In this document: positions 1-64,000 of the stretch, piece after piece
How positions within the stretch are numbered: the first letter of the stretch is position 1
How the letters are laid out: every line of letters begins with the position of its first letter
NCBI RefSeq assembly: GCF_017875955.1
Contig: NZ_JAGINK010000001.1
Location: forward strand, 2,882,501-2,946,500
DNA: 64,000 nucleotides
Direction: 5' to 3'
Origin: Pseudomonas sp. BP8
GTDB taxonomy: Bacteria; Pseudomonadota; Gammaproteobacteria; Pseudomonadales; Pseudomonadaceae
Notes under the pieces: generated by a model
Seen by the model: the letters and a program-made list of their open reading frames with translations, nothing else
Told to the model about the DNA's origin: nothing
The model's database searches: none
Program-made: the position numbers and the translations under genes

Positions 1-383
1 TTTACAACGCCATCAGCCTTGAGTTTGCCGTTCCAATCGGCGGAGAGAACTACGCCGCGTATTCCGGACCTCCACGCCTGACCGTAGCGAATGGCACGGA
101 ACTGTTTGACACGATCAAAGCAGGCTTCCCAGCCACCGAGCATCCTGAAAAAGGTGAAGTCATCTGGCGAGATGAGATAGGGGTTACCTGTCGCCGCTGG
201 AATTGGCGACAGGGCGTTAGAACGCGCCTGGATTCGAATGCAAAACAGATGTGGTTTGTCTTGGAAAGCCTGCCTGCAATGCCACTGGATGCATTTCAAG
301 CCTCTGGCGATGAACTGATGCAATGCCTGAAGCAAATGATGCCAGGTGCCCGCATTGAAAAGCAGATGATTGAGTTCTACTGA
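1..383 (+). CDS. B3/B4 domain (PheRS beta-like) protein, C-terminal part
   Basis: An open frame enters from the left edge (first full codon at base 3) and stops with TGA at 381-383, giving about 126 C-terminal residues. The text ends with a segment resembling the end of B3/B4 domain proteins, which share a fold with the editing domain of phenylalanyl-tRNA synthetase beta: an R-T-R-L-D-S-N-A-K stretch, then W-F-V-L-E-S-L-P, then a short helix ending M-P-G-A-R-I-E. Stand-alone members are thought to bind or edit aminoacyl-tRNA, but their role is poorly defined. The start lies outside the window, so full length and neighbours are unknown. The family call comes from pattern memory only. Confidence 0.6.
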   Translation, partial: YNAISLEFAVPIGGENYAAYSGPPRLTVANGTELFDTIKAGFPATEHPEKGEVIWRDEIGVTCRRWNWRQGVRTRLDSNAKQMWFVLESLPAMPLDAFQASGDELMQCLKQMMPGARIEKQMIEFY

Positions 384-486
384 CAGGGCAAGGTGGCAGT
401 GACTTCGGCTGAAAGTCGGGAGGCTAGGTGAGTCAAAGCGAGTGGTCCAACCGATAGCGTAGCCGTCAGTCAGACCACCACAACCG

Positions 487-864
487 TTAGCGTGCGCTGT
501 CCACTGCGTGTGCGCCCGCCACAGCAATCGGATCATCGTGTGCTCCGACTGCTGTACTCACACCTACCGCACCAATTACCTTGCCCTCTACCGTGATCGG
601 GGCCTTGCGCATGGCAAGCTCCGCGCTGATCGCGGAGGCGCCATCCATGCGGCGCACCACAATGGGGTAGCCGGCGTTGTCAACCACGGCGATCGACCCT
701 ACCCAGCCCTGTTGCTTGGCGTACTGATCGGCGGCTTGGACGATATGCTCGGCGGCGGCCAGGTCCAGTTGTTTGATCGAGGGCAACGCAGCCTTTTCAG
801 CGGCCTCGGTGGCACCGGCAACGCTTAGGGCGAGCACGGCGGACAGCAGGAATCGTACGGGCAT
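487..864 (-). CDS. GlcG/HbpS-family exported protein, internally shortened
   Basis: Predicted 125-residue exported protein. The start at 864 is chosen because AGGAG lies just upstream and it opens a clean signal peptide (M-P-V-R-F-L-L, hydrophobic core, cleavage near A-T-E-A-A). The body carries GlcG/HbpS hallmarks: S-I-A-V-V-D-N-A-G-Y, R-R-M-D-G-A and a C-terminal E-G-K-V-I-G-A-V-G-V-S block. Family members bind haem or small cofactors, often in the periplasm. Between R-K-A and P-I-T-V-E-G the usual 30-40 residue helix-loop segment is absent although the frame is kept, so an in-frame internal deletion is likely. It may be non-functional. Confidence 0.75.
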   Translation of the reverse strand: MPVRFLLSAVLALSVAGATEAAEKAALPSIKQLDLAAAEHIVQAADQYAKQQGWVGSIAVVDNAGYPIVVRRMDGASAISAELAMRKAPITVEGKVIGAVGVSTAVGAHDDPIAVAGAHAVDSAR

Positions 865-890
865 GAGGTTCTCCTGACGATAGAGCAAAA

Positions 891-910
891 GCGCCCGTCA
901 AGCCGGGCGC
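891..910 (-). terminator. Hairpin with T-run, minus strand
   Basis: Seven-base arms GCGCCCG (891-897) and CGGGCGC (904-910) around a 6-base loop. Read on the minus strand the hairpin is followed by TTTT, as in a rho-independent terminator. It sits just downstream of the gene remnant ending at 925 and upstream of the GlcG-like gene. Confidence 0.55.
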
Positions 911-924
911 GTAAGTAAAAAGCG

Positions 925-980
925 TTAGCGCAGCTTGGCGACTTCCTCAGCGGTGCCTCGCACGTGACCTGAGCGGAATA
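925..980 (-). pseudogene. Possible C-terminal remnant of an unidentified gene
   Basis: On the minus strand a frame reading S-G-H-V-R-G-T-A-E-E-V-A-K-L-R ends in TAA at 925-927 and is followed by a terminator-like hairpin. No start codon or ribosome site is visible upstream before the oppositely oriented gene at 1045. It may be the tail of a lost gene; the parent family was not recognised. Confidence 0.3.
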
Positions 981-1044
981 TTGTGACGTCACTGGTACAA
1001 CGGAAATGGCGCGCTTTGCGCCCAGTTAATAAGCAGGAGCACTC

Positions 1045-1365
1045 ATGGCAAAAAAAGAAAAGTTACCGCCAGGCGCACACGGCGGCGCAGAAGGTTTCCG
1101 CGTTATTGGTGACATCCTGTTTTGGGGTTTTTGGACGCCGATCCTTTACATCATCTTCGCGCCCTGGTTAAGCGTGGCGGTCGTCAACTACTGGCCGAAG
1201 CCCATTTTTGCTGGCTTCTTCAACGCAATGGCTTCCACTGGCTGGCTGGTCATCTCTGTAATTGCATTCGTCTGGGCAGCGGGCTCACATGCTGTGGGCT
1301 ATTACCGGCAGCAGCAATCGAGAAAGAAGTTCGCCGCATCCCTCGCAGCCAAGAAGGCGCCATGA
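1045..1365 (+). CDS. Small inner-membrane protein, unknown
   Basis: A 106-residue protein preceded by AGGAG (AGCAGGAGCACTC before ATG). The N-terminus is basic (M-A-K-K-E-K-L). Two hydrophobic stretches follow, about residues 22-48 (rich in F, W, I, P) and 58-82, then a basic C-terminal tail (R-Q-Q-Q-S-R-K-K), which suggests a two-pass inner-membrane protein with cytoplasmic ends. No known domain was recognised. It is flanked by repeats and has no obvious operon partner, so no function is proposed. Confidence 0.6.
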   Translation: MAKKEKLPPGAHGGAEGFRVIGDILFWGFWTPILYIIFAPWLSVAVVNYWPKPIFAGFFNAMASTGWLVISVIAFVWAAGSHAVGYYRQQQSRKKFAASLAAKKAP

Positions 1366-1394
1366 CTGCAACGCACCTTCTTGCGGACGGTGCG

Positions 1395-1650
1395 TGTTAC
1401 CTGCTGGTCTCCCGGAGAAAACGGGTTTCGCCCGTGTCCTAGGGCAAGCCCGCTCGTATGTGAGCGGGGCGAAGGTCGGCCGGTACGCCTGGCAGCTATC
1501 GACCCATAGCTTTCGGGCCATGCTGTCGCGAGGAGAACAAAGCCCGTACATGCGGTGCGTATCCTGTAGGAGCGGGCTTGCCCCGCGAACACGGGCGAAG
1601 CCGGTGCCATACACCACGATGGCTGTACCGGCCTCTTCGCGGGCAATCAG
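1395..1650 (+). repeat. REP cluster with degenerate composite repeat copy A
   Basis: The gene-free stretch between 1366 and 1693 is filled by palindromic REP-type sequence. A degenerate copy of the composite repeat found elsewhere in the window lies at 1491-1608: GGCAGCTATCGACCCATAGC, then GCTGTCGCGAGGAGAACAAA, then GTAGGAGCGGGCTTGCCCCG. It lacks the right part present in the fuller copies. No gene is supported here. Confidence 0.75.
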
Positions 1651-1693
1651 GACTGCACGCCACATCATAAAATTTAGGGAAGAGATACGTTAA

Positions 1694-2155
1694 ATGCGTG
1701 AGCGAAAGGCAGCACGATTACTAGTTATAAGCCCCTCTCGAGATGTCCTGCTTTTCAAATTTCTTCACAAAGACGGTGCCTTGGCTGGGAGAAATTACTG
1801 GGCCACCCCTGGCGGTGGCCTTGAGGATGGAGAAACATTTCACGCCGCGGCACTACGTGAACTGCGTGAGGAGACCGGTATTGAGGTCAACAAAGTTGTA
1901 GGGCCTGTGGCAGATCGCAGGTTTGCAATGCTCCTGCCCAGCGGCGAGACGGTATTGGCAGTTGAGCAATATTTCGTTGTGCACGCAGAAAATCTTGTCC
2001 TTTCCAGCTCCGAATGGACCTTACACGAGACTCAGGTCATGGCAGATCATCACTGGTGGTCCGCTCCCGAGCTGAGATCTACTGGAGAAACGGTATGGCC
2101 AGAGGCACTAGTTGAGATGCTCGTGGATGCAGGTGTCTTCGAACCGGATGCGTAA
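1694..2155 (+). CDS. Nudix hydrolase
   Basis: A 153-residue protein of the usual size for a single Nudix domain. The Nudix box G-x5-E-x7-R-E-U-x-E-E-x-G-U is complete at about residues 42-64 (GGLEDGE, then RELREETGI); its glutamates bind the Mg2+ that positions a nucleoside-diphosphate-linked substrate for hydrolysis. A GGAAGAG site lies upstream of the ATG. The substrate cannot be read from sequence; housecleaning of oxidised or modified nucleotides is one possibility. It stands alone between repeat-filled gaps. Confidence 0.85.
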   Translation: MRERKAARLLVISPSRDVLLFKFLHKDGALAGRNYWATPGGGLEDGETFHAAALRELREETGIEVNKVVGPVADRRFAMLLPSGETVLAVEQYFVVHAENLVLSSSEWTLHETQVMADHHWWSAPELRSTGETVWPEALVEMLVDAGVFEPDA

Positions 2156-2191
2156 CCGTCACCGCGAGTCTGTCTGCTTTTTTACACACGC

Positions 2192-2231
2192 TGGGTCGAA
2201 AGCAGCCATTCGTGGACGACCGCTTTCGACC
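2192..2231. repeat. GGGTCGA inverted-repeat box
   Basis: TGGGTCGAAAGC at the left and GCTTTCGACCC at the right face each other across about 17 bases. The same box pair recurs at 2802-2843, 3641-3684, 36623-36668, 39318-39366, 41113-41160, 44301-44345 and 54333-54385, always between genes. Confidence 0.7.
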
Positions 2232-2349
2232 CGAAACGGACGTTCACCTACAAGCAAAAGCGTCCGAAAAATAGCCCTGCACTGGACTGGGAATTGCAAA
2301 TTATCCATCCGGATAATGAATGGGCATAAGCGCAATGGAGAGGATGATC

Positions 2350-2748
2350 ATGACTGGGCTTACGCGAGAAAACCCTACGACCATTACCTTCGTAGTGAAT
2401 TGCTATCTGAGCAACGCGATCAGTACCCTGGAGCTACAAATGTGGGCGGCTGATGTTGTAGGGTCAGGGGCAGCCCATCCCGACTACTTACTAGATCTGA
2501 CTACTTTTGACGCTCCGCGCTTCCACGTTTATGAAGCATTGGGTTTTAGCCCTAGCCGAACATTTTCAGCCGAGGAAAGCGATGCGATTTATGGCATTGC
2601 GTACCTCCGTGGCCGCGAGGTATATGAATCCGTAGATAAGGCCCGAGCGTTACAGGCATTGCATCAAAACCCGAGTGTTCGTACGGAATTTGCAGCCGTT
2701 TTCCCGTTCATCCAGTCGGGTTATCAGAGCACATCGATCTATGGCTGA
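2350..2748 (+). CDS. Unrecognised 132-residue cytoplasmic protein
   Basis: The start at 2350 is preferred over three upstream in-frame ATGs because GGAGAGG (2337-2343) lies six bases before it. The product is about 132 residues, begins M-T-G-L-T-R-E-N, has no signal peptide or membrane segment, and contains several aromatic and acidic clusters. No domain was recognised. Its size, acidic character and isolated position among repeats would fit an orphan immunity-type or stress protein, but nothing in the sequence proves that. Confidence 0.5.
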   Translation: MTGLTRENPTTITFVVNCYLSNAISTLELQMWAADVVGSGAAHPDYLLDLTTFDAPRFHVYEALGFSPSRTFSAEESDAIYGIAYLRGREVYESVDKARALQALHQNPSVRTEFAAVFPFIQSGYQSTSIYG

Positions 2749-2801
2749 AATCGATGCCACAGTAGTCGCATCTGGTGATCACGAAATACGCACTTCCCTC
2801 T

Positions 2802-2843
2802 TGGGTCGATAGCGATCAGTCGCGACCGACTGCTTTCGACCCA
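2802..2843. repeat. GGGTCGA inverted-repeat box
   Basis: TGGGTCGATAGC and GCTTTCGACCCA face each other with GACCGAC-type sequence between. Intergenic, same family as the box at 2192-2231. Confidence 0.65.
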
Positions 2844-3028
2844 TAGCGGTCAGCCAATCTTATTGCGAAAGCTGGACGGTATGTATCAGGGCGTAGCGGA
2901 GTCGACGGCCGTTGGTGTATGGCGAGGGAGATGGTCAAAGCTTACGTTTCGCGCCCCCACGCTTTAGGCTACCGCCGGGCTCGAGGGAGCCATTACCACG
3001 CTAAACGCAATGACCGAAGGATCAAAAT

Positions 3029-3274
3029 ATGGCTATCAAATTGGCTCGGCTGGGTGCAGCCATGGGATTGGCCATGATTTTGGCAGCTTGCTCGGAGGAA
3101 AAAATGCCCGAGCCGACAGCAGACAACTGTGCTCCGGAGATGTACGAAAAGAATCTGGCGAGCTTATCGAAAGAGTCGAACCGTAATGAGTTCATCGCAA
3201 ACTGCAAGAGTTTCCTTGCCGCGAAGAAAATGACCGATTGGGAATTGAAGAAAAGCCCAGAAGATAATTTCTGA
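3029..3274 (+). CDS. Small lipoprotein, TrbK/EexN-like layout
   Basis: An 81-residue predicted lipoprotein: basic N-terminus, hydrophobic core, then a lipobox I-L-A-A-C with the lipid-modified Cys at about residue 21. AAGGA lies eight bases before the ATG. The mature part has two further cysteines (D-N-C and A-N-C-K) and ends in a K-K-S-P-E-D-N-F tail. Lipoprotein, short charged helix with paired Cys, and a K-x-S-P-type tail recall entry-exclusion lipoproteins of conjugative plasmids, but no transfer genes are nearby and the likeness is weak. Confidence 0.55.
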   Translation: MAIKLARLGAAMGLAMILAACSEEKMPEPTADNCAPEMYEKNLASLSKESNRNEFIANCKSFLAAKKMTDWELKKSPEDNF

Positions 3275-3341
3275 GAATCTAGCCTGACAAGCCACCTCGG
3301 CCAAAAAGGAGCCTACGGGCTTCTTATCGTTCGGATCGCGC

Positions 3342-3554
3342 TCAGCGGACCTTTTGTCCAGAACCGCCGTTCTCGGATGGCTCCAGATCATCGCGCTTAT
3401 CGATTAGATCTTCCGTATTTGTGCCATCTGGTAGCTTCTCCCAGTACTCAGAAGTGCAATGCTCTTCTGACACTGAATAATCAGCCTCACCGACCGCCAT
3501 GGCGAAACCTGAAATAAGCGCAGCGGTGAGAAAAATTACAGATTTGGTTGTCAT
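3342..3554 (-). CDS. Small exported protein, unknown
   Basis: A 70-residue predicted secreted protein with AAGGAA upstream of its ATG. Residues 1-21 form a signal peptide (M-T-T-K-S, hydrophobic run, cleavage near A-M-A). The mature part is acidic and has one cysteine (E-H-C-T-S-E-Y-W). It is convergent with the lipoprotein gene at 3029 and shares its small, single-Cys mature layout. No function can be assigned. Confidence 0.45.
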   Translation of the reverse strand: MTTKSVIFLTAALISGFAMAVGEADYSVSEEHCTSEYWEKLPDGTNTEDLIDKRDDLEPSENGGSGQKVR

Positions 3555-3640
3555 AGGTTCATTCCTTTGAGATGGCCGGCTTTTATAGCAAAACTCCTTC
3601 GGCTCACAAAAGCGTCTGTCCGTTACCTTGGGGGTATCCT

Positions 3641-3684
3641 ATGGGTCGAATGCGGTCAGCCGCAACTGACTCCATTCGACCCAT
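3641..3684. repeat. GGGTCGA inverted-repeat box
   Basis: ATGGGTCGAATGCGGTCAG faces CTGACTCCATTCGACCCAT (2-base loop region between). Intergenic, directly left of an orphan IS66 end. Confidence 0.7.
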
Positions 3685-3697
3685 TGCTCGAATGAAG

Positions 3698-3790
3698 GTA
3701 AGCGTCCGGCTAACTCACCTTCCAAAGTCCAGCATTAAGGGCGATGGTGGCCGCATATTTTAAGCGGGCGCGATGACACTTATCACCCAA
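3698..3790 (+). mobile_element. Orphan left end of an IS66-family element
   Basis: About 90 bases starting GTAAGCGTCCGGCTAACTCA match, with scattered differences, the left end of the complete IS66 element that begins at 41289, including GTCCAGC, TTAAGGGCGATGGTG and the TTTAAGCG box. Similarity fades near 3790 and no transposase follows, so it is a solo end left by deletion or a non-autonomous fragment. It occupies the gene-free stretch 3555-3875 with the neighbouring repeat box and a hairpin at 3845-3867. Confidence 0.7.
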
Positions 3791-3844
3791 CGCCTGATCG
3801 CCCACAGTCGCCCCTTAGTCGTTGTTTTTCGATTAATCACGTCA

Positions 3845-3867
3845 GGGCAGCATTCACTTGGCTGCCC
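3845..3867 (-). terminator. Hairpin downstream of the 3876 gene
   Basis: GGGCAGC (3845-3851) pairs with GCTGCCC (3861-3867). It lies 9 bases past the stop of the minus-strand operon that ends at 3876. No good T-run follows, so termination is only a suggestion. Confidence 0.35.
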
Positions 3868-3875
3868 AACTCTGG

Positions 3876-4853
3876 CTAGAAATCGGTGATTGTTGTACCG
3901 GCAACGGTTTCGGCGAAAGCGACGCCCAGCAGGTGTGCCGGGGTTTCAAAACCTGCGCGCCGTTCCCCGCTCAGCACTCGGCGAGCCGCCTCAACCGCCG
4001 CCAGCGCTGTGTAGGTGTACCCGTTGACGGTCTCGATCACCGAGCGGGCCACACTGCTATCTGCATCCACGACCTCGGCCACGGCCAATGCTCGATGCGC
4101 CAGACGCTGCTCTTCACTCGGGCCTTCCGGCAATAGCGAGAGGTCGCCCTCGGGAAAGGCGGCATCCGGGATGTGCACGTACACGGCTATGTTAGGGATA
4201 CCAGTGGAGCGCCAGCCCGTCACCAGATCCCCGAATGACAATGGCACACACAGCTTTGGGCCAGCGCCAAAATCAAACTCGCGGGGAGGCTGGTCGGGGG
4301 CTGCCACGAGTTTCCCTTCAATACGCGCCAGAACCCCTGCGCCGATGATCTCACTCACGCTTGATGCCGAGCCGCGAGACATGGGGCCTGCCACTTGCAG
4401 CGCCAAGTTCAACGATTGGGGTTGTTCAACCCTGGCTGCGACATGCAGAGCCAGGCAGTCGGTCGGCACCACGTCCCAGCCAACGCCAGGCAACAACATG
4501 ACACCCGCTTGCGCAGCTTCGAGATTCAATGACTCGGCCAGCCGGTAAACGTTGATCTCTGCGGTGATGTCGAGGTAGTCCACCCCTGTCTCGATACAGG
4601 CGCGCATCAAAGGCTCTGCGGTATATGCGAATGGCCCGGCGAAATTCAGCAGCACGCTGATACCGTCCAATGCGTCTGCCGTCACACCTTCAGCGCCAAA
4701 TACGCGAAAGGGCAGCTCCAGTTCGGCGGCCAGAGGCGCCAGTCGGTCAGCGCTACGGCCTGCCAGAATCAGATCCAGGCCCACCGCTTTGGCGTGCTGC
4801 GCGGCCATGCGTCCGGTGTAGCCGGTCGCACCATAAATCATCAGAGTTTTCAT
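3876..4853 (-). CDS. Saccharopine dehydrogenase-like NAD(P)-binding protein
   Basis: A 325-residue protein whose N-terminus (M-I-Y-G-A-T-G-Y-T-G-R) is a Rossmann dinucleotide-binding loop typical of the saccharopine dehydrogenase / trans-acting enoyl reductase family. The A-G-R-S motif near residue 32 suggests preference for NADP. Later blocks (N-F-A-G-P-F; G-V-D-Y-L-D-I-T-A-E; L-P-G-V-G-W-D-V-V-P-T-D) also fit this family. The ATG overlaps the stop of the VOC gene by four bases (ATGA), so it is the last gene of a three-gene operon with an SDR. Substrate unknown; a redox step on a small organic compound is likely. Confidence 0.8.
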   Translation of the reverse strand: MKTLMIYGATGYTGRMAAQHAKAVGLDLILAGRSADRLAPLAAELELPFRVFGAEGVTADALDGISVLLNFAGPFAYTAEPLMRACIETGVDYLDITAEINVYRLAESLNLEAAQAGVMLLPGVGWDVVPTDCLALHVAARVEQPQSLNLALQVAGPMSRGSASSVSEIIGAGVLARIEGKLVAAPDQPPREFDFGAGPKLCVPLSFGDLVTGWRSTGIPNIAVYVHIPDAAFPEGDLSLLPEGPSEEQRLAHRALAVAEVVDADSSVARSVIETVNGYTYTALAAVEAARRVLSGERRAGFETPAHLLGVAFAETVAGTTITDF

Positions 4854-5251
4854 TGGGCGTGCTGCCAGTTCTTGTAAACGAATTCGAGGCTATAGCCGTC
4901 CGGGTCGAGGACATTGGCCGCGTAGTAGTTCGGGTCGTAATGCAGACGTGCGCCGGGAGGGCCATTGTCTGTTGCCCCTTGGGCGATTGCCGCTGCATAG
5001 GCGACATCGACATCGGCACGGCTATTGGCGACGAAACCTACGTGCACCGCCTGTCCCTCCACCACCCCTTCGCGCAGCCAGAAGAACATTCGGCCATGGG
5101 CGCCAAAGCCCTTGAGGTCAGGATGACCAGGAGGCCCGTCCTTGCCGTCGTAATCCAGACGCGCCGTGATGCCAAGCGGCGTCAGTGCTGCCTCATAAAA
5201 GTGTATCGAGCGCTTGATGTCGCTTACCGAGAGAAAAATATGATCGAGCAT
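4850..5251 (-). CDS. VOC (glyoxalase-like) family protein
   Basis: A 133-residue single-domain vicinal-oxygen-chelate protein. It opens L-D-H-I-F-L-S-V with the first metal-ligand His, has G-H-P-D-L-K-G in the middle, and ends G-Y-S-L-E-F-V-Y with the usual C-terminal Glu ligand. GGAGG lies five bases before the ATG. It is sandwiched between an SDR gene (14-base gap) and a saccharopine dehydrogenase-like gene (four-base overlap), which suggests the three act on one substrate. Whether it is a lyase, dioxygenase or binding protein cannot be read from sequence. Confidence 0.85.
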   Translation of the reverse strand: MLDHIFLSVSDIKRSIHFYEAALTPLGITARLDYDGKDGPPGHPDLKGFGAHGRMFFWLREGVVEGQAVHVGFVANSRADVDVAYAAAIAQGATDNGPPGARLHYDPNYYAANVLDPDGYSLEFVYKNWQHAQ

Positions 5252-5265
5252 GGAGCCTCCATGAT

Positions 5266-6009
5266 TCAGATGATGTAGCCGCCTGCGACTTCGATGGTTT
5301 GCGCGTTGATCCAGGCGCTTTCCTGAGAGAGCAGCATCGCAATAACACGAGCGACGTCTTGCGGCTCGCCCACCCGGCCCAGTGCTGTCTGACCGGCCAG
5401 CATGGCTTCAAACTCATCGTTCAAACCGCCCCCCAGTTCAGTACGAATGGCACCAGGCGAAACCGCATTGGCACGAATACCGCGCTCACAAAATTCTTTC
5501 GCCATGTAGCGGGTCAGCACTTCGAGACCGCCTTTAAAGGCCGCATACGGCGCGACCCCTGCTGTCGCGACGCGTGTTGTGGCACTGGTCAGGTTGACGA
5601 TGCTCGCGCCATCTTCAAGTAGCGGCAGCAGCGTTTGAGTGAGGAAGAAAGGCCCCTTGAGGTGCACTGCGAACAGACCGTCGAATTGCTCCTCGCTGAC
5701 TGACTCCAGCGGGTTGAACAGACCGTAGCCTGCGTTGTTTACCAGACCTGCCAGCGTGTTTGTGCCCCAGGTAATTTCCAGAGCGGAGACCACGGCATCA
5801 CGAAATGCAGCAAAGCTTGAGGTGTTACTCACGTCCAGCCGCAGCGCAACCGCCTTGCCGCCAGCGGCCTCGATTTGCCGGACGATCTGGTGAGCTGCAT
5901 CAGGATTCTGGTTGTAGGTAAGGATGACGCCCATCCCCCGTTCGGCAATATGGAGAGCAGCGCTGGCGCCGATGCCGCGACTGCCTCCGGTGATAACGAT
6001 GACGCCCAT
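5266..6009 (-). CDS. Short-chain dehydrogenase/reductase
   Basis: A 247-residue classical SDR. The start at 6009 gives M-G-V-I-V-I-T-G-G-S-R-G-I-G, the glycine-rich cofactor loop right at the N-terminus; the open frame extends further upstream without family similarity. V-N-N-A-G-Y, the catalytic Ser in N-L-T-S-A-T, and the Y-A-A-F-K pair complete the active site. The C-terminus (I-E-V-A-G-G-Y-I-I) is normal. It is the first gene of the SDR-VOC-saccharopine dehydrogenase-like operon, divergent from an AraC regulator 139 bases away that probably controls it. Confidence 0.88.
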   Translation of the reverse strand: MGVIVITGGSRGIGASAALHIAERGMGVILTYNQNPDAAHQIVRQIEAAGGKAVALRLDVSNTSSFAAFRDAVVSALEITWGTNTLAGLVNNAGYGLFNPLESVSEEQFDGLFAVHLKGPFFLTQTLLPLLEDGASIVNLTSATTRVATAGVAPYAAFKGGLEVLTRYMAKEFCERGIRANAVSPGAIRTELGGGLNDEFEAMLAGQTALGRVGEPQDVARVIAMLLSQESAWINAQTIEVAGGYII

Positions 6010-6148
6010 GGTGCACTTCCCGTGTCGATGACTTGAGCCTCCACAGTAGAGTCCCCGGCAATCCAGAACGTGGCCATTCCTACTCGAAACCTGCCTGTTT
6101 CTGCTTTTTGCTTGCCAAGTCCCAAACGAGCCGGGCAGGATCCAGCCC

Positions 6149-7042
6149 ATGAGCACACAATTGAATGAACTGCGAGCCCTGACCTCAAGTGCTGAAAATC
6201 GGCGCACTGAGACAGGAATCCCCAGGGTAGCCATGGTGCAGGGTGAGATTCCCGAGCACATGCTGGCCGCCGTCTACGAGCCGATGATCAACCTGATTCT
6301 CCAGGGCAGTAAAACCATGACCGTCGGGGAGCAGACGTTGCACTATGACCCGGCGACGTACTTCGTGATGTCCATCGAGCTGCCCGCCGTGGGCACAGTT
6401 CATCCGGCGTCGACCGGAGAGCCTTATCTCGCGGTAAGCCTGACGCTCGACCCGGTGGCGCTAACCACGCTGCTGGCCGACCTACCTCTTCCGGCTGATC
6501 GCCATGACCAAGATCCGGGTTTTTCAGTAGCGCCGGTCACGCCTCAGTTGATGGACGCTTGGGTGCGCCTGCTGCGCTTGATGGGTGACCCGCAAAGTAT
6601 CGCCGCCCTGGCGCCCGCATACGAACGCGAGATCCTCTACCGTGTACTCCAAGGCCCTCACGGCTGGATGCTGCGTGAAATCGCCGCGCCGGACTCTGCG
6701 ATGGCCCGCGTCAATCAGGCCATTCAGTGGATCCGCCGCGACTTCGCCGAATCTATTCGGGTAGAACATATGGCAGAGAAAGCAGCGATGAGCGTTTCGG
6801 CATTTCACCGACACTTCAAGGCGGTAACCACACTGAGCCCTTTGCAATATCAGAAGCGTGTACGCCTGCTTCAGGCTCGCACCCTTATGGTTGCCAACGC
6901 CAGAAGCGTCACTGCGGCTGCCTTTGAAGTCGGGTATGAAAGCAGCACCCAGTTCAGCCGAGATTACGCAAAAGTCTTCGGCCTACCGCCCTCACGAGAC
7001 GCTGCGCGCATTCAGCACGAGAGTAAAGTTTCAAGGGCCTGA
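6149..7042 (+). CDS. AraC-family transcriptional regulator
   Basis: A 297-residue regulator with an AraC_N-type cupin sensor domain (roughly residues 20-180; H-Y-D-P-A-T-Y-F-V-M near 70) followed by two helix-turn-helix motifs in the last 100 residues (V-E-H-M-A-E-K-A-A-M-S-V-S-A-F-H-R-H-F, then T-A-A-A-F-E-V-G-Y-E-S-S-T-Q-F). An AGGA site precedes the ATG. It is divergent from the SDR operon at 5266-6009, so local control of that operon is the simplest reading. Regulators with this N-terminal domain often respond to aldehydes or alcohols, but the ligand here is unknown. Confidence 0.9.
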   Translation: MSTQLNELRALTSSAENRRTETGIPRVAMVQGEIPEHMLAAVYEPMINLILQGSKTMTVGEQTLHYDPATYFVMSIELPAVGTVHPASTGEPYLAVSLTLDPVALTTLLADLPLPADRHDQDPGFSVAPVTPQLMDAWVRLLRLMGDPQSIAALAPAYEREILYRVLQGPHGWMLREIAAPDSAMARVNQAIQWIRRDFAESIRVEHMAEKAAMSVSAFHRHFKAVTTLSPLQYQKRVRLLQARTLMVANARSVTAAAFEVGYESSTQFSRDYAKVFGLPPSRDAARIQHESKVSRA

Positions 7043-7047
7043 TCAGA

Positions 7048-7344
7048 TCAAATACCGGCGAGGACTGCGGGATCTCCCGTCCGCCAGACATTGTCCACCA
7101 CGATGTGCTGAATGCGCCAGGTTTCACCCTGCCTGACCAGCTTCAATGCATCGTTCAAGGAACGCCCAGCAGGTGCCTACTTGAACTTCGTGAGACAGAA
7201 TAGGAAGTTGCCCGGCACTGCCCGCTGACTTCCATCGATGCTGACCAGCCGTTTGCATTCGACGTGACTAGACGCTGTACGAAAAGCCTTGATACTTGGT
7301 GATGCTGTGTTGAAAACAGCCTCGGAATGCTCATTCACAACCCG
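7048..7344 (-). pseudogene. Nonsense-interrupted ORF, about 99 codons
   Basis: One minus-strand frame runs from after a stop at 7345-7347 down to TGA at 7048-7050, broken only by an amber codon at 7177-7179. The text on both sides is protein-like (upstream L-V-S-I-D-G-S-Q-R-A-V-P-G-N-F-L-F-C; downstream A-L-K-L-V-R-Q-G-E-T-W-R-I-Q-H-I-V-V-D). No good start codon is seen, so the 5' end is also lost or outside the frame. The second half resembles the tail of SnoaL/NTF2-like proteins. It accounts for most of the gap 7043-7423. Confidence 0.55.
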
Positions 7345-7423
7345 TCACTGCGCTTCCTTGGCTGTTTTCGTGTTGCCTGGCCAGAGCTAGGGTGAGGCTG
7401 GCCTTTACCTCGATCGAGTCAGA

Positions 7424-8356
7424 TCATGCGGACTTCAGTGTTGAAAGCAACTTGTCGAAACGGGTCGCCAGATTTTTGGTCCGTGCCAGTTCAATCTTGC
7501 GTCCGACAAGGAAGGCGCTTTGCCGCATGTGCAGCTCTGCGATCCCCTTGAGATCCCCATCCTGCTTTTTCAATTGTTCAATTTTTCGAATAACTTCCAG
7601 GGTCCGGGCTTCCAGTTTGTCTGCCGTCTCCAGATATTGGTCAAGGTCGATGGTGTCATTGGCAAACTTGTCGTCATTCTGTTGTGACGCCTTGTTCAGT
7701 GTATTGAGTGTTCGTTCGTATTGAGCGACGAGTGTGCGTTCAGCCTGCTGGTGGAACTCGTCGAGCGAATAGGGGACGAAATAGGCATATCGGTAAGTGC
7801 AGAGGATCTTGTTGTTGAAGAACGAACGCTGCTGGCTCACGTTTGTGGCGACGGTGGCAAAAATACGCAGCCCCTGGCCAATCGGAATGGTGCTGGAGCC
7901 TGTGTGCACCTGAACCTTGCTGATGCTGCCGAACGAGTTGACGATGCCCGAAAGCAGGTTGAAGCAGTTGGTGGCTACCAGCAGGCGCGTGTCGGTTGTC
8001 AGGTCGCCGGTCTTGTTGATCTTCTCGGCGTCGGGAGCAACGCTCGTCCCCTCGGGCACGTTGGTAATATTGCCGGTGACGGTGCCGACGACCGCGGAGG
8101 AAATCTTGTCGATGATCGAGGAGAGGTTGTCCAGCGACCAGGAGTCCTCCAGCTGGAAGTCAGATTGTCGGCCAGAGAGATATTCACTGTACTTCCAGTT
8201 TCTACCGTCGTTCTGATAAAAGCTTTTTGCTTGCTGGCGCAAGGCTTGGTCAGTGTCTTTCAGTTGGCTGTCCAGTTCTCTGGATATTTCGTCAAGACGC
8301 TCTTTGTTGCGTTTTTCTTCGGCCAGCATTTTTTCCAGGCTTCTGCTTCGTCCCAT
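7424..8356 (-). CDS. Unrecognised coiled-coil protein, 310 residues
   Basis: The start at 8356 is chosen because AAGGAAGA sits seven bases upstream. Residues 1-50 are highly charged and helical (M-G-R-S-R-S-L-E-K-M-L-A-E-E-K), a likely coiled coil. A glycine/serine/valine-rich middle follows (S-S-A-V-V-G-T-V-T-G-N-I, then N-L-L-S-G-I-V-N-S-F-G-S-I) and then a long charged helical C-terminal half. The helical ends around a small-residue amphipathic centre recall alpha-helical membrane-inserting or tail-associated proteins, but no family was recognised. Codon use looks more AT-rich than its neighbours, hinting at acquisition. It stands alone. Confidence 0.6.
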   Translation of the reverse strand: MGRSRSLEKMLAEEKRNKERLDEISRELDSQLKDTDQALRQQAKSFYQNDGRNWKYSEYLSGRQSDFQLEDSWSLDNLSSIIDKISSAVVGTVTGNITNVPEGTSVAPDAEKINKTGDLTTDTRLLVATNCFNLLSGIVNSFGSISKVQVHTGSSTIPIGQGLRIFATVATNVSQQRSFFNNKILCTYRYAYFVPYSLDEFHQQAERTLVAQYERTLNTLNKASQQNDDKFANDTIDLDQYLETADKLEARTLEVIRKIEQLKKQDGDLKGIAELHMRQSAFLVGRKIELARTKNLATRFDKLLSTLKSA

Positions 8357-8797
8357 TATCGTCTTCCTTGATGTAAGAGTAGAAATGCACTGATACGCCT
8401 GCAACTACAGACCGTCCCAGGGCAGGGGGAAGACTAGCGTACACAGGAGGAATGTAAACGACTCGATATATTGATTTGGAATAACTCTAATAGTGCGGGT
8501 GTCGCGGCGCTGTGGGTAATATCGTAGTTGAGTACTTAGTAGTTAGAATATTCGAGCTAGGTGTTTTGTAAGTTTCACTGGCGAATGAATAGGCACTGAT
8601 ACAGGCGTCATTCAACTGCATCTATTTCGAGGGGTGTGCCCGGCGGTTCTGGCCCTTCCTGGCCTTCGTTTCAAGACGTTTCACGCTATGGCGAAAAGCC
8701 CCCGAACCTAGGCTTTATTTTGCGTTTACGGGGACGACCAGGTTGATTAGCGGGTTTTTGGGGCAGGTAAAATTCAGATACCTTGAAGGTCGATGAC
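8357..8797. other. Gene-free stretch with one hairpin
   Basis: No supported gene is seen. The left part is AT-rich. A terminator-like hairpin lies at 8695-8715. Nothing else was recognised. Confidence 0.5.
8695..8715 (-). terminator. Terminator-like hairpin after the LysR gene
   Basis: AAAGCC (8695-8700) pairs with GGCTTT (8710-8715). On the minus strand the hairpin ends in CTTTTC, consistent with termination of the regulator gene that ends at 8798; on the plus strand ATTTT follows, so it may work in both directions. Confidence 0.5.
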
Positions 8798-9691
8798 TCA
8801 GCACTTGTAGAGTAACGCTTCAACTACAACGCCAAATGCTGATGAGTGTTCACGCCGATTGGGGTAGTAGAGATGGTAACCGGCAAAGGGTTGGCACCAA
8901 TCCTCCAACACCCGCACAAGGCTACCCTCGGCTAGCTCCTTCGCCACCATGTCCTCCGGCAGGAAACCCAAGCCACATCCGGCCACGGCCGCACGCAGAA
9001 TCGGCACGCTGCTATTGAACGTCCATTGTCCCTCGACCCGGGCCTTCAGTTCGTGACCATCCTTTTCAAAATCCCATTGCATCAGGCTGCCATGGGTGGG
9101 TAGGCGCAGATTGATGCAATTTTGCGCGGCCAGATCACCGGGCTCCTTCGGCACTGGCCGCTGTTTGAAATACTCGGGTGAGCCTACGACCGCAATGCGC
9201 AAGGGTGGCCCGATAGGCACGGCGATCATGTCCTTGGCCACTTGGTCTCCCAGGCGTACACCGGCGTCATAGCGTTGCGCGACGATGTCGGAGAGGGCGT
9301 AGTCGACGGTGATTTCGACTTTGATGTCCGGATAGTCGGGAAGCACCTTTAAAAGCTTGGGCCACAGAATATTGTTGGCGGCATGTTCGGATGCTTGAAT
9401 CCGCACATTGCCTGCCGGGGTGTCACGAAACTCGCTGACAGCGGCCAGTTCGAGTTCGATTTCATCGAACCGCGGCGCCATCGATTGATACAGCCGCTGA
9501 CCCGCCTCGGTCGGCGAAACGCTGCGCGTGGTACGCGTCAGCAGGCGCACGCCCAGTCGGCTTTCCAGCGCGCGCATGGTGTGGCTCAGCGCCGACTGCG
9601 AGACGCCAAGCTGGGCGGCCGCGCGGGTGAAACTGCCTTCGCGGGTGATGACCACGAAGGCTTGCAGGTCGTTAAGATTAGCGCGGGACAT
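8798..9691 (-). CDS. LysR-family transcriptional regulator
   Basis: A 297-residue regulator. The start at 9691 begins M-S-R-A-N-L-N-D-L-Q-A-F and places the helix-turn-helix at residues about 18-37 (S-F-T-R-A-A-A-Q-L-G-V-S-Q-S-A-L-S). The effector-binding domain carries C-terminal blocks typical of the group (G-F-L-P-E-D; H-L-Y-Y-P-N-R-R). It lies at the downstream end of, and on the same strand as, the five-gene oxidoreductase operon 9773-14007, 81 bases past its last stop, and probably controls that operon. No operator was assigned. Confidence 0.88.
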   Translation of the reverse strand: MSRANLNDLQAFVVITREGSFTRAAAQLGVSQSALSHTMRALESRLGVRLLTRTTRSVSPTEAGQRLYQSMAPRFDEIELELAAVSEFRDTPAGNVRIQASEHAANNILWPKLLKVLPDYPDIKVEITVDYALSDIVAQRYDAGVRLGDQVAKDMIAVPIGPPLRIAVVGSPEYFKQRPVPKEPGDLAAQNCINLRLPTHGSLMQWDFEKDGHELKARVEGQWTFNSSVPILRAAVAGCGLGFLPEDMVAKELAEGSLVRVLEDWCQPFAGYHLYYPNRREHSSAFGVVVEALLYKC

Positions 9692-9772
9692 TGATGAGAG
9701 CCTTTCATGAGGGCGCGGGATTAATCCATGAAAGCAGGTTGCACACGCATGCGCGACCTCCAAGAGGGTTGG

Positions 9773-10825
9773 TTACAAGGTGCGGGCGTAAAACGCGGTC
9801 AGCTTGCCAATCGCGGTATCGACATAACGCGGCACCCAATAGGTTTCGATGTGCGTCGCTCCGTCGATGATAAACACTTCCTTGTCGCTGGTGCCGCTGG
9901 CTTTGGGGAAGGCGTCCTGGGTCATGTACAGGCTGTCGGCTTTGCTGCCGGCGATCATCAACAACGGTTGGTCAATTAGCTCGATGTGGTCAGTGGCGTC
10001 GAAACGCATCAAGTCGATCAGGCTGCTGGTGGTGTATTTGAAGGTCGAGTTCGGGTGCGCGTGGCTCTTCCAGTAGTACTCATAACCTTGGCGATAAAGC
10101 TCGAAGGGCAGTTTGGCAATCTGCTCGTCGGTGAGATTGGCATCGCCCGAATACTGCACCGCGCCGCCGGCCGCTTCTTGCGCGCGAGCTGCTGACGCCT
10201 GTTGCAGGCGTTGCGCAATGCTGTCCATTTGCGAGTCGTTGTAGCCGTTGCGGCGTACCCTTCCTGAGTTGAACATGCTCACCGTTGCCAGCGATTTGAA
10301 GCGTTTGTCGGTTTGCGCTGCCGCCAACGAATAACCACCGCCACCACAGATGCCGAGCAGGCCCAGACGCTTGTCATCGACGCCGGCAAACTGGCTGATG
10401 AAGTCGGCCATGCCGTGAATGTCTTCGATGCGATACGCCGGTTTATCGATGCTGCGCGGCTGACCACCGCTGGCTCCCTGATACGCCGCATCGGCAGTGA
10501 TGGTGATGTAGCCCTGTTCGGCCAGGCGTTGTGCGTACAGACCGGCGACTTGTTCTTTCACGCCGCCATTGGGGTGTGCAACGACCACGGTCGGGTAGGT
10601 CTTCTTCGCGTCATAGTTAGCCGGGGTATATACGTTGGCGGCGATATCCAGACCGTTGAGCTTGTAGCTGACCGGATGGATGTTGACCTTGCCCGGTTCG
10701 TTCTTGCTGATCGCGCCGTCGTAGGCGAGGGTGAACGGGTTCTTTTTGTAATCGGCGGCCAAGGCTTCGCCCGCCGAGAGGCCGAGCAAGGCCGACATGA
10801 ACGTGGCTTTGACAGTGTTTTTCAC
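9773..10825 (-). CDS. Exported alpha/beta hydrolase, Cys-nucleophile type
   Basis: A 350-residue predicted secreted hydrolase. A GTG start at 10825 is preferred because AGGAG lies six bases upstream and it opens a clear signal peptide (V-K-N-T-V-K, hydrophobic core, A-L-A-A); an ATG at 10852 is the alternative. The nucleophile elbow reads G-I-C-G-G-G-G, so cysteine replaces the usual serine, as in dienelactone hydrolases. The acid is probably in A-G-S-K-A-D and the His in D-G-A-T-H-I-E. It ends the operon that also encodes an aldo-keto reductase, flavodoxin, cupin and carboxymuconolactone decarboxylase-like protein. Substrate unknown; a lactone or ester is likely. Confidence 0.82.
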   Translation of the reverse strand: MKNTVKATFMSALLGLSAGEALAADYKKNPFTLAYDGAISKNEPGKVNIHPVSYKLNGLDIAANVYTPANYDAKKTYPTVVVAHPNGGVKEQVAGLYAQRLAEQGYITITADAAYQGASGGQPRSIDKPAYRIEDIHGMADFISQFAGVDDKRLGLLGICGGGGYSLAAAQTDKRFKSLATVSMFNSGRVRRNGYNDSQMDSIAQRLQQASAARAQEAAGGAVQYSGDANLTDEQIAKLPFELYRQGYEYYWKSHAHPNSTFKYTTSSLIDLMRFDATDHIELIDQPLLMIAGSKADSLYMTQDAFPKASGTSDKEVFIIDGATHIETYWVPRYVDTAIGKLTAFYARTL

Positions 10826-10853
10826 GTGAAGCTCCTGGATAACAGATTTCATG

Positions 10854-11627
10854 TCATTTCCCCGAAGCCACGAGGGCCTGGGTCAACGCGGTATTGGCAC
10901 GTTCCGCCGTCTGCGCATCGCTGTGTTTCTTCAGCAGTTCCGTGACCTGGTGCAACTGCGCCGTGCTCAGACCGACGCGCAAGCTCGCCGCCATGTGCGA
11001 GCGCAATTGCGGCTCGACCCCAGGGGTTGCCGCCAGCGCCCCGACGGTCGCCAGTTCGCGGCTTTGCCAGTCGAGGTTGTCGCGCTCGAAGATGTCGCCG
11101 AACAGGTGGGTTTGCAGGAACCGGTTGATCACCGGAGCAAACTCGAACACCGGGCCTTTGACCGGGGCGCCGGAGATTCTGGTTTGATTCGCGGTGCCGG
11201 CGGCCAGCAGCTCATCCCCGATCGGAATCGCCCGGCTCGGTTCACGCCCCGGGGCGTCTTCGATACCGCGCTGTTTGCGCGTCTGCACCACCGTCATCAG
11301 CTCGTTCAAGGCGTTCAGGCTGCGCGGGAAGCCCACATAGGCGTATAGCTGCATCAGGATTTCCCGGGTTTCGCTGATGGTCAGGCCGGCATCGAGCCCT
11401 TGATTGAGCGCGTTGTTGAGGTTGGGCATGTCGCTGGTGGCCATGAACGCGGCGATCAGGGGAATCGCTTGTTGTTGGCGCGACAAGGTAGCTGTGCTGG
11501 CGGGCGTGCTGGCCATGGTCTGCGATGCCTCGGCGGCTTGAGTGGTAACGCTGAACATCGCCCCAACACCCAGACAGAGTGCCATGAGGGCGGGGAGGGC
11601 AGTGCTGTTGCGTGCGTCAGTGGTCAT
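10854..11627 (-). CDS. Exported carboxymuconolactone decarboxylase-family protein
   Basis: About 257 residues with an N-terminal signal-like hydrophobic stretch (A-L-P-A-L-M-A-L-C-L-G-V-G-A-M-F-S-V) ending near T-T-Q-A-A-E-A. Two CMD-like helical domains follow: one around I-S-E-T-R-E-I-L-M-Q-L-Y-A-Y-V-G-F-P, the second around R-E-L-A-T-V-G-A-L-A-A and R-S-H-M-A-A-S-L. The start at 11627 has GGAG upstream; an ATG five codons earlier is possible. CMD proteins include lactone decarboxylases and AhpD-like peroxide-handling proteins. No C-x-x-C pair was seen, which argues against AhpD activity. It lies just upstream of the hydrolase gene. Confidence 0.82.
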   Translation of the reverse strand: MTTDARNSTALPALMALCLGVGAMFSVTTQAAEASQTMASTPASTATLSRQQQAIPLIAAFMATSDMPNLNNALNQGLDAGLTISETREILMQLYAYVGFPRSLNALNELMTVVQTRKQRGIEDAPGREPSRAIPIGDELLAAGTANQTRISGAPVKGPVFEFAPVINRFLQTHLFGDIFERDNLDWQSRELATVGALAATPGVEPQLRSHMAASLRVGLSTAQLHQVTELLKKHSDAQTAERANTALTQALVASGK

Positions 11628-11856
11628 CGTGAGAGGCTCCATCGCTTGTGGGTCACTGCGGTGCCGCTGGATCGTACGGAGGATGGTTGTCTCGATTAAC
11701 CCCGAAATTGCGCATGGACTTCTGAGCAGAACTCATGAGTCGACAGTGCCATGACCGCTGCAATAGCGGCGCGAACGCGCTGCTGCGGGGCCTTTAGGTC
11801 GGATGACGGTTTACGACAAAGGTGCCGGGCGAGCACCTTCGACACATGCCGTAACT

Positions 11857-12324
11857 TCATTGGCCGGCGTATTGCGCCTCCGAAACCTGTTCCGCCCAGG
11901 TGACGGTCTTGCCGTCCTCGGCTTCAGCGATGGCGATGTGGGTCATGCCGTTGCTGGCCGTGGCGCCATGCCAGTGACGGGTGTGCGGTGGAATCCAGAC
12001 CGTGTCGCCCGGTTGGATTTCCTGTCGCGGGCCGCCCTCTTGCTGCACGTAGCCGACGCCTGCGGTGACGATTAGCGTTTGCCCCAGCGGATGGGTGTGC
12101 CACGCCGTGCGTGCGCCAGGTTCGAAGGTTACCGTGCCGCCGGCGACGCGCGCCGGCAGCTCGCCCTTGAACAGGCCATCAACGCGCACGGTACCGGTAA
12201 AGTTCTGCGCCGCGCCCTTTACCGAGGCCTGTGAGCCGTTTGGCGTAACGCGGATTTCGCTGGCGGCCTGGGATTCTGCCGCCATGAATGACAAAGCAAC
12301 GAGTGGTGCGATCAATCGGTTCAT
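11857..12324 (-). CDS. Exported cupin-domain protein
   Basis: A 155-residue protein with a signal peptide (M-N-R-L-I-A-P-L-V-A-L-S-F-M-A-A, cleavage near S-Q-A-A). The cupin metal site is complete: W-H-T-H-P-L-G-Q in motif 1 and H-T-R-H-W-H-G-A in motif 2. Related small exported cupins include hydroxynitrile-lyase-like and stress cupins; the actual reaction is unknown. It lies between the CMD gene and the flavodoxin gene on the same strand, in the five-gene oxidoreductase operon. Confidence 0.83.
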   Translation of the reverse strand: MNRLIAPLVALSFMAAESQAASEIRVTPNGSQASVKGAAQNFTGTVRVDGLFKGELPARVAGGTVTFEPGARTAWHTHPLGQTLIVTAGVGYVQQEGGPRQEIQPGDTVWIPPHTRHWHGATASNGMTHIAIAEAEDGKTVTWAEQVSEAQYAGQ

Positions 12325-12430
12325 CGAGTCAACTCCGGCCAGACGTGACAGTGGCGGCGCACAGCGCGCCGCGTTTGGGCAGGAATCAGAGTCCTGTGAT
12401 CTTCGCAGCTCGACGGCGCCCAGGTTCTTT

Positions 12431-14049
<1,619 letters not shown>

Positions 14050-14192
14050 CTATCGAGTGGGAACTAGACGGTTAAATCGGCAAGGGCTCATGAGGCTTGC
14101 TCATCAGTCCAAGAAAACGGGAGGTGGCGACTGCATCCTCATGGACGCCTGGACGCCCTGGGCAAATGCTCAGCAAAAGGCCTAACGCTCCC

Positions 14193-14909
14193 TCAGGCCT
14201 GCCTGAATGTCACCCAAGCTCCCCAGAACAAACTGCTGAAGAACCGCTGACTTTCGCCAAATCCAGATCCCCGCAGCAGCTCGAGCACCGCTTCTTCAGA
14301 AACCGGCGGATCCGCTCCCTGCAGAATCTTGGCAAGCTTGGCCCTCACTTCGTCCTCAGACGCCCCCTGTTGTCGCCAGCGCTCTGCCCAGGCTTTCAGG
14401 CGCAATGGCTCATCGGCATATCGATAGTGATTACATGCCACTACTAGCGGCGCCCCTGGCTTCAGTCGATCGCGCAGCGAATGCAGAAGCTGTTGCTTGG
14501 CTTCGGTTCCGGGCACGTGATGAAGCACACCGATCAAGGTAGCAGCATCAAAGCATGGTTCAGCCGCAAGCTCTGCTACCGTGCCCTGATGCAACTGCAC
14601 CTTATCTCGAAGCCCGCAGGCATCCAGGTTCGCCGCTGCGGCGTCGAGCATGGCAGAAGCGGGGTCGACGCCGATGAACCTCCAGTTCGGCCGCAGGGTA
14701 GCCAGTGCTATGACCTCTTGAGCAGTGCCACCGATGCCGGCAATCAGTACCGTTGCGGGGGTGTCTGCAGGCAAGCTGGCAGACAGCACGCAGCCACTCA
14801 ACTCGTGACAGGCATCGTAGCCCGCCAGGGCGATGCGACTTTGAATGGCATATTCAGCGGCACGGGAATGATCAAACTTCGACACGGACAGAGGGGGCTC
14901 TTGCGGCAT
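14193..14909 (-). CDS. Class I SAM-dependent methyltransferase
   Basis: A 238-residue protein with a Rossmann-like SAM domain. Motif I is V-L-I-A-G-I-G-G-T-A-Q near residue 54, the acidic ribose-binding loop is F-I-G-V-D-P-A near 79, and T-L-I-G-V-L-H-H-V-P near 124 is post-motif II. The L-K-P-G-A-P-L block follows. The substrate is not identifiable; it is closest in feel to small-molecule methyltransferases. It is monocistronic, in a 183-base gap after the aldo-keto reductase promoter region. Confidence 0.85.
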   Translation of the reverse strand: MPQEPPLSVSKFDHSRAAEYAIQSRIALAGYDACHELSGCVLSASLPADTPATVLIAGIGGTAQEVIALATLRPNWRFIGVDPASAMLDAAAANLDACGLRDKVQLHQGTVAELAAEPCFDAATLIGVLHHVPGTEAKQQLLHSLRDRLKPGAPLVVACNHYRYADEPLRLKAWAERWRQQGASEDEVRAKLAKILQGADPPVSEEAVLELLRGSGFGESQRFFSSLFWGAWVTFRQA

Positions 14910-15046
14910 GACGGTCTCCTTTTCATCAGAGCGGCCAGCCTAGGGCAAATATGCGGATTACTGAAATCTATAGTTTTTATAGATTTCATTCCTGGTAGGA
15001 ATACAGGAGAGGGTGTAGTTGAGGCTTTGCGGCAAGGGCAGAACCT

Positions 15047-15143
15047 TGTAGGAGCGGGCTTGCCCCGCGAAGAGGCCGGACCGGCCACCGTGGTGGATGG
15101 CACCGGCTTCGCCGGTTTCGCGGGGCAAGCCCGCTCCTACAGG
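15047..15143. repeat. Inverted REP pair (BIME-like)
   Basis: GTAGGAGCGGGCTTGCCCCG on the left and its inverted copy on the right (CGGGGCAAGCCCGCTCCTAC) surround about 55 bases of GC-rich imperfect palindrome. It is the main content of the gene-free stretch 14910-15242. Confidence 0.85.
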
Positions 15144-15242
15144 GTTAGGTGATCTCCCGCAGATAATGCGCAGCGCCCGCAGGAATAGCAGGAAATGGTT
15201 GTCGTCAATTACCAGCCTAGAGGCGGCTGTACTTGCGGCCGG

Positions 15243-15539
15243 TCAGCCCTGCTTACCGAGTACGTACTGGTCAAAATTCTGAATATGCTCGTCTAGATTG
15301 TCTTCAAGCATCATCCGGTATTGCTCGCAGTAGTACTTGATAATCTCTTCCCGTGCTTCAGCCATTTCCGCCTGCGACTTGAAGTTGCGAGCGGTTATCC
15401 AAGCGCTGAAGCGGGTGGCCGCAAACGTCATGGATGCGCTCACCTTGCCGTGCCCTTCACGCTGCTCGAGTTGCTGGTTGGCCAGATCAATATGTGCATC
15501 CGCCCGGTCGTAAAAGGCTTGATCGGAAGGTTGATTCAT
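15243..15539 (-). CDS. DUF3144-family protein
   Basis: A 98-residue protein. The start at 15539 is taken because GAGGT lies nine bases upstream; an ATG seven codons earlier is an alternative. The sequence matches the DUF3144 pattern as remembered: F-Y-D-R-A-D-A-H-I-D-L-A-N-Q, K-V-S-A-S-M-T-F-A-A-T-R-F, and Y-R-M-M-L-E-D-N-L-D-E-H-I. The family is small, cytoplasmic, helical and of unknown function. Confidence 0.8.
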   Translation of the reverse strand: MNQPSDQAFYDRADAHIDLANQQLEQREGHGKVSASMTFAATRFSAWITARNFKSQAEMAEAREEIIKYYCEQYRMMLEDNLDEHIQNFDQYVLGKQG

Positions 15540-15653
15540 TACGTTGTACCTCATCGCCAAATTCGAGTTATGCGCTGCGTCACTGGAACCGCGACAAGGA
15601 TGCCACAGGCAGGGCCTCGGTCAGCGAGGATTTCAAATGCTCACACGAGAGGA

Positions 15654-15887
15654 TCAGTTGTCACCCGCTTGCACAGTGACCCTGACGCCCGTCGCCACAA
15701 TCTCGTACTCAGATTCGGAAATCCTCGTGACAGCACCGCCAGACTGCATCTCGTAATGCTTCAGACCTTCATGGCGAACCATGCCGTGTGGCGAACGCTC
15801 AACAGTTTCATCCTGATAGATATTAATGGCGTATTGCAGATTATCTGTGCCAACTCCAACTATTTTCCCAACATATTTATCGGCCAT
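15654..15887 (-). CDS. Small conserved-looking protein, unknown
   Basis: A 77-residue protein starting M-A-D-K-Y-V-G-K-I-V-G-V-G-T-D-N with GAGGAG upstream at good spacing; the longer upstream frame is not protein-like. Beta-rich sequence (Y-A-I-N-I-Y-Q-D-E; E-Y-E-I-V-A-T-G-V-R-V-T-V). No family recognised. It lies between the DUF3144 gene and the siderophore receptor, on the same strand. Confidence 0.6.
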   Translation of the reverse strand: MADKYVGKIVGVGTDNLQYAINIYQDETVERSPHGMVRHEGLKHYEMQSGGAVTRISESEYEIVATGVRVTVQAGDN

Positions 15888-16017
15888 GTCCGCACTCCTC
15901 GAGTGAAACCTCAAAGTAGCTGGCGCTGAGTGAACTATCCAGAGTATTGAGTAATATCCCGGAACTGCACACCTCAGCGACCGTTGATCAGACGAACGCA
16001 GGCCGATTACTGCGCTG

Positions 16018-18231
16018 TCAGAAGTCCACCGTAGCCGACAACTCATACGTCCGCGGTGCACCCAGCCCCAGCGTCTGGGTCAGAGGTACTCCCCAATAGT
16101 CCTTGTCGGTCAGGTTGGAAATGTTGGCGCGTAACGTCACCGGTTTACTGGCGACGTGCGTGGTCATCCGCGCACCGACGTCGAAGATGGTGTAACCAGG
16201 AATCGACAGGCTGTTGTCGGCACTGATGTACTGCTTGGACTGGGAGGTGACATTACCGGTCAGCGTCACACCGTTCAGTTGCGGAACATCCCACTCCATG
16301 CCCAGCTTGCCCTGCAGCTTGGGGTAGGCGGTGGCGATCTTGCCGTCGTTGTCGCCGCTTTCGGTCTTGGTCAGCTCGGGTTTGACGTAGGCCACGCCAC
16401 CCATCAGGCGTACATCCGGCAGCGGCGCGCCGAAGAAGCTCCATTCCACGCCCCGGTTGCGTTGCTCACCGCCAAATGAAAAGACATTGGTGACCGGGTC
16501 GGTGTAACTGCTCGGCCGCTTGATTTCATAGAGCGCCAGGGTGTGACTGAAGGTACCCAGGTCGAGCTTCAGGCCGATTTCCTTCTGCTTGGATTTGTAC
16601 GGGGCAAACACTTCGCCGAAGTTGGCTGCGGTAATCGGCGCCGAGACGCCCTTGCTCAGGCCTTCGATGTAGTTGGCGTACACCGAGAGCTGGTCGGTCA
16701 GCCGGAACAGAATGGCGCCGGCGGGGGTAGTGGCGTGGGTATCGTAGCCGGGTTTGTTGCGTGCGCCGGTACTGACGTTGTAGGTGTCGGTGACCACCTC
16801 TTGCCGACGTACACCGAGGGTCAACTGCAGGCGCTCGTCGAGCACCGACAAGGTGTCGGCGATGCCGTAGCTTTTCAGGTCGCTTTCACTATGGGCGATC
16901 TGTGGCCAGGCCTCGGAGACCTTCGGGCCCCAGGAGGGGTGGTAGATGTTGGTCGTCCAGTTGGAGCCTGTTGCCCGACGGCCGAAGTCCTTTTGCGTGT
17001 CGCTGTACTGAGTCGCGTTGACCGTCCATTGATGGCCCACGCCAAAGGTATCGAAATGGCCCCGCAACCCCACTTCGGCGGAGGTCTTGTGAATCTGCAT
17101 CTGCAACTGGCCCATCGCGGTGGTGAAATCGCCAGCGTTGTTGTTCACCGTGGCCGTCAGCGCGCCGCTGTATTGATAGTCGGTCTTGCTGGTACCCACC
17201 GCGCCGTAGGCCAGCAACTGGTCGGTCAGCTCATAATCGGCACGCAAGATGACGCCCTTGTCCTTTGTTTCGACATAGGCCCAGTCAGGGTTGAGCAGGG
17301 TGTCGGACTTGGGCGGGCTGGGCACGGCCACGCCACTTGCCAGGCCCATACCACGGTTTTGCCCGCGGATATGGTCGTCGGTGTCGAACAGGTCTAGCGA
17401 AACCCGCGCACGTTCGCCGCGCCAGTCAAGCGCCAGTGAGGACAGCACATTGCGCTGGCGCTGGTCGTCGATAGCGGTGTCACCGTCGCGGTACATGCCG
17501 TTGAAGCGCACGCCGAACTGGTTGCCTTCGCCGAAGCGCCGGCCGACGTCGACATGCCCGCCAAACTGGGCGTCGGAGGAATAGGTGCCCGTCAGGCGGG
17601 TCAGCGGCGTATCACCGGCGCGCTTGGGGATGAGGTTGACGATACCGCCCACCGAGCCACCGGGCGGCATGCCGTTGAGCAGTGCCGACGGGCCTTTGAG
17701 TACTTCGATTCGCTCGTACATCTCGGGTGAGGCGCGGTAGTAGGGCGCCATCCCGAACAGGCCATCGACGGTCATGTCGCTAACGCTGGTCTGGAAGCCG
17801 CGGATCGAGTAGTTCTCGCTGTAGGTGCCCTTCAGGCCATTGCTGAATACGGCGGGGTCGGTGGCGGCGATGACACTGCTGATGTCCTTCGCTTGCAGGT
17901 CTTGAATGTAGGTATCGGTGTAGCTGACGGTGCTGAACGGGGTCTCCATGAAGTCCTTGTTGCCCAGCAGCCCAACGCGGCCGCCGGTCGCGACCTGGCC
18001 GCCGGCATAAACCGGTGGCAGAGGGTCGGTAACGGGAGCTTGAGCATCGATCAGGGTTGCCGCCAGCTCTGCCGCCGCGGGTTGTGCGTCCTCGGCGCGC
18101 GCATGGGATGACGACAGCGCGCAGCCAGCCAACGCCAGGCCGATAAGCACGGCGTGGGCCAGCGGATGCAGTTGCAGCGAAGGCAGTGGGAAAGCAGCGG
18201 ACGGTTGAATGAAGTTGGGACGGTTGGACAC
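16018..18231 (-). CDS. TonB-dependent siderophore receptor
   Basis: A 737-residue outer-membrane receptor. A GTG start at 18231 has GGAG eight bases upstream and gives a leader with a hydrophobic core near residues 27-40. The plug domain (about 85-200) has the usual blocks: S-I-R-G-F-Q-T-S, then E-R-I-E-V-L-K-G-P-S-A-L-L-N-G-M-P-P-G-G. A long beta-barrel ends in the terminal phenylalanine (T-V-D-F). There is no N-terminal signalling domain, so control through a surface-signalling sigma factor is unlikely. It heads the locus with a FatBCDE-type importer and two ABC half-transporters, all minus strand. The siderophore cannot be named; the plug is closest in style to FhuE/ferrichrome-type receptors. 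Confidence 0.92.
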   Translation of the reverse strand: MSNRPNFIQPSAAFPLPSLQLHPLAHAVLIGLALAGCALSSSHARAEDAQPAAAELAATLIDAQAPVTDPLPPVYAGGQVATGGRVGLLGNKDFMETPFSTVSYTDTYIQDLQAKDISSVIAATDPAVFSNGLKGTYSENYSIRGFQTSVSDMTVDGLFGMAPYYRASPEMYERIEVLKGPSALLNGMPPGGSVGGIVNLIPKRAGDTPLTRLTGTYSSDAQFGGHVDVGRRFGEGNQFGVRFNGMYRDGDTAIDDQRQRNVLSSLALDWRGERARVSLDLFDTDDHIRGQNRGMGLASGVAVPSPPKSDTLLNPDWAYVETKDKGVILRADYELTDQLLAYGAVGTSKTDYQYSGALTATVNNNAGDFTTAMGQLQMQIHKTSAEVGLRGHFDTFGVGHQWTVNATQYSDTQKDFGRRATGSNWTTNIYHPSWGPKVSEAWPQIAHSESDLKSYGIADTLSVLDERLQLTLGVRRQEVVTDTYNVSTGARNKPGYDTHATTPAGAILFRLTDQLSVYANYIEGLSKGVSAPITAANFGEVFAPYKSKQKEIGLKLDLGTFSHTLALYEIKRPSSYTDPVTNVFSFGGEQRNRGVEWSFFGAPLPDVRLMGGVAYVKPELTKTESGDNDGKIATAYPKLQGKLGMEWDVPQLNGVTLTGNVTSQSKQYISADNSLSIPGYTIFDVGARMTTHVASKPVTLRANISNLTDKDYWGVPLTQTLGLGAPRTYELSATVDF

Positions 18232-18289
18232 GCGGATGACTCCACAGGAGTGAATGACAGAGGTTGTGTGTATTTATTGGTAAGCGAAG

Positions 18290-18315
18290 ACGAAAGGCGA
18301 ACGAGAATCACCCGC
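18290..18315 (-). promoter_or_regulatory. Possible Fur box before the receptor
   Basis: AACGAGAATCACC, read with its flanks, partly matches the Fur consensus (GATAATGATAATCATTATC in halves). It lies about 60-80 bases upstream of the receptor start, where a Fur site would be expected. The match is weak and not unique. Confidence 0.3.
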
Positions 18316-18349
18316 TAACGTACTTGTGAGCGGCTGCGCCGCGCGGGCC

Positions 18350-19339
18350 TCAGTCTTGATAGCCCCTGATGACGTCGTCCGCGATCAACGCCAGGGACGT
18401 TGGGCTGGCCGCGGTCACGTACCAGGCCTCGGGATCGACGAACACCACACGGCCGTTTTTCCAGGCGTTGGTCTGGCGCAGCAGCGGGTTGCCGAGGGTT
18501 TCTGCAGACATCAGCGGGCGCTGCTCCATGACGGCCGTGCGGTCCACCACATAGAGAATGTCCGGGTTGGCCTGCTGAATGAACTCGCTGGAGATGGGCT
18601 GGCCATGCAGGCCGGTATCCAGCATCGTGGTCGCCGGCTTGACGCCGAGGTCGTTGAAGATGAAGCCGTAGCGCGATTGCACACCGAAGGCGCTGAAGGC
18701 GCCGTTGTTATGCAGTACCACAAGGGCGCGCTCGGCGCGGTCGCGAGTAATGGCGCGCGCTTGATCAAGCTTGGCTTGCAGCTCGGCGACTTTCTGCTGG
18801 GCCAGTGCCTGCTTGCCGAAGACTTGCCCCAGGCTGATCAGGTGCTGCTTGACCACCTCGACATGGCCGGCTTCGCTGTCGCGGTAATCCACATCGAAGT
18901 GCAGGGTAGGCGCCATTTCGCTTAATTCTGCATAGTGGTTAGCCTGCAGCGAGGTCATCAGGATCAGGTCTGGTCGCGCCGCGTGGACGCGTTCCAGATT
19001 CGGCTGCACGATCGAGCCGACATCCGCCGTCAGCGCGGCATCCTTGTAGCGCGCCAGGAAATGCGGCACGAAATCCTTTGGCATGCCCGCTACCGCTACG
19101 CCCAGCTGATCGAGAAAGTCGACTTCGTTCATGTCGAGGGCGACTGTCCGCTGTGGGAGCTGGCCAATAACGGTGGTACCCAGCTTGTGCTGCAGGGTGA
19201 CGGGCGCATAGCCGGCCTGTGATGGCGGTGTTTCTGTTGCCGCTGTGCTGGTCGACGGTTCGTTGCAGCCGTGCAGGGTCAGCGTGGCGCTCAACAGCAG
19301 CGTCACTGGCCAGCAGCGGATGGGGTGGTGGTGTTTCAT
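18350..19339 (-). CDS. Iron-siderophore ABC substrate-binding lipoprotein
   Basis: About 329 residues. The start at 19339 has GGAG upstream and opens a lipoprotein signal ending in L-H-G-C, so the mature protein would be tethered in the periplasm. The remainder matches periplasmic-binding proteins of the FatB/CeuE type: V-A-L-D-M-N-E-V-D-F-L-D, R-P-D-L-I-L-M-T, N-N-G-A-F-S-A-F-G and the C-terminal W-K-N-G-R-V-V-F-V-D. It delivers the ferric siderophore to the two permeases encoded next. Its start overlaps the stop of the ATPase gene by four bases. Confidence 0.88.
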   Translation of the reverse strand: MKHHHPIRCWPVTLLLSATLTLHGCNEPSTSTAATETPPSQAGYAPVTLQHKLGTTVIGQLPQRTVALDMNEVDFLDQLGVAVAGMPKDFVPHFLARYKDAALTADVGSIVQPNLERVHAARPDLILMTSLQANHYAELSEMAPTLHFDVDYRDSEAGHVEVVKQHLISLGQVFGKQALAQQKVAELQAKLDQARAITRDRAERALVVLHNNGAFSAFGVQSRYGFIFNDLGVKPATTMLDTGLHGQPISSEFIQQANPDILYVVDRTAVMEQRPLMSAETLGNPLLRQTNAWKNGRVVFVDPEAWYVTAASPTSLALIADDVIRGYQD

Positions 19340-20112
19340 CGCTGTTCTCCGGGTGGGTTGAAGTAGTTGCACAGCCGGCCACGGGGGCTATGGGTGATCT
19401 CGACCTGCAGCCCATACAGCGCTTGTAGCCGTTGCGTGGTCACTACCTCGTCCACGCTACCGGCGCATTGCACCTGGCCGTCTTTCATGGCGACGATGCA
19501 GTCGGAGTAGCTGGCGGCGAAATTGATGTCATGCACCACCAGCACCACGGTGCGTCCGAACTCATCGCACAGCCTGCGTAGCGCTCGCATGATCTGCACG
19601 GCGTGGTGCATGTCGAGGTTGTTCAGCGGCTCATCGAGCAGCAGGTAATCGGTCTGCTGGGCGATGGTCATGGCCAGAAACGCCATTTGCCGTTGGCCGC
19701 CGCTGAGCTCGTCGAGGTACGCCTCGCGCAGCGGTTCCAGGGACAGAAAGGCGATCGCCTCGTCAATGGCCTGGCGGTCATCATCGGTGAGGGCGCCACG
19801 GCTATAGGGGAAGCGACCAAAGGCGACCAGTTCGTCGACCGTCAGGCGCAGGTTGAAGTCGACAGATTGGCGCAGGGTGGCAACGCGTCGGGCGTAGTCG
19901 CCGATGGCAATCTCACTGATCCTGCGCCCGTCCAGTCGAATCTCGCCGGCGCTGGGATCGAGCAAGCGCGCCAGCGTCATCAGCAGGGTGCTCTTGCCGG
20001 CACCGTTGGGGCCGATTAGCGAGGTCAGCTGCTTGCTGGCAAAGCTCACGCTCACGCCGGACAGCACGGCCTTTTTGCCGTAGGTTTTGTGCAGCTCGTG
20101 GACGCTGATCAT
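19336..20112 (-). CDS. Siderophore ABC transporter ATP-binding protein
   Basis: A 258-residue ATPase starting M-I-S-V-H-E-L-H-K-T-Y-G. Walker A G-P-N-G-A-G-K-S-T, signature L-S-G-G-Q-R-Q, Walker B Y-L-L-L-D-E-P and the H-loop V-V-H-D are all present and look intact. It is of the FatE/FepC type that powers ferric siderophore import through paired permeases. Its ATG overlaps the stop of the permease gene upstream (20109) by four bases, and its own stop overlaps the binding-protein start. Confidence 0.92.
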   Translation of the reverse strand: MISVHELHKTYGKKAVLSGVSVSFASKQLTSLIGPNGAGKSTLLMTLARLLDPSAGEIRLDGRRISEIAIGDYARRVATLRQSVDFNLRLTVDELVAFGRFPYSRGALTDDDRQAIDEAIAFLSLEPLREAYLDELSGGQRQMAFLAMTIAQQTDYLLLDEPLNNLDMHHAVQIMRALRRLCDEFGRTVVLVVHDINFAASYSDCIVAMKDGQVQCAGSVDEVVTTQRLQALYGLQVEITHSPRGRLCNYFNPPGEQR

Positions 20113-21050
20113 GCGGCTCCCCGGGTACGTACCATCAACATGAGGAAGTAGGTGCCACACACCAGGTTCACCAGAATCCCGACCGTGGTCTTGTAGTTGA
20201 AGACATGCTCGACCAGCATCTGCGCGCTGATGAACACGCCGATCGCCACGCCACTGCCCAAGGCCAGCGTGACCCGGTGCCTGAATGTGCCCGCCACGGC
20301 ATAGGTGATGTTGGCAACGAACACGCCCATGAAGGCGGTGGGCCCGAGCAGGCTGGTCGAAACCGTGACCAGCGCGGCAATAATCGCCAGTTGCAGGTGC
20401 ATGCTGCGTCGATAATCCACCCCCAGCGAGATTGCCTGGTCGCGCCCTAGCGCCAACACGTCGAGCACCGGCGCGGTGCGGGCCAGCAAGGTACAGAGCA
20501 CCGCTACCAGCACCGCCGAAGCCAGCAGCAGTCGCGGCGAGGCTCGGTTGAACGAGGCCTGGCTGTAGCCCTGCAGCATCGAGAATTCACCCGGGCTGAC
20601 CTTGAGCTGCACGAACTGGGTGAGGGTTGCCATGACCATTGTCAGCACCAGCCCGACCAGCAGCAGGAAGAACACGTTGCTGCTGGCGCCGCGAAACAGC
20701 CAGCGGTGCAGTGCCCACGAGTAGCCGAGCAGTACCAGCAGCGAGAGCAGGAAGTTGCCGTCGTTGCCGAGTATCAGCAGGCCCTGTACGCCCATGGCCA
20801 ACACCAGCAGCGCATGCAGCAGCAGGTACACAGCCTCGTAGCCCATGATCGCCGGGGTGAGGATACGGTTGCCCGAGAGGGTCTGAAAGGCAATCGCCGA
20901 GCAGGCCACGCACACGCCGCCGATAACCATGGCGGCCAGCCGTGCCAGGCGCTTGGGGATCACATAGGCGAAATCCAGCCCCGAGTTGACGAACACGAAC
21001 AGCAAGGCCAGTACGATCACCGCCAGCCATGTCACGTGGCGGCCTCTCAT
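20109..21050 (-). CDS. Siderophore ABC permease (FatC-type)
   Basis: A 313-residue polytopic protein with about nine hydrophobic helices and the FecCD-family block G-R-D-Q-A-I-S-L-G-V-D. The start at 21050 overlaps the stop of the other permease by four bases (ATGA); the open frame continues upstream only as a shadow of that gene. It pairs with the permease at 21047-21988 to form the channel for the ferric siderophore. Confidence 0.9.
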   Translation of the reverse strand: MRGRHVTWLAVIVLALLFVFVNSGLDFAYVIPKRLARLAAMVIGGVCVACSAIAFQTLSGNRILTPAIMGYEAVYLLLHALLVLAMGVQGLLILGNDGNFLLSLLVLLGYSWALHRWLFRGASSNVFFLLLVGLVLTMVMATLTQFVQLKVSPGEFSMLQGYSQASFNRASPRLLLASAVLVAVLCTLLARTAPVLDVLALGRDQAISLGVDYRRSMHLQLAIIAALVTVSTSLLGPTAFMGVFVANITYAVAGTFRHRVTLALGSGVAIGVFISAQMLVEHVFNYKTTVGILVNLVCGTYFLMLMVRTRGAA

Positions 21051-21988
21051 CGGTGCCTCCAGATGATCAGGGCAAGGAAAATCACGCCGCCCAGGCTGCC
21101 TGCAGTAAGGCCGATAGGCACTTCGAAGGGGTAGATCAGCAGCCGCCCGACCAGGTCGCAGACCAACAGCAGTGCGGCGCCGCCAAGCGCCACGAGGGGC
21201 AGGGTGCGGCGCAGGTTGTCGCCATAGCAGAGCGCTATCAGGTTGGGCACCACCAGGCCGACGAAGGGAATCGAACCGACCGTGATCACGCTGGCCGACA
21301 CCGTCACTGCCACCAATATCAGCCCCAGTACCACGTGTGCGGTGTAGTTCAGGCCGAGGCTGGTGGCCATGCCTTCGCCCATGCCGACCACCGTGAAACG
21401 GTGTGCGTAGAGATAGGTAAGGACGATGATCGGCAAGATCACGTAGATGATTTCGTAGCGGCCCTGCACCACCTTGGAAAAGTCGCCCAGCAACCAGCCC
21501 TGCATGCTTTGCAGCAGGTTGAAGCGATAGGCATAGAACTCGGCCAGGGCACTCAGGACCCCGCCGTACATCAGGCCGATGACGGGGACCAGCACCGCGT
21601 TCTTGGCGCGGATACGGCGAATGATGGCCACGAACAGCAGGCTGGCCGCGAAGCACATGGCCAGGGCAAACAGCATGCGTAGCAGTGTGCCTGCCGCCGG
21701 TGCCAGCCCCAGCGATAGCAGGATGCCGAGTTTCGCGGCATCGAGCCCGCCGCAGGTGGCGGGCTCGACGAACCGGTTGCGGACGATCTGTTGCAGGATC
21801 ACCCCGCAGACCGCCAGCCCGATGCCGACCAGGATCAACGCGGCCAGCCGCGGCAAGCGGCTGGCGGTCAAGGTCAGCCAGGTGTCGCTGTGCAGGGTGA
21901 GCAGTTGCGTCCATGCCAGCTCACGGGCGCCAACCGCCAGCGAGGCGAGGCACAGCAGGATGAACAGCATCAGCCAGGGCAAGCGCAT
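21047..21988 (-). CDS. Siderophore ABC permease (FatD-type)
   Basis: A 313-residue membrane protein with the FecCD-family blocks N-R-F-V-E-P-A-T-C-G, G-S-I-P-F-V-G-L-V-V-P-N and G-L-T-A-G-S-L-G-G-V-I-F. About nine or ten transmembrane helices. It is read from an ATG that shares one base with the stop of the ABC half-transporter gene (TGATG). Partner of the 20109-21050 permease. Confidence 0.9.
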   Translation of the reverse strand: MRLPWLMLFILLCLASLAVGARELAWTQLLTLHSDTWLTLTASRLPRLAALILVGIGLAVCGVILQQIVRNRFVEPATCGGLDAAKLGILLSLGLAPAAGTLLRMLFALAMCFAASLLFVAIIRRIRAKNAVLVPVIGLMYGGVLSALAEFYAYRFNLLQSMQGWLLGDFSKVVQGRYEIIYVILPIIVLTYLYAHRFTVVGMGEGMATSLGLNYTAHVVLGLILVAVTVSASVITVGSIPFVGLVVPNLIALCYGDNLRRTLPLVALGGAALLLVCDLVGRLLIYPFEVPIGLTAGSLGGVIFLALIIWRHR

Positions 21989-23745
21989 CAGTCGTGATCC
22001 ACGTTCGACGCGGCCAGGCGCCAGCCGCTGGCAGCGTGACGCTGCGCGAGGAACTCGGCATAACGCCCACCTTGGGCACGCAGTGCCGCAGGTGACCCTT
22101 GCTCGACGATCTGGCCCGCTTCGAGCACCACGACATGGTCGGCCATGGCGACGGTGCTGAGCTGGTGCGCGATCACCACCAGCGTGCAGCGCCCTCGCAG
22201 GGTGTGCAGGGTTTCGGTAATCACCGCCTGGTTCTCGGTATCCAGCGCGGCGGTGGCTTCGTCCATCAGGAGGATGGGCGCTTGCTTGACCAGCGCGCGG
22301 GCAATGGTCACGCGCTGGCGCTCACCACCGGAAAGGCGCACGCCGCCTTCACCTACGCTGGTGTCGAGACCGTGGGGCAGGCGCTGCATGACCTCAGCCA
22401 GGCCGGCCAACTGGGCCGCGTGCACAATCTCGTGGTCACAGGCGTCGGGTTTGCCGATGCGGATGTTGTCGGCAATGCTGCCCTGGAACAACCAGGTGTC
22501 TTGCAGCACCTGGCTGACCGTGTCGGTCACGGTGGCAGTGGTCATCTGGCGGACATCCACGCCGCCAATCTGCACGCTGCCTTGGCTGGCGTCGAAGAAC
22601 CGCGCGATCAGGCGCAGCAGGGAGCTCTTGCCGGCGCCCGATGCACCGATGACTGCCGTCATGCTGCCGGCTGGGCAATGCAGGTTTACCGCTTGCAGTA
22701 CGCAGGGGCCAGCGTCGCCATAGCGCAGGCTCACGCCGTGCAGGTCGATTGCGCCATCCGCTGGCCGTTGGGCCGATGCCGGTTCCGGCAGGGGCGTGGC
22801 GCTCAGAATGCGCTCGATTTCCTTGAGCTGGCCATGCGCCCCACGGAGGATCTCCAGATGGCTGGCGACATCCTGAAGCGGGTCGATGAAACGACACATC
22901 AATGCCAGGGCGACGACGACTGCGACTACCTCTTCAGGCTCGCCACCTGTGTGGCTGTTGATCCACAGCCCCGCGCCAATCAGTAACGCGGCGAATGTTG
23001 CCTGCACCGCCCAGCTGTTGAGCAGTGTCGACAGCGAAGACAGCACGATCAGGCCCATGCCGCTGTTGCGCTGGCGCTCCAGGCTCTGATCCAGCAGGCG
23101 CGTACCGCCGCCGGCGCCATTGAAGGCGCGCAGCACCGACTGGGCCTGGGCGAACTCGACCATGCGCTGGCTGGCTTGAGCAAAGTGCTGGTGAAACGCC
23201 TGGTCTGCGCGGCGGCCCAAGCGTGCGCTGAGCAGCATCACGGCGGCCAATACCGGCAGCGCCAGCAGGGCGATCACGGCCAGCGGCGCATGCAGGGCAA
23301 AGAGCGCCACCACCAGCACCAAGGGCACCGTGACGCCGCAGACCAGCGGGGTAAATACATGGGCCGGCAGTTGCGCAATGGCCATCATGCCCTGGGTGAT
23401 GCTGTGCCCCAGCCGCGCGGTGTTGTCGGGGGTGAACCAGCCCAGCGGCAATCGAGCTACATGCTCGCCGACATGCCGGCGCCCACCTTGCAGCACCGCT
23501 ACCGCCACGGCTACGCCAGCGTGTTCGACCTGGCGTCGGCACAGCCAGCATACGGCCACGCCGACGGTCAGCGCCGCTAGCCAGGCAGCGGCGGCGCTCA
23601 CATTGTCGTTCAGCAGGTGCAGCAGGATCGGCGCCAGCGCGCTGATGGTAAGCCCGCTGAACACGCCATACAGCACGGTCAACAGCAGGTAACGGCGAAA
23701 TACCGGGGCGCTGTCGCCCAGCAGTCGAATGAAGGTTATCAGCAT
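21988..23745 (-). CDS. ABC half-transporter, YbtQ/IrtB-like
   Basis: A 585-residue fusion of a six-helix exporter-type membrane domain and an ATPase. Walker A G-A-S-G-A-G-K-S-S, signature L-S-G-G-E-R-Q-R, Walker B I-L-L-M-D-E-A-T. The start at 23745 overlaps the partner gene's stop by seven bases. Half-transporters of this type paired in siderophore loci (YbtP/YbtQ, IrtA/IrtB) import ferric siderophores despite their exporter fold. The sequence does not decide import versus export of a precursor or peptide; the clustering with receptor and importer favours siderophore uptake. Confidence 0.85.
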   Translation of the reverse strand: MLITFIRLLGDSAPVFRRYLLLTVLYGVFSGLTISALAPILLHLLNDNVSAAAAWLAALTVGVAVCWLCRRQVEHAGVAVAVAVLQGGRRHVGEHVARLPLGWFTPDNTARLGHSITQGMMAIAQLPAHVFTPLVCGVTVPLVLVVALFALHAPLAVIALLALPVLAAVMLLSARLGRRADQAFHQHFAQASQRMVEFAQAQSVLRAFNGAGGGTRLLDQSLERQRNSGMGLIVLSSLSTLLNSWAVQATFAALLIGAGLWINSHTGGEPEEVVAVVVALALMCRFIDPLQDVASHLEILRGAHGQLKEIERILSATPLPEPASAQRPADGAIDLHGVSLRYGDAGPCVLQAVNLHCPAGSMTAVIGASGAGKSSLLRLIARFFDASQGSVQIGGVDVRQMTTATVTDTVSQVLQDTWLFQGSIADNIRIGKPDACDHEIVHAAQLAGLAEVMQRLPHGLDTSVGEGGVRLSGGERQRVTIARALVKQAPILLMDEATAALDTENQAVITETLHTLRGRCTLVVIAHQLSTVAMADHVVVLEAGQIVEQGSPAALRAQGGRYAEFLAQRHAASGWRLAASNVDHD

Positions 23746-25532
23746 GCGGGCAGTGCCTTGTTCACGGTGTCCTGATAGCGACCCTGGGCCCACAGGCGGG
23801 CATACAGACCGTCGCGTGCGAGTAATTCGGCGTGGCGGCCTTGCTCGCAGACGACGCCTTCATCGATTACCAGGATCTGCTCGGCGTGCATCACGGTCTC
23901 CAGCCGATGGGCGATGACCAGCAAGGTGCGGCCGTGGGCGAAGCGCGAAAGCGCGTCCTGGATCGCCGCTTCGCTTTCGGCGTCTACCGCTGCAGTGGCC
24001 TCGTCGAGGACCAACACCGGCGGGTCGAGCAGTACTGCACGGGCGATGCTCAGGCGTTGCTGTTCGCCACCGGACAGCTGCGCGTCTTCACCGATGACCG
24101 AGTCGTAGCCGCGCGGCAGTTGCGCGATGCGTGAATGGATATTGGCCAGGCGGGCAGCCGCCTCGATTTGCGCACGGGTCGCGCTTGGCCGCCCCAGCGC
24201 GATGTTGTCGGCCACGCTGGCATGGATCAGGCGCACCTCCTGCAGCACGAAACCGATGCGCTGGTACAGGTCGCGGCTGTCGATGTGCCGCAGGTCGACA
24301 CCGCCCAGGGTGATGCGCCCGGCGTCCGGGTCGAAGAAACGCAGCAGTAGCCGAGCAAGGGTCGATTTACCGGCGCCCGAAGGGCCAACGATGGCCGTGG
24401 TGGTGCCTGGTGCCAATGTGAAACTGACATGGTCGAGCACGCAGTTGCCGGGGCTATAGGCATAGCTGAGCTGCTCGGCGCGTACCTCGTTGCCATGTGG
24501 CTTGCGCTGCGAGACCTCGACCGGCAGTACAGGCGTGTCCAGCAGAGCCACGACCCGCTGGGCAGCGCCGACGGCGTTGTTCAGGTCGTGGGTAATGAAG
24601 TGCAGCAGTTGCAGCGGTGCGCACAGGCCAGGCGTCACCAGGGCGAAGGGCAGTATCTGCAGCGGTTCGGCCCAGCCCATTGCTACGAACAGTACGCCGG
24701 ACAGCAGCACCAGGCCCAACACCGACACCGGCGCGATCAACGCGTTGGCCCTGGCCATTGAGGCCACCAACGGGCGGGTAAAGCCGGCGAAGGTAGTGGC
24801 GAAGGCGTCAACCGCATCGCGGTAGCGGTCCTGCGCGTTGCCTCGGTCGCCGAAGGCCTTGACCAGAGGCATGCCATGGATGAATTCGACCACCGCGTTA
24901 TCGATACGGGTCATGCCCGCCACTACCTCGGGCATGTGCCCTGCGCTGGCCTTCACCGCCCGGCGCAGAAACAAGAAGAACGCCGGGAAGGGCAGTAACG
25001 CGATCACTGCCAGACGCCAGTCGGTGGCTACCAGGTAGATCACTGAAATCAGCACAGCACCCACCGCGCGGCCCAGCGTGGTGTAGAAGTGTGCGGTCAG
25101 GCTGTGCAGCGTGCCGATGTCATCCTGCATTGCCCTTTTGACCTCGCCAGAGGCGCGCTCGGTGAACCAGCCCAGCGGCACCTGCATCACGCGTTGGGCG
25201 ATAGCCAGGCGCAGATGGTGAGTGATGCGATTGTCTGCCAGGTGCGCCAGCAGCTCGCCCGCGCTGATCAGGGTCATGCCAACCAAGAGGCTGACCACGC
25301 TGGCGAACACGGTCCAGCCAATGGCGTCGGGTGAATTCGTGCCGGTCACGGCCAGCCGCGCGATGTGCGCAATGCCCGCCAGCGGTACCAGGGTCAGCAT
25401 GGCGCCCAGGGCTGCCAACACGGTGGCGGCAATCAGGCTGTTGCGCACAGGTGCGAGCACACGGCTGATGGGGCCGCGGGCCTTGTTTTGTGACGGTGCG
25501 GGGTCGAGTGGGGGCGATGATGAATCGGACAT
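23739..25532 (-). CDS. ABC half-transporter, YbtP/IrtA-like
   Basis: A 597-residue protein with six hydrophobic helices (residues about 25-315) and a C-terminal ATPase: Walker A G-P-S-G-A-G-K-S-T, signature L-S-G-G-E-Q-Q-R, Walker B V-L-V-L-D-E-A-T. The N-terminus is short, without the ferric-reductase-like domain found in IrtA. First gene of the operon, divergent from the TetR regulator; its stop overlaps the next half-transporter start. The two probably form a heterodimer. Function as a siderophore importer is inferred from context. Confidence 0.87.
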   Translation of the reverse strand: MSDSSSPPLDPAPSQNKARGPISRVLAPVRNSLIAATVLAALGAMLTLVPLAGIAHIARLAVTGTNSPDAIGWTVFASVVSLLVGMTLISAGELLAHLADNRITHHLRLAIAQRVMQVPLGWFTERASGEVKRAMQDDIGTLHSLTAHFYTTLGRAVGAVLISVIYLVATDWRLAVIALLPFPAFFLFLRRAVKASAGHMPEVVAGMTRIDNAVVEFIHGMPLVKAFGDRGNAQDRYRDAVDAFATTFAGFTRPLVASMARANALIAPVSVLGLVLLSGVLFVAMGWAEPLQILPFALVTPGLCAPLQLLHFITHDLNNAVGAAQRVVALLDTPVLPVEVSQRKPHGNEVRAEQLSYAYSPGNCVLDHVSFTLAPGTTTAIVGPSGAGKSTLARLLLRFFDPDAGRITLGGVDLRHIDSRDLYQRIGFVLQEVRLIHASVADNIALGRPSATRAQIEAAARLANIHSRIAQLPRGYDSVIGEDAQLSGGEQQRLSIARAVLLDPPVLVLDEATAAVDAESEAAIQDALSRFAHGRTLLVIAHRLETVMHAEQILVIDEGVVCEQGRHAELLARDGLYARLWAQGRYQDTVNKALPAC

Positions 25533-25558
25533 GTAACGGGCCTGACACGCTGCGAATT

Positions 25559-25585
25559 AATTAGTTGCATGACTATAAACTAATT
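25559..25585. promoter_or_regulatory. Palindromic operator between TetR gene and siderophore operon
   Basis: AATTAGTT (25559-25566) and AACTAATT (25578-25585) are perfect inverted 8-base arms spaced by 11 bases. The site lies between the divergent TetR-type regulator and the ABC operon, AT-rich in a GC-rich region, as expected for a repressor operator. Confidence 0.6.
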
Positions 25586-25640
25586 TGCGAAAAGCAGACA
25601 AGACGGCTACAACACTGTCTTCACAGAGTTGGAGTACCCG

Positions 25641-26267
25641 ATGCAACCACCACAACGAACAGCTGGACGCGGACGCCCTCGCACCATCACCCGTGAACGG
25701 ATCGCAGACGTGAGCATCGCCATCGGCTTGCCCAGCCTCACGTTCGTTGGTGTGGCCGCTGCGTTGGGGGTGAGCCACATGGCGCTGTACAAGCACGTGC
25801 CCAACATCGAATCGCTCAAGTGCCTGGTGGCGGAGGAGATCTTTCAGCGCTGGGAAATTCCGCAGGCGTGCGGTGACTCACGGCAGGGCCTGCAGGTGTA
25901 CCTGTTGAGTTTTGCCGCGTCGGTGCAGTCGTTCGTCAAGGCCCACCCTGGGCTGACGCCCTACGTGATCCGCAGGCTGGCGGCGACCGAGTCGATGATT
26001 GGCAAGATCCAGGGTCACCAGGCACATATCGCAGAAGCGTATGGCCTGTCCCTTGAGCAGTCGCGGTGGCTGTTGTCCACGGTGGCCTTTCACGGGTTTG
26101 CAGTGGCGGATACGGTGTACACCGTGGCCGGGCGTGAACCTTTGCTGGACGCCGATCAGGCGGGGGAGGAGTCGGAGTTGGAAGAGGAGTTATCCGAAGG
26201 CATGCGCGCGCTGATCGTGGGTGCCCTGGTGTTGCTTGACCAGCCGCACGGTCCGGGACAGTTGTGA
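25641..26267 (+). CDS. TetR-family regulator of the siderophore locus
   Basis: A 208-residue protein with an N-terminal TetR DNA-binding domain: R-G-R-P-R-T-I-T-R-E-R-I then L-G-V-S-H-M-A-L-Y-K-H-V as the recognition helix. The ATG at 25641 is chosen over an upstream TTG because GGAG sits seven bases before it. The rest is an all-helical ligand-binding domain without a recognised ligand. It is divergent from the ABC/siderophore operon, so it likely represses it in addition to any iron control. This is an inference from position. Confidence 0.87.
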   Translation: MQPPQRTAGRGRPRTITRERIADVSIAIGLPSLTFVGVAAALGVSHMALYKHVPNIESLKCLVAEEIFQRWEIPQACGDSRQGLQVYLLSFAASVQSFVKAHPGLTPYVIRRLAATESMIGKIQGHQAHIAEAYGLSLEQSRWLLSTVAFHGFAVADTVYTVAGREPLLDADQAGEESELEEELSEGMRALIVGALVLLDQPHGPGQL

Positions 26268-26294
26268 GTACTGCGCAGCGCAGTCGCCAACGGC

Positions 26295-26639
26295 CTATTC
26301 AGCCCTGAAGCCCCAGACGATCTCGACCACCCGCGATGCCAGGATCAGGTACAGCAGGCACAGCAGTACCTGCAACACGATGTGATAGGGCAGTTTGGCA
26401 AGGCGATGCAGCGTATCGCTGACGTTCAGCAGAAACAGCAGCGCCGAGACCACGATCAGCCCCCAGCCGGTCATGCTTGATGCCCATAGCCCGAGGAAGA
26501 TCTGCTGATTGCCGTGCAGGGCGTCAGTGCCGGCAGCGAACAGCAGGGCGCAGACCAGCAGGTTCTTGAAGTTGTCGAAGATTTTTGTGCTCAGGTCTGC
26601 TTCAAGAAGCTCGAGGTATTTTCTCCACAGCCTGCGCAT
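26295..26639 (-). CDS. Small inner-membrane protein, unknown
   Basis: A 114-residue protein. The start at 26639 (third codon of the open frame) has AGGAG six bases upstream. A basic N-terminus (M-R-R-L-W-R-K-Y) precedes three hydrophobic stretches (about residues 26-42, 55-73 and 84-105). No family recognised. It is convergent with the TetR gene. Confidence 0.6.
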   Translation of the reverse strand: MRRLWRKYLELLEADLSTKIFDNFKNLLVCALLFAAGTDALHGNQQIFLGLWASSMTGWGLIVVSALLFLLNVSDTLHRLAKLPYHIVLQVLLCLLYLILASRVVEIVWGFRAE

Positions 26640-26778
26640 TGACATCTCCTGGGTAGGTACTCGTCGCGTGAACGGATGCTTGAGTTATCTCTGGCAATTA
26701 CGATAGCCCCGTTATGACCATCCCTTTCAAGGTCTGTTACCTCCGGATTTCATCACGGAGGCCAGCAATGCCGGCGCC

Positions 26779-26861
26779 CCGGCGAGGCCGCTCCCACAGG
26801 TATAGCGCATGCCTCGAGAGCGGCGCGGTTCGCCCTTGTGGGAGCGGCCTTGTGTCGCGAA
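26779..26861. repeat. REP pair, second sequence class
   Basis: GGCCGCTCCCACAGG and its inverted partner CTTGTGGGAGCGGCC about 45 bases apart form a paired repeat of the GTGGGAGCGGCC class, distinct from the GGAGCGGGCTTG class. A similar pair lies at 59757-59862. Confidence 0.75.
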
Positions 26862-26863
26862 AG

Positions 26864-26880
26864 GGCCGCAAAGCGGCCCC
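26864..26880 (-). terminator. Terminator of the MFS gene
   Basis: GGGCCGC (26864-26870), AAA loop, GCGGCCC (26874-26880), followed on the minus strand by TTT. It lies 20 bases past the stop of the MFS gene ending at 26900. Confidence 0.6.
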
Positions 26881-26899
26881 AAACCAGACGACCCAGCCC

Positions 26900-28126
26900 T
26901 TAGCAGGGTTGCGCCGCCAACCTGTTGCTGATGTTGCGCCCCAGCACCAACACCGTCACAAAACCGCAGCCCACCAACGCCGTGGCCAAACTCAACAGCA
27001 CCGAAGTGCCAAGCTGGTCGACGATCTGCCCGCCGAAGAACGAGCCCAGCGCAATGATCACCTGGAACAACGCCACGAACAGCGGCATGCCGCGCTCGAC
27101 ATCCTTGGGCGCCACGATAAACATCCAGATACTGGCGCAGGCAGGGAAGGCACCAAAAGCAAAGCCCCAGAGCGCGATCAGCACCGCAGCGCCAGTCAGG
27201 CTGGTAGCGAAATGCGGGAACAAAGCAGTGCTGATACCGATCATTACGGCAACCAGCAACAAGGTGTGCCGAACGCTTCGGTTGGCGGCGAACCCGGCAA
27301 AGATATTGCCCAGTACCCCGGCCACACCATACAGCAGCAACAGTGAGCCAATGGTCGGCCCATCAAAGCCAGCACTTTGTTTGAAGAAGGGTGCCACATA
27401 GGTGTACGCGGCAAAGTGCGCCAGGCCAATCAGCAGCACCGCGATCAATCCAATACGAGCCTGTGGATTGATAAACAACGCCGGCAGGTCGCTGACGCGG
27501 ATGGCCTTGTCGGGCTTGAGCTGCGGCAGCAGGAAGATCTGCGCCAGCAGCACCGGCACGCCCACCAAGGCGGTTACCAGAAAGGTCATGCGCCAGCCCA
27601 TCAGGCCACTCAGCCAGGTGCCCACGGGCACGCCCAGCACAGTGGCCAAGGTCACACCGACCATGATGATCGAGGTGGCCTGGGCCACACCCACGCCCTT
27701 GGGCGCCAGACGCCCGCTGAGGGCAATGGCAGTCGCCCAGAAACCGCCGATACTGACGCCCAGTAGTACACGGCCGAACAGCAGCAGGCTGAAGTCGCTG
27801 GCATAGGCCACGACCACGTTGGCGATGATCATCAGCAGCGTCAGGCTGATAAGCAGATAGCGTCGGTCCATCGCGCGAATGCCCACTGACAGCAAGGGGG
27901 CGGCGAGGGCGGCCATGATGCCGGGCAGGGTCACCATCAGGCCGGCGTGGCCTGCACTGATACCGAGGTCGCTGGCGACATCGTTGAGAACGCCTACTGG
28001 CAGAAACTCACTGGTCACCAGGGCAAAGGCCCCTACGGCGACCGAAAGAATCGCCAGCCACTGCTGTTTGACGCTCTGTTGATTATGTTCGGGAAGGCCT
28101 CTAGGGGCCTGGCTGGCGCTTGGCAT
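26900..28126 (-). CDS. MFS transporter, DHA1/SotB-like
   Basis: A 408-residue protein with about twelve hydrophobic segments. E-F-L-P-V-G-V-L-N in helix 1 and D-L-G-I-S-A-G-H-A-G just after are typical of the AraJ/SotB/YdhP group of drug or sugar efflux pumps. The intracellular loop between helices 2 and 3 is short, with R-A-M-D-R-R. The ATG at 28126 is used; a TTG five codons upstream is possible. It stands alone and its substrate is unknown. Confidence 0.88.
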   Translation of the reverse strand: MPSASQAPRGLPEHNQQSVKQQWLAILSVAVGAFALVTSEFLPVGVLNDVASDLGISAGHAGLMVTLPGIMAALAAPLLSVGIRAMDRRYLLISLTLLMIIANVVVAYASDFSLLLFGRVLLGVSIGGFWATAIALSGRLAPKGVGVAQATSIIMVGVTLATVLGVPVGTWLSGLMGWRMTFLVTALVGVPVLLAQIFLLPQLKPDKAIRVSDLPALFINPQARIGLIAVLLIGLAHFAAYTYVAPFFKQSAGFDGPTIGSLLLLYGVAGVLGNIFAGFAANRSVRHTLLLVAVMIGISTALFPHFATSLTGAAVLIALWGFAFGAFPACASIWMFIVAPKDVERGMPLFVALFQVIIALGSFFGGQIVDQLGTSVLLSLATALVGCGFVTVLVLGRNISNRLAAQPC

Positions 28127-28240
28127 GGTGCACGGTTCCAAGGGGGAATGTCGCCTGAAGCAGGCGGAGGAGAGGGGTGAAACGGGAGGCGATTATAGGC
28201 GCCAGGCTTGGCGGCCCGACAGGCAGGCCGTTCGATAGTA

Positions 28241-28282
28241 ATCATCACTGAGATCGATAAGACGCGCTGGGCAGAGCGTCTG
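28241..28282. repeat. 42-bp repeat with hairpin, copy 1
   Basis: ATCATCACTGAGATCGATAA followed by a hairpin with arms 28260-28268 and 28273-28281 around GGGC (one mismatch). A near-identical copy lies at 32632-32673. The rest of the 300-base gap 28127-28426 shows nothing recognised. Confidence 0.7.
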
Positions 28283-28426
28283 CTGGGGTCATTGGCTTTG
28301 TACTGGCGCGGGTTTCTTTAGTTATTCTCAGGGAGTAGCCTCGGCACAGTGAATCTTTCGAGCCCGATCAGGCTATAGAGCTTATCCAGGCGAAAGAAAG
28401 ACATAAAAAATTTCACCATCCCAAGA

Positions 28427-29332
28427 ATGTCCATTGCCATGTCCGACGGTTTCCCTCAATTGCCCTCGCTTAACGCGCTACGTGTTTTTGAAGTGGTCGC
28501 CCGCCACTTGAACTTCCGTTTAGCTGCCGAGGAACTGGGCGTGACACAAGCTGCAGTGGCTCAGCAGATCCGAGGGCTTGAAGCGAGTCTGGATCTGCGC
28601 TTGTTTGAACGTCTTCCTCGGGGCTTGGCGTTGACCGATGCGGGCCTGGGCTACAGCGGCAGCATTCGCAGTGCATTTGCCATGATTGATGAGGCAACTC
28701 GCGTACTGAGGCCACAGGCTTCTCATCTGACGATCAGCGTCACCCCCACCTTTGCCTTGAAATGGCTCATTCCCAGACTAGGCAGCTTGGCGCAGAGTCA
28801 TCCGGACATCGACTTGCGTGTGCTGGCAACAGATCGACTTTCCCACTTCAGCACCGATGGCGTGGATATCGCTGTCCGCTATGGCAAACCGGAATTCGGC
28901 GCGGGTTTGAACAGCGAACTGTTGATGGAGCAGCGGATCGTTGCAGTGGCCAGCCCTGGGGTATTTGAAGGTGCCGCCACAGCGGTAAGTTTCGAGCAGT
29001 TGCAAGATTTCATCATGCTCCACGATGCTCATGATTTCTGGCCTCAGTTCCTTGCGCACGTGTTCCCGCAGCACGCTCAACCAACAGCCAGAAACCTGCG
29101 ATTCAACCAGACCTCATTGGCCATTGAGGCGGCCATCAATGGCCAGGGCATAGCACTGGCGAGTTTGGCGTTTGTTAACAGTGACATCGTCGCAGGCAGG
29201 CTGGTGCAGGTGTTTGCTCAGCAACTCGCGCTCGATAAGTCGTTTTATCTGGTCTGGCCACGAAAGGTGCAGCAGCCAGAGACGTTAAACGTCGTACGAG
29301 CTTGGCTCAAGCATCAGGTTGACGATAGTTAA
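28427..29332 (+). CDS. LysR-family regulator, GcvA-like
   Basis: A 301-residue regulator; ATGs at 28427 and 28439 are both plausible. The helix-turn-helix is around residues 25-45 (F-R-L-A-A-E-E-L-G-V-T-Q-A-A-V-A-Q-Q-I), with the GcvA-type opening L-P-S-L-N-A-L-R-V-F-E. The effector domain begins L-T-I-S-V-T-P-T-F-A-L-K-W-L-I-P-R-L, a signature of this subgroup. No obvious divergent target lies on its left within 300 bases except the MFS gene; the SDR gene downstream is another candidate. Confidence 0.88.
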   Translation: MSIAMSDGFPQLPSLNALRVFEVVARHLNFRLAAEELGVTQAAVAQQIRGLEASLDLRLFERLPRGLALTDAGLGYSGSIRSAFAMIDEATRVLRPQASHLTISVTPTFALKWLIPRLGSLAQSHPDIDLRVLATDRLSHFSTDGVDIAVRYGKPEFGAGLNSELLMEQRIVAVASPGVFEGAATAVSFEQLQDFIMLHDAHDFWPQFLAHVFPQHAQPTARNLRFNQTSLAIEAAINGQGIALASLAFVNSDIVAGRLVQVFAQQLALDKSFYLVWPRKVQQPETLNVVRAWLKHQVDDS

Positions 29333-29431
29333 GCTACTGTCATGGCAAAGTTTGGCTGTCTCCCTGACCCTGCGGGCTACTGCTAAGGTTTCTTTACCTT
29401 AGTAGTGACCATTGCAAGATCTGGAGGCAGT

Positions 29432-30136
29432 ATGTCAGTAGAAAAAGTTGCGATTATCACGGCCGGCGGCAGCGGCATGGGCGCGGCAGCAGCACGACGC
29501 TTGGCCGCTGATGGCTTCAAGGTTGGCATTTTGTCCTCATCGGGCAAGGGCGAGGCGTTGGCTGCCGAGCTGGGCGGGATCGGGGTAACCGGCAGCAACC
29601 AGTCTATTGAAGATCTGCAACGCCTGGTCGACGCTGTCGTTGAGAAATGGGGCCGAATCGATGTCTTGGTCAACAGTGCCGGCCACGGCCCGCGCGCGCC
29701 GATCCTGGAGATCAGCGACGATGACTGGAACAAGGGTATGGACACCTACCTGCTCAATGTCATTCGCCCGACTCGCTTGGTGACGCCCTACATGCAGCGT
29801 CAGCAGGGCGGAGTAATCATCAACATTTCTAGCGCCTGGGCGTTGGAGCCGAGTGAGCTGTTCCCCACTTCTGCTGTATTTCGAGCGGGGCTGGCCGCGT
29901 TCACCAAGATCTTCGCCGACAATTTCGCCGCTGATAACGTCAGGGTCAACAATGTTCTCCCCGGCTGGATCGACAGTCTGCCGGCCACCGAGCAACGCCG
30001 CGACAGCGTGCCGCTCAAGCGCTATGGCACTAGCGAAGAGATTGCCGCCACCATCGCGTTTCTTGCCAGCGAAGGCGCTGCCTACATCACTGGCCAGAAC
30101 ATTAAGGTCGATGGCGGTGTGACCCGTAGCGTTTGA
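29432..30136 (+). CDS. Short-chain dehydrogenase/reductase
   Basis: A 234-residue SDR. The start at 29432 has GGAGG five bases upstream. A-G-G-S-G-M-G-A-A-A forms the cofactor loop, V-N-S-A-G-H-G matches the N-x-A-G block, and I-N-I-S-S-A-W-A supplies the catalytic Ser. At the expected Y-x-x-x-K site the sequence reads F-P-T-S-A-V-F-R-A-G, so both the Tyr and Lys are replaced (F and A). That is a real departure from active SDRs. It may be catalytically dead or use another residue. It follows the GcvA-like LysR gene on the same strand. Confidence 0.83.
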   Translation: MSVEKVAIITAGGSGMGAAAARRLAADGFKVGILSSSGKGEALAAELGGIGVTGSNQSIEDLQRLVDAVVEKWGRIDVLVNSAGHGPRAPILEISDDDWNKGMDTYLLNVIRPTRLVTPYMQRQQGGVIINISSAWALEPSELFPTSAVFRAGLAAFTKIFADNFAADNVRVNNVLPGWIDSLPATEQRRDSVPLKRYGTSEEIAATIAFLASEGAAYITGQNIKVDGGVTRSV

Positions 30137-30163
30137 TCGTTCATAGCCGCAGTGTGCGCTATA

Positions 30164-30223
30164 GCCGATACCACGCTGGAGGTGTTCCCCGAGGCCGGCC
30201 ATGACCTCTTCTTGCTTAGGTAG
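30164..30223 (+). pseudogene. Fragment of an alpha/beta hydrolase C-terminus
   Basis: The frame A-D-T-T-L-E-V-F-P-E-A-G-H-D-L-F-L-L-R then TAG matches the segment A-A-T-L-E-V-F-P-E-A-G-H-D-L containing the catalytic His of the hydrolase encoded at 35688-36299. The DNA is nearly identical over about 38 bases (35752-35790 inverted). Only this tail is present, so it is a duplicated or residual fragment. Confidence 0.65.
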
Positions 30224-30244
30224 CGATGTCGGTTGATCTCACAA

Positions 30245-31627
30245 CTAAGCACTCAGAGCCCGTTTCAACACTTCGTAGATTTTGCCGTCACCCGATTGAG
30301 CAACGTTGAAACGGAGGAAATCTCCCGCAGTCATGGACTGGCTGAACGCATTTCCGGGCGCTAGCACGACACCTTCATTCAAACAGGCCCTGGCCAGCGT
30401 TGCTGCATCCTTGCCTTGAGGAAGTTGGCACCAGACGTACATGCCTGCCTGGGGAATCATCCAAGGCTTGATACTAATGGCGTGAAGCCTGGCGACCGTT
30501 CTGTCCCTTTCCTCGGCTAACCGAAGGCGAACACTCTCCATGTGTTTTCGGTATCCGCTATCAGTAATGGATTGATGGATTAGCTCCGCAGCCAAGCGTC
30601 CACCGCCGAATGTAGTCGCAATTTTGAGGTCGGCCAGGCTCTCGATCCATTCGCCACGAGCCGCGATATAGCCGCATCGAATCGAAGCGGAGATAGTTTT
30701 GGAAAAGCTGCCTATCTGAATGACGCGAGAGAGGCCATCGAAGGCAGACAGTCGGGGCGCGGGAGTATTCTCGAAATCCCCGAAAATGTCGTCCTCGACA
30801 ATCACCAGGCTAGAGGTGTCGGCCAGCTTTAACAGCCTATGTGCGGTGACCGGAGACAAAGTGGCCCCGGTAGGGTTGTGGATACCGGAATTGGTTATGT
30901 ACAACCGGGGAGCGTGCTCGAGCAGGGCCGCGCCAAACGCCTCGATGTCTGGGCCTGTCGCCGTGTAGGGTACGCCGACAACCTTCACCCTATGCGCTTT
31001 CAATAGTGCGTGAAAGTTGAAATAGCACGGGTCGTCCACCAACACAGTGTTTCCCGGCTCCAGCAGAAAACGGCAAATCAGGTCGATGGCGTGTGTGCCG
31101 GACTCAGTGAGCATGATCTGCTCAAGAGGGGCTTCGATCCCCATGCCTGCCAGTCGTCGCGACAAGAATTGCCTGAGGGGCGGATGCCCAAGCGGTGACG
31201 CGTACTCGGTGAGTTTCACAGTGTCAGAACGGGCAACGATTCGAAGCGCTTTACGCATGCCGGCCTCGTACATCCAGGATGCAGGAAGCCACCCGCACCC
31301 TGGTTTCAACGCATCGCTGGCGGTTTCAAGGGACTGGCGCGAGATCCACAGCGGATCAACTTCACGGTCAAGTCTGGGGCCAAGTTCGGTCAGTGCCAAT
31401 GGCGCCACAGGCCCCGCTACGTAAAAGCCGGAGGCAGGGCGAGAGCTGAGTACACCCTCTGCCATTAACCGTTCATAGGCCTCAAGCACGGTTGAAACCG
31501 ACACTTGCATGGTCTGAGCCATTGCGCGGACTGAAGGAATTCGCGCACCTGGCGTGTAGGTTCGAGCGGCTATCCTGGATTGGATCTCACCCATGACACT
31601 TCGGATTCGCGTACCGTTGCGGTTCAT
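30245..31627 (-). CDS. MocR-type GntR/aminotransferase regulator
   Basis: A 460-residue fusion. Residues about 1-75 form a GntR winged helix (P-G-A-R-I-P-S-V-R-A-M-A-Q-T-M-Q-V-S-V-S-T-V), and the rest is a fold-type I aminotransferase domain with the PLP-binding Lys in G-S-F-S-K-T. MocR regulators sense amino acids or PLP. It is divergent from the EamA-type exporter gene at 31749 (121 bases between starts), which it likely controls, a common pairing in this family. Confidence 0.9.
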   Translation of the reverse strand: MNRNGTRIRSVMGEIQSRIAARTYTPGARIPSVRAMAQTMQVSVSTVLEAYERLMAEGVLSSRPASGFYVAGPVAPLALTELGPRLDREVDPLWISRQSLETASDALKPGCGWLPASWMYEAGMRKALRIVARSDTVKLTEYASPLGHPPLRQFLSRRLAGMGIEAPLEQIMLTESGTHAIDLICRFLLEPGNTVLVDDPCYFNFHALLKAHRVKVVGVPYTATGPDIEAFGAALLEHAPRLYITNSGIHNPTGATLSPVTAHRLLKLADTSSLVIVEDDIFGDFENTPAPRLSAFDGLSRVIQIGSFSKTISASIRCGYIAARGEWIESLADLKIATTFGGGRLAAELIHQSITDSGYRKHMESVRLRLAEERDRTVARLHAISIKPWMIPQAGMYVWCQLPQGKDAATLARACLNEGVVLAPGNAFSQSMTAGDFLRFNVAQSGDGKIYEVLKRALSA

Positions 31628-31748
31628 CGCACCCTCAACTGTGCTGGATTCATAGGCATAACAGTTCGGTTTAATTGTATTGGATTGTACGTGGCCTTGA
31701 TGAGCCTGTCAGTGATGTACTGCACCCTGACTTGTCGAGGACGTGGCG

Positions 31749-32618
31749 ATGGAAAAATCTACAAGCGGGTGGATCAATGGCTTCATAGGCGTCGCAATCT
31801 TCGCGGGCTCGCTGCCGGCAACCCGTGTGGCAGTGACGGCATTCGAACCTACGTTTTTGACATGTGCCAGGGCAACGATTGCCGCCTTGTTGGGCGCGCT
31901 TTTTTTGCTCGCGCTACGCCAGCCTCGGCCTAAACGCAGTGACTTGTCTTCATTGGCTATAACAGCGCTTGGCGTCGTCATCGGTTTCCCGCTACTCACG
32001 GCACTCGCCCTGCAGCACGTCACTTCCGCTCATTCGATTGTTTTTGTCGGGCTCCTGCCACTCTGCACCGCAGGGTTTGCCGTTCTACGGGGTGGTGAGC
32101 GACCTCGGCCACTGTTCTGGGTGTTCTCGCTCATAGGTGCCGGAATAGTCGTTGGCTATGCGTTGATGAATGCAGGAGAGGCATCGGCGGTAGGAGACCT
32201 GCTGATGATGGCGGCGGTAGTTGTTTGTGGGTTGGGTTATGCAGAAGGGGCACGCCTGTCGCGAACATTGGGTGGCTGGCAGGTGATCAGTTGGGCATTG
32301 CTGGTAGCGTTGCCGTTGATGCTGCTGCTGACTATCACTAATCTCCCGGCGCCTGATGCCTTCGCCAAGGTAAGTGCGCCTGCGTGGTTCAGCTTCGGCT
32401 ACGTTTCATTGTTCAGCATGCTGATTGGGTTTGTGTTCTGGTACCGAGGGCTGGTTCAGGGTGGCATTGCGGCAGTGGGCCAGTTGCAACTCTTTCAGCC
32501 GTTCATGGGGCTTGGACTGGCAGCGTTGCTTCTGCACGAGCACGTCAGCTGGATGATGCTTGTGGTGACGCTGGGTGCTGTCATCTGTGTTGCCGGGGCC
32601 AAGAAATACGCCCAGTAG
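31749..32618 (+). CDS. DMT-superfamily (EamA) transporter
   Basis: A 289-residue inner-membrane protein with about ten hydrophobic helices in two EamA repeats. The ATG at 31749 has GAGGA upstream; a GTG two codons earlier is less likely. Characteristic blocks are G-S-L-P-A-T-R-V-A-V and, near the end, the second-repeat F-Q-P-F-M-G-L-G-L-A-A. Members export amino acids or metabolites. Divergent from a MocR regulator. Confidence 0.88.
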   Translation: MEKSTSGWINGFIGVAIFAGSLPATRVAVTAFEPTFLTCARATIAALLGALFLLALRQPRPKRSDLSSLAITALGVVIGFPLLTALALQHVTSAHSIVFVGLLPLCTAGFAVLRGGERPRPLFWVFSLIGAGIVVGYALMNAGEASAVGDLLMMAAVVVCGLGYAEGARLSRTLGGWQVISWALLVALPLMLLLTITNLPAPDAFAKVSAPAWFSFGYVSLFSMLIGFVFWYRGLVQGGIAAVGQLQLFQPFMGLGLAALLLHEHVSWMMLVVTLGAVICVAGAKKYAQ

Positions 32619-32631
32619 TTGATCGGATGCG

Positions 32632-32673
32632 ATCATCACTGAAGTCGATAAGACGCTCTGGGCAGAGCGTCTG
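32632..32673. repeat. 42-bp repeat with hairpin, copy 2
   Basis: Copy of the 28241-28282 repeat. The hairpin arms AGACGCTCT (32651-32659) and AGAGCGTCT (32664-32672) are perfect here, with loop GGGC. It sits 14 bases past the stop of the DMT gene. Confidence 0.7.
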
Positions 32674-32729
32674 TTGTCGATCGAGAAAGGTTCTCGCGAG
32701 TGGGGTTAAGTAGTTCTGGCGAAGCGATG

Positions 32730-33185
32730 TCAGTTATTGGCTGCCTGACGACGCAGCAACACATCAATAGCCCGGATTGCGAGGGGATACCCGTCAGCGC
32801 CCATGCCGCAGATCACAGAATTGGCCACGCCAGACATGATCGAGTGACGGTGCAGTTCGTCCCGGGCATGGATGTTCGACAGGTGCAGCTCAATCAGCGG
32901 CGCGTCGTGTAACTTCAATGCATCCAACACCGGAATCGAGTGAAAGGAAAGGCCGGCCGGGTTGATGATAACTGCAGCGCCTTGCTCGAACGCCTCTTGA
33001 ATCCAGTCGACCATCACGCCTTCGTGGTTGGTTTGGCGAAAGTCGCATATCAGGTCAAGCTCTTGCGCCAGACGCTCACTGCAGTGCCGTATTTGTTCGA
33101 GTGTGGTGTGGCCATAGATGTGCGGCTCACGACGACCCAGCATGTTCAGGTTAGGGCCGTTGAGGATGAAGACGGTGCGGTTCAT
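32730..33185 (-). CDS. aroQ: Type II 3-dehydroquinate dehydratase
   Basis: A 151-residue type II dehydroquinase. I-L-N-G-P-N-L-N-M-L-G-R-R-E-P carries the essential Arg; the next block I-Y-G-H-T-T-L has the catalytic Tyr, and E-L-H-L-S-N-I-H-A-R supplies the catalytic His. The usual I-N-P-A-x-Y-T-H-T-S block reads I-N-P-A-G-L-S-F-H-S, so its His is displaced by one residue. Such divergent paralogues often serve catabolism of quinate or shikimate. The gene is followed by an MHS-type transporter and a divergent LysR regulator, which supports a catabolic role here. Confidence 0.88.
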   Translation of the reverse strand: MNRTVFILNGPNLNMLGRREPHIYGHTTLEQIRHCSERLAQELDLICDFRQTNHEGVMVDWIQEAFEQGAAVIINPAGLSFHSIPVLDALKLHDAPLIELHLSNIHARDELHRHSIMSGVANSVICGMGADGYPLAIRAIDVLLRRQAANN

Positions 33186-33200
33186 GGTCGTCCTGCTGCG

Positions 33201-34571
33201 TTATTTGGAAAATAGGGTGGTAGCGCGAGGTTCGGCTGCGTCATCGTTAGCGACGGCGTTCAGGTCGATGCCGCGGGTTTCCCGGCCGATGAGTATCATC
33301 GCCAGCGAGATCAGGTTGATCACTGCGCACAGCGTCACCAAAGGCCATGGCGAGTTGTTCGACTGGCTCATCAGCCACACGGCGATCATCGGCATCGGGC
33401 CACCGATCACCAGGTTGGCGCCGGTGTAAGCCAGTGCCGAGCCCGAGTAACGGACCTCGGTGGGAAAGGCTTCGGCGAAGGCCACTGGCTGGATACCGCT
33501 CTGGAATTGGGTGAAGCCCAGGAACAGCCCCATGATTGCCATGATGGCGGGAACGTTCAGCGTATTAAGGATCGGGAAGTAGACGAACAGGATCAGCAAC
33601 GTCATGCACGAACCAAATGCCAGCGCCTTTTTGCGGCCCCAGCGATCGGACAGATAACCACCGGCCAGTGCACCGAAAATCGCGCACATGTTAGCCACCA
33701 TCAGTGACATGAACCCCGTCGACTGGCTGAAACCCAAGTGCTTGGTCAGGTAGCTGAGGGAGAAAATCACGATCAGGTAGAAAAGCGCAGCGGGGGAGCA
33801 GAAGAACAACATCAGGCGCAGGATGGTTTTGTAGTGGCTGCTCACCGCGGATTTGAGCGGGCTTTTTTCCTGTTTGGTCGGATTCTTTTTCAAGGCAACG
33901 AAGGCCGGTGTTTCATCGACTTTCAGGCGGATGAAGATCGCGACAACCACCAGAACGAAGCTCATCAGGAAGGGAATTCGCCAGCCAAAGCTTTCAAACT
34001 GGTCGCTTGAAAGCGTTGCTGCCAGGCCCATCAAGACGCCGTTGGCCAGTATCTGACTGAGCGGTGAGCACAAGCCGAGTAGGCCGGAATAACGCCCGCG
34101 ACGGTCCGGAGTGGCGTGTTCCAGCGCCATTAATTGCGCGCCGGTGGACTCACCGCCCAAGGCGAAGCCTTGGATGATGCGTAACAGCACCAGCAGGATC
34201 GGCGCCCAGATACCCACCTGAGCGTAGGTGGGCAACATCCCCATCAGTACCGAAGCCAGGCCCATCATGCTCACGGTGGCCAGCATCAAGTTGCGGCGGC
34301 CGAGCCTGTCACCGAGATAACCGCAGGTAATCGCGCCCAATGGCCGCGCGGCCAGGCCGACACCGAACGTTGCCAGCGAAGCGAGCAGGCCTGCAGTTGG
34401 CTCCATGGCCGGGAAAAACAGCTTGGGCAAAATGGTCGCGGACATTGCGCCATACAGGGTGAAGTCGAACCATTCGAGGGCTGTGCCAATGGTCGCGGCG
34501 GTCACCGCTTTGCGAGGCATGCGCAAATCCTGAGTCTCGTGACTGGTTGTGCTCATAAGGGTGCTCGTCAT
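33201..34571 (-). CDS. MHS-family MFS transporter
   Basis: A 456-residue protein with about twelve helices. The MHS hallmarks are the helix 1 motif E-W-F-D-F-T-L-Y-G, and the loop 2-3 signature G-Y-L-G-D-R-L-G-R-R. These proton symporters import small organic acids such as shikimate, citrate or aromatic acids. Starts at 34571 and 34556 are both possible. It lies directly upstream of aroQ on the same strand and divergent from a LysR regulator, so uptake of shikimate, quinate or dehydroshikimate is the simplest reading. Confidence 0.9.
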   Translation of the reverse strand: MTSTLMSTTSHETQDLRMPRKAVTAATIGTALEWFDFTLYGAMSATILPKLFFPAMEPTAGLLASLATFGVGLAARPLGAITCGYLGDRLGRRNLMLATVSMMGLASVLMGMLPTYAQVGIWAPILLVLLRIIQGFALGGESTGAQLMALEHATPDRRGRYSGLLGLCSPLSQILANGVLMGLAATLSSDQFESFGWRIPFLMSFVLVVVAIFIRLKVDETPAFVALKKNPTKQEKSPLKSAVSSHYKTILRLMLFFCSPAALFYLIVIFSLSYLTKHLGFSQSTGFMSLMVANMCAIFGALAGGYLSDRWGRKKALAFGSCMTLLILFVYFPILNTLNVPAIMAIMGLFLGFTQFQSGIQPVAFAEAFPTEVRYSGSALAYTGANLVIGGPMPMIAVWLMSQSNNSPWPLVTLCAVINLISLAMILIGRETRGIDLNAVANDDAAEPRATTLFSK

Positions 34572-34668
34572 TGTTCTTATGGTGTCGGATTACCCATACG
34601 CTTGCCTGGAGAATGCCAAGCAATCGTTGAGTCGAGGTAGACGTTAACGCATCCTGTCTGCAGAATAA

Positions 34669-34686
34669 TTATCGAAATTACGATAA
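34669..34686. promoter_or_regulatory. LysR-type palindrome
   Basis: TTATCG-AAATTA-CGATAA is a perfect interrupted palindrome between the divergent MHS transporter and LysR genes. It holds a T-N11-A core (ATCGAAATTACGAT) as bound by LysR proteins. Confidence 0.7.
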
Positions 34687-34716
34687 ATCGATAAGCCGGC
34701 CTTATGGGTAGCGATT

Positions 34717-35628
34717 ATGGAACTGCGTCACCTGAAAGCCTTTGTCGTCGCCGCTGACCTGCAGCATTTCAGCCGTGCGGCTGAGCACTTGGGCATTGCG
34801 CAGCCGGCGCTCAGTCAATTGATACGAACGCTTGAGTCCGAGCTGGGGCTTGTATTGTTCCGCCGGGCAAACCGCGCAGTGGCATTGACCGCTGCCGGTG
34901 AGGCATTTCTGCCTCACGCGCGGCAGTCGATCGAGTCCAGCGAACTGGCAGTAGCCGCGGCTCGGCGTGCCAGGCGAGGGGAGGTGGGGGAAATCAACAT
35001 CGGCTACCACTCGGCATTATTCGAAGCGAATTTGCCGCAATTGCTTCGGCATTACTTCAGCACCTTCCCCGAGGTCAAAGTGTCGTTGGTCGACGCCGGT
35101 ATTCGTGCGCAGTTCGACATGTTGCTCGAGCATAAACTTGACCTGGCATTTGCCAGGGTGTTCAAGGATCACCTGCCGGACCGCCTGCGCACCCACCCTT
35201 TCAGCCAGTCCCGACTCGTCCTGCTAATCCCGGACAACCATGAACTGGCCGACAGCTTCAGCGCAGATCTGGCGAGCTTGCGCCATGAAAAGTTCGTATT
35301 CCTGCAGGACAGCGCCGGCATTGGCCTGACTTCCCATACCCTCCAGGCTTGCCGGCAGAACCAGTTGCATCCGCAGAACATCATGTATGTGCCGTCGCTG
35401 ATGAGTATTCCCGGTCTGGTGGCCGCCGGCATCGGCCTGAGCATCGTCCCCGAAACCATGACCCGCCTGACCATGCCGGGCATACGCATCGTGCCCTTGG
35501 ATCACGCGGAAATGGTCAGTGAGCTTTCGCTGATTTCGCGAATTGATGAGCGCTCCAGTGCAGTGCTGCACTTCATCGAAGAGGCTCATGGGTGGGGGTT
35601 GCGTCTACCCGAGTTTGCTGACCGATAA
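34717..35628 (+). CDS. LysR-family regulator of the aroQ/MHS pair
   Basis: A 303-residue regulator of the BenM/CatM-like layout: M-E-L-R-H-L-K-A-F, helix-turn-helix at about 18-37 (F-S-R-A-A-E-H-L-G-I-A-Q-P-A-L-S-Q), effector domain from about 90 (G-E-I-N-I-G-Y-H-S). Such regulators usually respond to aromatic acids or muconates. Divergent from the MHS transporter with a palindromic operator between, so it probably activates that pair. Confidence 0.9.
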   Translation: MELRHLKAFVVAADLQHFSRAAEHLGIAQPALSQLIRTLESELGLVLFRRANRAVALTAAGEAFLPHARQSIESSELAVAAARRARRGEVGEINIGYHSALFEANLPQLLRHYFSTFPEVKVSLVDAGIRAQFDMLLEHKLDLAFARVFKDHLPDRLRTHPFSQSRLVLLIPDNHELADSFSADLASLRHEKFVFLQDSAGIGLTSHTLQACRQNQLHPQNIMYVPSLMSIPGLVAAGIGLSIVPETMTRLTMPGIRIVPLDHAEMVSELSLISRIDERSSAVLHFIEEAHGWGLRLPEFADR

Positions 35629-35687
35629 CGGCATTTTTCACCACCCGGTATCGAATCCCGATCGTCATGGAAAATGCGCGTACACCG

Positions 35688-36299
35688 TCACAAGCCAAGG
35701 TGCTGGTCGATTAGTCGCGCGACGGCTTTGGCATGCGAGTGACCGAGGTCATGGCCGGCCTCGGGGAACACTTCCAGCGTGGCAGCGGGTATCAGTTGTG
35801 CCAGCCGCTGGCCAACCGAGATCGGGCTGATCGGGTCCATGCCTCCCCACAACAGCAGTACCGGCAGTTGCAGTTCGTGCAAGCGAGCGGAGAGGTCGGT
35901 GCGATCATCCAGGAACCAGCGTGGCAGGTTCGGGTTATCTGATTCGAACGCCTCGCGCCAGTCCATGGCGCCCAAAGCAGGGAGATTCAAGCCGCCCGAG
36001 GTGACGGCCAGGACCAGGTGAGTGACCAGGTCAGGGCGCTCAAGCGCGATGTGCACCGCGACGACGCCGCCCATGGATTGCGCCACCAAGGCCACCGGCC
36101 TGTCGATCTCTGCGATCGCGAGAGCGGCGAGATGCTCCAGGCCGGTTACGTTGGGATTGGCGGGCGCATTGCCAAAACCGGGCCAGCCCATGTGTTGAAC
36201 GGCAATTGACGTTTCGAGGGCTTCGGCGACCGGGTGCCAGAACTGGGTGTTGCCGGAGGCACCGGGAAGGAAAAGAATTTTTTCGGGGGAAGTAGTCAC
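35688..36299 (-). CDS. Alpha/beta hydrolase
   Basis: A 203-residue hydrolase, short for the fold. I-L-F-L-P-G-A-S-G-N near the start supplies the oxyanion hole, V-A-Q-S-M-G-G-V the Ser nucleophile, G-M-D-P-I-S-P the Asp, and E-A-G-H-D-L the His. No signal peptide. Its C-terminal segment is copied as an isolated fragment at 30164-30223. Convergent with the LysR gene; substrate unknown. Confidence 0.85.
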   Translation of the reverse strand: MTTSPEKILFLPGASGNTQFWHPVAEALETSIAVQHMGWPGFGNAPANPNVTGLEHLAALAIAEIDRPVALVAQSMGGVVAVHIALERPDLVTHLVLAVTSGGLNLPALGAMDWREAFESDNPNLPRWFLDDRTDLSARLHELQLPVLLLWGGMDPISPISVGQRLAQLIPAATLEVFPEAGHDLGHSHAKAVARLIDQHLGL

Positions 36300-36410
36300 G
36301 GCTCGGTCCTTGAGTCAGGGGTGTAGCAACTTAAGGCTACACGCAGCTATGTGCAAATGAGGGTCGCTTAGGCGCGCTAGCTGCCGGTTGTGAACGGCCT
36401 CTTTCGACTC

Positions 36411-36632
36411 AAAGCTGCCGATGATCTTTGTAGGTGATCGCCCAACCATTCGGGCTACGCTGTCGCGAGGAGAACAAAGCCCCTAAATGCGGCGCGTATC
36501 CTGTAGGAGCGGGCTTGCCCGCGAACACGGGCGTAGCCCGTGCCAGAGGACTCCTTCTCCAGAGCCGGCCTGTTAGCGGGTCAAGTCCACTCATACAAGA
36601 TTACTGCTCAGTTCAGCGGCAGCTATGGGTCG
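36411..36632 (+). repeat. Composite repeat, copy B
   Basis: About 220 bases: GCTGCCGATGATCTTTGTAG at the left, then GCTGTCGCGAGGAGAACAAA, a central REP core, ACTCCTTCTCCAGAGCCGGC, and CAAGATTACTGCTCAGTTCA at the right, ending in GCGGCAGCTATGGGTCGATA. It fills the gap 36300-36712 together with a following GGGTCGA box at 36623-36668; no gene is seen. Confidence 0.85.
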
Positions 36633-36712
36633 ATAGCTGCCGTTTGCAGACGCCGCGTTCAACCCAAAGCTGCCGGTCAGCAATGGTAACAAACCACCCC
36701 CCCTAATCTTCG

Positions 36713-37879
36713 TCACACCGCTGCTGCTTCAATCGTTCTGGAGCGCCAGGCAAAAGCCAACACCATCAGCAACCCCAGAGCAGCCATCGCCGCTCCGGCC
36801 AGGGAAATCGCTGGATAACCCAGACCGGCGTTGATCACCGCTCCACCCAGCGCTGCGCCAATAGCGTTGCCAAAATTGAAGGCGCCAATGTTCACCGCGG
36901 AGGCAAGATTGGGCGCGTCCTTCGCTGCTTCCATGACGCGCATCTGTAGCGGCGGCACCAGGGCGAAACTGGCGATACCCCATACCAGGATGGCCAGAGC
37001 AGCCGGCACCGGCCAACGCATCAGCAGGGTGAACGCCAGCAAGACGAGAATCAGAACGCTTAGCGAGACGATCAAGGTGCGATCTATCGAGCGGTCGGCG
37101 GCCTTGCCGCCCCACACATTGCCCAGCGTCAACCCCACACCAAAAAGCACCAGCATGGCGGTGATGTAGACGGTGGAACCATTGGTCTCGCTGCTGAGGA
37201 TCGGCGCGATGTAGGTGAAGACGGTAAACATTGCGCTAGATCCGACTACGGTCAGGGCCAGCGCGCCCAGCACCGGACCACGCCCCAGTACCCGAATTTC
37301 GGCCATTACACCGACGCTTTGCGGCGCCTTCAGGTTAGGCAGGGCGAACCACAACGCGGCCATGGTCACTACGCCGAGGCCGGTAATTCCCCAGAAAGCG
37401 GTGCGCCAACCGAACAGCTCGCCAAACCAGGCGGCCAGCGGCACGCCGCCGATGGTCGCCAGGGTCAGGCCCATGAACATCGCCGCAACCGCCCCGGCAC
37501 GTTTCTCCGGGGCGACCACGCTGGCGGCGACGATCGAGCCAACGCCAAAAAATGCACCATGGTTCAGAGAGGTCACCACCCTGGCGACCATGAGGCTGTA
37601 GTAATCGGTGGCCAGGGCTGACATCAGATTACCCAGGGTGAAAATCGCCATGAGCCCGATCAGCAGATAGCGCCGGGGAATCCTGCCGGTGGTCAGGGTC
37701 ATCAGCGGTGCGCCGAGCAATACGCCCAGCGCATAAGCACTGACCAGCAAACCGGCGGCGGGAATGGAAACGCCCAGATCCGCAGCGATACCCGGCAACA
37801 TGCCCATGGGGGCGAATTCTGTTACGCCGATGCCGAAGGCACCGATGGCGAGCGCGACAAGTGGTGGATTGATACGCAT
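36713..37879 (-). CDS. MFS transporter, AraJ-like
   Basis: A 388-residue protein starting M-R-I-N-P-P-L-V-A-L-A-I-G with AAGGAG six bases upstream; the longer open frame upstream is not real. About twelve hydrophobic helices; G-V-T-E-F-A-P-M-G-M-L-P in helix 1 and the G-R-I-P-R-R-Y loop point to the AraJ/YdhP group of efflux transporters. Divergent from a LysR regulator 95 bases away, which likely controls it. Confidence 0.88.
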   Translation of the reverse strand: MRINPPLVALAIGAFGIGVTEFAPMGMLPGIAADLGVSIPAAGLLVSAYALGVLLGAPLMTLTTGRIPRRYLLIGLMAIFTLGNLMSALATDYYSLMVARVVTSLNHGAFFGVGSIVAASVVAPEKRAGAVAAMFMGLTLATIGGVPLAAWFGELFGWRTAFWGITGLGVVTMAALWFALPNLKAPQSVGVMAEIRVLGRGPVLGALALTVVGSSAMFTVFTYIAPILSSETNGSTVYITAMLVLFGVGLTLGNVWGGKAADRSIDRTLIVSLSVLILVLLAFTLLMRWPVPAALAILVWGIASFALVPPLQMRVMEAAKDAPNLASAVNIGAFNFGNAIGAALGGAVINAGLGYPAISLAGAAMAALGLLMVLAFAWRSRTIEAAAV

Positions 37880-37973
37880 GGAAGGCTCCTTATCTATGCC
37901 GCTAATGCTACGATCCAGCCTTTTCAGGCGGTAGATAGCATTTTTGGCAATCACCTTTGCGCAGGAGTCACAA

Positions 37974-38867
37974 GTGGATTTCAACGGCAGGTCAGGTGAA
38001 ATGAGCGTGTTCACCACCGTGGCGCAGGAGGGCAGCCTGTCGGCCGCCGCGCGTGCACTGGGCCTGACACCCTCGGCAGTCAGTCGGATCATCGCGCGTA
38101 CCGAGCAACGTCTTGGTACCCGCCTGCTGTTGCGCACCACTCGAGCGATCACCTTCACTGCCGAAGGCGAAGCGTTCCTGCGCGGCGCCCGGCGTATCCT
38201 GGCCGACATGGACGAGGTCGAAGAAGCCATCGCCGACCAAGGCGTACCCAGGGGGCGATTGCGGGTCAGTGCCGCCCTTGGCCATGGACGGCTGGCCATC
38301 GTTCCCTTGGTCGCAGCATTCAGCGCCCGTTACCCGAACATCGTCGTCGACCTCACTCTCGGCGACGAAGTGGTCGACATTCTCGGCGGGCAAGCCGACG
38401 TCGCGGTCCGCTTTGGCCATCTGCCCGACAGCCCGCTGACCGCGCGCAGGATCGGCGACACCGGCCAGGTAGTGGTGGCATCGCCCGAGTATCTGCAGCG
38501 CCACGGCATCCCCCAGGAACCGGAAGACCTGCTACAGCACAACTGCCTGCGCTTCAACTTCCGGCGTGCCGAGCCCAACTGGCCGTTCATCCGAGATGGA
38601 AAAGACTTTTCCCTAAAGGTCAGCGGCAACATCGAATGCAGCAGTGGTGAAGCGCTGGCACAACTCGCGCGTGTAAGTGCCGGCATTGCACGTATCGGTG
38701 AGTTCAGCGTGAGCGGAGATCTGCAGCGCGGCGACTTGATTCCCCTGTTGGAAGCCTGGAACCCCGGGGACCAGGAACCGATTCATGCGGTGTTCGTCGG
38801 CGGGCCGGCAATGCCGGCGCGGGTGCGATTGTTCGTGGACTTCTTGCTGGAACATCACCGGATGTAA
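37974..38867 (+). CDS. LysR-family regulator
   Basis: A 297-residue regulator. The GTG at 37974 has AGGAG six bases upstream, and gives V-D-F-N-G-R-S-G-E-M-S-V-F. Helix-turn-helix at about 20-40 (L-S-A-A-A-R-A-L-G-L-T-P-S-A-V-S-R). The effector domain is CrgA-like (G-R-L-R-V-S-A-A-L-G-H-G; A-V-R-F-G-H-L-P-D-S). Divergent from the AraJ-like transporter. Confidence 0.88.
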   Translation: MDFNGRSGEMSVFTTVAQEGSLSAAARALGLTPSAVSRIIARTEQRLGTRLLLRTTRAITFTAEGEAFLRGARRILADMDEVEEAIADQGVPRGRLRVSAALGHGRLAIVPLVAAFSARYPNIVVDLTLGDEVVDILGGQADVAVRFGHLPDSPLTARRIGDTGQVVVASPEYLQRHGIPQEPEDLLQHNCLRFNFRRAEPNWPFIRDGKDFSLKVSGNIECSSGEALAQLARVSAGIARIGEFSVSGDLQRGDLIPLLEAWNPGDQEPIHAVFVGGPAMPARVRLFVDFLLEHHRM

Positions 38868-39028
38868 GCGGAGGCGCAAGCTGATATTTCCGGGTACTCG
38901 TGATGTTGAAGTGACCAAGGCATTTTTAGGTGCACTATCAATAGGTGGTTTGCCTTACTGGAACAATCTCAAGCTCTGGTAGTGATGGGGCGTCCGCACG
39001 TCTTAAATGGCCGTCGTGAAAGACCGTT

Positions 39029-39101
39029 TTTGGCCGATTCCGGCCCTTCGTGAAGGGCTGCGATGAGTCAAAAACGGCCTTTCGCGAGTCGCTGGTTTCG
39101 G
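39029..39101 (+). repeat. Accessory block of the composite repeat, near copy C
   Basis: TGGCCGATTCCGGCCCTTCG through GGCCTTTCGCGAGTCGCTGG. The same block lies at 44009-44081, immediately left of copy D, with few differences. It extends the composite repeat to about 300 bases in these two places. Confidence 0.8.
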
Positions 39102-39328
39102 CCCATAGCTGCCGATGATCTTTGCAGTTGATCGCCCAACCATTCGGGCTACGCTGTCGCGAGGAGAACAAAGCCCCTAAATGCGGCGCGTATCCTGTAG
39201 GAGCGGGCTTGCCCCGCGAACATGGGCGTAGCCCGTGCCAGAAGGCTCCTTCTCTAGAGCCGGCCTGTTAGCGGGTCAAGTCCACTCACACAAGATTACT
39301 GCTCAGTTCAGCGGCAGCTATCGGTCGA
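39102..39328 (+). repeat. Composite repeat, copy C
   Basis: The same ordered blocks as copy B, almost base for base, including the REP core and the CAAGATTACTGCTCAGTTCA block. With the accessory block and a GGGTCGA box at 39318-39366 it fills the 673-base gap 38868-39540. No gene is seen there. Confidence 0.85.
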
Positions 39329-39540
39329 AAGCAGGCACTCTGCGACCGTCCGCTATCGACCCATAGCTGCCCCTCACCAAGTATCGTTTTCAATGGTTGG
39401 ACTCTCTACAAAATCAGAATAGATTCGGGCCTTGCATAGCGACGTTCGAGACCAGGCCCCACTATCCGACCAGAGGCGGACCTCTAATGTTTGTGAGAGA
39501 ATTCAGATTAGGTTAATCAAGCTAGAACGGACTCTCTTGA

Positions 39541-41094
39541 ATGGAATTGAATCGCCCAACTGCCTACGACATCGCATGTCACTTCTGCGTCAGCCGCATT
39601 ACCAGCGCGACTATTCCTGCCACTCGCCTCAGCAATATCCTCGAAACAATGTTTCGTGGGAGTACGCTCACTGCACTATCACGGACCTACCTACAGCAGC
39701 AGAATCTCACCGAACTCCATCAACTGGCGACCGGCCAGATCACATATGAGGCCTTCATCGCAGCTTTAGATCCAGCATTAGTAGCCTCCGAACAGGCTGC
39801 AAAAATAGAACACCAAACCAAGAATGCGGACCGCTTAGCCCAGGAAGCCGAATGGCCTGTGGAGTGCCGGCGCAAGGGAGAAGCGGCAGCGGCCGCCCGT
39901 ATTGCCCGCGCCGTTCGAAAAAGCGAGCAGGTGGCACACTACAGTAGTGAGCGTGAGGCTGCTGAAACAGCTCGCATCGACCGTGAAACCGAGTGGGCGG
40001 TGCAGTGCAAGCGTAATCGTGAGGCTGCCGAAGCATCATTCAAGGCTCGCATGAGCAAACCCGGTTACATCGCTCCTACTCCCTATGACATTGCCCGGCA
40101 CTACCGTGTGAGCCACCTCCCTAGTGCGGTTACATCGCCGCTTAGCAATATCCTTAATGCCCTCTATCAAGGGCGTCCGCTAGCAGCGGCCTATCTCAAC
40201 TACCTTAAGATCAAGGGACCCGCCCGCCTGTATGCATTGGCTATTGGCCAAGCCATCTACGAGTCCTATATTTCAGGCATCGATGCAGACGAAGTAGCAC
40301 GGAAAAACGCCTACGCAGCTCGCCTTAAACAGGCCGAAGCACAAAGAGTCCGTCATGAGGCTGCCGAAGTCGCCCGCATTGCCCGCGAAAGCGATCCTGC
40401 GTACGTGCTGCGTAGGAAATACGGGTTTTTCGCCATCGATGAGTCTTTGATGCCACGGATGATGGACGTCCTCCAGAACGTCGACTGCGGCAACCGAGTG
40501 GTCCCTGACGATTTCGTTTGGCTCAATACTGAGGCCAAAAAGTATTTTATTGGGGAACTGCGGAGGGCCTACCACCTGCGCGAGGCCGAGTTCTGCGGCA
40601 ATGAGTACCGCCGCACCCAAGACCCATGGAACGCAATCAACGCCAGTGCCCACTATCGAAAGTGCGATCAGCCAACGTCAGCACTCGAACTACTCGCCAG
40701 TGTGCCGGTCATTCAACTCAAACACCCCAGGATCCACTCAGCCTTGTGCACCACCCGCGGTGGCGTCATGCGCGACCTGGGGCGGTGTGACGAAGCTCTT
40801 CAGCTCGGCAAGCAGGGGCATGAGTTACAGCCGCAAGACTTCCGTCCATGCACTTTGCTAGGCGCATTGTGCATGGAGCTTGGTAACTTTGGGAAAGGCC
40901 ATGACTGGTACGCCAAGGCTGAGCGGCGCGGTGCCAGCAAACAGGGCATCGACGCCGAACTACGTGGCATCTTCCTTAGGCTGGACAAGGCTACGCGGGA
41001 AGCTATGAGGGTGTATTTGCTGGCAACAGATCCCAACCGCTACCGCTGGGTGAGTGACAAGAAGTCTTACCGGAAATCGACGTCGGTTTTGTAG
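39541..41094 (+). CDS. Large protein with a duplicated helical domain, unknown
   Basis: A 517-residue cytoplasmic-looking protein. A 72-residue module is present twice: residues 6-77 (P-T-A-Y-D-I-A-C-H-F; L-S-N-I-L-E-T-M-F; L-A-T-G-Q-I-T-Y-E-A-F-I) and about 178-250 (P-T-P-Y-D-I-A-R-H-Y; L-S-N-I-L-N-A-L-Y; L-A-I-G-Q-A-I-Y-E-S-Y-I). Each is followed by an Ala/Arg/Glu-rich stretch that should form a coiled coil. Residues about 375-490 look like tetratricopeptide-type repeats (C-D-E-A-L-Q-L-G-K-Q-G-H-E; A-L-C-M-E-L-G-N-F-G-K-G). No signal or membrane segment. No catalytic motif was recognised, so no function is assigned. It is isolated between repeats and next to an IS66 element, as an accessory gene would be. 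Confidence 0.6.
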   Translation: MELNRPTAYDIACHFCVSRITSATIPATRLSNILETMFRGSTLTALSRTYLQQQNLTELHQLATGQITYEAFIAALDPALVASEQAAKIEHQTKNADRLAQEAEWPVECRRKGEAAAAARIARAVRKSEQVAHYSSEREAAETARIDRETEWAVQCKRNREAAEASFKARMSKPGYIAPTPYDIARHYRVSHLPSAVTSPLSNILNALYQGRPLAAAYLNYLKIKGPARLYALAIGQAIYESYISGIDADEVARKNAYAARLKQAEAQRVRHEAAEVARIARESDPAYVLRRKYGFFAIDESLMPRMMDVLQNVDCGNRVVPDDFVWLNTEAKKYFIGELRRAYHLREAEFCGNEYRRTQDPWNAINASAHYRKCDQPTSALELLASVPVIQLKHPRIHSALCTTRGGVMRDLGRCDEALQLGKQGHELQPQDFRPCTLLGALCMELGNFGKGHDWYAKAERRGASKQGIDAELRGIFLRLDKATREAMRVYLLATDPNRYRWVSDKKSYRKSTSVL

Positions 41095-41112
41095 ACAAAG
41101 CCAAACGTCCGT

Positions 41113-41160
41113 TTTGGGTCGAAAGCGGTTACTCGTGAAGGGCAGCTTCCGACCCATTGC
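41113..41160. repeat. GGGTCGA inverted-repeat box
   Basis: TTGGGTCGAAAGCGG faces GCTTCCGACCCA across about 20 bases, just right of the 517-residue gene and left of the disrupted GFA gene end. Confidence 0.6.
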
Positions 41161-41162
41161 GG

Positions 41163-41288
41163 TCATTCCACCTGAGACGATGAGCTGGATGGCGTATACC
41201 AGTGAACTCTGGAGTCGATATGAACGTGTTTTTGCTTCTGAGGTGTGAAGGGGCTGTCGAGTGTGCCCAGTGCAATCGAAACCCAATC
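41163..41288 (-). pseudogene. GFA-family gene, C-terminal fragment split by IS66
   Basis: Read on the minus strand from the IS66 target site, this fragment continues the frame of the N-terminal piece at 43657-43940: V-S-I-A-L-G-T-L-D-S-P, then H-V-H-I-D-S-R-V-H-W-Y, ending in TGA at 41163-41165. Joined across one copy of the 8-base target duplication, the gene would encode about 133 residues, the normal GFA length. The fragment has no start of its own and is not expected to be made. Confidence 0.85.
41281..41288. repeat. Left copy of IS66 target duplication
   Basis: ACCCAATC, repeated at 43657-43664. Eight bases is the usual IS66-family duplication. Confidence 0.9.
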
Positions 41289-41388
41289 GTAACCGTCCGG
41301 CGAACTCACCTTCCGAACTCCAGCTTTAAGGGCGATGGTGTCCGCGTATTTTTAAGCGGACGCGATCGCCCTTATCGCCAGGATTTCC

Positions 41389-41709
41389 ATGCGCCAACGA
41401 AGCTCTTATCCGAAACCGTTCAAAGCCCAAGTCGTTCAGGAATGCCTGCAACCTGGGGCCACTGTCTCAAGTGTCGCCATCAGCCACGGCATCAATGCCA
41501 ACGTCATCCGAAAATGGATGCCGCTCTATCGAGACCAGCCCGCAGCGACTTCACTACCGGCATTCGTCCCGCTAAAAGCCGTACCTAAACGGCCAGCCGA
41601 AGCGTCAGTGATCATCGAGTTGCCCATGGCCGGCCAAGTGATCACAGTGAAATGGCCAACCTCAGATCCCGAGGGCTGCGCGCAATTTATCCGGGCTGTC
41701 GCTCAATGA
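41389..41709 (+). CDS. tnpA: IS66 accessory protein TnpA
   Basis: A 106-residue helix-turn-helix protein of the IS66 OrfA/TnpA type: F-K-A-Q-V-V-Q-E-C-L, then V-S-S-V-A-I-S-H-G-I-N-A-N-V-I-R-K-W. It is needed for transposition in characterised IS66 elements, probably for DNA binding. It overlaps tnpB by four bases (ATGA). Confidence 0.9.
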   Translation: MRQRSSYPKPFKAQVVQECLQPGATVSSVAISHGINANVIRKWMPLYRDQPAATSLPAFVPLKAVPKRPAEASVIIELPMAGQVITVKWPTSDPEGCAQFIRAVAQ

Positions 41710-42041
41710 TCCGCATCGATGCAATCTGGCTGGCCACCGAGCCGATGGATATGCGCGCCGGCACCGAAACCGCATTAGCCCGGGTGATCGCAGTGTTCGG
41801 TGCGGCGAAGCCGCACTGCGCTTATCTGTTCGCCAATCGTCGGGCTAACCGGATGAAAGTACTGGTGCACGATGGCGTGGGCGTCTGGCTTGCGGCGCGG
41901 CGACTGAACCAAGGCAAGTTTCACTGGCCCGGAATTCGCCACGGCTGCGAGGTCGAACTCGACAGCGAACAACTCCAGGCGTTGGTACTGGGTTTGCCGT
42001 GGCAGCGAGTCGGTACGGGTGGCGTGATCAGCATGCTGTAA
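41706..42041 (+). CDS. tnpB: IS66 accessory protein TnpB
   Basis: A 111-residue IS66 OrfB protein. I-W-L-A-T-E-P-M-D-M-R-A-G-T-E near the start, F-A-N-R-R-A-N-R-M-K-V-L-V-H-D in the middle and the F-H-W-P block are family hallmarks. Starts within the tnpA stop (ATGA), implying coupled translation. Confidence 0.92.
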   Translation: MIRIDAIWLATEPMDMRAGTETALARVIAVFGAAKPHCAYLFANRRANRMKVLVHDGVGVWLAARRLNQGKFHWPGIRHGCEVELDSEQLQALVLGLPWQRVGTGGVISML

Positions 42042-42104
42042 TCGCCGGCCATTTGACCGGTCTGCTTGTCGTCGTTTCGGGCCTGCTCTGGCACAGTCGG
42101 CGGC

Positions 42105-43625
42105 ATGACTTTCTCGCCCAACCTCGACCAGATGACCCCGGAACAGCTCCGTGCCTTGGCGGCACAGGCGCTGCAGTTGCAGTCCAAAGTCGAGGCGATG
42201 AGCAGGAAGATCCAGAACGATGAAATCCTCATCGAACAGTTCAAGTTCGAAATCGCCCTGCTCAAGCGCCACAAGTTTGCTAAGCGCAGCGAGCAAATCA
42301 GCCCGGCGCAAGGCAGCTTGCTGGATGACCTGCTCGACACAGACCTTGAAGCTATCGAAGCAGAACTGAAACAGCTCCTTCCAGCTTCGCCACAAGCCGA
42401 GCCACGGCAATCTCCGAAACGTGCGCCATTGCCGCCGCAGTTTCCACGCACAGTGATTCGTCACGAACCCGAAGAGACTCAGTGCGCCTGTGGCTGCCAA
42501 CTTCAGCGCATCGGCGAAGACGTCAGCGAGAAGCTGGATTACACGCCGGGCGTGTTCACTGTCGAGCAACATGTGCGTGGCAAATGGGCCTGCCGTCAGT
42601 GCGAGATACTGATGCAGGCGCCGGTGCCGGCGCAGGTTATCGACACAGGCTTGTTGGCCCACGTGATGATGGCGAAGTTTGCCGACCACTTGCCGCTGTA
42701 CCGGTAGGAGAAAATCTTTGGCCGCGCGGGGCTGGCAATCGCTCGTTCGACCCTTGCCCAGTGGGTCGGACAAACCGGTGTGCGGCTCCAGCCGCTGGTC
42801 GATGCACTGCGTGAAGCCGTTCTGAACCAGGGCGTGATTCACGCTGATGAAACGCCGGTGCAAATGCTTGCGCCGGGCGAGAAGAAAACCCACCGAGCCT
42901 ATGTCTGGGCCTACAGCACGACGCCGTTTTCGGCGCTCAAGGCGGTGGTCTACGACTTCAGCCCAAGCCGTGCTGGCGAACACGCGCGTAACTTCCTGGG
43001 CGACTGGAACGGCAAGCTCGTTTGCGATGACTTCGCTGGCTATAAAGCTGGTTTTGAGCAAGGCATCACTGAGATCGGCTGCATGGCCCACGCCCGTCGC
43101 AAGTTTTTCGATCTGCATGTGGCGAACAAAAGTCAGCTAGCCGAACAGGCGTTGCACTCGATCAGCGGCCTGTACGAGGTGGAACGCCAGGCGCGGGACA
43201 TGAGTGATGAAGATCGCTGGCGAATACGTCAGGAAATGGCGGTACCGATCAGTAAAAAATTGCATGACTGGATGTTGGCCCAGCGCGACCTGGTGCCCAA
43301 CGGATCAGCCACGGCCAAAGCCCTCGACTACAGCCTGAAACGCTGGGTAGCGCTGACGCGCTACCTGGACGATGGTGCTGTGCCCATCGACAACAACCAA
43401 GTTGAAAACCAGATACGGCCATGGGCACTCGGGCGCTCGAACTGGTTATTTGCCGGGTCGTTGCGCAGCGGCAAACGAGCAGCTGCAATCATGAGCCTGA
43501 TCCAATCGGCGCGCATGAATGGGCATGATCCGTATGCCTATCTCAAAGATGTACTGACGCGGTTGCCGACGCAACGGGCCAGTGAGATCGGGCAACTGTT
43601 ACCGCATCAGTGGGTGTCTGCCTAA
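42105..43625 (+). pseudogene. tnpC: IS66 transposase TnpC with internal amber stop
   Basis: One frame of 507 codons from ATG 42105 to TAA 43623-43625 encodes a full IS66 transposase except for TAG at 42705-42707, where family members have L-Y-R-Q-E-K-I-F. The N-terminal half has the leucine-rich region and C-A-C-G / C-R-Q-C zinc-binding cysteines; the C-terminal half has the catalytic acids (H-A-D-E-T-P, C-D-D-F-A-G-Y, N-Q-V-E-N). A single C-to-T change in CAG would make the stop. Unless suppressed, no active transposase is made. Confidence 0.92.
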
Positions 43626-43656
43626 CTTACGCAAGGTGAGTTGGGCGGACGCTTAC

Positions 43657-43664
43657 ACCCAATC
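43657..43664. repeat. Right copy of IS66 target duplication
   Basis: ACCCAATC, identical to 41281-41288. Confidence 0.9.
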
Positions 43665-43940
43665 GGTAAATTCACCTTGGGAACGTGACCAGAACAAAGT
43701 CGAGCCACACCGCGCGCAGAATTCGCGAAGCACCGATTCTGAAGAAGAATATCTGGTGATGTGTCCGGCCCCGTTGAGTATCCGTAGTGCGCTACGGGGC
43801 ACGCTTCCATATGAAGCGAATGCTGCCCCGTGACCTTTGCGGCATTGAGCGCAGTGACAATGACTCACTGCTTTTGGCGTCGTCAGAAGCTCGTAACGGA
43901 TTGCTGTGCAAAGGCAGCTTCCCTGGTAAACCTCTGTCAT
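43657..43940 (-). pseudogene. GFA-family gene, N-terminal fragment split by IS66
   Basis: The first 94 codons of a GFA-family (glutathione-dependent formaldehyde-activating enzyme type) protein. Zinc-ligand cysteines are visible: G-S-C-L-C near residue 9, H-C-H-C-A-Q-C-R-K near 28-34, and F-C-A-R-C-G-S near 75. The frame runs into the IS66 right end after T-D-W-V and stops within it. Most family members are small carbon-sulphur-type or orphan enzymes. The missing C-terminus lies at 41163-41288. Confidence 0.9.
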
Positions 43941-44008
43941 GCGTTCGTCCCTGTCGCTTGAAAAGACCCCAGCTTAACCACCTGAATCTGATCAGTCGAA
44001 CGCCCGCT

Positions 44009-44081
44009 TCTGGCCGATTCCGGCCCTTCGTGAAGGGCTGCAATGGGTCAAAAACGGCCTTTCGCGAGTCGCTGGTTTCGA
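44009..44081 (+). repeat. Accessory block of the composite repeat, near copy D
   Basis: Same block as 39029-39101, directly left of composite copy D. Confidence 0.8.
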
Positions 44082-44309
44082 CCCATAGCTGCCGATGATC
44101 TTTGTAAGTGATCGCCCAACCATTCGGGCTACGCTGTCGCGAGGAGAACAAAGCCCCTAAATGCGGCGCGTATCCTGTAGGAGCGGGCTTGCCCCGCGAA
44201 CACGGGCTTAGCCCGTGCCAGAAGACTCCTTCTCCAGAGCCGGCCTGTTAGCGGGTCAAGTCGACTCACACAAGATTACTGCTCAGTTCAGCGGCAGCTA
44301 TGGGTCGAA
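44081..44309 (+). repeat. Composite repeat, copy D
   Basis: Same ordered blocks and orientation as copies B and C. It ends in a GGGTCGA box pair (44301-44345). With the terminator below it occupies most of the gap 43941-44621; the remaining AT-richer piece 44350-44520 shows nothing recognised. Confidence 0.85.
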
Positions 44310-44522
44310 GCAGTCATTCTGCGACCGGCCGCTTTCGACCCATAGCTGCCTCTCGCGAAGGGCTGCAACTGGCCAATAGCAATCGCTTTGCGGTGAGTCC
44401 GGGATACAGTGTTCATGCTTTTCGCAATCTGTTGATCAAGCCGAGGTCAAGGCGATCTGCCAGCGATCCATAGTAGCATCTGTTTTTAACAGTATTTGAG
44501 ACTGACTTAATCATCCCCTTCT

Positions 44523-44565
44523 AAAACTGCCAGGTCTTAAAGTCCGTTCTTGCCGAACCTGGCAG
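44523..44565 (-). terminator. Terminator of the OprD gene
   Basis: CTGCCAGGT (44527-44535) and ACCTGGCAG (44557-44565) are perfect inverted arms; on the minus strand the hairpin is followed by TTTT. It lies 57 bases past the stop of the porin gene. Confidence 0.65.
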
Positions 44566-44621
44566 CACCGTCCGCGAACGCGACAGGCAATCCTACCTAC
44601 CTTTGGACTGGGGGCTCTGTG

Positions 44622-45851
44622 TCAGAATGATGTGAAAAGGTAGCTTGCGATCAACCGCGTCTCATCGATGTCGCGCAGATCATCGCTGCGAAATGTTGCA
44701 TTGCGAAGCCTTATAGAAAATCCTTTTAGCTTCCCTTGAAACGCATAGTTCACTTCCACGTCACGCTCCCATTCTTTGTCGGCACCAACCTTCTTCAATC
44801 CGTCTCCATGAATGTAGGCCGTGAAGAAACTGAGTCCCGGAACCCCGAGTGCAGCAAAGTCATAGCCATAGCGAAGCTGCCAGCTACGCTCGCCTGCGCT
44901 CCCGAAGTCGTGATACTGCACATAGTTGGGAAGGTAGGGGTTATTGATGTAGGCAAACCCGGTCGATCCCTGCATGACCTGGTACGTCGCCATTACGCTG
45001 TGGCCATTATTCATTGAGTAGTTGAACGAGGCCGCATAGGCTCGGTTATCGACATCACCAGCGTTGGCGGCACCGATGTCGCTGCTCGCAAAAGCACGCA
45101 GATCGGTAGTGAGGTTACCGTTTCCTAGTGGCATGCTGTGAACCAAGCCAACATATTGTTGACGATAAACGTCATCCAGCTCTCCATAGAAATAACTGGC
45201 GTTCAGCTGAGGCGTGATTTTATAAGTGGCTCCCCCGAGTCGATAAAAATCACCGATCCCAGTTGCACGATAGCGGCCATCTTTCACGGCGAGGGTGATG
45301 TCCTTCAAGTCCGTAGAGTCTGGGGTAATGGTCTGGTCGAACTGCGCGAGGTTGAGAGTCAATCGATCAATATCTGTCGAGGTGACTTGGAACCCCTGAA
45401 ATGTCTGCGGCGTCAATCTACTATTGTTGTACTGGAGAATAGGGTATTTGGGCAGTGACATGCCGTATCGAATAGTGGTGTCTAATACTTTGGCTTTCAC
45501 GCCGTACCCAGCCTTTGAATACTCGTCTACTGCTTCGCCAGAATCGTTTCTTGGAAGCAGCCCACTACCTGAACGATCAGGGCTAGAGTCCAGCCTATAC
45601 CCTGCAAAGATCAATGCGTCCGCCCCGAAGCCAACCGGGCCTGATGTATAACCAGACTCATAGTTAAGTAAAAACCCTTGAGCCCACTCTTCTCTTTTCG
45701 ATACCCCGGTGCCTTCTCGGAAGTCTCCATTGTAATAAAGGTTTCGGGCCTCCAGTCGGATTTTGCTGCCCTCAATAAAACCTTCCGCAAAAGTGTTGCT
45801 GGTCGCGAGAATCAAAGGAATGACAATTGAGCATGAGAGAGTACGATTCAT
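44622..45851 (-). CDS. OprD-family outer-membrane porin
   Basis: A 409-residue porin starting M-N-R-T-L-S-C-S-I with a signal peptide ending near T-F-A-E. G-F-I-E-G-S-K-I-R-L-E-A-R-N-L-Y-Y-N is the typical first strand of the family, and the protein ends in an outer-membrane type S-Y-L-F-T-S-F with terminal phenylalanine. OprD porins admit amino acids or small organic acids. It is last in the catabolic island; the carrier gene ends 83 bases upstream on the same strand. A role in passing the substrate (proposed 2-pyrone-4,6-dicarboxylate or a related tricarboxylate) is inferred. Confidence 0.9.
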   Translation of the reverse strand: MNRTLSCSIVIPLILATSNTFAEGFIEGSKIRLEARNLYYNGDFREGTGVSKREEWAQGFLLNYESGYTSGPVGFGADALIFAGYRLDSSPDRSGSGLLPRNDSGEAVDEYSKAGYGVKAKVLDTTIRYGMSLPKYPILQYNNSRLTPQTFQGFQVTSTDIDRLTLNLAQFDQTITPDSTDLKDITLAVKDGRYRATGIGDFYRLGGATYKITPQLNASYFYGELDDVYRQQYVGLVHSMPLGNGNLTTDLRAFASSDIGAANAGDVDNRAYAASFNYSMNNGHSVMATYQVMQGSTGFAYINNPYLPNYVQYHDFGSAGERSWQLRYGYDFAALGVPGLSFFTAYIHGDGLKKVGADKEWERDVEVNYAFQGKLKGFSIRLRNATFRSDDLRDIDETRLIASYLFTSF

Positions 45852-45934
45852 TTTTATTATTGTCCTGACGCAAAGGGCCGCTGCTCGGCCTAAGGCCGAA
45901 CAGGGGCATATTTTTATTGTATTAGTTTGAGGCC

Positions 45935-47248
45935 TTATTTCTTGATGCTGAGTTCTTGTGCAAGCTTTTCGCGGTCCAGTTCTTTCTCCCATGCGGAGAC
46001 GACCAGCGCTGCCACACCGTTGCCAACCAGGTTGGTCATGGCAAGGCCAGTCCCCATGAAACGGTGGATACCAAGGATAAGTACCATGCCTGCTACAGGA
46101 ACAACCGGCACGACCATGAGTGTGCTGGTCAGCATCACGAACGCAGCGCCCGATACGCCACTGGCGCCTTTCGATGTCAGCATTGCCACCACCACCAGCG
46201 TCAATTGCTGGCTGAGGGACAGCTCGATATTCAGGGCTTGAGCAATGAAAAGGACTGCCATCGTCAGGTATATATTGGTGCCATCCAGGTTGAACGAGTA
46301 CCCCGTCGGGATGACCAGTCCTACGACTGGTTTGGAACAGCCCAAACGCTCCATTTTTTCCATGATTTGAGGCAGTACCACTTCTGAGGAACTGGTGCCG
46401 AGCACCACCAGTAGCTCTTCCTTGATGTAAGCGATGAATCGCAGAATGCTAAATCCGCAAACCTTGGCCACTGCACCGAGAATGACGATTACGAAAAGCG
46501 CGCACAGGATGTAGAAACTGCCGACCAGCTTCATGAGAGGCAGCAAGGCGCCAACCCCATAGGTGCCTACGGTGAAAGCAATCGCACCAAACGCACCTAC
46601 GGCAGAGAGCTTGGCGATGATGTGGACGATCCGGAAGAAAACCCCTGACAAACCTTCGATGATGTCGTAGACCGGCTTTCCCTTTGCACCCATCGCCGAG
46701 AGTGCGCATCCAAAAAGGACAGACACCAGCAGGATGCAGAGCACATTCCCTTCGGCGAAAGCTTGGACAAATGTTGAGGGGATAATCCCCATCAGAAACT
46801 CAACCATGTGCATGTGTTGAGCCTTTTCGGCGAACCCAGTTACAGCTGAGGCGTCCAGAGAGTTCACATCTACGTTGAAGCCTCCGCCGGGGTTGAAAAG
46901 GTGACCCCCAATCAAGCCGATGATGAGGGACACCGTGGAGATGACTTCAAAGTAGAGCAGGGCCTTGCCACCAACGCGACCCACTTTCTTCAGATCTCGC
47001 ATCCCAGCGATACCGCTTACCACCGTGCAGAAAACGACTGGGCCGATAATCATCTTGATCAGCTTGATGAAGGCATCGCCCAGAGGTTTTAGGTCAGCGG
47101 CGAATGTAGGCCAGAAGTGACCGACCACGACGCCAGCAATGATTCCGAGTAGAACTTGGAAGTACATCGCTTTGTAGAAGGGCGGTTTGGTTTTCACCAC
47201 GGAGGGTGATGTAGCTTCGGCCTGAGCAGACGCAGGGCTGGAGTTCAT
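45935..47248 (-). CDS. DctA-type dicarboxylate:cation symporter
   Basis: A 437-residue inner-membrane carrier of the DAACS family. [15 protein letters not shown], and the G-A-S-G-V-S-G-A helical-hairpin motif are DctA signatures. The ATG at 47248 is used; a GTG four codons upstream is less likely. DctA normally imports C4-dicarboxylates. Here it replaces the GalT-type MFS permease of the P. putida gallate operon, so it may carry the pyrone or another polycarboxylate. That is inference. Confidence 0.9.
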
Positions 47249-47299
47249 AGCTATTCTCACTGAAATCTTATTGTTGGAAGAATGGTCGAGCGTTGTTGC

Positions 47300-48163
47300 T
47301 TAGCGTCCGTATAGCTTCAGGGGATTTTCTACCAACAGCTTCTGGCGCCTCTCTGGATCCGTACAGAATCTGAACATCAGATCCACCAATCCGCCGTCGT
47401 TTGGCATGTCCTTAGAGATGTTTGGATGTGGCCAGTCAGTACCCCACAGAACTCTATTCGGAGCGATCTCAATAAGCCGCTCTGCAAAAGGTATCGCATC
47501 CTCGAACGGTCGACGACCTGCGGAGACCCGTTCTGCACCGCAGACCTTCACCCAGGCCAATGGGTTTTCCATCAGTTGTTGGAGCGCGTGGAATGGCTTC
47601 TGGTCGATGCCATCCTGGGCTTTGACTCGGCCCATGTGGTCGATGATGAAAGGTACCGGGATCCGCGCAAGCCGATCTGCGTAGGTGAGGATGTCTTGGG
47701 CGTCCAGGTGCAGAACCACGTGCCATCCAAGATCTGCAAGACGATCTACAGTGCTGTCGAAAACATCGAGATCGGGGGCTCCGCCCAGGTGAGCCACGAA
47801 GTTGAAACGAACCCCACGAACACCGCCGGCATCAAGGGCTGCCAGTTGTTCATCAGATTCGGTGCCATTCACGATGGCTACACCCCGATACCGCCCCTCA
47901 CTGCGAGCAATTGTGTCGAGCATGGCGCGATTGTCGGTGCCGTGGCAGCTGGCCTGGACGATTACGCCACGGCTGAAACCGAGGTGATCGTGCAAAGACC
48001 GCAAAGTTTCGAAAGGGGCATCTGGAGGCGTATAGCTGCGGTCTTCTGCGTAAGGGAAAACCGAGGCGGGCCCAAACACATGGCAATGTGCGTCCCATGC
48101 GCCTTCTGGCAGCTTTTGCAGGGGGATGGTGGGGTGTGGATCTGGAGCGAGGCAAGATTTCAT
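47300..48163 (-). CDS. LigI-like 2-pyrone-4,6-dicarboxylate hydrolase
   Basis: A 287-residue amidohydrolase-fold protein of the COG3618 group. D-A-H-C-H-V-F-G-P (about residues 24-32), F-P-Y-A-E-D-R-S-Y-T-P-P-D-A, I-I-D-H-M-G-R and the late V-L-W-G-T-D-W-P-H-P-N block match the LigI (2-pyrone-4,6-dicarboxylate lactonase) pattern, including the late aspartate that acts in the reaction. LigI opens the pyrone to 4-oxalomesaconate, exactly the substrate of GalD/GalB encoded next door. AGGA precedes the ATG. Related 4-sulfomuconolactone or galactarolactone enzymes cannot be excluded. Confidence 0.85.
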   Translation of the reverse strand: MKSCLAPDPHPTIPLQKLPEGAWDAHCHVFGPASVFPYAEDRSYTPPDAPFETLRSLHDHLGFSRGVIVQASCHGTDNRAMLDTIARSEGRYRGVAIVNGTESDEQLAALDAGGVRGVRFNFVAHLGGAPDLDVFDSTVDRLADLGWHVVLHLDAQDILTYADRLARIPVPFIIDHMGRVKAQDGIDQKPFHALQQLMENPLAWVKVCGAERVSAGRRPFEDAIPFAERLIEIAPNRVLWGTDWPHPNISKDMPNDGGLVDLMFRFCTDPERRQKLLVENPLKLYGR

Positions 48164-48279
48164 CTCGTATCCTGGTTAGTCGTTGTTAGTGGAATCGATA
48201 GCCCGATGGTGGGCGTCTTCCAGCCTCTCAACAACTCGACCCTCGCTCTAGCAGTTATGCTGTTTTTGCATGCGCCAGG

Positions 48280-48291
48280 CTAAGGTATGCA
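48280..48291 (-). promoter_or_regulatory. TGCATACCTTAG motif upstream of the LigI-like gene
   Basis: On the minus strand TGCATACCTTAG lies about 120 bases before the LigI-like start, overlapping the end of the LysR pseudogene. The near-identical TGCATACCTAG lies upstream of galB (52735-52745). It may be a shared regulator half-site. Confidence 0.4.
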
Positions 48292-49165
48292 AACCTCACG
48301 CACGAGCGCCATCGTTTGTTCTGCGAGACGGGAGAGCGGTCTCTGCTCGAATGTGGCTAGGAATAGATGGGTCTGAATGGTGGGATCGACAATCTGGGCG
48401 GCTTTGAGACCTTCCAATTGGCCGTTGCTGTTAACCAGCGCGGAACGAAACAGCACTCCATAGCCCATGTCGAGATCAATCAGCTCCAGCAGGGACGGGA
48501 TGCTGTCTATCTCCAGAGATATGTCGAGCTGAACCTCGTGGCGTCTAGCTTCAGTCTCGATCAAGCGCCGAATTGAAATGAGGCTCACTCGGGGTAATGA
48601 GCGGAAACTTGCCCAAATCCTTCATCGGGACTGTGGTTGGGAGATCGGAATGCTGGCTCCCGATGAGCATCAATGGCTCAGAATGTAGGTGCTCGTATTG
48701 CAGCTGCGCATTCTGTCCAGGGTTGAAAAGCAGCGCAAAATCCAGCCGCCCCAAGAGCAGCCACTCGCGCACCGAGTGAGTAAGACCTTCTTTGATGCCT
48801 AGGATGCAATTAGGGAAGCGCTTGCGAAATGCCGTTACCAACGCCACGGTATCGCGCCGAGAAATGCTGGGCGGGAGGCCAATGACGACTTTGCCGGACA
48901 GGGTATCACGCTGTTCGCGTAGGTCTTCTCGCGCTACCTGAACCTGTCTGAGAATGCCCTTACCGTGTTCGAAGAGTCGCTGGCCGGAACCGGTTAGTAA
49001 TACCCCACGTCCATTACGCATCAGTAGATGCTCCTGGAGTTCGACCTCAAGCTGGCGAACCTGTCGACTTACGACAGACTGCGAGATGTTTAGGACAGCT
49101 GCGGCTTTGGTGAAACTGCCAAATTCTGCCACCCGTACAAAGCATTCCAGTTGTTTGAGATCCAT
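48280..49165 (-). pseudogene. LysR-family regulator with a frameshift
   Basis: The N-terminal part (M-D-L-K-Q-L-E-C-F, helix-turn-helix S-F-T-K-A-A-A-V-L-N-I-S-Q-S-V-V-S-R) reads on to L-I-T-P-S-E-P-H-F and stops at 48551. A second frame then gives S-I-R-R-L-I-E-T-E-A-R and continues to TAG at 48280. Removing one T from the TTT in CATTTCAAT (about 48570) would rejoin P-H-S-I-R-R-L, as in intact family members, giving roughly 295 residues. A one-base insertion, real or a sequencing slip, is the likely cause. It lies inside the catabolic island on the same strand, between the dehydrogenase and LigI-like genes, like GalR-type regulators. Confidence 0.82.
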
Positions 49166-49189
49166 GGGGCTCAACTCAAAGACCTGATC

Positions 49190-50113
49190 TTACCCTTTTT
49201 CGAGGGCTTCACTTTGCTGGGCGGCTGAGCTGCCATAGAGGGTGTCGAACAATGCACTCCAACTGAAGGGTTCCAGCGTCAAATATTCGATGTCCGCTTC
49301 AGCCATTGAGTCTATAAGCCCTCGCTGTGTGCTCACTATCGCTCTACTCATGTAAGCGGCAACACCTACATCGCTGACTGTCTTTGCAACCTCTTTCATC
49401 TCCTCTGATCGGCGTAGCCCGTGCTCTGCCACACGACTGATCAGGTAGTGAGGGAGATCACTGTTCCATCCCATACTTGGAAAGCTTTTGTGCAGCGATG
49501 TGAGAACTTCATCCTCCGCATCGTACTGGCGAGCAGCACTTAAGCATTCCGTCGTAAGAGCCTCTAAGCCCTTAATCATGATGCTTCGACACATCTTGAT
49601 TGCTGACGCCACGCCAATGGTGTTGGCGACCACGCGGGTGTTCATGCCAAGAGCGTTCAGTTGAGAGCAGACCTCATCGGACCGTGTGCCGCCCAGCAGT
49701 ATGGGTGTGAGGAGTCGTTGCGGAGGAACGGGCGCCACGACGGCGGCATCGACGTAATCAATTCCGTATTGGGTCATAACGGCTTCTGCCAACTGCTTGG
49801 TTGCAGGTGCAATGGAGTTTATATCTATGAACAACTGCCCCTTCAGCATCAGTGGAGCCGCATCCTGTGCGACCCTCAGGGCACTGTCGGCGGTCACGGC
49901 AGAAATGACCCACTCCCCGCGCGATAGGGCAAGGGCAGCGCTATCGCAGACGGTCACGCCGCAGCGTTGCCCTTTGTCTAGTAGGGCTGGTCGTTTTTTC
50001 GGGTCATCGTGCAATCGATCATAGGTGAAAACTTCTATGCCAGCGGCAGCAAGGTCTTGCCCTAGGATGCCACCAGCTTCACCGAAGCCGATCAAGGTAA
50101 GGGTTTTGATCAT
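49190..50113 (-). CDS. DUF1932-type beta-hydroxyacid dehydrogenase
   Basis: A 307-residue two-domain protein. The N-terminal Rossmann loop is G-F-G-E-A-G-G, with D-I-N-S-I-A-P as the 6-phosphogluconate-dehydrogenase-type substrate loop. The C-terminal helical domain (I-G-V-A-S-A-I-K-M-C-R-S-I-M-I-K-G) has the catalytic Lys and the DUF1932 pattern. Its ATG overlaps the galD stop by four bases, so it is translationally coupled to the gallate-type genes. No step in the known gal pathway needs such an enzyme; it might oxidise or reduce a pathway intermediate or side product. Function open. Confidence 0.83.
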   Translation of the reverse strand: MIKTLTLIGFGEAGGILGQDLAAAGIEVFTYDRLHDDPKKRPALLDKGQRCGVTVCDSAALALSRGEWVISAVTADSALRVAQDAAPLMLKGQLFIDINSIAPATKQLAEAVMTQYGIDYVDAAVVAPVPPQRLLTPILLGGTRSDEVCSQLNALGMNTRVVANTIGVASAIKMCRSIMIKGLEALTTECLSAARQYDAEDEVLTSLHKSFPSMGWNSDLPHYLISRVAEHGLRRSEEMKEVAKTVSDVGVAAYMSRAIVSTQRGLIDSMAEADIEYLTLEPFSWSALFDTLYGSSAAQQSEALEKG

Positions 50114-51198
50114 TTTGTAGTTACCGATGGCCAGATTGAGGCAGGAATTAGCACATGTCCGTCAAAGAGCAATCGAGCCGTACGCAGTAGTCCACAGCCT
50201 GCGATCTTGTCTTCTCGCATGCGAAGCTCAACGGAGAATTCTCCAGTTGGATGTTCTACGGATATTCTCACGTGATCATCGGGCTCGACGCTAGCGACGC
50301 TTGAAGCAACCGTGCCCTCAAGGCGACAAGCTGTTGCGACACTGACCGCGCCGAATACACCGATGGATGTGTGGCAGCGGTGGGGAATGAATGTGCGGCT
50401 GCTGATCGCGCCGCCATCACGCGCAGCCGCGATCAAAGACATCTTGGGTACGGTTCGGCTGCTAACGTCACCGAGATTCATCAGCTTCCCGGCTTGTAGT
50501 CTGATGGACTCAAGCTTCGATTTAAGCTCGGTATCAGCGTCTAGTTCCTCAGGGCTTTCGTATCCTGTGCGGCCGAGATCGGCTGCCCTTACCAGGACTA
50601 CGGGCATGCCGTTATCAATGCATGTCACCTCTATACCATCGACTTGGTCAACTGCGTTTCCTGTCGGAAGCAGAGCCCCACAGCTGGAACCGGCGATGTC
50701 CTGGAATTCGACGATCAGAGGAGCACTGGTACCCGGAACACCATCGATTCTAGCCTCTCCGTCATATTCAACTCGACCGTCAACCGTCTGGACTTGAGCG
50801 ATTGCGGTTTGGCCCGTATTAGCCATGAAGATGCGTACGGGCGTGATCGAATCATGTGCTGTTATCAAGCCCCGCTCGATGGCGAACGGGCCTACACCTG
50901 CCAGGATATTTCCGCAGTTTTGGCCGTAATCTACCTTGGCTTCTTCAACTGAAACCTGGGCGAACAAGTAGTCCACATCAGCGTCGGGACGATTAGAAGG
51001 GCTGATAATCGCCACCTTGCTAGTGAGCGAGTTCGCGCCACCGATGCCATCAATCTGGCGTGAATCAGGAGAGCCCATGGCAGCAAGTAATACCCGGTCT
51101 CGCGCCTCACCTTCGGGGGGCAACTCGCTAGCGAGGAAAAACGCGCCTTTAGAGGTGCCGCCGCGAACCAACAGACAAGGAATTCGAGTCTGGCTCAT
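50110..51198 (-). CDS. galD: 4-oxalomesaconate tautomerase
   Basis: A 362-residue PrpF-family protein, the length of P. putida GalD as remembered. M-S-Q-T-R-I-P-C-L-L-V-R-G-G-T-S-K-G-A is the typical opening; N-C-G-N-I and later G-C-G-L-L blocks supply the two active-site cysteines. GalD shifts 4-oxalomesaconate from keto to enol form so that GalB can hydrate it. The start at 51198 follows the galC stop; an ATG four codons earlier is an alternative. Confidence 0.9.
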   Translation of the reverse strand: MSQTRIPCLLVRGGTSKGAFFLASELPPEGEARDRVLLAAMGSPDSRQIDGIGGANSLTSKVAIISPSNRPDADVDYLFAQVSVEEAKVDYGQNCGNILAGVGPFAIERGLITAHDSITPVRIFMANTGQTAIAQVQTVDGRVEYDGEARIDGVPGTSAPLIVEFQDIAGSSCGALLPTGNAVDQVDGIEVTCIDNGMPVVLVRAADLGRTGYESPEELDADTELKSKLESIRLQAGKLMNLGDVSSRTVPKMSLIAAARDGGAISSRTFIPHRCHTSIGVFGAVSVATACRLEGTVASSVASVEPDDHVRISVEHPTGEFSVELRMREDKIAGCGLLRTARLLFDGHVLIPASIWPSVTTK

Positions 51199-51202
51199 GG
51201 CG

Positions 51203-51919
51203 TCACCCATCCAGATCGCTGAGCGAGTCGTAGTAGACCAATCCGCGATCAGCCAGCTTTTGGCGCATGTTGTAAATATCGAGGCCTAATTCACCTGCGG
51301 CGAGACGCAATCGCTTTTGCTCCTCCAGCTCAGCACGTTTGAGGCTGGTATCGACCACTTCCCTAATGTCCTGACGTCTGACGATCACAACACCGTCATC
51401 ATCTGCAACCACTACGTCTCCAGGCTCAACTAACTGGCCAGCGCAGACTATCGGAGTATTCACCGAGCCAATCGTCTCTTTCACCGTTCCTTGGGCATGC
51501 ACGGCACGTGACCAGACCTTGAAACCCATTTCCCTGAGCGTTCGTGTATCCCGTACGCCAGCATCAATCACCAGACCTCTCACTCCCCGAGCTTGTAAGG
51601 AGGTTGCGAGCAGATCACCGAAGTAGCCATCAGTGCATGGGGAGGATGTCCCCACGACCAAGATATCTCCCGGCTGACACTGTTCTACCGCGACGTGAAA
51701 CATCCAGTTGTCGCCGGGGGCAACCAGTGCCGTCACTGCGGAACCACTAATGCCCTGATTCTGTTGAATGGGACGGATCGCGTTATCGAGCAGCCCCTTC
51801 CGGCCTTGGGCCTCATGTACGGTTGCGACGCCGAACTCGTTAAGCGCGTCTATTAGGCCAGCGTCAGCTCGGGAGATATTGCGTATCACAATTCCTGTCT
51901 TTCCAATGAGGCTGCTCAT
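51203..51919 (-). CDS. galC: 4-carboxy-4-hydroxy-2-oxoadipate aldolase
   Basis: A 238-residue RraA/HMG-CHA aldolase family protein. V-A-T-V-H-E-A-Q-G-R-K-G, G-D-N-W-M-F-H-V-A, G-Y-F-G-D-L-L, and V-I-D-A-G-V-R-D carry the divalent-metal and pyruvate-binding residues (notably the D-x-G-x-R-D block). It cleaves CHA to pyruvate and oxaloacetate, the last step of the gallate and protocatechuate-4,5 routes. Its ATG overlaps the galB stop by four bases. Confidence 0.92.
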   Translation of the reverse strand: MSSLIGKTGIVIRNISRADAGLIDALNEFGVATVHEAQGRKGLLDNAIRPIQQNQGISGSAVTALVAPGDNWMFHVAVEQCQPGDILVVGTSSPCTDGYFGDLLATSLQARGVRGLVIDAGVRDTRTLREMGFKVWSRAVHAQGTVKETIGSVNTPIVCAGQLVEPGDVVVADDDGVVIVRRQDIREVVDTSLKRAELEEQKRLRLAAGELGLDIYNMRQKLADRGLVYYDSLSDLDG

Positions 51920-52653
51920 CCCAGGTTCTCCGTAACGCGAGGGAAGAGGCTTTCATAGCCCTCTGCGTAGACAATGTTTCGCGAAGAGGCGATACCGACG
52001 TTGCGCTTGGCTTGCACACCGCGTTGAAGAGCTACGCGAGTGTAGTACTCCCAGAGGTGTTCCTGACCTGCCATGCACTGAATCGCCGCGTACTTCTTGT
52101 CCCACACCTCAGTGATGTCCAGCAGCACGTCAGGTCTCCACTCACACTGCTCAGGCTGGTGTGGCTCAAAGCTATAGACAGGGGGAGCGCCGACGATCTT
52201 TTCGCCAGGCTTGTAGCCTTCAGCCTGAGCGATGATGCGGGCTTCCTGTGTGAGGTTCATTGCGAGTGGGTGGTCGTAGTTGTACGGGTCCTTAATTGAA
52301 TGGCTCAGTACAAACTCCGGCTGAACTCGTCGAAAGACGTCGGCGAGGCGAAACAGGGTTTCCTTGTCTGCGCGCATCGGATAGTCACCAATATCGAAAA
52401 ACTCGACGCTGGCGCCCAGGATGTCAGCGGCAGCTTGAGCTTCCTCACGACGAGCCGCTTTCACCTTCTCTTCAGTCATCTCACCCTTACGCCACAATTT
52501 GGCAGACTCACCGCGTTCGCCGTAGGACAGGCAAACGATGTGTACGGCATATCCCTGTTGGGCATGAAGGGCGATGGCGCCACCTGCGCGCCAAACAAAA
52601 TCGGCGGAATGTGCACTGACGATCAAGGCTGTTTTTTGTTGTGAGGTGTTCAT
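51916..52653 (-). CDS. galB: 4-oxalomesaconate hydratase
   Basis: A 245-residue PIG-L-like zinc-hydrolase-fold protein. S-A-H-S-A-D-F-V-W-R-A-G-G near residue 13 replaces the A-H-P-D-D-E motif of other PIG-L proteins, which is how GalB is remembered to look. S-Y-N-Y-D-H-P-type sequence (P-Y-N-Y-D-H-P-L) gives another metal His. It hydrates 4-oxalomesaconate to CHA. First gene of the galB-galC-galD-dehydrogenase run, each overlapping the next by a few bases; divergent from a two-domain LysR-type regulator. Confidence 0.9.
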   Translation of the reverse strand: MNTSQQKTALIVSAHSADFVWRAGGAIALHAQQGYAVHIVCLSYGERGESAKLWRKGEMTEEKVKAARREEAQAAADILGASVEFFDIGDYPMRADKETLFRLADVFRRVQPEFVLSHSIKDPYNYDHPLAMNLTQEARIIAQAEGYKPGEKIVGAPPVYSFEPHQPEQCEWRPDVLLDITEVWDKKYAAIQCMAGQEHLWEYYTRVALQRGVQAKRNVGIASSRNIVYAEGYESLFPRVTENLG

Positions 52654-52734
52654 TTGAGGCTCATCTCATCATGGGGATCGATGGGACATACCGTCGCATA
52701 CGTGTACCTTAAGCAGATAATGCCTTCCTCCTCT

Positions 52735-52745
52735 CTAGGTATGCA
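52735..52745 (-). promoter_or_regulatory. TGCATACCTAG motif upstream of galB
   Basis: Lies 82 bases upstream of the galB start in the 156-base divergent region shared with the LysR-type gene. Shares TGCATACCT with 48280-48291 upstream of the LigI-like gene. Confidence 0.45.
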
Positions 52746-52809
52746 TTTTACTTATTGGGATGGCCGCGTCATTCTACGAGATCCCGACGAGCGATGAGAG
52801 TGCGAACTC

Positions 52810-54018
52810 ATGACACCCCCTGTTTCTCCTAGCCTGATGCAGATCCGAGCATTCTTGTACGTGGTTGAGACCGGGAGCATCTCTAAAGCAGCTGCGGCCT
52901 TGTTCCGCGCTCAATCTGCTGTTACTCGATCAATCATTTCGCTTGAGTCGTCTTTGGGCGTACCTATATTTGAGCGCAATGCGAGTGGAATGCGACTGAC
53001 TCGGCAAGGCGCTTCAATTCTCCCTCGGGCCAAACGCGCGGTGGCCGAACTGCTTTATGTCCCGCAGGTTCTCGGTAGGACGAAGGAAGGGTCGGGGGAA
53101 CCGCTTTATTTGTTCCAGAATCGGCGTCTTGAGATATTTGCTCGGCTTTGCGAAACCCAAAACATGCAAACCGCAGCCATGACGCTCGGTATTTCTCAAC
53201 CGGCAATAAGCGCTGCGATAAAGATTTTAGAGCAAGGCTGTGGCGTTAGTCTTTTCGAGCGCACGCCTCAAGGTCTGCTGCCAACCAGGATGGCGTCCGT
53301 AGTTCTGCTTCACGCCCGACGTGCGTTGAATGAACTACGTCATTTGGACGCAGATATCACTTTCTTGGATGGCATTGTGAGAGGCACTGTGCATGTTGGT
53401 GCACTGCCATTGGGGCGGACTCATATTCTTCCACAAGCTATTGTGCGCCTCACCGGTCGCCATCCCGGACTTTCCATTGTGACGAACGAGAGCCCGTTTG
53501 ATCTATTGGCTAGCGAATTACGGTCAGGCGATGTGGATTTCGTCTTAGGTGCTTTACGCTCATCTTCCTATGGTTCTGACTTACGAGGCGAAGAACTGAT
53601 GCGGGAAAATCTGGTGATCTTGATGCGTCGTGGTCACCCATGGGCAGGCCGGCCAGTTACGCCGGAAATGCTCGCTTCTGCAAAATGGGTACTCCCAAGA
53701 TCTGGCTCACCGGCACGTGATCTGCTTTCAGCATTTTTTGTACACATAGGTATAAGCTCGCCGCCGCCCGTGGTGGAAACAGGTGACCTTGCGATACTTC
53801 GGGGAGTGCTGTTGAGCTCTGACATGCTCGCAGCCGTTTCTGCCCATCAACTTCAGTATGAGATCAACAGCAAAGATCTCGTTCCTGTGCCTTTGGTTTT
53901 GAAACACACATCAAGGCCCATAGGTCTTACTTATCGGGCTGCCGCACTCCAATCCCCGGCGGCGCACGCCCTCATGGAAATGATCCGGCAAGTGGTTTCA
54001 GAAATGAATGCAGGATAG
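52810..54018 (+). CDS. LysR-type regulator with two helix-turn-helix domains
   Basis: A 402-residue protein, about 100 residues longer than usual. One LysR DNA-binding domain is at about 10-70 (M-Q-I-R-A-F-L-Y-V-V; I-S-K-A-A-A-A-L-F-R-A-Q-S-A-V-T). A second, different one is at about 105-165 (R-R-L-E-I-F-A-R-L-C; M-Q-T-A-A-M-T-L-G-I-S-Q-P-A-I-S-A). The effector domain starts near V-H-V-G-A-L-P-L-G-R and ends normally. Divergent from galB, so it is the likely controller of the island. Regulators of this long type are known near aromatic-acid genes; whether both domains bind DNA is open. Confidence 0.88.
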   Translation: MTPPVSPSLMQIRAFLYVVETGSISKAAAALFRAQSAVTRSIISLESSLGVPIFERNASGMRLTRQGASILPRAKRAVAELLYVPQVLGRTKEGSGEPLYLFQNRRLEIFARLCETQNMQTAAMTLGISQPAISAAIKILEQGCGVSLFERTPQGLLPTRMASVVLLHARRALNELRHLDADITFLDGIVRGTVHVGALPLGRTHILPQAIVRLTGRHPGLSIVTNESPFDLLASELRSGDVDFVLGALRSSSYGSDLRGEELMRENLVILMRRGHPWAGRPVTPEMLASAKWVLPRSGSPARDLLSAFFVHIGISSPPPVVETGDLAILRGVLLSSDMLAAVSAHQLQYEINSKDLVPVPLVLKHTSRPIGLTYRAAALQSPAAHALMEMIRQVVSEMNAG

Positions 54019-54111
54019 AGGCTGCGATATTCCTATCGGTGCCCAGATCTCAAATAGGGGAAACTTGCATTAAAGCAAGCATTAGCGCACTTGCGGCAAT
54101 CTTGAGAGGCA

Positions 54112-54345
54112 GCTTTCGACCCAAAGCTGCCGCTGAGCTGAGCAGTAATCTTGTGTGAGTGGACTTGACCCGCTAACAGACCGGCTCTGGAGAAGGAGTC
54201 TTCTGGCACGGGCTAAGCCCGTGTTCGCGGGGCAAGCCCGCTCCTACAGGATACGCGCCGCATTTAGGGGCTTTGTTCTCCTCGCGACAGCGTAGCCCGA
54301 ATGGTTGGGCGATCACCTACAAAGATCATCGGCAGCTATGGGTCG
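54112..54345 (-). repeat. Composite repeat, copy E (inverted)
   Basis: The same blocks as B-D in the opposite orientation: TGAGCAGTAATCTTGTGTGA, GGCTCTGGAGAAGGAGTC, a central REP core, TTTGTTCTCCTCGCGACAGC, and TACAAAGATCATCGGCAGC. A GGGTCGA box (54333-54385) and a REP-like pair (54437-54522) follow. Together they fill 54019-54704; no gene is supported. Confidence 0.85.
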
Positions 54346-54436
54346 AAAGCAGCCATTCACAACTGCCTGCATTCGACCCATAGCTGCCATTGCCAAAGTA
54401 CTCTTCTTGCTCATTTTCCGAAGCCGGCGCGAACTC

Positions 54437-54522
54437 TGTGGGAACGGCTTTATCCGCGAAGCAGGCAACGCGGAGGATGGCACGGGCTTCGCCCGTGTTC
54501 GCGGGCACGCCTGCTCCCAAAG
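54437..54522. repeat. Divergent REP pair
   Basis: TGTGGGAACGGCTTTATCCG and GTTCGCGGGCACGCCTGCTC resemble degraded REP arms around GGCACGGGCTTCGCCCGTG, itself a good palindrome. Confidence 0.55.
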
Positions 54523-54704
54523 TGATCGCGCAAACTCTGAGATTTTCAACAAGACAGTGTTCCCACAAAATCTCAGTTGTATGCGTGACAGTGCAGCCAT
54601 GAGGGAGAGGGCTGTTGTGGCCTGCCGAAGAACATTCGAGCGCCGCCAGCAGGCAAGCATGCAAACTGTACTTGCGCTGCGCTCGACGAAACGCGACCCG
54701 GTGC

Positions 54705-55064
54705 CTAGCTCGCGGGCAAGAGGATCACGAAGTTCTTTTTCATGTTTTCCAGCACGGTCCATTTACCCTTGGCGCCCGGTTCGATAATGAACGTGTCGCC
54801 AGCGGCCAGTGTGATGGGAGCGCAACCCTCAAGCTCGATGACGCAGCATCCACTCAGGACATGGCAGAACTCCCAAACTTTGTAGTCGATGCGCCACGCT
54901 CCGGTGCTGGCTTCCCATTCTCCGGAAATGCGACCTCGCTGTTCATCGTGATAGTACTTGGAAGTCAGCGTACGAGGGGTGCCTTCCACGACCTCTTCAA
55001 AAAAGGGAAGGTCGCGCACCGGTTGGATATCCAGTTCGCGGAACACGGTCAGTTTATTGTTCAT
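54705..55064 (-). CDS. Cupin-domain protein (cupin_3 type)
   Basis: A 119-residue small cupin. W-E-F-C-H-V-L-S-G-C near residue 64 keeps one metal-site His, and A-A-G-D-T-F-I-I-E-P-G-A-K-G near 86 is motif 2, with K and G where metal ligands often sit, so metal binding may be altered. The family is often near amino-acid or ureide genes. Its ATG overlaps the end of the GNAT gene by eleven bases, so the two are coupled. Confidence 0.8.
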   Translation of the reverse strand: MNNKLTVFRELDIQPVRDLPFFEEVVEGTPRTLTSKYYHDEQRGRISGEWEASTGAWRIDYKVWEFCHVLSGCCVIELEGCAPITLAAGDTFIIEPGAKGKWTVLENMKKNFVILLPAS

Positions 55065-55653
55065 GGTTTTTCTCGAGCACGTTGTGGGTAGGGCGATACA
55101 TCAAATAGGCTTCACCGGTTACGCCCAGCATCGGGTGCGGAACGATCTGGCAGGTTTTAACAATTTCAAAACCGTGACGTTCATAGAAGCGGCGTGCACC
55201 GTGGTTTTCTGCATAATCGATCAGGCATAGCCCATCCAGGCCAGAGTCCTCAGCGCGCTGCTGGGCGTGGCGAAGAAACTGGACGCCCAACCCCTGGCTG
55301 CGCCAGGCCTCATCCAGCGCCAGGCTGGATATGTACAAGGTGTCGGGTATTTCCATGTCGGAATAAGGCGCGAGGACCGGGTCTGTCTCGACACGCCCGT
55401 CAGCGGGCTCGCGCAAGGCATAGCTATGCATCATGCCGATGACGTGGCCTTCGAAAGTGGCCATCAGGCAGTTCTTGTAGGAAAAGTCGCCATGTTCCCT
55501 GGCATAGCGAGAGGCACCGACACTGAGCAATGCCTCGCCAGGTGCGGCAAGTTTGCTCCATATGTAATCGGCCATGCCCTCCGATGTCAGTTGAAAGAAG
55601 CGCGCAATAGCGTGCGCGTCCGAGGCTTGAGCGGGTCTGAAGTCGACAGGCAT
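55054..55653 (-). CDS. GNAT-family acetyltransferase
   Basis: A 199-residue N-acetyltransferase. The acetyl-CoA pyrophosphate loop is R-S-Q-G-L-G-V-Q-F-L-R, preceded by beta-strand L-Y-I-S-S-L-A-L-D. G-A-R-R-F-Y-E-R-H-G-F is the common late GNAT block. The extended N-terminal half resembles the group acting on amino-acid-like substrates. First gene of the two-gene unit with a cupin; substrate unknown. Confidence 0.87.
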   Translation of the reverse strand: MPVDFRPAQASDAHAIARFFQLTSEGMADYIWSKLAAPGEALLSVGASRYAREHGDFSYKNCLMATFEGHVIGMMHSYALREPADGRVETDPVLAPYSDMEIPDTLYISSLALDEAWRSQGLGVQFLRHAQQRAEDSGLDGLCLIDYAENHGARRFYERHGFEIVKTCQIVPHPMLGVTGEAYLMYRPTHNVLEKNHEQ

Positions 55654-55787
55654 GTACTGTGCTCCCTTGGGATCGGGTGGTTAGTTTTCAAGGATTACGC
55701 CTTTGACAGGGTGGCAGGGTAGGCGGGTTGAACGGTTCCCATCATGCTCTGGGCGAACACCTTCGGCACGGCGTGCGACGTTAACCC

Positions 55788-55971
55788 GACCCGATAGCTG
55801 CTGCTGAACTGAGCAGTAATCTTGTGTGAGCGGACTTGACCGCTAACAGGCAGGTTCTGGAGAAGGGGGCTTCTGGCACGGGCTACGCCCGTGTTCGCGG
55901 GGCAAGCCCGCTCCTACAGGATACGCGCCGCATTAACGGGCTTTGTTCTCCTCGCGACAGCGTAGCCCGAG
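55788..55971 (-). repeat. Composite repeat, copy F (inverted, shortened)
   Basis: Same blocks and orientation as copy E, but it stops at CGACAGCGTAGCCCGAGTGA without the GATCATCGGCAG end. It fills most of 55654-56041 upstream of the aminotransferase. Confidence 0.8.
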
Positions 55972-56041
55972 TGATCTTGTCATTTGCCAAAGCTTAGGGC
56001 AGGGTCGATACCACTGACATCTCTGCCAAAGGAGTCACCCC

Positions 56042-57175
56042 ATGTCGACGCTCTATCCCAGTATTGATCCTGAGGGACTGGTCGAGTACTCGGTGGTCTA
56101 CACCGACCGCTCGCTCAATCACATGTCACAGACATTTCAAGGCGTGATGAAGAACATTTCCAGGACCCTGAAACAGGTCTATGGCGCCCACGCGGTTGCG
56201 GTTGTGCCGGGCAGCGGTACATTCGGCATGGAATCGGTAGCGCGACAGTTCGCCACCGGCCAGCAATGCCTGGTGATACGCAACGGCTGGTTCAGTTATC
56301 GCTGGAGCCAGATCCTGGATGCGGGCAACATCCCGGCGGCCACCACGGTGCTGAAAGCCCGGCCGGTCGACACGGGGCGCCAGGCTGCCTACGCGCCCCC
56401 GCCTCTGGAGGAGGTGCTGGCGGCCATTCAGGCGCACAAGCCTCAGATTGTCTTCGCCCCCCACGTTGAAACTTCATCGGGGATTATCCTGCCCGACGAG
56501 TACCTGCGGGCCGTCGGCGACGCCGTGCATGCGGTAGGTGGCCTGTTCGTGCTGGACTGCATCGCCTCCGGCACGCTTTGGGTTGATATGCAAAAGTGCG
56601 CAGTCGACCTGCTGATCAGCGCACCGCAGAAAGGCTGGAGCGCCTCCCCATGCTGTGCCCTGGTGATGCTCAGCGCGCTGGCCCTTGAGCGCATCGAGCA
56701 CACGCAGAGCAGCAGTTTTGCCTGCGACCTGAAAAAGTGGCTGCAGATCATGCAAGCGTACGAGCAGGGCGGACATGCCTACCATGCGACCATGCCCAGC
56801 GATTCGCTCGCGCGATTCAACGACGTGATGAACGAGGTGCAAGCCTACGGTTTCGACAAGGTCCGCGGCGAACAACAGGCGCTGGGTGATCGGGTGCGCG
56901 CCATGTTGACCGGCAAAGGGTTCAAGAGCGTGGCCGCAGCTGGCTTTCAGGCCCCGGGCGTCGTGGTGAGCTACACCGATGATGCCGAGATCAAGAGCGG
57001 GAAGAAATTTGCCGATCACGGCCTGCAAATAGCCGCCGGCGTGCCGTTGCAGTGCGACGAGCCGGCCGACTTCCAGACCTTCCGTATCGGTCTGTTCGGG
57101 CTCGAAAAACTGCACAACATCGAGCGCACGGTCAGCACTCTCGAGCAGACACTGGACGAAGTGATGGCGAACTGA
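56042..57175 (+). CDS. Class V aminotransferase
   Basis: A 377-residue PLP-dependent enzyme of normal length, with AAGGAG upstream. P-G-S-G-T-F-G-M-E-S and the PLP-binding Lys in S-A-P-Q-K-G-W-S-A-S are visible; V-L-D-C-I-A-S-G holds the Asp that contacts the pyridine nitrogen. The layout fits alanine-glyoxylate, serine-pyruvate or 2-aminoethylphosphonate-type transaminases. No pathway neighbours point to a substrate. Confidence 0.87.
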   Translation: MSTLYPSIDPEGLVEYSVVYTDRSLNHMSQTFQGVMKNISRTLKQVYGAHAVAVVPGSGTFGMESVARQFATGQQCLVIRNGWFSYRWSQILDAGNIPAATTVLKARPVDTGRQAAYAPPPLEEVLAAIQAHKPQIVFAPHVETSSGIILPDEYLRAVGDAVHAVGGLFVLDCIASGTLWVDMQKCAVDLLISAPQKGWSASPCCALVMLSALALERIEHTQSSSFACDLKKWLQIMQAYEQGGHAYHATMPSDSLARFNDVMNEVQAYGFDKVRGEQQALGDRVRAMLTGKGFKSVAAAGFQAPGVVVSYTDDAEIKSGKKFADHGLQIAAGVPLQCDEPADFQTFRIGLFGLEKLHNIERTVSTLEQTLDEVMAN

Positions 57176-57250
57176 GTCATCAACCTCCTGGTGAAGGATA
57201 GGGCCGCTGCGGTTGAACTATCCCTGCTGGCGGCCCTGCAGGAATTGCTC

Positions 57251-57952
57251 TCAGATCGAGCGCTGATTCACACGGGCAGATAGTTGCTCGGCGTTTTCCT
57301 TACGCTCCGAATAACGATCCACCAGGAATTCCTGGCGGTCGCGCAGCAAGACGGTGAACTTCACCAGCTCCTCCATGACATCCACCACGCGATCGTAGTA
57401 CGGGGAAGGTTTCATACGCCCAGCGTCGTCGAACTCCAGGTAGGCCTTGGGTACCGAGGACTGGTTCGGGATGGTGAACATCCTCATCCAGCGGCCCAGT
57501 ACGCGCAGGTGGTTCACCACATTGAACGATTGCGAGCCGCCACACACCTGCATGACCGCAAGGGTCTTGCCTTGAGTGGGGCGAACCGCGCCCAGTGCCA
57601 GGGGGATCCAGTCGATCTGCGCCTTGAACACCGCTGACATCGCACCGTGGCGTTCTGGCGAGCACCAGACCTGGCCTTCGGACCACTGCACCAGGTCACG
57701 GAGTTCCTGCACCCTGGGGTGCTCAACAGGTACATCGTCGGGCAGCGGCAGGCCCGATGGATTGAAGATGCGCGTCTCGGCACCGAAGTGCTCCAACAGG
57801 CGTGCGGCTTCTTCCACCAGCAAACGACTGAAGGAACGTTCGCGGGTGGATCCATACAGCAACAGGATGCGGGGTTTGTGCGTGCTGGAATGCGTCGCGG
57901 CTGGCGGCGTATCGAACAGCGCGAGGTCGAGGTTAGGCAGTTGCTCGGACAT
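57251..57952 (-). CDS. arsH: NADPH-dependent FMN reductase ArsH
   Basis: A 233-residue flavoprotein. [14 protein letters not shown] is the FMN phosphate loop, and the [19 protein letters not shown] block is distinctive for ArsH, which oxidises trivalent organoarsenicals and is a common last gene in Pseudomonas ars operons. It follows arsC by 12 bases. Confidence 0.93.
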
Positions 57953-57964
57953 TTTTCCTCCTGC

Positions 57965-58435
57965 TTAAAGGGTGCCGATGCGATCCAGCTCATGCTTGAG
58001 CTGATTGCGGTCAAGGTTATTGAAAGGCAGTGCGAAGAAGGCCTGGCAGCGAGACTCGATACGGGCCAGCGTGGCTCGGAACGCAGCGTCTACGGACGCC
58101 TCGTCACCTGTGATGTCGGACGGATCCTCCAGCCTCCAGTGCGACTTCAGCGCAGGGCCGAAATATGCTGGGCAGGCTTCGCCGGCAGCCTTGTCGCAAA
58201 CGGTGATGACGATGTCCGGCGGGTTGCCTTCGAACGCATCGTTGCCCTTGCTGCTCAGCCCCTCAGTTGAGATATGGGCATGTTGCAGGGTGGTCAGACT
58301 GCGAGGCAGCACTTGGCCTTTCGGGAAACTGCCAGAACTGATTGCTTCAAAGCCGTGAGGCGCCAGGTGATTAAACATGGCCTCGGAGAGAATGCTGCGG
58401 CAGCTGTTGGCCGTGCACATGAACAGGACTCGCAT
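57965..58435 (-). CDS. arsC: Arsenate reductase ArsC, LMW-phosphatase type
   Basis: A 156-residue arsenate reductase of the thioredoxin-coupled, low-molecular-weight-phosphatase fold. The P-loop F-M-C-T-A-N-S-C-R-S has the catalytic Cys and Arg, and the second cysteines lie in T-V-C-D-K-A-A-G-E-A-C. It reduces arsenate to arsenite, normally for export by ArsB; here arsB is broken (58464-58633). Confidence 0.93.
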   Translation of the reverse strand: MRVLFMCTANSCRSILSEAMFNHLAPHGFEAISSGSFPKGQVLPRSLTTLQHAHISTEGLSSKGNDAFEGNPPDIVITVCDKAAGEACPAYFGPALKSHWRLEDPSDITGDEASVDAAFRATLARIESRCQAFFALPFNNLDRNQLKHELDRIGTL

Positions 58436-58463
58436 GGAGGGCTCCTCCGCTTCGGGGCGGACG

Positions 58464-58633
58464 TCAGAGGCTCAGGCGCAATGCCAAAGCCGAAAGAGTG
58501 ATCAGCAGTACAGGCAGCGTCAGCAGGATGCCGACCCTGAAGTAGTAACCCCAGGTGATGTACATGCCTTTGCGTTCCAGCACATGCAGCCAGAGCAGCG
58601 TGGCGAGACTGCGACAGCAACGGCGACAAGCAT
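58464..58633 (-). pseudogene. arsB: arsB reduced to its two ends
   Basis: An ATG at 58633 follows arsR and opens M-L-V-A-V-A-V, like the start of the arsenite efflux pump ArsB. After about eight codons the sequence jumps to a stretch that, in another frame, is the pump's C-terminus: [22 protein letters not shown], then A-L-A-L-R-L-S-L and TGA at 58464-58466. About 1.1 kb of the usual 1.28 kb gene is missing and the ends are out of frame, so no pump is made. Confidence 0.88.
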
Positions 58634-58654
58634 GAAAATCTCGCGTGGTGAAGA

Positions 58655-59002
58655 TCAGCAGCAGGCGGAGTCTCGAACGGGGCGGCCGTCCATGTTCTTC
58701 AGCCGGAGAGAGTTGTCTGCCAGCCATTGCGAGTTGGCCTGCAGGGTCACCTGCAAGATTTCATGCACCCAGGCGGGCAACTCCGGGTTTAGACGGTAAT
58801 ACACCCATTGTCCCTGGCGGCGATCCAACAGCATGCCATTGCTGCGCAGCTGCGCGAGGTGGCGGCTGATCTTGGGTTGGCTGTCGTTCAAAGCGCACAT
58901 CAGTTCGCAGACGCAGAGCTCTCCCAGACTGGCGATCAGCAGGGTGGCGCGAGCACGGGTCTCGTCGGACAAGCTCTTGAAGACATCAGGAGGGGTGATC
59001 AT
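58655..59002 (-). CDS. arsR: Arsenite-responsive repressor ArsR
   Basis: A 115-residue winged-helix repressor starting [16 protein letters not shown]. The metal site E-L-C-V-C-E-L-M (Cys-x-Cys in helix 3) is intact, and R-H-L-A-Q-L-R is the recognition helix. The ATG at 59002 follows a GATC-rich leader; the longer upstream frame runs through the operator. It would still respond to arsenite even though arsB is lost. Confidence 0.92.
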
Positions 59003-59015
59003 GACAGCACCAATA

Positions 59016-59049
59016 CATATGGAGATCTGAATATACGTATTTCCATATG
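59016..59049. promoter_or_regulatory. ArsR operator candidate
   Basis: CATATGGA (59016-59023) and TCCATATG (59042-59049) are perfect inverted arms around an AT-rich centre with ATATACGTATT, resembling ArsR operators. It lies just upstream of the arsR start. Confidence 0.65.
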
Positions 59050-59131
59050 TTATGCGCAAGCAGTTCTGGGCTGAACGTCTGCTATGGAGCGATTGCGGCC
59101 ACTCTGCTTCTGACGGGTGTTCAGCGCAGAG

Positions 59132-59686
59132 CTACTGCGCTAGCAGCGCCACCCCGGCGATCACCTGCTCAGCGATTGTTTTCGTACTGCTCGCCCCATC
59201 CACTTTCACAACCGGAACTGCCTGCTGTGCCAGCCACGCCTCGTGCCACGCTCGGTTGCGGCCGTTAAACGTCGGGTCGTCATACTGCGCAGCCCAGGCT
59301 CGAAACGCCACATGGATCTCATGCATGTCACCGCCCGGCGCGATTCGATCGCCGAAGCGGGTCCTCTCACGCGCGGCCAGGCGCTGGAGGCGAACGGGCG
59401 TTGCTGTGGTGACGAACACAATCACGTCGGCGCTGCTTAGCAGCGCCCCTCCCCATCCTTCAGCAGAACCGGTCAGTACCCAGTCGTTTTCACCCAACGC
59501 TTGCTGGATCAGCAAGACGCGCTCTTCGACTGGCCGCTTTGTGGTAAACGGAGGGTTGGTCGGCATCCAGAAAAAGTCATCGACATCAACGTGTCGTAAC
59601 CCCAGCAGAGGGGAGAGGGTTTGCCCCAGTGTGGTGACGCCTGCGCATGAAGCGCCTGTGATGTAGATGCGCAAGGGTTCCTCCAT
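59132..59686 (-). CDS. P-loop NTPase / small-kinase-like protein without the usual Lys
   Basis: A 184-residue protein of the adenylate-kinase-like size. The Walker A position reads G-A-S-C-A-G-V-T-T, so the invariant Lys before T-T is Val. D-V-D-D-F-F-W-M is the usual substrate Asp strand, and R-L-A-A-R-E-R-T-R-F-G a kinase lid-type helix. Related Lys-less versions are remembered in this group, so it may still bind nucleotide in another way; otherwise it may be inactive. Stands alone, 129 bases past the arsR start and oriented toward it. Confidence 0.72.
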   Translation of the reverse strand: MEEPLRIYITGASCAGVTTLGQTLSPLLGLRHVDVDDFFWMPTNPPFTTKRPVEERVLLIQQALGENDWVLTGSAEGWGGALLSSADVIVFVTTATPVRLQRLAARERTRFGDRIAPGGDMHEIHVAFRAWAAQYDDPTFNGRNRAWHEAWLAQQAVPVVKVDGASSTKTIAEQVIAGVALLAQ

Positions 59687-59756
59687 GGAGATGCTTTGGT
59701 TTCAAGGTCGGCACGGTACCTGAAACCCGTCAGGAAGGACATTGGCTGATCAACAA

Positions 59757-59862
59757 TCCCCCCGGCAAGGCCGCTCCCACAGTGATATCGCATGCCTCAA
59801 GAGTGGTGAGCGCAGGCCCTGGAACGATGCCGTCCCCCTTGTGGGAGCGGCCTTGTGTCGCG
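59757..59862. repeat. REP pair, GTGGGAGCGGCC class
   Basis: AAGGCCGCTCCCACAG and CTTGTGGGAGCGGCCTTG face each other across about 65 bases; same class as 26779-26861. It lies in the gap 59687-59927. Confidence 0.75.
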
Positions 59863-59865
59863 AAT

Positions 59866-59882
59866 GGGCTGCAAAGCAGCCC
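59866..59882 (-). terminator. Terminator of the Arg/His-rich gene
   Basis: GGGCTGC (59866-59872), AAA, GCAGCCC (59876-59882). It follows the stop of the minus-strand gene ending at 59928 by 45 bases and resembles the MFS terminator at 26864-26880. Confidence 0.5.
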
Positions 59883-59927
59883 CAACGTACTCAAGCCAGA
59901 GCGCCACGGCCCTGCCCAACCTCGCGA

Positions 59928-60320
59928 TCAACGGCGGTAGTAACGATGATCAGCCTCATAGCGGTGGCGCATGGCCCGGTCATGACGGCGCTCCCAGTCA
60001 TGCCGGCGCTCCATTTCGCGACGGTGCTGCTCCCGGCGCCATTGCTCCTTGCGCCACTGGTCGCGGCGCCAGTCGCCCCTGCGGTCGTGCCAATGGCGGT
60101 CATCGCGGTCGTCATGGGCCAGCAACGTCTCAGGCTGGCTGTCGGCCACGCTCAGCACAGTCGGCCAAGGATTGGCGGCAGCCTCCACTGGCGCCGCGGT
60201 GGCAGCGAACTGCGAAGCGACGGCCGGCGCTGGAGCCTGCATCGGCGTGGCTGATGCCGAGCCCATTGCCGCAAACGCGAACAGGCCAAGCAGCAGCTTG
60301 CGTTGGACAGTGAAGTTCAT
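59928..60320 (-). CDS. Exported Arg/His-rich protein, unknown
   Basis: A 130-residue protein whose start at 60320 gives M-N-F-T-V-Q-R-K-L-L-L and a signal peptide ending near S-A-S-A-T. The mature protein opens Pro/Ala-rich, then is dominated by Arg, His, Asp and Trp (H-D-D-R-D-D-R-H-W-H-D-R-R; R-R-E-Q-H-R-R-E-M-E-R-R), probably an extended basic region that may bind metal, nucleic acid or envelope polyanions. No recognised domain. Confidence 0.6.
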   Translation of the reverse strand: MNFTVQRKLLLGLFAFAAMGSASATPMQAPAPAVASQFAATAAPVEAAANPWPTVLSVADSQPETLLAHDDRDDRHWHDRRGDWRRDQWRKEQWRREQHRREMERRHDWERRHDRAMRHRYEADHRYYRR

Positions 60321-60582
60321 GGCGAAGACATCCTCTGCTAGACGATAGAACACGGTTACGTGAAAACCAGGGCGTGATTGAGGCCCCTGTGTGCCTATCC
60401 ACATAGACCGGTAAATAGAAAAAAGTTCTAGTAACACCCGCACAAATAGCTAACCGCCCTAAAGCGCCATATCGTCAAGCGACGTGAGGTGTAGGCGCAT
60501 TCCATTGTCCTAGTGGCTCTTTGCGGTGCTCCCCGGCTAATATGGCTAACCTCCCGAAACAGGGTTTAGGCCGGGACATCCC

Positions 60583-62133
60583 ATGCAACACATACCCCCA
60601 GACGAAACGATCCGCGCAGCACTGCAGAAGTCGCATGCCAGGCTTCGAAAACAGCATGAGCTGGTGGTCGAATTCGGCGTCGCTTCGCTCACACTCTCTG
60701 ATCTCGACGAGTTACTTACCCACGCGTGTGCAGTCGTCGCCAAAGGTATGCAAACCCGCTTTGCCAAGGTATTGACCCCGCTCGAAGACCGCGATGAGTT
60801 CATCCTGTCCCACGGCGTGGGCTGGGATGACGCTGATATTGGCAGTGCAAGGGTAGGGGGAGACGAGGCCAGCCCGGCGGGCTACGCGATTGCCACCTAC
60901 CGGCCGGTCATTTCCAATCATCTGGGCCAGGAGCATCGCTTCAGAACCCCCTCGCTGCTCAAGAAATACGGCATCGAGCGGGCTATCAACGTGCCTATTC
61001 GCGGGGCTTCCGTGCCCTTCGGCGTGCTTGAGGCAGACAGTGGCGATGGCGATGACTTCATGGAAAGCGACCTGGTGTTCATGGAGGGCATCGCCAACGT
61101 CATTTCCATGGCCGTCGAGCGGATGGCTGCCGGGGCTGAAGCGAATCGCCCCAGCCCCTATTCGGAAAGCGTGCTCAACGCCAGCCCGGACTGCGTGAAG
61201 ATCCTGTCGGCAGACGGCGAAATAGAATTCATGAACGACGCCGGCATGTGCCTCATGCAGCTCGGTGAGCTTGGCCATATTCAAGGGCAGGAGTGGGCAC
61301 GGCTCTGGCCGGAAGAGTCCAAAGCGGTGGTCAAGGGCGCGATCGAGACGGTCGCGTGCGGGGAGTCAACGCGCTTCGAGGCGTTTTGCCCGACCGCGCA
61401 GGGCGAACCGAAGTGGTGGGACGTTACCGTGGCGCCGATCTTCGGCACCGGCGGTGATGTCGACAAGATCATCGCTGTTTCCCGGGATATCACCGAGCGG
61501 CATCATCACGAAGCGCAGTTGCTGTCGCTGATTGATGCGCAGCACACCAAGCTCAGCGAAAGCGATTTTTACCTTGAAGAGATCCATCACCGGGTCAAGA
61601 ACAGCCTGCACCTGGTCAACACCTTGCTGTTGCTTCAGGCCAACCTGGCGGCGGACGAGGCCGTCAAGTTGCAGTTACAGACAGCAGCCGGGCGGGTGGT
61701 GACCATCGCCAGCGTGCATGAACGGCTGTACCAGAATGCCGAGACCCAGGAAGTCCTTGCCAGTGATTATCTTGCGGCCTTGCTGGGCGACCTGGGCAAA
61801 GCGCTGGCCGACCGCAACATTGTGCTTGAGGCCGACCCGTTCATCTTGCCGCCGGAGCGGATGGCACCGCTTGGCCTGGTGATTTCCGAACTGATCACCA
61901 ATGCCCTGAAATACGGCAAAGGGACCATTGGCGTTAGCGTCAAGGATGCCCAGGATCACGCGTTGATCACCGTGACCGATGAGGGCGATGGCTTCCCTGA
62001 GTCGTACCCCAAGCCCAGTGGTACCGGGCTGGGCATGCGCCTGGTGAAAAGCTACTCCGGCTACGGCAGCACGGCAATTTCAGTGGATCGCGATGTCGAG
62101 AAAAGTACCATCAAGGTGCGTTTCAAGCTGTGA
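60583..62133 (+). CDS. GAF/PAS sensor histidine kinase (HisKA_2 type)
   Basis: A 516-residue cytoplasmic sensor kinase. A GAF domain spans about 30-185 (V-P-I-R-G-A-S-V-P-F-G-V-L-E), a PAS domain about 200-310 (N-A-S-P-D-C-V-K-I-L-S-A-D-G-E-I-E-F-M-N). The phospho-acceptor region is L-E-E-I-H-H-R-V-K-N-S-L-H of the HisKA_2 class, and the HATPase domain has N-A-L-K-Y-G-K-G, D-E-G-D-G-F-P-E and G-T-G-L-G-M-R-L-V. The signal sensed is not known. The stop is 60 bases before the hybrid-kinase start; the two may form a relay. Confidence 0.9.
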   Translation: MQHIPPDETIRAALQKSHARLRKQHELVVEFGVASLTLSDLDELLTHACAVVAKGMQTRFAKVLTPLEDRDEFILSHGVGWDDADIGSARVGGDEASPAGYAIATYRPVISNHLGQEHRFRTPSLLKKYGIERAINVPIRGASVPFGVLEADSGDGDDFMESDLVFMEGIANVISMAVERMAAGAEANRPSPYSESVLNASPDCVKILSADGEIEFMNDAGMCLMQLGELGHIQGQEWARLWPEESKAVVKGAIETVACGESTRFEAFCPTAQGEPKWWDVTVAPIFGTGGDVDKIIAVSRDITERHHHEAQLLSLIDAQHTKLSESDFYLEEIHHRVKNSLHLVNTLLLLQANLAADEAVKLQLQTAAGRVVTIASVHERLYQNAETQEVLASDYLAALLGDLGKALADRNIVLEADPFILPPERMAPLGLVISELITNALKYGKGTIGVSVKDAQDHALITVTDEGDGFPESYPKPSGTGLGMRLVKSYSGYGSTAISVDRDVEKSTIKVRFKL

Positions 62134-62193
62134 GCCGTATCTTCCCCGCCCGGCGTAAATCGTGCCAGTTGCCAAACGATGCTGAGGCCATTG

Positions 62194-64000
62194 ATGAGTC
62201 AAGACACTGTGCAGTCCCTCTCCAACAGCGATGACGCGTTCCCCAATGATGCTGCAGAGCGCTTGCAACTGGCATTGGACGCCGGGGCCATCATTGGCAC
62301 TTGGGTGTGGGACATCCCCAACGACTGCGTCAGGGCCGATGCGCGTTTTGCCCGCTCGTTCGGTCTGCCTGCCGATCAGTGCGTGGCTGGTATCAGCCTG
62401 GAGCGGGCCTTTTCGTCGATTCACCCTGACGACCGTGAGCGGGTCGGGGCGGACATCGCCGAGGCCATGAAGCGGGGCGGTGCCTACCGCTGCGAATACC
62501 GGGTGCGCCAGAACGACGGCAGCTACCGCTGGGTCGAGGCCAACGGCCGCGCCGAGTTAAACAGCGCAGGCCAGGCCGTACGTTTTCCCGGTGTGCTGAT
62601 GGACATCGAGTCCCGCCGGGTCGCCGAGGCCGAGCGGGACCGGGTTTCGGCCTTGCTGCGCACCTTTACCGCAGCAGTGCCGGGGGTAGTCTATGCCAAG
62701 GACCTCGAAGGGCGAATGCTGGTGGCCAACCACGGCACCACGCAACTGATCGGCAAACCGCCAGCGTTCTATATAGGCAAGACTGACCTTGAATTTCTTG
62801 AAGACAAGGACCAGGCCCGTCAGGTAATGGCGACCGACCAGCGCATCATGCACGGTGGTAAAGCCGAGCAGATCGAGGAAGAGGTCAACATGGCCGATGG
62901 CTCGGCGGTTACCTGGCTGTCGCTCAAGGCGCCGCTGCTCAACGATGATGGCGAGGTCATCGGGCTGATCGGCTCCTCCATTGATGTGACCGCGCGCAAG
63001 AACGCAGAGGCGGCGTTGATGGAATTCAACCACACCCTCGAAGCGCGCATCAGCGACGCGATCGCCGAGCGCGAAGCGGCCCAGGCCGCGCTGCGCCAGG
63101 CGCAGAAAATGGAGGCTGTGGGTCAGTTGACCGGCGGTATCGCGCATGACTTCAACAACTTGCTGGCGGGCATCACCGGTAGCCTGGACCTGATCAAGCT
63201 GCGCCTCAACCAAGGGCGTATTGCCGACATCGAACGCTACCTCGGCGTCGCCCACAGCGCAGCTCAGCGCGCCGCAGCCTTGACCCACCGCCTGCTGGCG
63301 TTTTCCCGGCAGCAGACACTGATACCGGTCCACACCGATGTGAATGCCTTGATCAGTGGCATGGAAGAGCTGATTCAGCGCTCGGTGGGGCCGTCGATCG
63401 AGGTCCGGGTCGAACTGGCGGCGGGCTCCAGCACTTGCCTGATCGACCCCGCCCAGGTCGAGAACGCTCTGCTCAACCTGGCCATCAACTCCCGTGATGC
63501 CTTGCCCAATGGTGGCAGCATCCAGATCACGACGTTCAACAGCACGCTGGAACCTGGCCCCGACCTGGACCCTGAGCTGAGCCCGGGTAACTACCTGACC
63601 ATCTGCGTAGCAGACAACGGCGAGGGCATGAGCAGCGAGACTGTGGCCAAGGTCTTCGAGCCGTTTTTCACCACCAAGCCGGTGGGGGCAGGCACGGGGC
63701 TTGGGCTGTCGATGATCTATGGTTTTGCCAAGCAGTCGGGTGGCCAGGTGAAAATCCAGTCCGAGCCTGGCAAGGGCACACGTGTGTACCTGCAGCTGCC
63801 TTGCCGTGAGGCTGTGGCCGAAGAGCCCGGGCGGTCGTCGCCCAGCCTCGCGCGGCCAGCGCCGACCGCTTCAGGCGAGACGGTGCTGGTGGTCGATGAC
63901 GAATCGTCGGTGCGCATGTTTGTCAGCGAGACGCTGAGCGGTCTGGGCTATGCGGTGGTCGAGGCGGCAGACAGCCAGACCGGCCTGCAACTGCTGCGCT
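62194..64000 (+). CDS. PAS-PAS hybrid histidine kinase, start of gene
   Basis: Open to the right edge (602 codons so far). Two PAS domains come first: one with L-A-L-D-A-G-A-I-I-G-T-W-V-W (about 20-145, ending D-I-E-S-R-R), one from about 155 (A-V-P-G-V-V-Y-A-K-D-L). A coiled coil leads to the HisKA box G-G-I-A-H-D-F-N-N-L-L, a HATPase domain with N-L-A-I-N-S-R-D, D-N-G-E-G-M-S and G-T-G-L-G-L-S, and a receiver domain just starting V-L-V-V-D-D-E-S-S. It follows the GAF/PAS kinase on the same strand. The end lies outside the window. Confidence 0.9.
   Translation, partial: MSQDTVQSLSNSDDAFPNDAAERLQLALDAGAIIGTWVWDIPNDCVRADARFARSFGLPADQCVAGISLERAFSSIHPDDRERVGADIAEAMKRGGAYRCEYRVRQNDGSYRWVEANGRAELNSAGQAVRFPGVLMDIESRRVAEAERDRVSALLRTFTAAVPGVVYAKDLEGRMLVANHGTTQLIGKPPAFYIGKTDLEFLEDKDQARQVMATDQRIMHGGKAEQIEEEVNMADGSAVTWLSLKAPLLNDDGEVIGLIGSSIDVTARKNAEAALMEFNHTLEARISDAIAEREAAQAALRQAQKMEAVGQLTGGIAHDFNNLLAGITGSLDLIKLRLNQGRIADIERYLGVAHSAAQRAAALTHRLLAFSRQQTLIPVHTDVNALISGMEELIQRSVGPSIEVRVELAAGSSTCLIDPAQVENALLNLAINSRDALPNGGSIQITTFNSTLEPGPDLDPELSPGNYLTICVADNGEGMSSETVAKVFEPFFTTKPVGAGTGLGLSMIYGFAKQSGGQVKIQSEPGKGTRVYLQLPCREAVAEEPGRSSPSLARPAPTASGETVLVVDDESSVRMFVSETLSGLGYAVVEAADSQTGLQLLR

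Follow-up and report, generated by a model that had tools for sequence, protein, structure and literature searches.

A galBCD-containing gene island of Pseudomonas sp. BP8 as a candidate unit for the import and catabolism of 2-pyrone-4,6-dicarboxylate or a related compound

Described systems and layout of the island

2-Pyrone-4,6-dicarboxylate (PDC) is a lignin breakdown product and is sought as a monomer when lignin and PET are upcycled. The protocatechuate 4,5-cleavage operons, with the gene content that we take the lig (SYK-6) and pmd (Comamonas) operons to have, share with the gene island of Pseudomonas sp. BP8 a LigI-type hydrolase and the tautomerase, hydratase and aldolase that handle 4-oxalomesaconate (OMA), as exemplified by an Azospirillum locus (L018); however, the island is without LigAB and LigC and has its own dicarboxylate carrier and porin. 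The gal cluster of Pseudomonas putida KT2440 serves gallate degradation and, in the part of its description consulted (PMC9942251), has galB, galC, galD, a divergent GalR-type regulator and a GalR-like box in common with the island, which is without galA and the MFS gene galT and instead contains the hydrolase, a DctA carrier, an OpdH-like porin, a LysR gene and a DUF1932 dehydrogenase. The syringate pathway of Pseudomonas sp. NGC7 uses the same lower part (GalD, GalB, GalC and GalR) fed by a non-GalA upper part; according to the consulted portion of that report, NGC7 has no LigI, is unable to convert PDC, and reaches OMA via ring cleavage and ester hydrolysis (PMC12314914).

We consider the island to form a complete catabolic unit that acts on a cyclic dicarboxylate from outside the cell, most likely PDC or a close relative (probability roughly 0.7); we infer the substrate, the direction of transport and the co-expression of the genes from sequence. 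The OpdH-like porin and specialised DctA carrier would bring PDC into the cell, the LigI-like enzyme would open the lactone to OMA, and GalD, GalB and GalC would convert OMA to pyruvate and oxaloacetate; OMA, the GalR effector in the consulted part of PMC9942251, probably also induces galBCD via the divergent GalR-type regulator. The first-pass annotation had proposed that a preformed pyrone is imported and enters the pathway at OMA, and this is well supported by co-occurrence across 398 genomes, the carrier tree and the GalR box.

The window is the whole 64 kb stretch of DNA that was analysed. The gene set and single-strand order given by the first-pass annotation agree with ORF coordinates and profile matches, all of these genes being on the minus strand in the order galB, galC, galD, DUF1932 dehydrogenase, broken LysR, LigI-like hydrolase, DctA carrier and OprD porin (Table 1). 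The few-base overlaps it described are also present, with 4 bases between galB and galC and 8 between galC and galD; galD and the DUF1932 gene overlap by 4 bases. The divergent GalR-type regulator, just outside the region first noted and missed there, also belongs to the island; comparison with the genome of the genus whose hydrolase is most similar gives a shared DNA block of 44621-53984.

Table 1. Features of the island, in window coordinates
Feature	Position	Strand	Evidence
OprD-family outer membrane porin	44622..45854	-	Pfam OprD 452.9 bits; start = internal Met before signal peptide
DctA-type carrier	45935..47260	-	DctA subfamily model 632.9 bits vs curated C4-dicarboxylate cut-off 513; tree
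LigI-like lactone hydrolase, H/H variant	47300..48163	-	PDB 4d8l E 3e-71; residue comparison
Broken LysR regulator gene, two frames	48280..49174	-	Intact in 10/12 island genomes
DUF1932 dehydrogenase, 6PGDH-like NAD-binding fold	49190..50113	-	Pfam DUF1932 + NAD_binding_2; PDB 4ezb (uncharacterised) E 4e-48
galD, 4-oxalomesaconate tautomerase	50110..51210	-	NCBIfam 548.8 bits vs curated cut-off 440; 6p3j E 5e-131
galC, 4-carboxy-4-hydroxy-2-oxoadipate aldolase	51203..51919	-	ligK_PcmE 339.2 bits vs curated cut-off 304.5; 3noj E 3e-113
galB, 4-oxalomesaconate hydratase (PIG-L fold)	51916..52653	-	5cgz E 6e-150
GalR-box-like site before galB, ATAAGTAAAATGCAT	52741..52755	-	One mismatch to published site
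Divergent GalR-type LysR regulator, 402 aa	52810..54018	+	Pfam HTH_1 twice + LysR_substrate

Hydrolase, dehydrogenase, carrier and porin

The hydrolase is closer in sequence to LigI than to other amidohydrolases, as the best PDB match, LigI, is followed by 2ffi (E 2e-32) and 4mup (E 1e-30). Overall similarity to LigI is moderate; 12 of 14 compared positions are identical, including the Asp and three His that we take to be catalytic, while R130 and Y156 are both His in the island enzyme (H/H); the list of 14 positions and the placing of these two residues in the pocket are likewise our assumptions. With two presumed pocket residues changed, the pyrone is a substrate predicted from sequence. In seven of the best 80 of at least 599 related loci the H/H hydrolase is the sole type beside LigB and LigC, so hydrolysis of PDC by the H/H enzyme stays likely; the idea that the H/H change excludes PDC was set aside because PDC is the expected intermediate in those loci. 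Two other identities were rejected: 4-sulfomuconolactone hydrolase, whose curated equivalog cut-off is missed (290.7 bits vs 500), and galactarolactone isomerase, presumably the protein in 4mup, for which the match is just that given above.

The DUF1932 dehydrogenase is present in six of the seven islands with galBCD and near 17 of the 63 dioxygenase-free hydrolase loci among the best 80 of at least 599. The comparisons run here gave it no pathway step, and a literature search on DUF1932 listed unrelated work. It is not supported as a LigC replacement, as the two co-occur in L018, L035, L045, L046, L078 and L086. Its distribution, the changes at R130 and Y156 and a porin nearest to a tricarboxylate porin would fit an H/H hydrolase acting on a relative of PDC (a reduced pyrone or other tricarboxylate lactone), the dehydrogenase then converting the ring-opened product to OMA by oxidation, ahead of the GalD step; this is considered unlikely, since one galBCD island and all five islands without galBCD lack DUF1932, and the seven loci with LigB and LigC point to PDC itself.

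DctA proteins encoded next to LigI-like hydrolases form two clades in the tree, apart from 25 unlinked DctA sampled, and the substrate of the island carrier may therefore differ from that of ordinary DctA. The nearest solved relative of the porin is the cis-aconitate porin OpdH (2y0l, E 8e-120). The OprD reading frame as listed (start 45992) is too long; an internal Met near 45854 marks the beginning of the signal peptide, and with this start no overlap with dctA is needed. OprD was not found in three of the 12 islands of the genus, a gap that counts against the import reading.

Regulators and ring-cleaving dioxygenases

The LysR gene had been called a pseudogene, and this is confirmed, the coding sequence being divided between two frames (48551-49174 and 48280-48588). 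Of the ten intact relatives, nine align to the window in a pair of frames that join at a single point, and L134 aligns over one long segment, with a further match in a second frame. Of the 12 island genomes, BP8 and G235 have a disrupted copy, and the DctA match of G235 also contains a stop, so decay of the unit in this lineage is possible.

The identities of galB, galC and galD are all supported by structure matches and, for galC and galD, by curated cut-offs. Both GalR regulon features, the GalR-type regulator and a predicted site before galB, are present; the regulator is 59% identical to that of a distant gallate cluster in the same genome, and a predicted GalR-like box occurs in this island and all five other islands scanned. 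The published, looser GalR site, taken from the consulted part of PMC12314914, gives two one-mismatch matches in 64 kb, the second at 45846 near the OprD start; the narrower pattern, with 0.01 matches expected, was defined after the sites had been seen.

The first-pass annotation reported no ring-cleaving dioxygenase, which is true locally only: LigA, LigB and GalA gave no match in window probes or the stretches of the other 11 islands, but a GalA-type enzyme is encoded about 257 kb away in the genome, which rules out an organism without a dioxygenase. This GalA belongs to a separate gal cluster that has a regulator of its own, and no dioxygenase adjoins the island. The genome search for galA and ligAB found galA; the one LigA-domain protein in the genome is the GalA fusion, LigAB and LigC were not found, and the best LigC-like match (35%) covers part of the query. 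All 12 island genomes do encode other kinds of LigB-family protein, those of G095 and G210 being about 300 aa long, which weighs against the import reading.

Distribution within and beyond the genus

The 398 same-genus genomes sampled, drawn from a larger group, include 12 with the LigI island, all with GalD and all with hydrolase, DctA and LysR together; galBCD is joined to the island in seven, and the five genomes with galBCD-less islands have GalA and GalD elsewhere. A close GalD occurs in 39 genomes, 34 with full-length GalA; the remaining five all have the island and are exactly the island genomes without GalA. Five of the seven galBCD islands are in genomes without a LigA-domain protein and all five galBCD-less islands in genomes with one (Fisher p 0.028, overstated by the kinship of the genomes). 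GalD matches of the module-only genomes showed stops, which could have pointed to disrupted genes; four re-aligned loci (L159-L162) had none, or had one at the second aligned position only.

With GalA in the BP8 genome, the cell could generate the pyrone itself. The hydrolase might accordingly rescue PDC cyclised from ring-cleavage products of gallate or methylgallate, with carrier and porin retaking leaked PDC; the methylgallate ring-cleavage product does cyclise to PDC in the consulted part of PMC12314914, and GalA is found in 7 of 12 island genomes vs 27 of 386 others. Such a repair role is improbable, however, as a LigA-domain protein is lacking from five of the 12 island genomes, 27 of 34 GalA genomes have no island, and a dedicated carrier and porin would be superfluous. 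An independent hydrolase-carrier-porin unit lying by chance beside a duplicated galBCD is more doubtful by far: LysR, hydrolase and DctA do occur without galBCD in five of 12 genomes (with OprD in two of the five), but the halves are joined in the other seven with a reciprocal GalA pattern, and Brenneria roseae combines LysR-galD-galB-hydrolase-dctA-RraA aldolase in one locus.

Returning to import of PDC, DctA or TTT genes accompany 1 of 17 dioxygenase-linked hydrolases vs 35 of 63 without a dioxygenase. These are the best 80 of at least 599 loci; many come from Bradyrhizobium, and 56 have 8 kb or more of flanking sequence on each side. LigB matches were scored as dioxygenase from 28% identity upwards, which works against the import reading, and TTT receptors, which are common proteins, were scored as carrier at identities as low as 27-30%, which favours it. 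We see about an even chance that stand-alone scavenging of extracellular PDC occurs widely, as a lifestyle not yet described, among Pseudomonas-like bacteria, Burkholderiaceae, Brenneria and Bradyrhizobium. It would rely on a LigI-type lactonase paired with a dedicated carrier (DctA clade or TTT receptor) and optional galBCD, PDC being a shared lignin-decay product harvested by bacteria that do not cleave the ring. If the import reading of the island is right, it supplies a candidate PDC importer and sensor, since none of the papers found, judged by titles, abstract openings and passages of three, was seen to name an importer, and by title and abstract opening those returned for PDC uptake did not concern the pyrone; PDC cross-feeding in soil would be predicted, a microbe could live on a compound left behind by others, and the OMA node would have two genetic entrances in one genus, gallate ring cleavage or hydrolysis of an imported pyrone. 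A Roseomonas plasmid carries TTT receptors and LigAB together, an arrangement that counts against the import reading.

Island layout and predicted products

The genome is a single contig of 6.0 Mb, in which the island block has a GC content of 49−56%, the adjoining few kb 54−60%, and the sequence further out about 60−62%. Judging by its gal cluster, Occ-type porin and large genus group, the genome is probably that of a pseudomonad. The block's counterpart (L131) in the same-genus genome G235 shows 90% DNA similarity across window positions 44621−53984 and none beyond over the 19.9 kb compared, with hydrolases that are 98% identical; because the similarity stops at these limits, the unit behaves, as far as DNA comparison indicates, as a discrete island. 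A transposase-like block, apparently of IS66 type, adjoins it and has a counterpart at locus L019 (15979−17553); the tnpC-like protein of the block is 98% identical to one flanking the gallate cluster, a second gal cluster of this genome.

GalB matches PDB 5cgz (4-oxalomesaconate hydratase; E 6e-150), GalC matches 3noj (E 3e-113) and GalD matches 6p3j (E 5e-131), while the hydrolase matches LigI 4d8l (E 3e-71) with 2ffi and 4mup far behind. The carrier scores above the cut-off of a DctA model, the nearest solved relative of the porin is the cis-aconitate porin OpdH, and the best solved relatives of the DUF1932 dehydrogenase are uncharacterised proteins.

Features of the island, its surroundings and the gallate cluster
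Feature	Position	Strand or orientation
galB, galC, galD, DUF1932 dehydrogenase, broken LysR, LigI-like hydrolase, DctA carrier, OprD porin	window 52653 down to 44622	minus, in that order
LysR regulator with two HTH	window 52810-54018	divergent from galB side
Putative GalR site	window 52741-52755	
Transposase-like block	window 41389-43625	
Small frame, looks GFA-type (glutathione-dependent formaldehyde-activating) on frame reading, possibly shortened	window 43653-43940	minus
Gallate cluster: galD, galC, galB, two-HTH regulator, galA (420 aa), MFS carrier	genome 3193159-3199722	regulator divergent

Ring-cleaving dioxygenases and genome-wide co-occurrence

The first-pass annotation described an island with no ring-cleaving dioxygenase; this holds for the island but not for the genome, where LigB and PrpF searches led to galA in the separate gallate cluster about 257 kb away. 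Island and gallate-cluster copies are 89% (GalB), 72% (GalC), 70% (GalD) and 59% (regulator) identical. GalA is the only LigA-domain protein of the genome, and besides GalA the LigB-family search gave a single match, at 4976784, in a frame of 264 aa. The genome also encodes a third protein of the GalD kind (G000:C1:3042452-3043513, locus L022; identity about 48%), which has in its vicinity weak matches to the two-HTH regulator and a porin of OprD type and perhaps belongs to another tricarboxylate pathway.

Among 398 same-genus genomes, a sample from a larger group, 12 (this one included) carry a hydrolase relative at 80−100% identity, and a further 16 carry relatives at 39−50% (E <= 1e-60). 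Near the 12 close hydrolases are DctA (12/12), LysR (12/12), OprD (9/12; a loose re-search found no porin in the remaining three), galBCD (7/12) and DUF1932 (6/12), with a GalR-type regulator adjoining galB in six; no match to GalA, LigA or LigB was found around any of them. A LigA-domain protein occurs in seven of the island genomes, and none was found in G235, G095, G310, G252 or G210. Close GalD (E <= 1e-120, identity 68% or more) is present in 39/398 genomes and GalA-like proteins (LigA domain within a frame of at least 423 aa) in 34, all of which have close GalD; LigA-domain matches of any kind occur in 47, but in the additional 13 the frame is short or the match is weak and partial. The other five GalD genomes are exactly the five island genomes without GalA (p 2e-11 among the 364 GalA-less genomes if genomes were independent, which they are not), and all five islands lacking galBCD lie in genomes with GalA and GalD elsewhere. 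LigB-family proteins of other kinds occur in all 12 island genomes, among them frames close to 300 aa long in G095 and G210. The search for LigC gave no close match, the matches being partial and 25−42% identical.

Because of this co-occurrence of GalD, GalA and the island, GalD very probably consumes what the hydrolase delivers; in the five genomes the source of its substrate is, on gene content, neither GalA nor LigAB. The same genome logic gives good support to reading the island as a self-sufficient lower pathway that includes uptake, the substrate of which is most likely 2-pyrone-4,6-dicarboxylate (PDC). NGC7 is without a PDC hydrolase gene and is unable to convert PDC (PMC12314914), and Comamonas PDC work involves a hydrolase deletion and the carrier gene pmdK (PMC10510227); among the open-licence papers searched, none was seen to name a PDC importer.

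Active site, carrier and wider neighbourhoods

Of 14 LigI positions compared, the island hydrolase is identical at 12; R130 and Y156 are both His (H/H). Among the best 80 of at least 599 related loci, 68 hold the H/H type, 58 of them without the R/Y type, and seven of these 58 also hold LigB and LigC, where PDC is the expected intermediate; for this reason the H/H change would not argue strongly against PDC.

Neighbouring genes in the same best 80 of at least 599 loci were sought with 26 probes, which derive from the window, the gallate cluster and three reference loci. A ring-cleaving dioxygenase lies near 17 of the 80 hydrolases; DctA or a TTT receptor accompanies one of these 17 versus 35 of the 63 without a dioxygenase (p 2e-4), and 0/10 versus 32/46 when long-flank loci are considered alone. 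An exception is the Roseomonas mucosa plasmid locus L016, where TTT receptors, DUF1932, LigAB, an H/H hydrolase and a LigK-type aldolase form one cluster adjoining plasmid partition genes. Four Burkholderiaceae loci (L023, L025, L026, L027) have LysR, hydrolase, DctA and porin with galBCD not adjacent (the probe search gave no DctA match at L024), and the Brenneria roseae locus combines LysR, galD, galB, hydrolase and dctA with an aldolase of RraA type. A tree was built from 47 DctA-type sequences, some with flagged long branches (Brenneria's included); the 22 beside LigI-like hydrolases fall in two clades, one Pseudomonas-like, Paraburkholderia/Caballeronia and Brenneria (16 sequences; 100/99) and one Bradyrhizobium plus two others (six; 100/99), with the 25 unlinked outside both. 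The island DctA is at most 54% identical to own-genome paralogs versus 66−68% to linked Paraburkholderia carriers.

Eight Bradyrhizobium loci (L044, L049, L050, L051, L055, L059, L060, L071) share a recurrent cluster with two tandem LigI-type hydrolases, one altered at LigI positions 126 and 183 and the other H/H, together with a TTT receptor, DctA, GalB, GalC and DUF1932; no dioxygenase match was found in the fetched flanks. At L049 an NMT1-like protein, which presumably resembles dihydroxyphthalate decarboxylase, lies between GalC and DUF1932; the cluster is possibly a related but different pathway.

Regulation and integrity

The putative GalR site has one mismatch to the site published in PMC12314914, as do sites in all five other islands scanned (L131, L132, L133, L136, L137; the scan left out L134), and in the gallate cluster the site matches exactly. 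The GalR effector is reported to be 4-oxalomesaconate (PMC9942251), which suits a hydrolase producing this compound. Ten of the 12 islands carry an unbroken second LysR, which is broken in this genome and G235; in the own lineage the unit may be governed by GalR alone, or be decaying. In G235 (L131), whose island is the closest to this one, the LysR frame is only 78 codons long before it stops, and a TAA interrupts the DctA match, so the unit there looks partly broken.
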